A stretch of 22,151 nucleotides of DNA from a virus: IMG/VR virus record IMGVR_UViG_3300018041_000080, positions 1 through 22,151 of that record; one strand, written 5' to 3'. The notes under the pieces are model-generated. The model saw only the letters and a program-made list of their open reading frames with translations, ran no database searches and had not been told where the DNA came from. Each line of letters begins with the position of its first letter. Position 1 is the first letter of the stretch. Position numbers and translations under genes: made by a program. This document shows positions 1 through 22,151 of the stretch, piece after piece.

Positions 1-59
1 CTGACTAAAGTAAAGACTTCTAAACGATCTTTTATTTTATTAATTTGTTTTTCGCTCAT
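1..59 (-). CDS. Start of an unidentified gene, cut by the left window edge
   Basis: Only the first 19 codons and part of the next are inside the window, so the product cannot be named. The visible N-terminus is MSEKQINKIKDRLEVFTLV, charged and helix-like. The ATG at 59 is preferred because a GGAG lies eight bases upstream (complement of 68-71), a normal ribosome binding site. The frame stays open upstream to a stop near 138-140, so a longer version with a non-ATG start is possible but has no better binding site. The gene overlaps the end of a possible 42-codon leftward ORF by 20 bases, and both would be read from the TATAAATA element at 214-221. Confidence 0.5.
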   Translation of the reverse strand, partial: MSEKQINKIKDRLEVFTLV

Positions 60-168
60 TACTAATGCTCCAGTCAACAACTTCCCTAACACTTCGCAAT
101 GCACCGTATAGGTTATCGGATGTCTGGATAGACATACTTAACCATATTGTGAATAAACTTCTAATCAT
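40..168 (-). CDS. Possible small protein of 42 residues, unknown
   Basis: A short leftward ORF begins at the ATG at 168 and ends in TAA at 40-42. I do not recognise the product. It starts MIRSLFTIWLSM and has a charged C-terminal half with the segment LYGALRSVREVVDWS, which reads like a real amphipathic helix rather than random AT-rich translation. There is no clear Shine-Dalgarno sequence before the first ATG; an internal ATG at codon 12 is an alternative. A perfect TATAAATA lies 45 bases upstream in the right orientation. The end of the ORF holds the ribosome binding site of the next gene (start at 59), the tight overlap common in phages. It could equally be untranslated leader. Confidence 0.35.
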   Translation of the reverse strand: MIRSLFTIWLSMSIQTSDNLYGALRSVREVVDWSISNERKTN

Positions 169-213
169 GATGGGAGGTTGATATATTTTCAGTTTATAAT
201 ATGTTATATGCGG

Positions 214-221
214 TATTTATA
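214..221 (-). promoter_or_regulatory. T4-type late promoter core, TATAAATA
   Basis: The complement reads TATAAATA, an exact match to the core recognised in T4 by the late sigma factor gp55. It lies in the 214-base gap between the PP-loop gene and the partial gene at the left edge and points at both small leftward ORFs. By the T4 rule transcription would start about six bases downstream, near 208. The surroundings are very AT-rich, so a chance match is possible. Confidence 0.5.
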
Positions 222-250
222 TTAGTATATAAATATTTTATATATTATAG

Positions 251-262
251 GCCAATTTTGGC
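251..262. repeat. 12-base perfect palindrome GCCAATTTTGGC (arms GCCAA/TTGGC)
   Basis: The arms GCCAA and TTGGC are separated by two bases, just after the stop of the leftward PP-loop gene. As RNA it could fold only a four-base stem, and no U-run follows, so it is a poor terminator. It could be a remnant of one or a protein site; nothing decides. Confidence 0.25.
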
Positions 263-273
263 GTATTTGGTAT

Positions 274-1323
274 TTAGAAATCAAAAAGGAAATCTTTTAA
301 TGGTTGAGCCTCAGAGGTCTTTATTGTTTCCTCAAACTTTTTCATAAAATATAGCTCATTTATATCTTTATTAAATTTTATTCTTTGTATGGCTGGAGGT
401 TTATTTTCAGATGTTATAAGACTTCTAACAGCAATTTCTTCAAGTGGAGCTCTAAATTCTTTATCGAAATTATCGTATATGCCTGTTATACTAGCATAAT
501 GTTTTTTAAGATTCTCAAACCCTGTGGCTGTCATTAATCTATGTTCTAAGGGAATGTCTAAAATATTATTATAATAAATTTCTTTATATCTATATTTTTC
601 ATATATAAAATTATCGTTTGTTGGTTGATAAACGTTATACTTCTTAAGTATGTCTATATTATTTGCCATACCCAAGTGATATAGATCAGGACTTTGATGG
701 AAAATACCTTTTAAAAGTTTTTTGTTTTTTAAATCAGCATATATTTGATAGGGTACATAGTACTTTTCTACATAACCAAATAAATTAACATTATGGGCTT
801 TATTGTTTCCAAATGTGATCCACGGAGGGTCACCACCTATTATTATTTTCTCCGCTTCTAATGTATTTAGAAAGTATATATGAAATAATATCTGTGGGCT
901 CCAATTTCTGTATTTTTTTACCATAGGTAGCATTTTTGTATTTTCAAAAAAATCCTTTGCGTCTATGGATATGATTTCATATGGTAAATTATATTTTTTA
1001 CAAAATTTTTCTGAAAACATAACATCATTTGCATTTACAACATTATTTCCCCAAAGTGATTCGTATATAACAACACTAAATTTAAAGTCAGATTCTATCA
1101 TACTGAGTGCTAAAAATTGACTATCATACCCTCCGCTTAAACATAGAGTACCATCTTTAAATTCACTAAGTTGGTCACTTATAAGTTCTTTTGTTTTTTC
1201 TTTGGAAAACTCTTGTATATCAGAAGAAATATCTCCCTTAATGAATTCCTGTCCTGGTTTAAGTTCAGGGTATTCGTAATGTAAACTTAAAAAGTTTGGA
1301 TTTCCTATTCTTATTTCTGTCAT
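274..1323 (-). CDS. Asparagine-synthetase-like PP-loop ATP pyrophosphatase without glutaminase domain
   Basis: The PP-loop motif SGGYDS is at residues 63-68, preceded by a hydrophobic strand (TLCL) as in the synthetase domain of asparagine synthetase B and its relatives. Enzymes of this fold adenylate a carboxylate with ATP and then join an amine to it. At 349 residues the protein lacks the N-terminal class II glutamine amidotransferase domain, which begins with a catalytic cysteine in AsnB; here only about 60 unrelated residues precede the PP-loop. It would therefore need free ammonia or an amine on another molecule as acceptor. No signal peptide is seen. Its neighbour across a 75-base divergent gap is a subtilisin-like protease, and two radical-SAM-type proteins follow. 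The substrate cannot be told from sequence. Family call is solid; true asparagine synthesis is unlikely. No Shine-Dalgarno sequence is visible before the ATG. Confidence 0.75.
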   Translation of the reverse strand: MTEIRIGNPNFLSLHYEYPELKPGQEFIKGDISSDIQEFSKEKTKELISDQLSEFKDGTLCLSGGYDSQFLALSMIESDFKFSVVIYESLWGNNVVNANDVMFSEKFCKKYNLPYEIISIDAKDFFENTKMLPMVKKYRNWSPQILFHIYFLNTLEAEKIIIGGDPPWITFGNNKAHNVNLFGYVEKYYVPYQIYADLKNKKLLKGIFHQSPDLYHLGMANNIDILKKYNVYQPTNDNFIYEKYRYKEIYYNNILDIPLEHRLMTATGFENLKKHYASITGIYDNFDKEFRAPLEEIAVRSLITSENKPPAIQRIKFNKDINELYFMKKFEETIKTSEAQPLKDFLFDF

Positions 1324-1339
1324 TACAATTTGTTATTTG

Positions 1340-1356
1340 AATAAATATGATAAATA
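1340..1356 (+). promoter_or_regulatory. Two overlapping late-promoter-like cores before the subtilase
   Basis: AATAAATA (1340-1347) and GATAAATA (1349-1356) both fit the relaxed NATAAATA core used by marine T4-like phages. They lie 43-60 bases upstream of the subtilase ATG, leaving a leader that carries its ribosome binding site (GGAG at 1390-1393, five bases before the ATG). Local AT-richness lowers confidence in either one alone. Confidence 0.45.
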
Positions 1357-1365
1357 TAATAAGTA

Positions 1366-1374
1366 ATTATAACA
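1366..1374 (-). promoter_or_regulatory. Possible extended -10 promoter for the PP-loop gene
   Basis: The complement reads TGTTATAAT, an extended -10 (TGnTATAAT). A TTGACT lies upstream at 1397-1392, but at a 20-base spacing, too long for a standard sigma70 promoter, so only the extended -10 supports it. Transcription would start near 1359, 36 bases before the leftward PP-loop gene. Confidence 0.3.
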
Positions 1375-1398
1375 TTTAGTTATCGAAACGGAGTCAAA

Positions 1399-3015
1399 AT
1401 GGCAAAATATATAGTAGTAATGGATTCAGACACTCATAGTAATGCTACCGAGGCAGAAAATGCTCTTAGTACAGCGGGTGCAGGAATAGAAAAAACATTT
1501 GCATTAAATCTAACATATGAAGTAGAAGCAACAGCAGAACAAGTTTCAGCAATAGTGGGATTAAAATATTCTAGTCTAAGTGATAGTGATTCAGGCGTAA
1601 GTTTACAAGCAATGAATACTAATCACTTTTTATATGTAGACAACAGGCACGTTGATTTAGAAGAAGCAAATGCAATGGTTAACCAAGATGTTGACCCAGG
1701 GTATAGTGCATTTGAACCAAAATATACAGGTTCAGGAAAAACATGCTATCTTATAGATTCCGGAGTACAATCAACCCATTCAGAATTCAGTGGTTCTACT
1801 ATTAATAACCTATTTACAACAGTAGATGGCGACTATGATGATTATACAGGACATGGAACATTCGTGGGAAGTTTAATCAATGGACAAAATGTTGGTCTTG
1901 CAAAAGACGCCACAGTTCAAAATGTCAAATTATTTGATCAGTTAGCAGGAACAATTAGTTTAGGTAACGTAATGAATGCTCTAGATGCCTGTTTGGTTCA
2001 TCATAATGCTAATAATCCAAATGATGTTAAAGTACTTTGTGCTCCATGGGTAACAACACAAAATGATATAATAGATTCCAAAATTGCAGAAATCAATAAT
2101 TCAAATATTGTTGTAGTTGCATCTGCAGGTAACCAAGGAAGTGATGTAAATAATTATTCACCAGCAGGAGTTAATGAGATAATTACTGTGGGTTCGCATG
2201 ATACTTCTTATAATATTACATCATTTACAAATACCCCATGGGACGGCTCAGATCCTGTAACATCAATCAACAACTATGGTGCGGCAATTGACATCTTTAC
2301 TATTGGTGTAAATGTAAGTGGAGCGGAAATGGGTGAAACAGGCACAACATACACGGACGGTACAGGTACTAGTGTAAGTGCAGGTATAGTTGCAGGTGGT
2401 GTGTTAGGATACATTGAAAAGCACCCAACAGAAGATTCAAATAGAATTAAAGAAATTCTAGTTGCTGAAGGTTCATTAAAAGGAATACAAAAATTAAATT
2501 TAGCAAATGCGGCAACTGACGGTGGATTTAGTACATCTAATACAAATAAAACAATTCTACAGGTTGATGCAGGTGGTGTTAATGCTACTCAAGACTTGTT
2601 TAATTACCCATCTGGATCAGTGGCAAAGGTACAAAGAGGACAATCAGTTACTGTGGATTTAGGTCTTAATAGTGGGGCATCTAATGTATCCGTATTAACA
2701 TTTAGTCCTTTAAGTCCATGGATGTCATTTGATACAAATACAGGAATACTTACTGCAGATACTTCTACATTAACAGCCGATCAAGCACCATCACATTATT
2801 TGTTTGGTGTAAGAGGTAAAGTAAACGGTATAACATTAGTTGAAGAGTTTGCTGTCAGTGTGTACAACACCAGTGAAGACGAACTAGTTGAAGGTACTAA
2901 TGCTTTCTATTACGACACTGATAATGACGAATATGATCAGGCACAAACATTAGATTGGCAGTTGGCTCCAATTATTACTCCAACATTTATGCCATTGTTT
3001 GACGGACCAAAATAA
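1399..3015 (+). CDS. Subtilisin-like serine protease (family S8) with propeptide and C-terminal Ig-like domain
   Basis: The catalytic triad is complete: Asp120 in LIDSGVQSTH, His152 in TGHGTFVGS, and Ser325 in GTGTSVSAG; Asn245 in ASAGN would form the oxyanion hole. Residues 3-70 resemble an inhibitor I9-type propeptide that chaperones folding and is cut off on activation. After the protease domain (about 110-375), residues 400-490 look like a beta-sandwich of the putative-Ig/cadherin-like type found in secreted and virion proteins. There is no signal peptide. The start is fixed by GGAG five bases upstream. It is one of only two rightward genes here and likely has its own late promoter. Plausible roles are virion protein maturation, digestion of host surface protein, or processing of a product of the neighbouring modifying enzymes. 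The family is certain; the target is not known. Confidence 0.9.
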   Translation: MAKYIVVMDSDTHSNATEAENALSTAGAGIEKTFALNLTYEVEATAEQVSAIVGLKYSSLSDSDSGVSLQAMNTNHFLYVDNRHVDLEEANAMVNQDVDPGYSAFEPKYTGSGKTCYLIDSGVQSTHSEFSGSTINNLFTTVDGDYDDYTGHGTFVGSLINGQNVGLAKDATVQNVKLFDQLAGTISLGNVMNALDACLVHHNANNPNDVKVLCAPWVTTQNDIIDSKIAEINNSNIVVVASAGNQGSDVNNYSPAGVNEIITVGSHDTSYNITSFTNTPWDGSDPVTSINNYGAAIDIFTIGVNVSGAEMGETGTTYTDGTGTSVSAGIVAGGVLGYIEKHPTEDSNRIKEILVAEGSLKGIQKLNLANAATDGGFSTSNTNKTILQVDAGGVNATQDLFNYPSGSVAKVQRGQSVTVDLGLNSGASNVSVLTFSPLSPWMSFDTNTGILTADTSTLTADQAPSHYLFGVRGKVNGITLVEEFAVSVYNTSEDELVEGTNAFYYDTDNDEYDQAQTLDWQLAPIITPTFMPLFDGPK

Positions 3016-3018
3016 ATC
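3011..3018 (+). promoter_or_regulatory. Near-match late-promoter core five bases before the next gene
   Basis: AATAAATC differs from NATAAATA in the last base and overlaps the subtilase stop codon. The next five bases are followed directly by the ATG at 3024, the same spacing seen at three other genes here. No Shine-Dalgarno sequence precedes that ATG. Confidence 0.25.
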
Positions 3019-3023
3019 TATAA

Positions 3024-4175
3024 ATGCTTTTTATAGACTTAACATCAGAATCTGATGTTTTTAATTCGACATCTCCTCAGGGCCATTGGTTATATCATAA
3101 ATTTGGAAAAAGAAATTTCCCTACAGGAGAACTTGACTTAGAAGAAGTCAAAAATTTTATTTCTAAAGAAAACCCAAAAGACATTATATGTCATTCTTAT
3201 TTTGGAGACCCTTTATTTTATACAAAAATTATATCTTTTGCAGAATATTGTTATGAAGAGGGTATTAATTTAATGTTATTTACTTATGGTAATTTTAAAA
3301 GTAAAAATGATATAGATCGCCTAACCGAATTAAACGTTAAATTTTATATATTTTTATGCGGTAACAATAAAAATAATAGTTTAGTGTACATTAATTCTTC
3401 TAAAGATAATATACAATACATTTTTGAAAACATAAAAGCAGAAAATTTATTTATAGAATATTCATTGTATGACCATAATGTTAACGATTTAAAAGAAATC
3501 TTACAAGATGTTTTAGAAAAACGATGCAATATAAAAGTATCACATGGAAACTTACTGGGAAATACTTTTACTAATATAATGAACGAAAAAGGTAGATGGC
3601 TTTATGATATACATAAATGTAATATAGAATTTGATTTTATAGGAAAATTTATTAAAGATACAGAAGTATTATCAGCAATCAACACATTAGAGAACTTAGA
3701 ATATAAATCAAAAGGACTATCACAAACAGCACCCGGATACTTATTGTTAAGAACTTTTATATACGATCGTGGACAAAATAATATTTTTAATACAACTCTT
3801 GAAAAAGTTAATGCTGAGAAATTTTTAAAAACTGATGGAGATACATATATAAATTACTTAGGTTATATATTTGAAAACAGAGATATTTATGAAACTTTTA
3901 GTAACTCTCTCTGTGATGATTGGAGTGAAAATTTAAAAAGAAATGGCCAATCAAAAATAGAAAATTCTTTAATTTCCAGTGATATGAAAAAATTAATACA
4001 CATTAACAGCAAAAACAAAGCAAATGAGAAATTAAAAATTGTATATAAAGATAAAGATCGAAGATCGAGTATGAAACTTGATCTTGACTTTACAGAAGAA
4101 GGTAAAACATTGCACTTGTTATCGTTTTTAGCAAACGAAGATTTATCTAAATATCATATTTCTAAACAGTTTTAG
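3024..4175 (+). CDS. Radical-SAM-fold-like protein lacking the CxxxCxxC cluster motif
   Basis: I do not recognise a named family, but residues 1-160 follow the pattern of the radical SAM barrel. There is a first strand (LFIDLT), a helix starting GELDLEEVKNF, then SYFGDPLFYTKI in the place of the GGEP motif, a helix, and LMLFTYGNF in the place of the TNG strand. The loop after strand one, where CxxxCxxC should bind the iron-sulfur cluster, contains no cysteine at all (residues 8-18 are Ser/Asp/Asn/Thr-rich). A cluster is therefore not expected, and the protein may be a catalytically dead partner or a binding protein. Residues 170-383 have no motif I can name. The gene starts eight bases after the subtilase stop and so may share its mRNA. 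Its end overlaps by 14 bases the end of the convergent, intact radical SAM gene. The fold is inference from pattern only. Confidence 0.6.
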   Translation: MLFIDLTSESDVFNSTSPQGHWLYHKFGKRNFPTGELDLEEVKNFISKENPKDIICHSYFGDPLFYTKIISFAEYCYEEGINLMLFTYGNFKSKNDIDRLTELNVKFYIFLCGNNKNNSLVYINSSKDNIQYIFENIKAENLFIEYSLYDHNVNDLKEILQDVLEKRCNIKVSHGNLLGNTFTNIMNEKGRWLYDIHKCNIEFDFIGKFIKDTEVLSAINTLENLEYKSKGLSQTAPGYLLLRTFIYDRGQNNIFNTTLEKVNAEKFLKTDGDTYINYLGYIFENRDIYETFSNSLCDDWSENLKRNGQSKIENSLISSDMKKLIHINSKNKANEKLKIVYKDKDRRSSMKLDLDFTEEGKTLHLLSFLANEDLSKYHISKQF

Positions 4176-5193
4176 TAATAGAAATATCCGATATATTATT
4201 ACAAAAATCAAAAGGACATATGGTCATAGAATCTGGTATATACCAATCAGTACTTGTAATATTACCAAAATTTACTGCTCCACACCAACTACTATATATT
4301 TCACCACTGGCGTCTATATTTAAACTTTCATATCCTAAATGACATTTTAGTCCTTTAAATTTATTAAGACCTTCATTTATTATTTGATGGTGTTGTACAA
4401 ATTTTTTTGTTCCATCGTCATATAAAAACTCTGTCATTATATCTGTATTTATGAATTCTTGAGACTCTGAGATATTACCATCATCTTGTTCTTCAGGTTC
4501 TGCAGGCTCTATTGGCATAGGTGCAATGCCGGGTTTTTGTAGTATTTCTAACTCCTTGTCTGTGTAGTTCCAGTATGTTTCCTGCTTACTGTGACGCCCT
4601 AAGAGCTTCTTATACATAGTCTTTACGCATATACTGACGTTATAATAGTAATTATGTTCACAATCTTTAAATAAATCCCTGCATTCTTCAGCAAAATCTC
4701 CTAATTCTTCTACCTTTTCGCCTACACCTGCAATGTTTATATCTATTTTAACATCTTCTTTGATCTCATTTATTACGTCTAAAAAATGTTGTTTATCCTG
4801 TGTCTGAGGATGGAATGTTAGTACAACACTATCCATATAATGTTTTGCTTTACTCCACCAATTAACCGTTCTACTGGCATTTGTATAAACAACACTGGTT
4901 GAGTTATACTGGCTGATCTTTTTAATTATATCCTCGAACCCTGGTATCACAGTGACTTCACCACCTATTAATTCAAAATCTGTTCTTTTCCCTATTCTAT
5001 TATAGTATTCACATAGACGCTCTATTGTTTTTATGTATGTATCTTTTTCTAACCAAGGCTTAGAACCGTCATGTAATATAGGAGGACAATATTCACATTC
5101 ATAATTACATGAATTACCCATGTTCCATTGTATTCTGATAAAGTCCATTACTCCACGAGCATGAGGACCACGAACTGAAATGAGATTTGGCAT
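4162..5193 (-). CDS. Radical SAM enzyme with SPASM/twitch-like C-terminal cysteines
   Basis: The cluster motif CNYECEYC gives Cys29, Cys33 and Cys36 in the canonical CxxxCxxC spacing, followed by a GGE motif (LIGGEVTV) and a TNA strand, as expected for a radical SAM barrel. Such enzymes reduce S-adenosylmethionine to a 5'-deoxyadenosyl radical. Four further cysteines near the C-terminus (about 284, 304, 326, 331), around an IDASGEIY segment, resemble the SPASM/twitch region that binds an auxiliary cluster in peptide-modifying enzymes. An acidic, Pro/Glu-rich insert lies at about 225-245. The ATG shares its first base with the TAA of the PAAR gene (TAATG), so translation is probably coupled to a tail-spike protein. 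The substrate is unknown; a protein or peptide is the best guess from the C-terminal cysteines. Confidence 0.85.
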   Translation of the reverse strand: MPNLISVRGPHARGVMDFIRIQWNMGNSCNYECEYCPPILHDGSKPWLEKDTYIKTIERLCEYYNRIGKRTDFELIGGEVTVIPGFEDIIKKISQYNSTSVVYTNASRTVNWWSKAKHYMDSVVLTFHPQTQDKQHFLDVINEIKEDVKIDINIAGVGEKVEELGDFAEECRDLFKDCEHNYYYNVSICVKTMYKKLLGRHSKQETYWNYTDKELEILQKPGIAPMPIEPAEPEEQDDGNISESQEFINTDIMTEFLYDDGTKKFVQHHQIINEGLNKFKGLKCHLGYESLNIDASGEIYSSWCGAVNFGNITSTDWYIPDSMTICPFDFCNNISDISITKTV

Positions 5194-5486
5194 TATATGC
5201 CTACTTGAACCGTTGCTGGTACAGTACCTTCTACATTATGACCACATGTCACAGTACTAAATTGATGCATAGCAACAGGGCGGCCTTCAGCAAATACTGA
5301 AGTTGATCCAGTAACGATACTTGCTACGGTGTGAGGTGCTTCGCCGTGAGTAAAAACCTGATCTCCTGGTATAGCCGCTGAAGCACAACTAACTATAGAA
5401 CCGTCAGCAAGTACGGTAGGTGCACCAGGACCGACGATTACACCGCCCCCTGCATTATCTAAACCTACTCTTGCTATTCCTGGCAT
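5193..5486 (-). CDS. PAAR-type spike-tip protein
   Basis: This 97-residue protein is made of short Gly/Val/Ala-rich beta strands with the pattern of PAAR-repeat proteins: PGIARVGLDNAGG at the start, VLADGSIV, GDQVFTHG, and a late cysteine-histidine segment (VTCGHNV). PAAR proteins form a sharp cone that caps the spike of contractile tails (gp5.4 in T4) and bind a metal ion near the tip; the His and Cys residues here are candidate ligands. Length is typical of phage PAAR proteins. It sits downstream of nrdAB and the Sm-like gene and is joined by a one-base overlap to the radical SAM gene. There is no good ribosome binding site; instead a NATAAATA box ends five bases before the ATG. Confidence 0.8.
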   Translation of the reverse strand: MPGIARVGLDNAGGGVIVGPGAPTVLADGSIVSCASAAIPGDQVFTHGEAPHTVASIVTGSTSVFAEGRPVAMHQFSTVTCGHNVEGTVPATVQVGI

Positions 5487-5491
5487 ACTAC

Positions 5492-5499
5492 TATTTATG
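5492..5499 (-). promoter_or_regulatory. Late-promoter core CATAAATA five bases before the PAAR gene
   Basis: The complement reads CATAAATA, then GTAGT, then the ATG of the PAAR gene. In T4 the late core covers about -13 to -6, so transcription would begin on the A of the ATG and the message would lack a leader. The same spacing occurs before the genes starting at 16112 and 18080. Confidence 0.45.
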
Positions 5500-5507
5500 C
5501 CTTTTGA

Positions 5508-5798
5508 TTACTTAGATTCTGGATTCTCTATTAATTTTAAATAGTCGTTAGCAGAACTTTCAAGAGATTCCACTATAGAAAGTATATTATCTGTACTCAT
5601 CGCAACCTCTATACTTGGGCCCGTGTATTGATATGGAACAACAGCAATTTGATTATCCATAATGATAACTGTTCTAGGTTCTTCTAAAAATATAATATTA
5701 TCCGCTTTTACAAATGACATAAGTTTAGCCATTAACTCAACTCCAGTCACTAATTTAATTGTTACAATTTTTCCGATTAATGCTTCCGTATTATACAT
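5508..5798 (-). CDS. Small Sm/LSm-like beta-barrel protein (tentative)
   Basis: The 96-residue product has the strand order of an Sm fold. There is a strand with IGKIVTIKL, a TGVELMAKL turn like the Sm1 'V.L..G....G.L' pattern, then NIIFLEEPRTVII, a long fifth-strand region with VVPYQ, and a helix at the C-terminus. Small Sm-like proteins are common in marine T4-like phages, with no settled function; Hfq-type RNA binding is one possibility. It is translationally coupled to nrdB, its ATG overlapping the nrdB stop as TAATG, so it is expressed with the reductase. The fold assignment rests on pattern reading and is moderate; no RNA-binding residues can be claimed. Confidence 0.5.
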   Translation of the reverse strand: MYNTEALIGKIVTIKLVTGVELMAKLMSFVKADNIIFLEEPRTVIIMDNQIAVVPYQYTGPSIEVAMSTDNILSIVESLESSANDYLKLIENPESK

Positions 5799-6895
5799 TA
5801 TAAACTAAATCCTTTAAATGTGTCTTCATTGACATCTTGTTTTGTGCCACCTATAACATAACTACTTATTTCTGTTTCTTGAGGTGCCACCTGTACACTA
5901 CCTCCTGTTATCCATGCCTGTGTCCATGGTAAAGGATTAGTCCCACTATTATATACCTTTTCTAAGCCTACGGCGTGCATTCTTTTGGCCGCTATAAACT
6001 CAACATATTGTTTTAGTAGTTCTGCGTTAAGTCCTATTATACTGCCATCTTTAAACAAGTAATCTGCCCATGCCTTTTCCTGTTCTACAGCATCTATAAA
6101 CATCTGCTTACACTCTTCTGCACATTCTTTCTGTATCTTTGCAAAGTCCTTGTCCTCCTGGGGCAAAAACTTCAACATCTGCTGTGTACTTGCCAGGTGT
6201 ACATTTTCGTCTCTGGCAATTAATTTTATAATTTTAGCATTGCCTTCCATTCTTTTGAGTTCAGCAAATGCCCAACTACATGCAAATGATACATAAAAAC
6301 GTACGCCTTCCAATATGTTTACGCTCATTAAACATTTATATATACGTTTCTTATGCTCATATATGTCGTATTTCTTACTGCCTGTATCTCTGAGTAGATT
6401 ATATTCTATCAGTTTATCATAGTTTTCTGTAATACTATCTGCACAATCACATATTTCTTTAATGTCTAACATTTCATCAAACACTTTACTAGGGTTTGCA
6501 TACACATTTCTAATAATGTGTGTATAACTTCTGCTATGTATAGTTTCTGAAAATGCCCATGTCTCTATCCAGGTTTCTAATTCTGGTAGGCTTACTACAG
6601 GCAGGAAAGCAATATTAGGAGAGCGTCCTTGTACACTATCCAATAGTATTTGTCTCTTTAAATTAGAGGTAAAGATATGTTGCTCATGATCTGATAAGTT
6701 TTTGAAATCTGTTGCATCTTTAAGTATATCTACTTCTTCTGGTCGCCAAAAGAATCCTAACTGTTTATCAGTTAGTTTATCAAACTGTTTGTATTTAAGT
6801 GTATCATATCTTTGTACTACAGGCCCTCCTGTTGGATCTAAGAACATTTTTACTTTGGTATGATCTACTCTATTTTTTGTATTTAAAACTGTCAT
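5798..6895 (-). CDS. nrdB: Ribonucleotide reductase class Ia, beta subunit
   Basis: The protein makes the di-iron tyrosyl radical that starts catalysis in the alpha subunit. All metal ligands line up with E. coli NrdB: Asp86, Glu117, His120, Glu196, Glu230 and His233, with the radical tyrosine Tyr124 in the segment SETIHSRSYTH. The C-terminus ends DTFKGFSL, an acidic-aromatic tail of the kind that docks into NrdA. Length (365) matches the family. It is encoded directly after nrdA with a TAATG overlap, so the two subunits are made together, and supplies deoxynucleotides for phage replication. The close likeness to enterobacterial NrdB points to a proteobacterial-type lineage. Confidence is very high. 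Confidence 0.97.
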   Translation of the reverse strand: MTVLNTKNRVDHTKVKMFLDPTGGPVVQRYDTLKYKQFDKLTDKQLGFFWRPEEVDILKDATDFKNLSDHEQHIFTSNLKRQILLDSVQGRSPNIAFLPVVSLPELETWIETWAFSETIHSRSYTHIIRNVYANPSKVFDEMLDIKEICDCADSITENYDKLIEYNLLRDTGSKKYDIYEHKKRIYKCLMSVNILEGVRFYVSFACSWAFAELKRMEGNAKIIKLIARDENVHLASTQQMLKFLPQEDKDFAKIQKECAEECKQMFIDAVEQEKAWADYLFKDGSIIGLNAELLKQYVEFIAAKRMHAVGLEKVYNSGTNPLPWTQAWITGGSVQVAPQETEISSYVIGGTKQDVNEDTFKGFSL

Positions 6896-9183
6896 TATAT
6901 TTTACAACTCTCGCAATCTTCTTCATCTATTTCTCCTGCATCTAATTCAGGTAGATTATCTTCTTTATTAATATCTATTTCACCTTGTCCGTCAAATGTA
7001 TTATTATAGTATAATTGTTTGCCACCATACTTATAAAACATCAGGATGTCTTGTATCAATACACTCATTGGTACTTTTTCATCTTCATAGTGTTCTGGAT
7101 TATAAGATGTATTTACCGAAATTCCCTGGTCAATATATTTTTGAAGTACGGCCATTATCTTTAAATAACCTTGTGGTGACTTTTGATCCCACAGTAGATC
7201 ATATTTGTTTTTATAATATGGAAAGCCTGGTACAACTTGCTTTAGTACACCGTGTTTACTTTGTTTGATACTTACAAAACTTCTTGGGGGTTCAATACCA
7301 TTAGTACTATTACTAATCTGTGCGGATGTTTCTGCAGGCATAAGTGCCATTAGTGTACTATTTCTAATACCATGTTCTTTTAGTTCCTTACGCAATCCTT
7401 TCCAGTCCATGCGTTCTTTATTTTTAATTAATTCGTCAACATCTTTTTTGTATGTTTGATTAGGTGTAATACCGTGTCCATATTTTGTTTCCATATTCTT
7501 GGGACATGCACCTTTTTCTTTAGCAAGTTCGATACTTGCTTTAATTAAACCATAACTCCATCCTTCTGCCCATTCGTCAATCAACTCTAATTTAGGTTCT
7601 TGATATGTGCTATCATTTTTTGCCATCCAATATGCAAAGTTAATAATACCAATACCTAACGGACGCCTATTCATTGTGCTTAATTCAGCGGCTATTATAG
7701 GATACTCCTGATAATCTAATAATTCATCTAATCCTCTAACTGCTAAATTACAAATTTTATCCATTTCTTGTAAGTCTTTAATTACTCCCCAATTGATTGC
7801 ACTTAGAGTACATAAACTAATTTCACCTTCTTCGTCTTTAGCATCATTCAATGGTTTTGTAGGTAGATCAATTTCACAACATAAATTACTTTGTTTTATT
7901 GGTGCTACCTCTTCTAAAAATGCTCCATGAGTATTAGCATGATCTACATTCATTAAATAAATTCTACCTGTGTCCTTTCTTTCTGTTACAAAAGAACTGA
8001 ATAATTCAATTGCAGGAATAGATTTCTTCTTTATACTTGTTTTACGTTCTGCCGTTTCGTATAATTCTTTAAATTTGTCTTGATTGTTAAAGAATGCTTC
8101 GTATAGTTCAGGAACTTCATGAGGACTAAACAAAGTTATATTACCACCACTAATAAGTCTTTCGTACATCAGTTTGTTAAACTGTACACCATAGTCCATA
8201 TGACGCACTCTGTTGTCCTCTGTGCCCTTATTGTTCTTTAATACTAATAAGTCCTCAACTTCTAAATGCCATATAGGATAGTATAATGTAGCCGCTCCGC
8301 CTCTTACACCACCTTGGCTACAACTCTTAACTGCTGACTGGAACATTTTATAAAAGGGGATAACACCTGTATGAGTTGCGTCACCATTTCTAATTGTTGA
8401 CCCTACTGCTCTAATACTACCTGCTCCTATTCCTATGCCTGCCTTTTGACTTACATATTTTACAATACTGGCACTAGTAGCATTAATACTATCTAAACTG
8501 TCATCAGTTTCAATCAATACACAACTGCTAAATTGCCTTTGTGGTGTTCTAACACCGGCCATAACTGGCGTAGGCAAAGAAATTTTAAATAGACTGATAG
8601 CATCGTAATATGCTTTTACATATTGTAATCTAGTTTCTTCTGGATACTTAGCAAACAATGTTGCCGCAATCATCATGTATGCAACTTGTGGAGTTTCAAA
8701 AATTTCACCTGTTGCTCTATTTTGTACTAGATACTTACCACGAAATTGTTCCATAGCCGCATAAGTCAATACTTCATCTCGATCATGTTTAATGTGATCA
8801 TTTAGTTCATTGATTTGCTCTTTTGTGTATAAATCTGTAAATTCCGGATCGTAAAATCCTTTATCTATATTATCTTGTATGATATCACATAGACACGGAG
8901 GAGTAAATGTTCCATAAACTTGTTTACGCAAATGATAATTAATTAACCTACCTGCTACATATTGGTAGTTTGGTGTTTCTTCTGATATTAAATCTGCGGC
9001 ACTTTTAATAAGTGTTTCTTGAATGTCTTCTGTTGCTATACTTTCAAAAAATTGAATTTGAGAATTTATTTCTACTTCTGATGCACTGACGCCACTGATT
9101 CCTTCACATGCATACATCACAACTTTATGCAACTTATCTATATTTAGATTCTCTAGTGTGCCGTCTCTCTTTTTAACCTGCAT
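6895..9183 (-). CDS. nrdA: Ribonucleotide reductase class Ia, alpha (catalytic) subunit
   Basis: This is the large subunit that reduces ribonucleoside diphosphates. Residues 1-90 form an ATP-cone allosteric domain (MQVKKRDGTLENLN at the start), implying dATP control of activity. Catalytic residues are present: the redox pair Cys221 and Cys458, the triad Asn433, Cys435 and Glu437 in SNLCCEI, and the radical-transfer tyrosines Tyr725-Tyr726 in QLYYNNT. The C-terminal shuttle cysteines are Cys757 and Cys760 (CESC), one turn closer than the CxxxxC of E. coli. An extra cysteine (436) directly follows the thiyl residue. Length 762 is normal. The ATG is set by AAGGA six bases upstream. The 77-base gap upstream holds a 14-base palindrome but no convincing promoter. 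Confidence 0.97.
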   Translation of the reverse strand: MQVKKRDGTLENLNIDKLHKVVMYACEGISGVSASEVEINSQIQFFESIATEDIQETLIKSAADLISEETPNYQYVAGRLINYHLRKQVYGTFTPPCLCDIIQDNIDKGFYDPEFTDLYTKEQINELNDHIKHDRDEVLTYAAMEQFRGKYLVQNRATGEIFETPQVAYMMIAATLFAKYPEETRLQYVKAYYDAISLFKISLPTPVMAGVRTPQRQFSSCVLIETDDSLDSINATSASIVKYVSQKAGIGIGAGSIRAVGSTIRNGDATHTGVIPFYKMFQSAVKSCSQGGVRGGAATLYYPIWHLEVEDLLVLKNNKGTEDNRVRHMDYGVQFNKLMYERLISGGNITLFSPHEVPELYEAFFNNQDKFKELYETAERKTSIKKKSIPAIELFSSFVTERKDTGRIYLMNVDHANTHGAFLEEVAPIKQSNLCCEIDLPTKPLNDAKDEEGEISLCTLSAINWGVIKDLQEMDKICNLAVRGLDELLDYQEYPIIAAELSTMNRRPLGIGIINFAYWMAKNDSTYQEPKLELIDEWAEGWSYGLIKASIELAKEKGACPKNMETKYGHGITPNQTYKKDVDELIKNKERMDWKGLRKELKEHGIRNSTLMALMPAETSAQISNSTNGIEPPRSFVSIKQSKHGVLKQVVPGFPYYKNKYDLLWDQKSPQGYLKIMAVLQKYIDQGISVNTSYNPEHYEDEKVPMSVLIQDILMFYKYGGKQLYYNNTFDGQGEIDINKEDNLPELDAGEIDEEDCESCKI

Positions 9184-9212
9184 GTGTGTCCTTGTCTATT
9201 TAAAGTTAAATT

Positions 9213-9226
9213 GTAAATATATTTAC
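9213..9226. repeat. 14-base palindrome upstream of nrdA
   Basis: GTAAATATATTTAC is a perfect inverted repeat in the 77-base gap upstream of nrdA. Position and symmetry would suit a dimeric regulator, but it does not match the NrdR box well, and palindromes of A/T arise easily in this base composition. Confidence 0.3.
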
Positions 9227-9260
9227 CTAATTTATATTGTAACTTAAAACTATTTAAATG

Positions 9261-9692
9261 TCAATATAAAATATCATTTGTGTGTATTTTATTATTATGA
9301 AATATTGTAGCATTTTCTTTAAGATAATCTATATCTACAATACTGTCTTTTTCAAAATTATATACTTTATTATTTTGAATCCCTACTAAACCTGTATTAC
9401 CATTTATGTTATTACTTATCACACATAAATCTATTTCTCCTTCTAATATGAAACCTTTATGAAGCAATGTAGACAGAAGGACTAGTGTTATTCCGCTTTG
9501 GCAAAAATGTCCTTCACTAACAATTTCAAAGGGAGTAGGCCAACTTTTGGGAGTATAGTAATCTATATATCTAGAACAAATTTTAATATTTGAAAAACAC
9601 TCTAAAATGGAATCAAGATCATAAGAGGGATCGTTTCTTAAGTCTCTCCAAATTTTAAGTCTATCCTGTGATGTATGTGTGTTTGAAAACAT
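9261..9692 (-). CDS. Unknown 143-residue protein, possible papain/transglutaminase-like fold
   Basis: I cannot name this protein. The middle holds the segment WPTPFEIVSEGHFCQSGITL, in which a cysteine stands at the start of a hydrophobic helix (LVLLSTLLHKGF). This is followed by a strand (IDLCVIS), then LVGIQNNKVYNF. Cysteine-headed helix followed by strands is the layout of transglutaminase-like cysteine proteases, but the usual histidine on the next strand is not evident, so activity is doubtful. Phages of this type often carry one or more relatives beside tail-fibre genes. It follows the 887-residue fibre-like gene by nine bases and is probably on the same mRNA; a role with tail fibres is inference from position. 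No strong ribosome binding site is seen. Confidence 0.55.
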   Translation of the reverse strand: MFSNTHTSQDRLKIWRDLRNDPSYDLDSILECFSNIKICSRYIDYYTPKSWPTPFEIVSEGHFCQSGITLVLLSTLLHKGFILEGEIDLCVISNNINGNTGLVGIQNNKVYNFEKDSIVDIDYLKENATIFHNNKIHTNDILY

Positions 9693-9701
9693 TCACTGAT
9701 T

Positions 9702-12365
9702 TTATGATGACCAACGTTTAGTTAGATAATTTATTCCTAATGCTTTAGATGTAGAGTTTACTGCCTGTAGTGTTATTGCAGAGTTGCTTGAATTGTATGA
9801 AGCACTAAATACAACATTACCACTTAATGTATCTGCTACATCACTTGCTATGTCTTGAAAAATAATTCCACTATTACCAGTTGAAGAATTATTGAACACA
9901 TTTAAATACATTGTACCAATCCTTCTATAATTACCATCAGTTGTTCCATCATACTTTACAGTATAATCTATAATAAAAGAATCATAATCAGCAGTATCTA
10001 TTTGTTTAGATAATGATTGTAGAGTACCTACATTAGTAATAACATCGTCCTCTAAGTCATCAAATGTTGTGACTTTAGAACCACCACCGGTCGATTCACT
10101 TGTAAGTAATTCTATATTAGTTTCTATATTTACAAGACCTCTAATTTCTGAAGATGCTGTAGCAAAATAAATATTATTACAAATATGGTTAAAGGCCTGT
10201 GCTTCTTCACGTGTAGCAAATTGTATATACCTTGTATTATCACTGTTTCTTGTTTGAATATTAAGGATAAAGTTCGATAAGTTTGAGCTACCAACACTAT
10301 AAGGATCACTAACTTCCACACCAGTAAATAAATTTACATCTTTGCTATCCATTAATCCATTCAGCCAGGATTCTAATTTTGCTTTTACCGTGTTATTTAC
10401 TTTAGTTTTACTTCCAGCATTTAATCCTAACGTGCCTAATGTATTGTTAGCATCATTGTGTAATCCAAATTCTATCGCACCGCCTGGATTACCTGCTGAT
10501 ATTGAATCTGCTGACGCCTTTGTTGTTACATATACTTTATTAGTAGACCCTGGTATATATTGTACATCTAAAAATTCTGATGAGTTAGCCACATTTGCTA
10601 AAACTTCAGGTAAAGTAGTAAATGTTGATAAATCATAACTTATTACAGGCGTTACATTTGCTGTAGACTCGTTAATTATTACGTCATAAGTTCCTGTGAC
10701 ATTACCGGTTACAGCCGAATTTGCTTCTATTAAGAACGTATTAGTAGTTAATACTGCTCCATCATCCGTATCACCTATTTGAAAATTAGATGTGCCTATA
10801 GAAGAATCACTTGACGTTGCTACGTCTATGTAACCACGTTGTGTATATCCATGACTACTACTTATAATCTGTACATTAGATGTATTATTTGTGCCATGTA
10901 TAATGTAATCTAAACCGCCTGGAATTGCACTAAGAATTCCTGCTTCAGTCACAGTAAACGAATTGCTTGTAACATTGCTAACTTGATACGGACCACTAGT
11001 AAATAATGTTGCGTTTGCACCTGCAAAACTTACATAGTCTCCACTTCTTAATCCTTCTATATCTGCTGTAATTGTAACCGTTGAAAGAGATGCTTGAGAA
11101 GCCGTTACTGCTCTAGCAGTTTGCCATGTATTACCCGTTGGTAGGGTTACTTCTAAAGTATTAGGTTGTACATTGGAAACTTGTAATGCTTTATCGCTTA
11201 ACCAATCGTCTGTATCAGAAAACAATATATGATCGTTTACACCTGAATTACTATACTGATTATTACTACCGACTGCTACTGTTATTGTTGCCCCACTTTG
11301 TGATACATTTACTTCTGAAGTACTTTTTAAATCACTTCTACTTGCAAGTAATGTTCCTAGTGATAATGAATTAGGAGAAGATATTGTTGCTCCATCTTCA
11401 TATACTGCTAAATGCTTAAACTCTAATCCTATAAAACCTTTTCCTGATGTTTCAGATACTCTTATAAGATCATTTGTAAGTTGTCTATAAACAGGAATAT
11501 TATATTGATCATAAAAACTTTGTGCTGAAGATCCTGGGTATATTGTACTAACATTCGATAAGGCTCTTATAATAGCCGCATTGCCATAATAATTAATTGA
11601 AACCTCATCAGTTTGCAATGGAGCAACACGGAAATTTAATGTGTGAACGTTTGAGCCTAAAGTTGTTGTTTGGAAACTGTAGTCTGTGGAAGATGACGGG
11701 TCAATATTAGTATCGTCACCTATTAGAACTTTATTATTTTTTATTACCTTGATACCACTTGATTTAAATTGTTCATTAGTAAGTATATTTTTAATATTGT
11801 TAGGCGTAAATGTAAGTACATTAGATGTTGTTAAACTTTGATTAGATGATAATACTACGTTAGGAGCATCAAAAGATACAACTGTTACTGTTCCTGTTAT
11901 ATCATCACCAGTGACAACGTCACCAGAAGAAATATATGTATTACTAGAATTCAATGTAAAAGAAGTGCCTGTATTATTTGCAGTAACTGAAGCAGTTGGT
12001 GTCTGTGTTATATTTTCGTTAAATACATTTAACCCACTGCCGCTATAAGTTTCATCTGTTATATTCCATAATTTAGTTTTTGAAATACCATCGAAAGAAA
12101 TATTTTTAGGGAATTTTTTATGGGGAACAGTAAATGCAATTATTCTAGTGTTTGCAATACTTTTTGTGAATGTTTCAGCACCTGACGTCGTTTCAAAAAT
12201 ACTTAAATTAGCATTTTCTCCCTGTAAATTACCACCTATATATACTTGCTTACTGTCAGTAGCAAATCCGATTTCACCTTCTCTCAAAGGTTGAGGAAGA
12301 TCCTGCTTCAATCCTCTACGGTTTTGAATTCTTGATATTATTACATTGTTGTTTGCTGTTGCCAT
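9702..12365 (-). CDS. Large tail-fibre-like virion protein
   Basis: Residues 10-55 contain RRGLKQDLPQPLREGEIGFA followed by TDSKQVYIGG, the N-terminal module found on many phage tail-fibre, appendage and tropism proteins, thought to attach the fibre to the virion. The remaining 830 residues are rich in Ser, Thr, Asn, Val and Gly with alternating beta strands and several loosely repeated blocks of the type 'sTVTiTaDieGLrSGDyVsf' and 'TSNSFTVTEAG', a fibrous beta structure. Cysteine is rare. There is no chaperone or lysozyme motif. A late-promoter core (12391-12398) and an AGGAG ten bases before the ATG fit strong late expression. The role in host attachment is inference from the family. Confidence 0.75.
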   Translation of the reverse strand: MATANNNVIISRIQNRRGLKQDLPQPLREGEIGFATDSKQVYIGGNLQGENANLSIFETTSGAETFTKSIANTRIIAFTVPHKKFPKNISFDGISKTKLWNITDETYSGSGLNVFNENITQTPTASVTANNTGTSFTLNSSNTYISSGDVVTGDDITGTVTVVSFDAPNVVLSSNQSLTTSNVLTFTPNNIKNILTNEQFKSSGIKVIKNNKVLIGDDTNIDPSSSTDYSFQTTTLGSNVHTLNFRVAPLQTDEVSINYYGNAAIIRALSNVSTIYPGSSAQSFYDQYNIPVYRQLTNDLIRVSETSGKGFIGLEFKHLAVYEDGATISSPNSLSLGTLLASRSDLKSTSEVNVSQSGATITVAVGSNNQYSNSGVNDHILFSDTDDWLSDKALQVSNVQPNTLEVTLPTGNTWQTARAVTASQASLSTVTITADIEGLRSGDYVSFAGANATLFTSGPYQVSNVTSNSFTVTEAGILSAIPGGLDYIIHGTNNTSNVQIISSSHGYTQRGYIDVATSSDSSIGTSNFQIGDTDDGAVLTTNTFLIEANSAVTGNVTGTYDVIINESTANVTPVISYDLSTFTTLPEVLANVANSSEFLDVQYIPGSTNKVYVTTKASADSISAGNPGGAIEFGLHNDANNTLGTLGLNAGSKTKVNNTVKAKLESWLNGLMDSKDVNLFTGVEVSDPYSVGSSNLSNFILNIQTRNSDNTRYIQFATREEAQAFNHICNNIYFATASSEIRGLVNIETNIELLTSESTGGGSKVTTFDDLEDDVITNVGTLQSLSKQIDTADYDSFIIDYTVKYDGTTDGNYRRIGTMYLNVFNNSSTGNSGIIFQDIASDVADTLSGNVVFSASYNSSNSAITLQAVNSTSKALGINYLTKRWSS

Positions 12366-12390
12366 ACTAAAAAATCTCCTGATTCAGTAG

Positions 12391-12398
12391 TATTTATC
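12391..12398 (-). promoter_or_regulatory. Late-promoter core GATAAATA before the fibre gene
   Basis: The complement reads GATAAATA, 25 bases upstream of the ATG at 12365. Starting about six bases downstream leaves a short leader that contains AGGAG (12376-12380). This is the best conventional late promoter in the window, directly ahead of a virion gene. Confidence 0.6.
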
Positions 12399-12408
12399 AC
12401 TTTATGAC

Positions 12409-13077
12409 TTACTTGGAATAAAAGTCTGCGAGTCTATTACTCCACTTATCACAGTACTCTTCAAATTCTTTACCTTCTATAACAAAGTCAGCATATTTGC
12501 CTTCCCTATCTATCATAAGTATTGCAACTTTTTTAATATCTGTACCAAACATTTCATTATGTGCTAATGCATATGCACATCCTTGCATAAAATAGTCTTC
12601 AATCCATTCACGTTTTTTAATTTTTTTTGCAGTTTTAAAGTCTATGATCGCTTCTTCGCCTTCCCACATTCCTACACCGTCTGCTGTTCCGGCATATAAA
12701 CCTTCTGCTATAAGCCCAACTTCAACTCCGTATATTTCGTCTACTTTACTTAATCCTTTGTCTATCATTTCAGTAACCATATTTTTAGCCATAATACTGA
12801 TATGATTATTACCTTTAATTTCGTAATCTTCCTGTAGTATAAATTTTTCTAATGCATTATGAACTTTGGTACCAAGTCCTGCTGACTCTGTGCTTATACG
12901 AGTTGCTTCTGCTTCACCTACACGTTTACGCCAGGCTATGAGAGCAGTTTTGTCGCCAGTATCTCCAAGAATAGTTGTAACACTAGGTACAGGCTTTTCG
13001 TCCTTACCTACATATCGTCTGCCTTGTTTTGTTTGTATTCTTTTTAGATTTGGGTAGTCGTACTTCGATACTAACAT
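12409..13077 (-). CDS. PD-(D/E)XK nuclease, RecB/MGME1-like exonuclease
   Basis: The RecB-family nuclease motifs occur in order: GTKVH at 69-73, Glu119 in YGVEV, GTADG around Asp133, IDFKT with Asp146 and Lys148, and QGCAY at 165-169. These bind metal and cleave DNA in the single-domain exonucleases related to MGME1 and Cas4-like proteins. There is no four-cysteine iron-sulfur site, which separates it from Cas4 and AddB. The 222-residue length fits a stand-alone enzyme. Probable roles are DNA recombination or degradation of host DNA. It stands among structural genes but seems to have its own sigma70-like promoter (13083-13111) rather than a late one, which would suit early or middle expression. 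Confidence 0.85.
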   Translation of the reverse strand: MLVSKYDYPNLKRIQTKQGRRYVGKDEKPVPSVTTILGDTGDKTALIAWRKRVGEAEATRISTESAGLGTKVHNALEKFILQEDYEIKGNNHISIMAKNMVTEMIDKGLSKVDEIYGVEVGLIAEGLYAGTADGVGMWEGEEAIIDFKTAKKIKKREWIEDYFMQGCAYALAHNEMFGTDIKKVAILMIDREGKYADFVIEGKEFEEYCDKWSNRLADFYSK

Positions 13078-13082
13078 AATAT

Positions 13083-13111
13083 ATTATAACTGATTTTTAA
13101 TTATTTGTAAA
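13083..13111 (-). promoter_or_regulatory. Sigma70-like promoter for the nuclease gene
   Basis: On the leftward strand a -35 TTTACA (13111-13106, five of six consensus bases) is followed after 17 bases by a perfect -10 TATAAT (13088-13083). The -10 ends five bases before the ATG at 13077, so the message would start on or beside the start codon. No ribosome binding site is visible for this gene. The whole promoter fits in the 39-base gap after the preceding gene. Confidence 0.55.
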
Positions 13112-13116
13112 GATAT

Positions 13117-13437
13117 TTACCAGGAAATATTCCAGGTAATTGTAGAATTGGACGAAGTATTTGTTTTAACGGCTACTCCATACCCTAGATCTTCGAAATG
13201 TTTTTTAACATAATTCATTTGATCTAATTTTGTAGGATCAGTTGTGATACTGTTCCATACATTGTAATAAACATTACTGTTAGTCATAGTTGTTGAACTG
13301 ATGACATTTGCATATAGTACACCAGCATCTATATTTGCAATAACGGCACTTTCTATAGCAGTAACTTCTGAATGTATAACACTATTATTTCTGGTGTCCT
13401 TTCTAGCCTGAGTTGCATTTACAAATATATTTGCCAT
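13117..13437 (-). CDS. Small virion-type protein of marine T4-like phages, unknown function
   Basis: The 106-residue product begins MANIFVNATQARKDTRNN, then a helix-forming segment (VIHSEVTAIESAVIANIDAG) and a Thr/Asn/Ser-rich C-terminal part ending in alternating aromatic strands (TITWNISW). I recall proteins of this shape, with an 'ATQAR..R.N..IH.E..AIE..I' start, as conserved but functionally unassigned in marine T4-like phages; that resemblance is from memory and not checked. No catalytic motif is visible. It is coupled to the preceding gene through a TAATG overlap and ends 39 bases before the nuclease gene. A structural role is inferred only from its company. Confidence 0.65.
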   Translation of the reverse strand: MANIFVNATQARKDTRNNSVIHSEVTAIESAVIANIDAGVLYANVISSTTMTNSNVYYNVWNSITTDPTKLDQMNYVKKHFEDLGYGVAVKTNTSSNSTITWNISW

Positions 13438-13763
13438 TATAAATCCGCCTTAATATCTTTCATTGCCTGATTACCAGCCATTTTACCTACATTAACACTG
13501 GGTTCAGCATCAGTATCTATATCTCCAGATAATTCACTGTTAGGTATTATCTCTTGATCATCTACACTACTAGCAAATCCACTGGTATCAACAGCCTGGA
13601 TAATTTCCTCAGTAGAAGCAACATATCCCTGCTTTGCTAAAATATTTTTAAATTTATCTGTTTTTATTTTTTTAAGATTTTTAGAAGATATTACGGCAAG
13701 TAAATCTTGTACTGCACTTAATAAGTCATCATTATATGACTCTGTAATATCCTTAATAAGCAT
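13437..13763 (-). CDS. Small acidic protein, unknown, possible capsid-leader-like N-terminus
   Basis: The 108-residue protein starts MLIKDITESYNDD. Helices occupy residues 10-65, and the C-terminal half is acidic and disordered-looking before a final basic helix (GKMAGNQAMKDIKADL). I do not know a function. The first nine residues resemble the short N-terminal capsid-targeting leader of T4 internal proteins, with an I-T-E triplet at residues 6-8 that fits the T4 prohead protease rule (Leu/Ile-x-Glu); this is a weak match by itself. The ATG directly follows the TAA of the 432-residue gene, and the stop overlaps the start of the next gene, so the three are co-translated. Confidence 0.6.
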   Translation of the reverse strand: MLIKDITESYNDDLLSAVQDLLAVISSKNLKKIKTDKFKNILAKQGYVASTEEIIQAVDTSGFASSVDDQEIIPNSELSGDIDTDAEPSVNVGKMAGNQAMKDIKADL

Positions 13764-15062
13764 TTACACCTCTATTGGTGCACGTCCTAATGGTTCATCT
13801 TCTGGGCCTGATGCGGCTGGTTCGTTTACATCCATTTCAGGTTCAGAGGCTAAATCATCTAAACTTACATCATCTGAGCCAAGATCACTTGTATCACCTA
13901 GACCTAAGTCTGTTGGTTGACCTGTAATATTACCCACTATTTGATTGACACCGTCTTTTGCTTGTTTTGATGCTTCTAACGCCTGTGATAAAACACTCTC
14001 TGCTGAGTCTTTAAACTGGGAAGCCTTATCTGCACCAAATTCATTTATCATTTGATCTGCTATTGCTGGTAGATCTTCATTTACCATTCTTCCTAATCTT
14101 TCTACATGATCCTGGATATCATCTGCTAATGCTCTAACCGCCATAACAACTTCTGCTTCTTCTACAGATTCAACTTCTTCAGAAAGCATATCGTTTATAA
14201 TATCATCGAACATACTTTCTTTCTTTGCTTGTTTCTTTTCATCTGATGTATCGCCAGTAACTTTGTAAGTTTCGCCGTCTACTTCGAACTCATCTTTACC
14301 TTGTGCAATCGCGTCTTTTCTTGCACCTGTAAATTTGTTTTGCTCTGCAACTTTCTTACCAAACATTTGGATACCGTTTGCAACTGCATCTTCTTCTAAA
14401 CCGTTTAAGAAACCAACAACTGCATCTCTGCTTTTGCCACTTACTTCTGCAAACATATTAATTTTTTCTTCAATTGCTTCTAAACTTGTCACATCTTCTA
14501 ATTCTACACCACACTCTTTTGCTAGTTCGCTAAGAAGTTTTTGGTTTAAATCTGTTTGTGGGCCATCTATTGCAATTTCTTCTAATGATTCATGTTTAGA
14601 ATTACAACTTGCTTCATAATATTCTTTTGCCGCTGTTAATACTATAGGTAAAACATGCTCATCATCATAAGCATATCTGGAATCTTTTCTAAATCTATTC
14701 ATACATTCTTTACTTGCTTCATCCATAGTGTAACCAGAATCCATTAATTCTTTAATGGTTTCTCTTAAACTACTACACATAGATTCATAAGCAGGTGATT
14801 CTGCATACATGCCTTCTGATAGCATTGTATCGATAACATCCTTAATGCCTAAATACTTTGCATATTCAGGTTCTAATTGAAAATGCTTATTTGTATCTTT
14901 AAGTTTGATAATCGCTTTTTCAGTCATTTCTTTTACAGTAGTAAGTTTTTCCTTTTTAGGAAAAGAACCTACTGCTACAGACATTCCAAAATGTTCTTTC
15001 AATAGACTATTAATTTTGTTTATTTTAGTTTTTCCGCTTGTATTTAAATCTCTTAAATGCAT
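13764..15062 (-). CDS. Acidic helical virion-type protein, 432 residues, unknown
   Basis: The protein begins MHLRDLNTSGKTKINKINSL, is largely helical and strongly acidic, and ends in a low-complexity Asp/Gly/Pro tail with EPLGRAP near the end. The segment around residues 305-375 (ALADDIQDHVERLGRM, then QALEASKQAKDG) looks like a long coiled coil. I recall proteins of this outline, ending in EPLGRE-like tails, as conserved in marine T4-like phages and probably virion-associated; a head scaffold or core role is possible, but no family motif proves it. It has a good late-promoter core (15095-15102) and an AGGA before the ATG. It heads a translationally coupled three-gene set running to 13117. 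Confidence 0.65.
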   Translation of the reverse strand: MHLRDLNTSGKTKINKINSLLKEHFGMSVAVGSFPKKEKLTTVKEMTEKAIIKLKDTNKHFQLEPEYAKYLGIKDVIDTMLSEGMYAESPAYESMCSSLRETIKELMDSGYTMDEASKECMNRFRKDSRYAYDDEHVLPIVLTAAKEYYEASCNSKHESLEEIAIDGPQTDLNQKLLSELAKECGVELEDVTSLEAIEEKINMFAEVSGKSRDAVVGFLNGLEEDAVANGIQMFGKKVAEQNKFTGARKDAIAQGKDEFEVDGETYKVTGDTSDEKKQAKKESMFDDIINDMLSEEVESVEEAEVVMAVRALADDIQDHVERLGRMVNEDLPAIADQMINEFGADKASQFKDSAESVLSQALEASKQAKDGVNQIVGNITGQPTDLGLGDTSDLGSDDVSLDDLASEPEMDVNEPAASGPEDEPLGRAPIEV

Positions 15063-15094
15063 GATATAATCCTAAGTATAAATTTGTATACTCT

Positions 15095-15102
15095 TATTTA
15101 TC
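15095..15102 (-). promoter_or_regulatory. Late-promoter core GATAAATA before the 432-residue gene
   Basis: The complement reads GATAAATA, 32 bases upstream of the ATG at 15062, in a 57-base gap. The predicted leader of about 27 bases contains an AGGA ribosome binding site. Likely drives the three coupled genes down to 13117. Confidence 0.5.
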
Positions 15103-15119
15103 ATTTGATGAATGTTTAA

Positions 15120-15539
15120 TTAAATTAAATTAATATATTTTCTGGCTTCTTTAGCCATGTGAATAGAATCTAACAATCTTGCCCGGGCACCTGATACTTT
15201 AAAAACGTCTTTACTACTAGAAATAGTATGCCTATAAAAAAGGATATCGTTCATATGCTTATAATATCTATCTATATGGATTTTTAAATTAAATAAAGAA
15301 ACACTTTTAGGGTCTTCTGCTTTATTTAATTCATTAGTAAGTTCGTCTGCAACAGATTTAAATGGAATATTGTCTATAATTATATTATTAGATATGCAAT
15401 CTAATACCTTATATCCAGGTTCGCTTTTACCTACAACATAGACGCCCTTTTTTGCAACATTTTTTGCAAGATTGTCTATTTTACTTTTTAGATGTGCCTT
15501 ATTATAAGGTTTCTTTTTGTGGATATACTTTGTAGCCAA
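15120..15539 (-). CDS. Unknown basic protein, TTG start preferred
   Basis: The frame can begin at an ATG at 15572 (150 residues), but that ATG has no ribosome binding site and would overlap the upstream gene by 71 bases. A TTG at 15539 is preceded by AAGGAG at an ideal six-base spacing and gives a 139-residue protein beginning (M)ATKYIHKKKPYNKAH. The product is basic and helical, with GVYVVGKSEPGYKVLD (a short strand pair) in the first half and a helical C-terminal half with RYYKHMNDI. I recognise no family. It still overlaps the 73-residue gene by 38 bases in another frame. The two could be parts of one protein only through a +1 frameshift, for which I see no signal. Confidence 0.55.
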   Translation of the reverse strand: MATKYIHKKKPYNKAHLKSKIDNLAKNVAKKGVYVVGKSEPGYKVLDCISNNIIIDNIPFKSVADELTNELNKAEDPKSVSLFNLKIHIDRYYKHMNDILFYRHTISSSKDVFKVSGARARLLDSIHMAKEARKYINLI

Positions 15540-15723
15540 TGATTTCTCCTTTACGAACCTTTTTAATAACATCTTTCTTATACATTTCTTCTGCTATATA
15601 AAGTTCTCGTTCGTTTAAAGTATTTACACCTATAAAGCCTTCTAAGTTAAGTTTATTGAAAAAACTTGTTTCTGGATTACTTATAAATTTTAAGACTTTG
15701 TTTTTACCTTTGACTGTTCTCAT
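15502..15723 (-). CDS. Small basic protein, 73 residues, possible winged-helix
   Basis: The product runs MRTVKGKNKVLKFISNPE, then a helix, then LNERELYIAEEMYKKDVIKK, and ends with a beta-hairpin-like GEIIGYKVYPQ. The order helix, helix, hairpin suits a tiny winged helix, as in small phage regulators or DNA-binding proteins, but no signature proves it. It begins two bases after the stop of the 128-residue gene and its end overlaps the next gene. It has no recognisable ribosome binding site and probably depends on coupling. Function unknown. Confidence 0.5.
   Translation of the reverse strand: MRTVKGKNKVLKFISNPETSFFNKLNLEGFIGVNTLNERELYIAEEMYKKDVIKKVRKGEIIGYKVYPQKETL
15546..15551 (-). promoter_or_regulatory. 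Ribosome binding site deciding a TTG start
   Basis: The complement reads AAGGAG, six bases before a TTG at 15539 and inside the coding part of the upstream 73-residue gene. It is one of the strongest Shine-Dalgarno matches in the window, while the upstream ATG at 15572 has only a poor purine run. Confidence 0.55.
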
Positions 15724-15725
15724 TT

Positions 15726-16112
15726 CTATCCGGCATGCATTGCCGCCATATGCTTTTTATACTTGGCTGTGCCTTTTTTGTGTGGGCTTTTACCTTCGGG
15801 TAAGTCTAAATGTGAAAGCATATTAATAGCATCTTCTATTGCTTTGCCTGTATCACGACCTCTATAAAATTCTGGCATATTGTCTGCCATATAACTTTCT
15901 AGTTCGTCCATGCTACTGAAATCATCTATCATGGGTTCAACTAAATCGTGTAATATTTTAGCGGCCCTGTCTCTGGCCTCACCTTCTTTTACTTTTTTCT
16001 TTGTTTTACCAAAAATACTAGGATTTGGACGTTTACGCATACCACCAAGTGGTACTGCCACTGTGGCAACAGCACCTGCTGTAGTCTCTGATATTATTTC
16101 ATTTATTTTCAT
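15726..16112 (-). CDS. Small protein with capsid-leader-like N-terminus and basic C-terminal tail
   Basis: The frame is open further upstream to an ATG at 16184, but that would overlap the preceding gene by 68 bases. The ATG at 16112 lies five bases below that gene's stop and gives 128 residues starting MKINEIISETTAG. This resembles the N-terminal targeting sequence of T4 internal capsid proteins, and I-S-E at residues 7-9 fits the prohead protease rule, so cleavage after Glu9 is plausible. The middle is helical and acidic. The end, SPHKKGTAKYKKHMAAMHAG, is a basic module I recall at the ends of several proteins of marine T4-like phages. Function unknown; packaging inside the head is inference. 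It is preceded by GATAAATA with a five-base gap. Confidence 0.6.
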   Translation of the reverse strand: MKINEIISETTAGAVATVAVPLGGMRKRPNPSIFGKTKKKVKEGEARDRAAKILHDLVEPMIDDFSSMDELESYMADNMPEFYRGRDTGKAIEDAINMLSHLDLPEGKSPHKKGTAKYKKHMAAMHAG

Positions 16113-16116
16113 AATA

Positions 16117-17031
16117 CTATTTATCTTCGTTATAAAGACTAAAAAATTCGTTGGCAATATCATTATGAATCTCTGGCCCATCATGACTGAGATCTCTTGC
16201 TTTAGTATAACTAGGTTTATAATAAAGTAAGTTACTATCTAAAGAACTAAAATGTATATTAAGAGACTTACATCTATATTTTAACAATGCTTCGTCCCTA
16301 TGATAATTTAAAAATGTGGTATGCTCTAGACTACATATGTGGTTTAAAAGATCTCTAGTTAAATTTTTATCTTCCCAATTATCCAGATATTTGTCATTAA
16401 AAAATGGCTGAAGGCTAACGTCTTGATCTTCTAATGGCTTTTCTGCTTCTTGTATATCAGTGAAACTAATTAAATCCAGTCTATTAGGCGGGGGTATAAG
16501 TAAAAATACTCCCTTGACCTTTTTAAACTCTTCTAGAAGGTATTCTGTACAGTACATACTTGAAATATTTGTTGAACAACCTGGAACGGATAAATTAATA
16601 TACTCACAATCCATTTTATCTGCTAGTTGGTGTATCCATGTTTGATGTTGATGTAACCCAGTGCCATATGTAATACTACAGCCTATTCCAATAATTACTT
16701 CTTTATCTTTTATTTCATCAAAATTTTTGCTTCTGCATCCATGTTTGTTAATCTTATATTCTATTTGTACAAGTTTACCATCTTCAACCCAATTATTCTT
16801 TTTCAATTTTTCTAAACTATCAGGGTTTTCATCACAATTAAAAGTATCAATTCCTACGTAATATCCTTCATCATTTAATTTTTTTTCTTCAGGTATTATA
16901 GGAACTGATCTTTTTTGTATTAGTCTTGATAAAAATTCCATATACATGTCTTTATCATTCTGATATATCTCTTTTAGATATCTGTACATCTTTCCATTCG
17001 TTAAATTTAATTTACCTAAATTTTTACTCAT
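16117..17031 (-). CDS. SGNH/GDSL-hydrolase-like protein, copy 2
   Basis: The catalytic-serine block is IGIGCSITYGTGL with Ser119, as in block I of SGNH hydrolases, where the segment sits at the end of the first strand. A later Asn/Gly block (INLSVPGCSTN) fits the oxyanion positions. The C-terminal ARDLSHDG provides the Asp-x-x-His pair (Asp280, His283). These enzymes remove acyl groups, for example acetyl groups on sugars, or cleave esters. Residues 1-95 form an N-terminal part not typical of the core family, shared in its last section (NKHGCRSKNFDE) with the upstream paralogue. There is no signal peptide. The start overlaps the stop of that paralogue as ATGA, so both are translated together. 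The substrate is unknown; surface polysaccharide or virion glycan is a guess. Confidence 0.7.
   Translation of the reverse strand: MSKNLGKLNLTNGKMYRYLKEIYQNDKDMYMEFLSRLIQKRSVPIIPEEKKLNDEGYYVGIDTFNCDENPDSLEKLKKNNWVEDGKLVQIEYKINKHGCRSKNFDEIKDKEVIIGIGCSITYGTGLHQHQTWIHQLADKMDCEYINLSVPGCSTNISSMYCTEYLLEEFKKVKGVFLLIPPPNRLDLISFTDIQEAEKPLEDQDVSLQPFFNDKYLDNWEDKNLTRDLLNHICSLEHTTFLNYHRDEALLKYRCKSLNIHFSSLDSNLLYYKPSYTKARDLSHDGPEIHNDIANEFFSLYNEDK
16118..16125 (-). promoter_or_regulatory. Late-promoter core GATAAATA five bases before the gene at 16112
   Basis: The complement reads GATAAATA, then GTATT, then ATG. It overlaps the last codons and stop of the SGNH gene. By T4 geometry transcription would start on the ATG. 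The five bases GTATT closely resemble the GTAGT at the PAAR gene. Confidence 0.45.
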
Positions 17032-18080
17032 AATGATAATTTGTTTACTATATCACAAGCAAAATTATGATGTGTTCTTTTTCCGTAATGTGCCATATCT
17101 CTAGCAAAATCAAAATCATCGGCACGGTATTCTTCTGCAAAAGAATAAGAACTCTTTACTATTAAAGGTATGTTAGACTGATATGCTATTTTTTGTATAG
17201 ATTGTACACCTGTAGATGTTCTCTCTAAACAATTTTCCTTACCCAATAAAATATTTTGATTATGTCCGATCCAATCTGGTTCTGTATCAGTATCATTAAA
17301 ATACTTATGTACAAAAGGTACTCTACCAGTATTTAAAGTAGTCTTTCTTCTGAAATCTCTAATCCATTCCATTTGTATAATGTCAGTTCCAGTTTCATGA
17401 AAAATGTTTTCATGGTATTCATACTTTGGATTTTCGTGATCATACCAATTACAAAAATAAGAATATCTTATAGAAGGAGGAAGTAATACTACAATAGCCT
17501 TGCAATTCTTTACCTCATGTTTAAAAAAATAATTTATGTAAAGATTCCAAAAATCTATACCAATTGCAGGGCAGGATATATTTACCGATCTTAATCCTAA
17601 TTCTTTTGCTACTAATTCAGTCCAAATATCATCTTGATCCAACCCTGTACCAAATGTATGACTACAACCAAAAAATACAATAGAATCTGTATCAGTAAAC
17701 TCTTCACAACGAAATCCGTGTTTATTGACATAGTATGAAACATTATCATTACATTTTCCATCTATATCTATATACCCCTCTCTTTTCAGTACTTTTTCTT
17801 CAAAACTTTCTTGTTTATTGTAAAGTGATTCTAGAGTATCCCCTAAACTAAATTTAAACTTCATAGAATATTCTGGTCTGTCACATTTCTCTTGCCAGTC
17901 AACATGAAAATTATTCATACTCCTTTTGTAATACATTTGTCTTATTTTGTTAAAAGAAATATTATCTTGGTTAGTATCTCTTATGAATCGATTATCATGA
18001 TAATAGATAACTTTTTGAATTTCATCAAGAGAAGAAAAATAATCTATATCGGAAAATATGTCTGTAGATATGTCGTACAT
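17028..18080 (-). CDS. SGNH/GDSL-hydrolase-like protein, copy 1
   Basis: Block I reads VFFGCSHTFGTGLDQDDIW with Ser140, and the C-terminal Asp-x-x-His is ARDMAHYG (Asp328, His331), matching the next gene's protein in order and spacing. The shared NKHGFRCEEF before block I and the shared ARD..H.G...H ending show that the two arose by duplication, although overall identity is low. Its N-terminal 110 residues differ and are rich in aromatic and charged residues. There is no export signal, so it acts inside the cell or as a virion part. It starts twelve bases after the dismutase-ParB gene, with an AATAAATA box five bases before its ATG and no ribosome binding site. Confidence 0.7.
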   Translation of the reverse strand: MYDISTDIFSDIDYFSSLDEIQKVIYYHDNRFIRDTNQDNISFNKIRQMYYKRSMNNFHVDWQEKCDRPEYSMKFKFSLGDTLESLYNKQESFEEKVLKREGYIDIDGKCNDNVSYYVNKHGFRCEEFTDTDSIVFFGCSHTFGTGLDQDDIWTELVAKELGLRSVNISCPAIGIDFWNLYINYFFKHEVKNCKAIVVLLPPSIRYSYFCNWYDHENPKYEYHENIFHETGTDIIQMEWIRDFRRKTTLNTGRVPFVHKYFNDTDTEPDWIGHNQNILLGKENCLERTSTGVQSIQKIAYQSNIPLIVKSSYSFAEEYRADDFDFARDMAHYGKRTHHNFACDIVNKLSL

Positions 18081-18085
18081 GCATT

Positions 18086-18093
18086 TATTTATT
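18086..18093 (-). promoter_or_regulatory. Late-promoter core AATAAATA five bases before the first SGNH gene
   Basis: The complement reads AATAAATA, then AATGC, then ATG at 18080. It overlaps the last base of the preceding stop codon. It is the third exact example of the NATAAATA-N5-ATG arrangement. The box is in an (AAAT) run, which raises the chance of a random match. Confidence 0.4.
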
Positions 18094-19643
18094 TAGGATT
18101 TTTTCTTGCCAGCCTTCATGTTGGCACACCAGTGATACATTTTGCCTCGCTCACCACTATACTTTTTGGCCTTCTTGCGAAGTTCCGTTGCGGAACCTTT
18201 ACAACTTGCACCTGCACGTTTTACACGCCCTGGTCTACTCTTGCCTTTCACTTTACCGTCAGCAAGGTTTTCGTCTACTATATATGCTGGTATTTCTTCT
18301 TTACCAATATCTTTTGCTTTTTGAACTCTGTGGAATCCATCCAATATAGTTTTGCCATCAACATCTACCACTATAGGGTCTGTTGTGTCAGCAAAATTCA
18401 CATCACCCAAATCACCTATAATCCTGCCAAACCCTGGTGTTTTCATGTCTAAGTCTGCTACTTTAACTTTTGTTAGTATTGTGTTTTTGCCTTTTAAATA
18501 CTGCTTTACTTTAGCACTTAAATTTCTTCCTTGCTTTGTAACATCTTGCGACTTATAATTTTCATCGTATATGCTTTTTTTAGGTAACTTTTTTAGATCT
18601 TTTTCTCGTTGTTTTAAATCTGCTTCTATACCTTTAAGAAGAGCACTCATATCTTGTGATGCTTCTATTGTTTCACTTATCGCTTTTAATTTTTTCTCAT
18701 ATAAAGATTTAAAATAATGTTCTGGCATTACTTCTCTGTCACTAGTTGTATGAGAAAAATGATTCATAATATCTTCTATTTCAGAATTTACCATTATAGC
18801 ATCTACCTTTTTCATTCCCAACATATGAGCCGCATCATATCTATGGTGTCCATTTATTAGATAGCCATTTTTATCTAGAATAAAAGGCTTATCTTCATTA
18901 TTTAGGAAAATATCTTGTGCTTTTTTACTCAGTCCTTGAACTCGTTGAGTTTGTACTGGCTTTATATTACTAATACTTATAGAACCTCTTTTATATGTAA
19001 ATGGTGATGCATCTAAATCATTTTTATTTATTTGTGGCATTTGACTTCTATCAAAATGTTTATCTGATAACTTTCTATTGTATTCTTCTTCTACAACTTC
19101 CCTTAGTCTAATAACACCACAGCCAACTCTGTCTCCTGCATTACCTGTTTTTAAACTTTCTTCATCACCGCCTTGACCTAAATCATCTTCATCTGCGTGA
19201 ATAACTATTGCTCTACCTACTATGTCAGAAAGTTCTACCCTTTCTGCTTTGATTTGAAATCTTGCTGTACCTGATTTATCTGCAACTATATTACCTAAGT
19301 CACCTACATGCCCTTGTTGTAAACTGCCATGATCAACACCGTCTGGATTGTAATGGCCACCTGCACTAGCACAACCATCACTTAGATCGCCAAATTCGTG
19401 TATGTGAAAGCCATGTTTACCTGGTGTTAACCCTTTTACTATGCCTTTAATTATTGTAGGCTGTCCGGGTTTTTGTTTAAACTTTACAGCACCTTGTACA
19501 TTACCTTCAGTATGTTCAAGTTGTGCTATTGCTTTGATTGTTTCTTCGGCCTCAGTGATACCTTCCAGTCTACTACATTGGCATCCAATAGATCTTGTTT
19601 TAGGGCAGGGTATTACCTGTTGTATTGCATCAAATATTTTCAT
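18093..19643 (-). CDS. Cu/Zn superoxide dismutase fused to two ParB-like domains
   Basis: Residues 33-183 are a complete Cu/Zn superoxide dismutase. Copper ligands are His80, His82, His97 (bridging) and His149; zinc ligands are His105, His112 and Asp115. The disulfide pair is Cys91-Cys175, and the active-site arginine is Arg172 in GNAGDRVGCGV. Two ParB/sulfiredoxin-like segments follow: one around 253-285 with LINGHHRYDAAHMLG, one around 422-456 with ILDGFHRVQKAKDIG, separated by a Lys/Glu-rich coiled coil (315-355). The last 40 residues form a basic module (GASCKGSATELRKKAKK, then MYHWCANMK). No secretion signal is present; the N-terminus MKIFDAIQQ resembles T4 capsid-targeting leaders, and Ile29-Thr-Glu31 could be a prohead protease site. 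The start overlaps the preceding gene by 14 bases. Domain calls are strong; the joint function is unknown. Confidence 0.88.
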   Translation of the reverse strand: MKIFDAIQQVIPCPKTRSIGCQCSRLEGITEAEETIKAIAQLEHTEGNVQGAVKFKQKPGQPTIIKGIVKGLTPGKHGFHIHEFGDLSDGCASAGGHYNPDGVDHGSLQQGHVGDLGNIVADKSGTARFQIKAERVELSDIVGRAIVIHADEDDLGQGGDEESLKTGNAGDRVGCGVIRLREVVEEEYNRKLSDKHFDRSQMPQINKNDLDASPFTYKRGSISISNIKPVQTQRVQGLSKKAQDIFLNNEDKPFILDKNGYLINGHHRYDAAHMLGMKKVDAIMVNSEIEDIMNHFSHTTSDREVMPEHYFKSLYEKKLKAISETIEASQDMSALLKGIEADLKQREKDLKKLPKKSIYDENYKSQDVTKQGRNLSAKVKQYLKGKNTILTKVKVADLDMKTPGFGRIIGDLGDVNFADTTDPIVVDVDGKTILDGFHRVQKAKDIGKEEIPAYIVDENLADGKVKGKSRPGRVKRAGASCKGSATELRKKAKKYSGERGKMYHWCANMKAGKKKS

Positions 19644-20265
19644 CGTCTATTTTATTTTTTATTTCTCTTAGTTTTTCTTCAAAGACTTGATCTAATTCAA
19701 ATATTGCACTTTCTAAATTATTCTTGGCTTTATAGACTTGATTAATATCATATTCATCTATTTCTACACCATATTTTTCTGCAAGTAATGACAGTTTAGA
19801 AATAATGTCCATATGCATATCTGCATATTTAATTTGTTTTGTTATATCCCTTGCTTCTTTCACAGCAAACTCTAAATCCATAGCATAGTCATTTAAGTTT
19901 TCGTATATGCCTTTACCGTACTTAAAAGTTTTCTTTTTCTTTTTCTTTTTCTTTTTACCAGGGACCATACTACCTAAAAATGCATAACCTCTACTTACTG
20001 GTGCATCACTACTAGGAGTGGAATCGGAGGATGTAGTACCACTATCTCCGGTGCTACCACTATCTGCAGACCCTCCGTCTCCACCTGAACTTGTTCCACC
20101 TGTTGCTCCGCCTGTGCCACCTGCGGCACCGCCGCCTCCTGCACCGCCGCCTGCACCGCCTCCGGCGCCACCGCCACCGCCACCGCCGCCGGCTTCTGCG
20201 TCTAGACGTGAACGTTTGCGTTTTTCTAATTCTTCTTTACTTAAAAATAATTCACTTATTTTCAT
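19630..20265 (-). CDS. Protein with poly-Gly and poly-Lys linker, unknown function
   Basis: The 211-residue product begins MKISELFLSKEELEKRKRSR, again like a capsid-targeting leader. Residues 26-60 are nearly all Gly with some Ala and Thr, 60-90 are Ser/Thr/Asp-rich, and nine consecutive lysines follow at 104-112. The C-terminal 90 residues are charged helices, likely coiled coil, ending KNKIDDENI. No enzyme motif occurs. Poly-Lys near a flexible linker suggests contact with nucleic acid or with a negatively charged capsid interior, but that is inference. The start overlaps the stop of the preceding gene (ATGA) with AAGGG upstream. The glycine part is locally very GC-rich in an AT-rich genome. 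A long proline-rich frame on the opposite strand is only its shadow. Confidence 0.7.
   Translation of the reverse strand: MKISELFLSKEELEKRKRSRLDAEAGGGGGGGGAGGGAGGGAGGGGAAGGTGGATGGTSSGGDGGSADSGSTGDSGTTSSDSTPSSDAPVSRGYAFLGSMVPGKKKKKKKKKTFKYGKGIYENLNDYAMDLEFAVKEARDITKQIKYADMHMDIISKLSLLAEKYGVEIDEYDINQVYKAKNNLESAIFELDQVFEEKLREIKNKIDDENI
19933..19956. repeat. Four tandem CTTTTT units (AAAAAG on the coding strand)
   Basis: Four perfect copies of CTTTTT encode the poly-lysine run of the 211-residue protein. Such A-rich repeats can expand, contract or cause polymerase slippage. Confidence 0.75.
20077..20190. repeat. GC-rich imperfect triplet repeat encoding the glycine linker
   Basis: The stretch consists mainly of GGC, GGT and GGA codons read leftward, interrupted by Ala and Thr codons. 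Codons vary, which suggests selection for glycine rather than recent simple-repeat expansion. It is the most GC-rich segment in the window. Confidence 0.7.
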
Positions 20266-22151
20266 ACTTTACCCTTTTTAAATTTCATCTGCACAAATAC
20301 TTCTGCTGGATTAGAATTAGAACTTACAGCACTTACACCCAACGAACCTGAGTGTGGACCTTCTATAAATTCTATAAACTCATCTTCACTTTTCATATAT
20401 GCTGTTTTGCCTGTATACAAATCTATTGCTAATAATGAATCAAACTTACCTTTACTTACATAATCTATATAATTTGCACCAGCATATTGCTTTGCTATCT
20501 CTATACTTTGATTTGACGATTGAACTGCTTTTGCAATCTTTTGTACTGCTTTTGGTATAAAGACGCCTGTATATAAATCTTTAACAATTAACCCTCTTCT
20601 TTTGTCTCCTACAGGTAAATCTGTATTTAGATATTCTAAAAACTTTCCGAATCCTAGAGTTTTGTTTCTGGGATCTTTTAAATGTTGTGCTATGGAAGGT
20701 ATATCGTTTTCATATTTCAATAGTCTTGCTGTAGCATCATCTCCAGTTAATCCGTGCATACCTAATCTTCCGCCACCTGAACTTGTCTCACTCTTACTTG
20801 CTTTGACTTCTACTAGGTCACCATCTACTTTAATATCTCCTGTAGAGTCACTTAATTGAACTCTATCACTAAGCATTGCTAATGCAAATTCACCTGGGCC
20901 TTTTCTATTAGATCCTACTCCGTATGGTAGTAACGTTTTAAATACTGTAAATCCTACATCTGACTTAAACACATTTGATAATGCATTAATAGGTTTCTTG
21001 ATAGCATCGACATCATAAGCAGAACCTGTTTTTTCTAAATCATCTAAAAAAGATTTAATTTTATCATAACTGCCTTCTACTTGATAAATTACCTTTGTAA
21101 GTATTTTAGTTGCTTCAAGTTTATCCATTGCTGTTTCGTCTGCTATAGGTCTTGCTACTACTGAACCAATAACTGTTTGAATATGATCTGAATTTAGTAT
21201 TCTCCAAATTTGGTCTATTATCCCTCTGTCTTTTTCATCTTCAATATCTAATTGTTTAATAATATCCTGTATTTTAATTTTTTCTGCTTCTAGATCTTCA
21301 TATTCAGAGATCATTATTCCTTCATTTAGATTTACTTGTTTTTGTGATGAAGGATCTAACTGTTGCTTAATATAACTTCTTAGTATAGGCCTTAAACATG
21401 CGTCGTCTCCGCCCTCTGAACGTCTGTCTCTAAATGCTTTTAACATGGAAGGTACAGGTAGAGCAAAATAGGCATCCATTTGTTTTTTAATATCACTTGC
21501 TGGCATAGGCTCTGCAAGTAATTTGTTTAACATTCTAACGACAGAGTTATCTGGTAAGGCACCCTCTTCCATTTTTTCTTTTTTCTTTTTCTTTTGAGGT
21601 TTATCGTGTTTATCAATTCTATCTGTTGCAAAAGTATCTTCTATTCTACCTTCTTGTTTTTTCTTACCATCACAATGAGCCTTTTGACTGAAACCTTTAG
21701 GGTTGCTACAGTTGATACTGTCCTTATATTTTTTGCTCCACTTTTCTAATACATCTGATTCGTTTATAATACGCAACCGTTCTTGTAAAGGTAGTTTGTC
21801 AAACTTGTCTAACACACTTTCTTGATTTTGTCTTGACATATTCATCCTTGCTGATGCTAATACAGATTGAAAGTCATCAAAAGCACCCATACCACTATCT
21901 GGTGTATCTGCAAGTGTATCTAATACTGCATTTTGAAAACGTCTGTCATTACTTGCATTATTTAAAAATCCTACTAGGTCATTTACAGAACCTCTAGCCA
22001 AATAGTTCTGCATACCATTTCGCATCATTTCATCAAACTTAGGCCAACGGTTTCTTGCTAAATCGTAATCTGAATTAAATTCTTTTTCTGGTGGTGTCGA
22101 TATTGTTTTTTCTGCATCTTCAGGTCCGCCTAATCTGCCACCAATGTAATC
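20262..22151 (-). CDS. Large virion-type protein with possible PD-(D/E)XK motif, start beyond the right edge
   Basis: The first ATG inside the window is at 22028, but the frame stays open for 41 more codons to the edge with coding-like sequence (DYIGGRLGGPEDAEKT at the edge), so the gene is truncated at its 5' end. At least 629 residues are visible. Counting from the ATG at 22028, residues 103-125 carry SINCSNPKGFSQKAHCDG, a basic two-cysteine module I recall in marine T4-like phage proteins, followed by a Lys-rich run. Residues 378-411 contain GEFALAMLS and DIKVDGDLVEVKAS, with Glu380, Asp398, Glu407 and Lys409 spaced like a PD-(D/E)XK nuclease core. Whether it cleaves DNA is uncertain. It heads the leftward run with the poly-Gly protein and the dismutase fusion. 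Confidence 0.65.
   Translation of the reverse strand, partial: DYIGGRLGGPEDAEKTISTPPEKEFNSDYDLARNRWPKFDEMMRNGMQNYLARGSVNDLVGFLNNASNDRRFQNAVLDTLADTPDSGMGAFDDFQSVLASARMNMSRQNQESVLDKFDKLPLQERLRIINESDVLEKWSKKYKDSINCSNPKGFSQKAHCDGKKKQEGRIEDTFATDRIDKHDKPQKKKKKEKMEEGALPDNSVVRMLNKLLAEPMPASDIKKQMDAYFALPVPSMLKAFRDRRSEGGDDACLRPILRSYIKQQLDPSSQKQVNLNEGIMISEYEDLEAEKIKIQDIIKQLDIEDEKDRGIIDQIWRILNSDHIQTVIGSVVARPIADETAMDKLEATKILTKVIYQVEGSYDKIKSFLDDLEKTGSAYDVDAIKKPINALSNVFKSDVGFTVFKTLLPYGVGSNRKGPGEFALAMLSDRVQLSDSTGDIKVDGDLVEVKASKSETSSGGGRLGMHGLTGDDATARLLKYENDIPSIAQHLKDPRNKTLGFGKFLEYLNTDLPVGDKRRGLIVKDLYTGVFIPKAVQKIAKAVQSSNQSIEIAKQYAGANYIDYVSKGKFDSLLAIDLYTGKTAYMKSEDEFIEFIEGPHSGSLGVSAVSSNSNPAEVFVQMKFKKGKV

Follow-up and report, generated by a model that had tools for sequence, protein, structure and literature searches.

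A phage Cu/Zn superoxide dismutase fused to ParB-fold segments as a candidate unit of a head-cargo polyprotein

Why would a phage carry a Cu/Zn superoxide dismutase (SOD) on the same polypeptide as two ParB-like segments? The question is raised by a 516-residue ORF in a 22,151-nt stretch of viral DNA (IMG/VR record IMGVR_UViG_3300018041_000080; hereafter the window). From the sequence alone, this ORF had been predicted to encode a probably active dismutase, two ParB/sulfiredoxin-like segments and a basic tail, with the SOD tethered next to DNA, where it could protect packaged or incoming phage DNA or the iron-dependent ribonucleotide reductase that the window also encodes. The ORF is present where it was predicted, but its strand needed correcting: across 18093-19643 the plus strand is closed to reading, and the coding frame is on the minus strand (Table 1). 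Two other IMG/VR contigs (L021 and L110) hold an ORF identical to that of the window, which rules out an assembly or sequence error as the source of the fusion. No tRNAs and no Rfam matches at gathering score were found in the window.

Table 1. Features in and around the SOD-ParB gene (window positions; CTS, capsid-targeting sequence; a slash within a motif marks a candidate cleavage site)
Feature	Coordinates	Strand	Remarks
SOD-ParB ORF, 516 aa	18093..19643	-	leader, Cu/Zn SOD, two ParB/Srx-fold segments, basic tail
Predicted propeptide, residues 1-31	19551..19643	-	start MKIFDAIQQV (loosely CTS-like); C13-P14-x-T16-x4-C21-x-C23; site ITE31/A32
Cu/Zn SOD domain, SOD1-type, residues 32-182	19098..19550	-	Pfam, alignment, structure match
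Post-SOD linker with candidate second cleavage site VEE186/E187	19083..19097	-	site under broad motif; P1' is Glu
ParB/Srx-fold segment 1, residues 212-307, NGHHR motif	18723..19010	-	structure match
Candidate site ISE324/T, ahead of helical module TIEASQD...	18672..18674	-	module follows Glu in other loci too
ParB/Srx-fold segment 2, residues 390-458, DGFHR motif, ending at candidate site VDE458/N	18270..18476	-	phrog_17560 and structure match
Basic C-terminal tail module, residues 459-516	18096..18269	-	NLADGKxxGKSRPG...KMYHWCANMKAGKKKS (also given as NFADGKxxGKSRPG...KMYHWCANMK)
Homologue of PA5oct gp245, structural protein (ESI-MS/MS)	13117..13437	-	E=4e-16
MLIKDITE/S protein, homologue of PA5oct gp246 (MKIKDILVE/S; ESI-MS/MS)	13437..13763	-	single sequence E=1.8e-4, profile E=2.5e-11
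Homologue of PA5oct gp247, virion structural protein (ESI-MS/MS)	13764..15062	-	E=3.5e-28
CTS-like protein MKINEIISE/TTAG	15726..16112	-	ATG at 16112, four bases past the stop of gene 16117-17031; first ATG of the frame at 16184
Upstream neighbor, CTS-like start MKISELF	19630..20265	-	KYGKGIYE stretch
Giant protein, C-terminal part	20262..22151	-	KYKxSINC...GFSQKAHC module

The Pfam family Sod_Cu matches residues 49-178 of the protein (E=1.4e-44). In an alignment of 31 sequences, the columns that we take, from the SOD1 alignment and general knowledge of SOD1, to be the copper ligands (H80, H82, H97 and H149) and zinc ligands (H97, H105, H112 and D115) are invariant in 31/31, as are the disulfide cysteines C91 and C175 and the active-site R172. 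We modeled the 516-residue protein with AlphaFold2 (mean pLDDT 69), and the SOD part of the model superimposes on human SOD1 with a Z score of 25.9 and an rmsd of 1.2 Å over 147 aligned residues (residues 35-182). The closest PDB structures to this domain are eukaryotic SOD1s, at ~50% identity. As the original prediction held, the phage SOD is probably an active enzyme, judging by its intact set of catalytic and structural residues. It is likewise a phage-borne Cu/Zn SOD in the manner of the prophage SodC of Gifsy-2 and Fels-1 (PHROG 1975), with which it shares ~31% identity; Gifsy-2 SodC is annotated as a precursor, whereas the leader of the window SOD has, by eye, no long hydrophobic stretch. 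A further candidate, the sodC of Acinetobacter phage MD-2021a (L081, CAKLQH020000003.1), was rejected as phage evidence, with bacterial metabolic genes all around it.

Both ParB-like segments were also borne out, mainly by structure. The Pfam family ParBc_2 matches the ParB part at E=0.0028, under Pfam's cut-off, and the profiles phrog_620 and phrog_17560 match segment 1 (E=1.2e-12) and segment 2 (7.5e-7), respectively. In the model, segment 1 (residues 212-307) resembles pNOB8-like ParB-N (Z 9.9, rmsd 4.0, 96 aligned residues) and segment 2 (residues 390-458) resembles Caulobacter ParB (Z 8.0, rmsd 2.0). The structure tool itself describes a Z near 8 as modest, and the call for segment 2 is less firm because its score spans 67 aligned residues. 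Solved structural relatives of the segments with the NGHHR and DGFHR motifs are ParB, sulfiredoxin (Srx) and free serine kinase. These comparisons of predicted folds support a ParB/sulfiredoxin fold for both segments. The basic tail is present as well.

The relatives of this protein bear on whether the SOD needs its ParB partner. An IMG/VR scan with the whole protein gave 593 confirmed stretches, of which the best 79 were used, many of them matching the ParB part or the tail only; a scan with a leader-SOD profile gave 252, of which 80 were used. They include at least 69 distinct SOD-bearing segments: 66 have the HIHE core, and the rest are one bacterial segment and two without the core pattern. 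Merging by core left 62 distinct SOD proteins among the matches listed, 17 of them single-domain. The NGHHR ParB motif is found in 31 of the 62 and absent from the other 31; proteins that are neither single-domain nor NGHHR-bearing have other partners, and some chains run off the contig end. The position of the SOD varies (first, last or internal), and in L144 it is fused behind a protein whose C terminus resembles that of a giant protein in L004, with a site at the joint. L127 encodes SOD and ParB in two neighboring genes. Split genes, which the original prediction had associated with a sequence error, do occur, but the fusion in the window is no such error. We conclude that the SOD-ParB fusion is genuine, yet dispensable to phage SODs, and tethering as the function of the SOD is weakened by these SOD-only and split forms.

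Isolate phages offered few relatives. Among 50,697 records, a search with the whole protein gave 6 matches at E 1e-5, mainly through the SOD part at ~30% identity, and none of the 6 spans >80% of the query. With the post-SOD part there were 15 matching records (E up to 1), through the ParB part only, and its ParB part matched a phage PLxRFG protein at E=5e-5. The comparison phage used below, PA5oct, was absent from both sets of matches. Scanning genome contigs with the leader-SOD profile gave 4 relatives out of 29 pattern matches, on contigs of three marine MAGs (L190-L193; labels Betaproteobacteria, Pelagibacter and Rickettsiales) that carry the cargo locus described below. Because their neighbors are the same cargo-type genes, we read these as probably phage contigs binned with bacteria. 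Within the reach of this profile, a cellular origin of the leader-SOD cassette was rejected on the same grounds.

What accompanies the SOD, even inside longer chains, is a short leader. Just ahead of the first SOD strand, 64 of the 66 SODs among the matches listed have a C[PK]xTx4CxC motif followed by [LIVM]xE; in the other two, a different module ending VYE/A takes its place. Across the 48 distinct leader contexts among these matches, P1 is Glu and P3 is hydrophobic in every one, P1' is A in 36, S in 6, G in 3, D in 2 and T in one, and none has LIVMF at P2, P4 or P5. P6 is hydrophobic in 48/48, as in a helix, which suggests that the leader is more than a protease site. In T4, the prohead protease gp21 cleaves after L/I-X-E, and virion proteins lose N-terminal propeptides of 7-65 residues (PMC9026906). 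The predicted site of the window protein, ITE31/A32, fits this propeptide rule at the sequence level. Residue 1 of human SOD1 aligns in structure with residue 35 of the phage protein, so a cut at 31/32 would leave an N terminus near that of the human enzyme.

The genes around the SOD often begin in the manner of T4 head proteins. We counted starts of the form M[KR]x1-2[DE][FILVM] as CTS-like and found them in 251 of 1,724 genes among the matches listed, compared to 23.4 expected when residues 2-12 are shuffled and to 109 of 9,745 internal methionines fitting the pattern. An [LIVMF]xE site lies within residues 6-20 in 103 of the 251 CTS-like genes versus 193 of 1,473 others. These starts resemble those of T4 ipIII and gp24 (ipII/ipIII MKTYQEFIAEA, gp24 MAKINELLRES) but differ by one residue in the register of the motif; T4 ipIII itself is one residue beyond what the strict pattern allows. 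They are concentrated near the SOD in G019 (7/22 genes versus 3/188 elsewhere) and G015 (6/21 versus 0/61), and more weakly in G007 (4/16 versus 9/134), G003 (3/14 versus 3/65) and G004 (4/16 versus 4/55; p 0.03-0.07 for these three). In the window, 1 of 21 called genes fits the pattern, and the start of the SOD protein falls outside its strict form; relatives and neighbors fit. Small cargo proteins have a CTS-like start followed by E/xATAGATSAGN, as at the presumed cleavage site of gp23 in G019, G045 and G046.

Two neighbors share features with this group. A stretch like the KYGKGIYE of the upstream neighbor lies directly ahead of the SOD leader in L004, L009, L016 and L127. In the lineage of the window, a giant protein of 2000-2350 residues with a CTS-like start lies just upstream of the SOD region (L001:666-7178, L006:907-7971); the L001 copy, of 2170 residues and starting MKFTDV, had no match at E 0.01 among the 50,697 phage records.

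We then asked what lies at the joints between domains. Counting genes whose start is complete, the tail module occurs in 67 distinct ones, of which 48 are CTS-like (among the matches listed); without SOD, the proportion is 34 of 45, against 251 of 1,614 for all genes. Its partners include an FMN reductase in L032, whose start is not CTS-like, and a HAD-like domain with a weak GNAT match in L072. The shared tail is also part of a 615-residue CTS-like protein of L063 (5066-6913), in which a tRNA nucleotidyltransferase/poly(A) polymerase (E=7.5e-38) is combined with a 5'-nucleotidase (E=2e-8). Of the five [LIVMF]xE sites in this protein, two lie between the enzymes and one ahead of the tail; of the remaining two, one falls within the 5'-nucleotidase match. 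Other cargo-type proteins (L074:5384-6580, L042:9072-9917) contain recurring Cys-rich modules, such as CSDKCCGADVKxEDCTCPPTCKHCNCN, that are possibly metal-binding.

Of the 65 distinct contexts directly ahead of the tail among the matches listed, 60 have a hydrophobic residue at P3, compared to 13 at P2, 10 at P4, 5 at P5 and 18 at P6. Three further modules show the same tendency, with hydrophobic P3 in 14/17 (P2 6, P4 2), 13/15 (P2 2, P4 7) and 10/14 contexts (P2 5, P4 4), against a background of 28.8% hydrophobic residues beside Glu. The four modules were picked once they had been seen to recur, with the L/I-x-E rule known beforehand, and Glu was absent from the expected place in five CWKGY and two KYK contexts. 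Leader and joint contexts share ancestry, so p-values are not to be read literally. The helical module TIEASQD... also follows Glu directly in L019, L031, L035, L046, L111 and L125.

A similar site follows the SOD. Of the 38 contexts with >30 further residues (among the matches listed), 37 have a broad [LIVM]xE site, a count that stands when the RLRE/TLKE end of the SOD itself is excluded, versus 8.9 expected on shuffling and a maximum of 17 in 500 shuffles; under a narrower motif the count is 31/38 versus 6.0 expected. The window protein is one of the seven that fail the narrower motif, having Glu at P1'. Where the SOD ends the chain, 3 of 19 also show a broad site in their last residues. Because a protease-type site follows the SOD in nearly every extended context, the SOD is possibly released. 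This, with the many SODs that are single-domain or otherwise without NGHHR and the split genes of L127, speaks against the original view that tethering to ParB is the point of the protein.

One alternative is that the chain is packaged yet left uncut, the whole SOD-ParB protein acting as an effector of the polyvalent type with the SOD tethered near DNA, which would transfer the original tethering idea to the virion. Polyvalent proteins are multidomain, phage-delivered and often contain ParB, and some injected ones are unprocessed, according to Iyer et al. 2017 (PMC5512222); additionally, the window protein is a single uninterrupted ORF with an imperfect post-SOD site, and half of the SOD proteins listed keep the ParB motif. 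Against this stand the joints, which keep Glu and a hydrophobic P3 while adjacent residues vary, and the relatives, in which SOD without ParB equals the fusion in frequency and L127 has the genes split. We therefore regard an uncut chain as unlikely.

The link to the virion is indirect and comes through gene order. The virion connection suggested by the original prediction holds only to this extent, by synteny with proteins of phage PA5oct (Arenbergviridae) that are marked as detected by ESI-MS/MS. The window genes for NrdB, NrdA, 9261, 9702, an exonuclease, 13117, 13437 and 13764 correspond in the same order to PA5oct gp240 to gp247, within its virion locus gp239-gp262, where the ESI-MS/MS note is attached to gp243, gp245-247 and gp249-254. 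PA5oct has 13 CTS-like annotated starts, of which 7 are marked detected (gp333, 309, 279, 254, 246, 105 and 104) and 6 are not (gp408, 303, 220, 103, 075 and 049), compared to 93 of 445 genes overall (p=0.008). Among those that also have a site, 5 of 6 are detected (all but gp103). The count becomes 5 of 8 with gp213 and gp428, two unmarked genes in which the CTS-like start is internal to the annotated one by a few codons. The note is an imperfect sign of virion parts, because ribonucleotide reductase and others are also marked. Gp246, which is both CTS-like and detected, has its counterpart in the window; unlike the window, the syntenic stretch of PA5oct has the reductase and no annotated SOD. 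Position is the sole tie between the SOD and the reductase, and the proposed protection of that enzyme found no other support.

Head genes of the T4 type were found with the SOD on one contig. G019, of 196 kb, has homologues of T4 gp17, gp18, gp20, gp21 and gp23, and thus brings together a single-domain SOD, a gp21-type protease and gp23. A gp21-type protease was found in 3 of 49 contigs searched and gp23 in 3 of 41; of the contigs with head genes G019 alone carries SOD, and the protease is also present in two other cargo contigs. In G019 and PA5oct, ~60-100 kb separate the head genes from the cargo locus, so their absence from shorter fragments is expected, though not proved harmless. The window record is itself a 22-kb fragment. 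G007, which has the gene order of the window, starts just ahead of its tail sheath and terminase genes.

These data also bear on the possibility that the gene is an ordinary auxiliary metabolic gene, making a cytosolic SOD during infection, with the leader as a metal- or disulfide-handling pro-domain or a folding aid. The SOD copper chaperone has a CXC motif, which the CxC of the leader resembles. All three leader cysteines are invariant in 31/31 aligned sequences (a set restricted to leader-bearing proteins), the leader accompanies SOD in longer chains, and its residues 11-30 are modeled at pLDDT 77-79, all of which would suit such a role. However, the gene has CTS-like genes around it and its locus shares gene order with virion-protein genes, L071 has a similar CPxTx4CxC-NLNEA unit ahead of a domain that is not SOD, and sites follow the SOD as well as precede it. 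We consider this explanation quite improbable by itself; the leader could serve both pro-domain and packaging roles. Finally, modules are plainly shuffled at the joints, and phage recombination at short shared DNA could make joints alike with no protease cutting, but at the protein level P1 Glu and hydrophobic P3 are kept while P2 varies, in the same way at four modules and gp23, which makes this very improbable.

We favor, as somewhat probable, the interpretation that a large T4-like marine myovirus makes this chain as a head-cargo polyprotein. The N terminus would target the chain into the prohead core, and a gp21-type prohead protease would cut after [L/I/V]-x-E at head maturation, as the conserved sites suggest. 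The cuts would remove the 31-residue propeptide and probably split the rest into an SOD of ~155 residues, ParB-fold parts and the tail. The SOD would then ride in the virion, be ejected with the genome and clear superoxide in the new host ahead of phage gene expression; its benefit may be relief from superoxide at entry or a blunting of the host oxidative response. The ParB-fold parts, once apart, would probably each work on DNA or nucleotides, in line with proposals for polyvalent proteins. Packaging and cutting are thus suggested by sequence and synteny, and the finding reaches beyond its first description, the SOD being one member of a shuffled set of probable head-cargo modules.

T4 provides a close precedent. 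Its internal head proteins (IPI-III, Alt) have a short N-terminal targeting propeptide ending L/I-x-E, as predicted here, a gp21-type protease is encoded in the same genome as the candidate cargo in G019, and Alt is a precedent for an ejected enzyme (PMC9026906 and PMC3012670). T4 cargo consists of single proteins, whereas here there are several domains per chain, candidate sites at the joints and an SOD as putative cargo. Polyvalent proteins likewise have several domains, with ParB/Srx among them, and are thought to be packaged and injected; their processing is proposed to depend on their own metallopeptidase domain, and none appears among the Pfam matches of the 516-residue protein. The portions of PMC5512222 on which this comparison draws describe no CTS or L/I-x-E joints, and the word superoxide has 0 occurrences in that paper. 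A shallow search of open-licence PMC full text returned no description of a packaged SOD, of marine-phage CTS cargo or of prohead-cut cargo chains, an absence that carries little weight.

More generally, these phages may use cargo polyproteins in which a single capsid-targeting sequence leads a chain of unrelated enzymes (SOD, ParB-fold, tRNA nucleotidyltransferase, 5'-nucleotidase, HAD-like and GNAT-like) and short Cys-rich modules, the joints being prohead-protease sites at which the maturing head cuts the chain into separate effectors; the SOD leader may also use its CxC for copper loading prior to removal. We see this wider proposal as evenly poised between holding and failing. If it is true, the phage would carry a ready antioxidant enzyme into the host at the first moment of infection, and superoxide could be tested directly as a barrier to, or defense against, phage entry. 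The idea of T4 internal proteins, so far one of single proteins, would come to include shuffled cargo chains cut by a protease, a simple sequence rule would serve to find injected phage effectors in metagenomes, and phage heads would offer a natural design for loading several proteins.

Other genes of the window complete the picture of the locus. Next downstream of the SOD gene is a pair of neighboring genes (16117-17031 and 17028-18080) with a common GCSxTxGTGL motif, which presumably resembles that of SGNH hydrolases, and gene 17028-18080 has a weak Pfam match to DUF6473. Farther away, a subtilase-family protease is encoded at 1399-3015 on the plus strand (E=7e-19), and a radical SAM protein at 4162-5193 on the minus strand (E=5.8e-6, under Pfam's cut-off).
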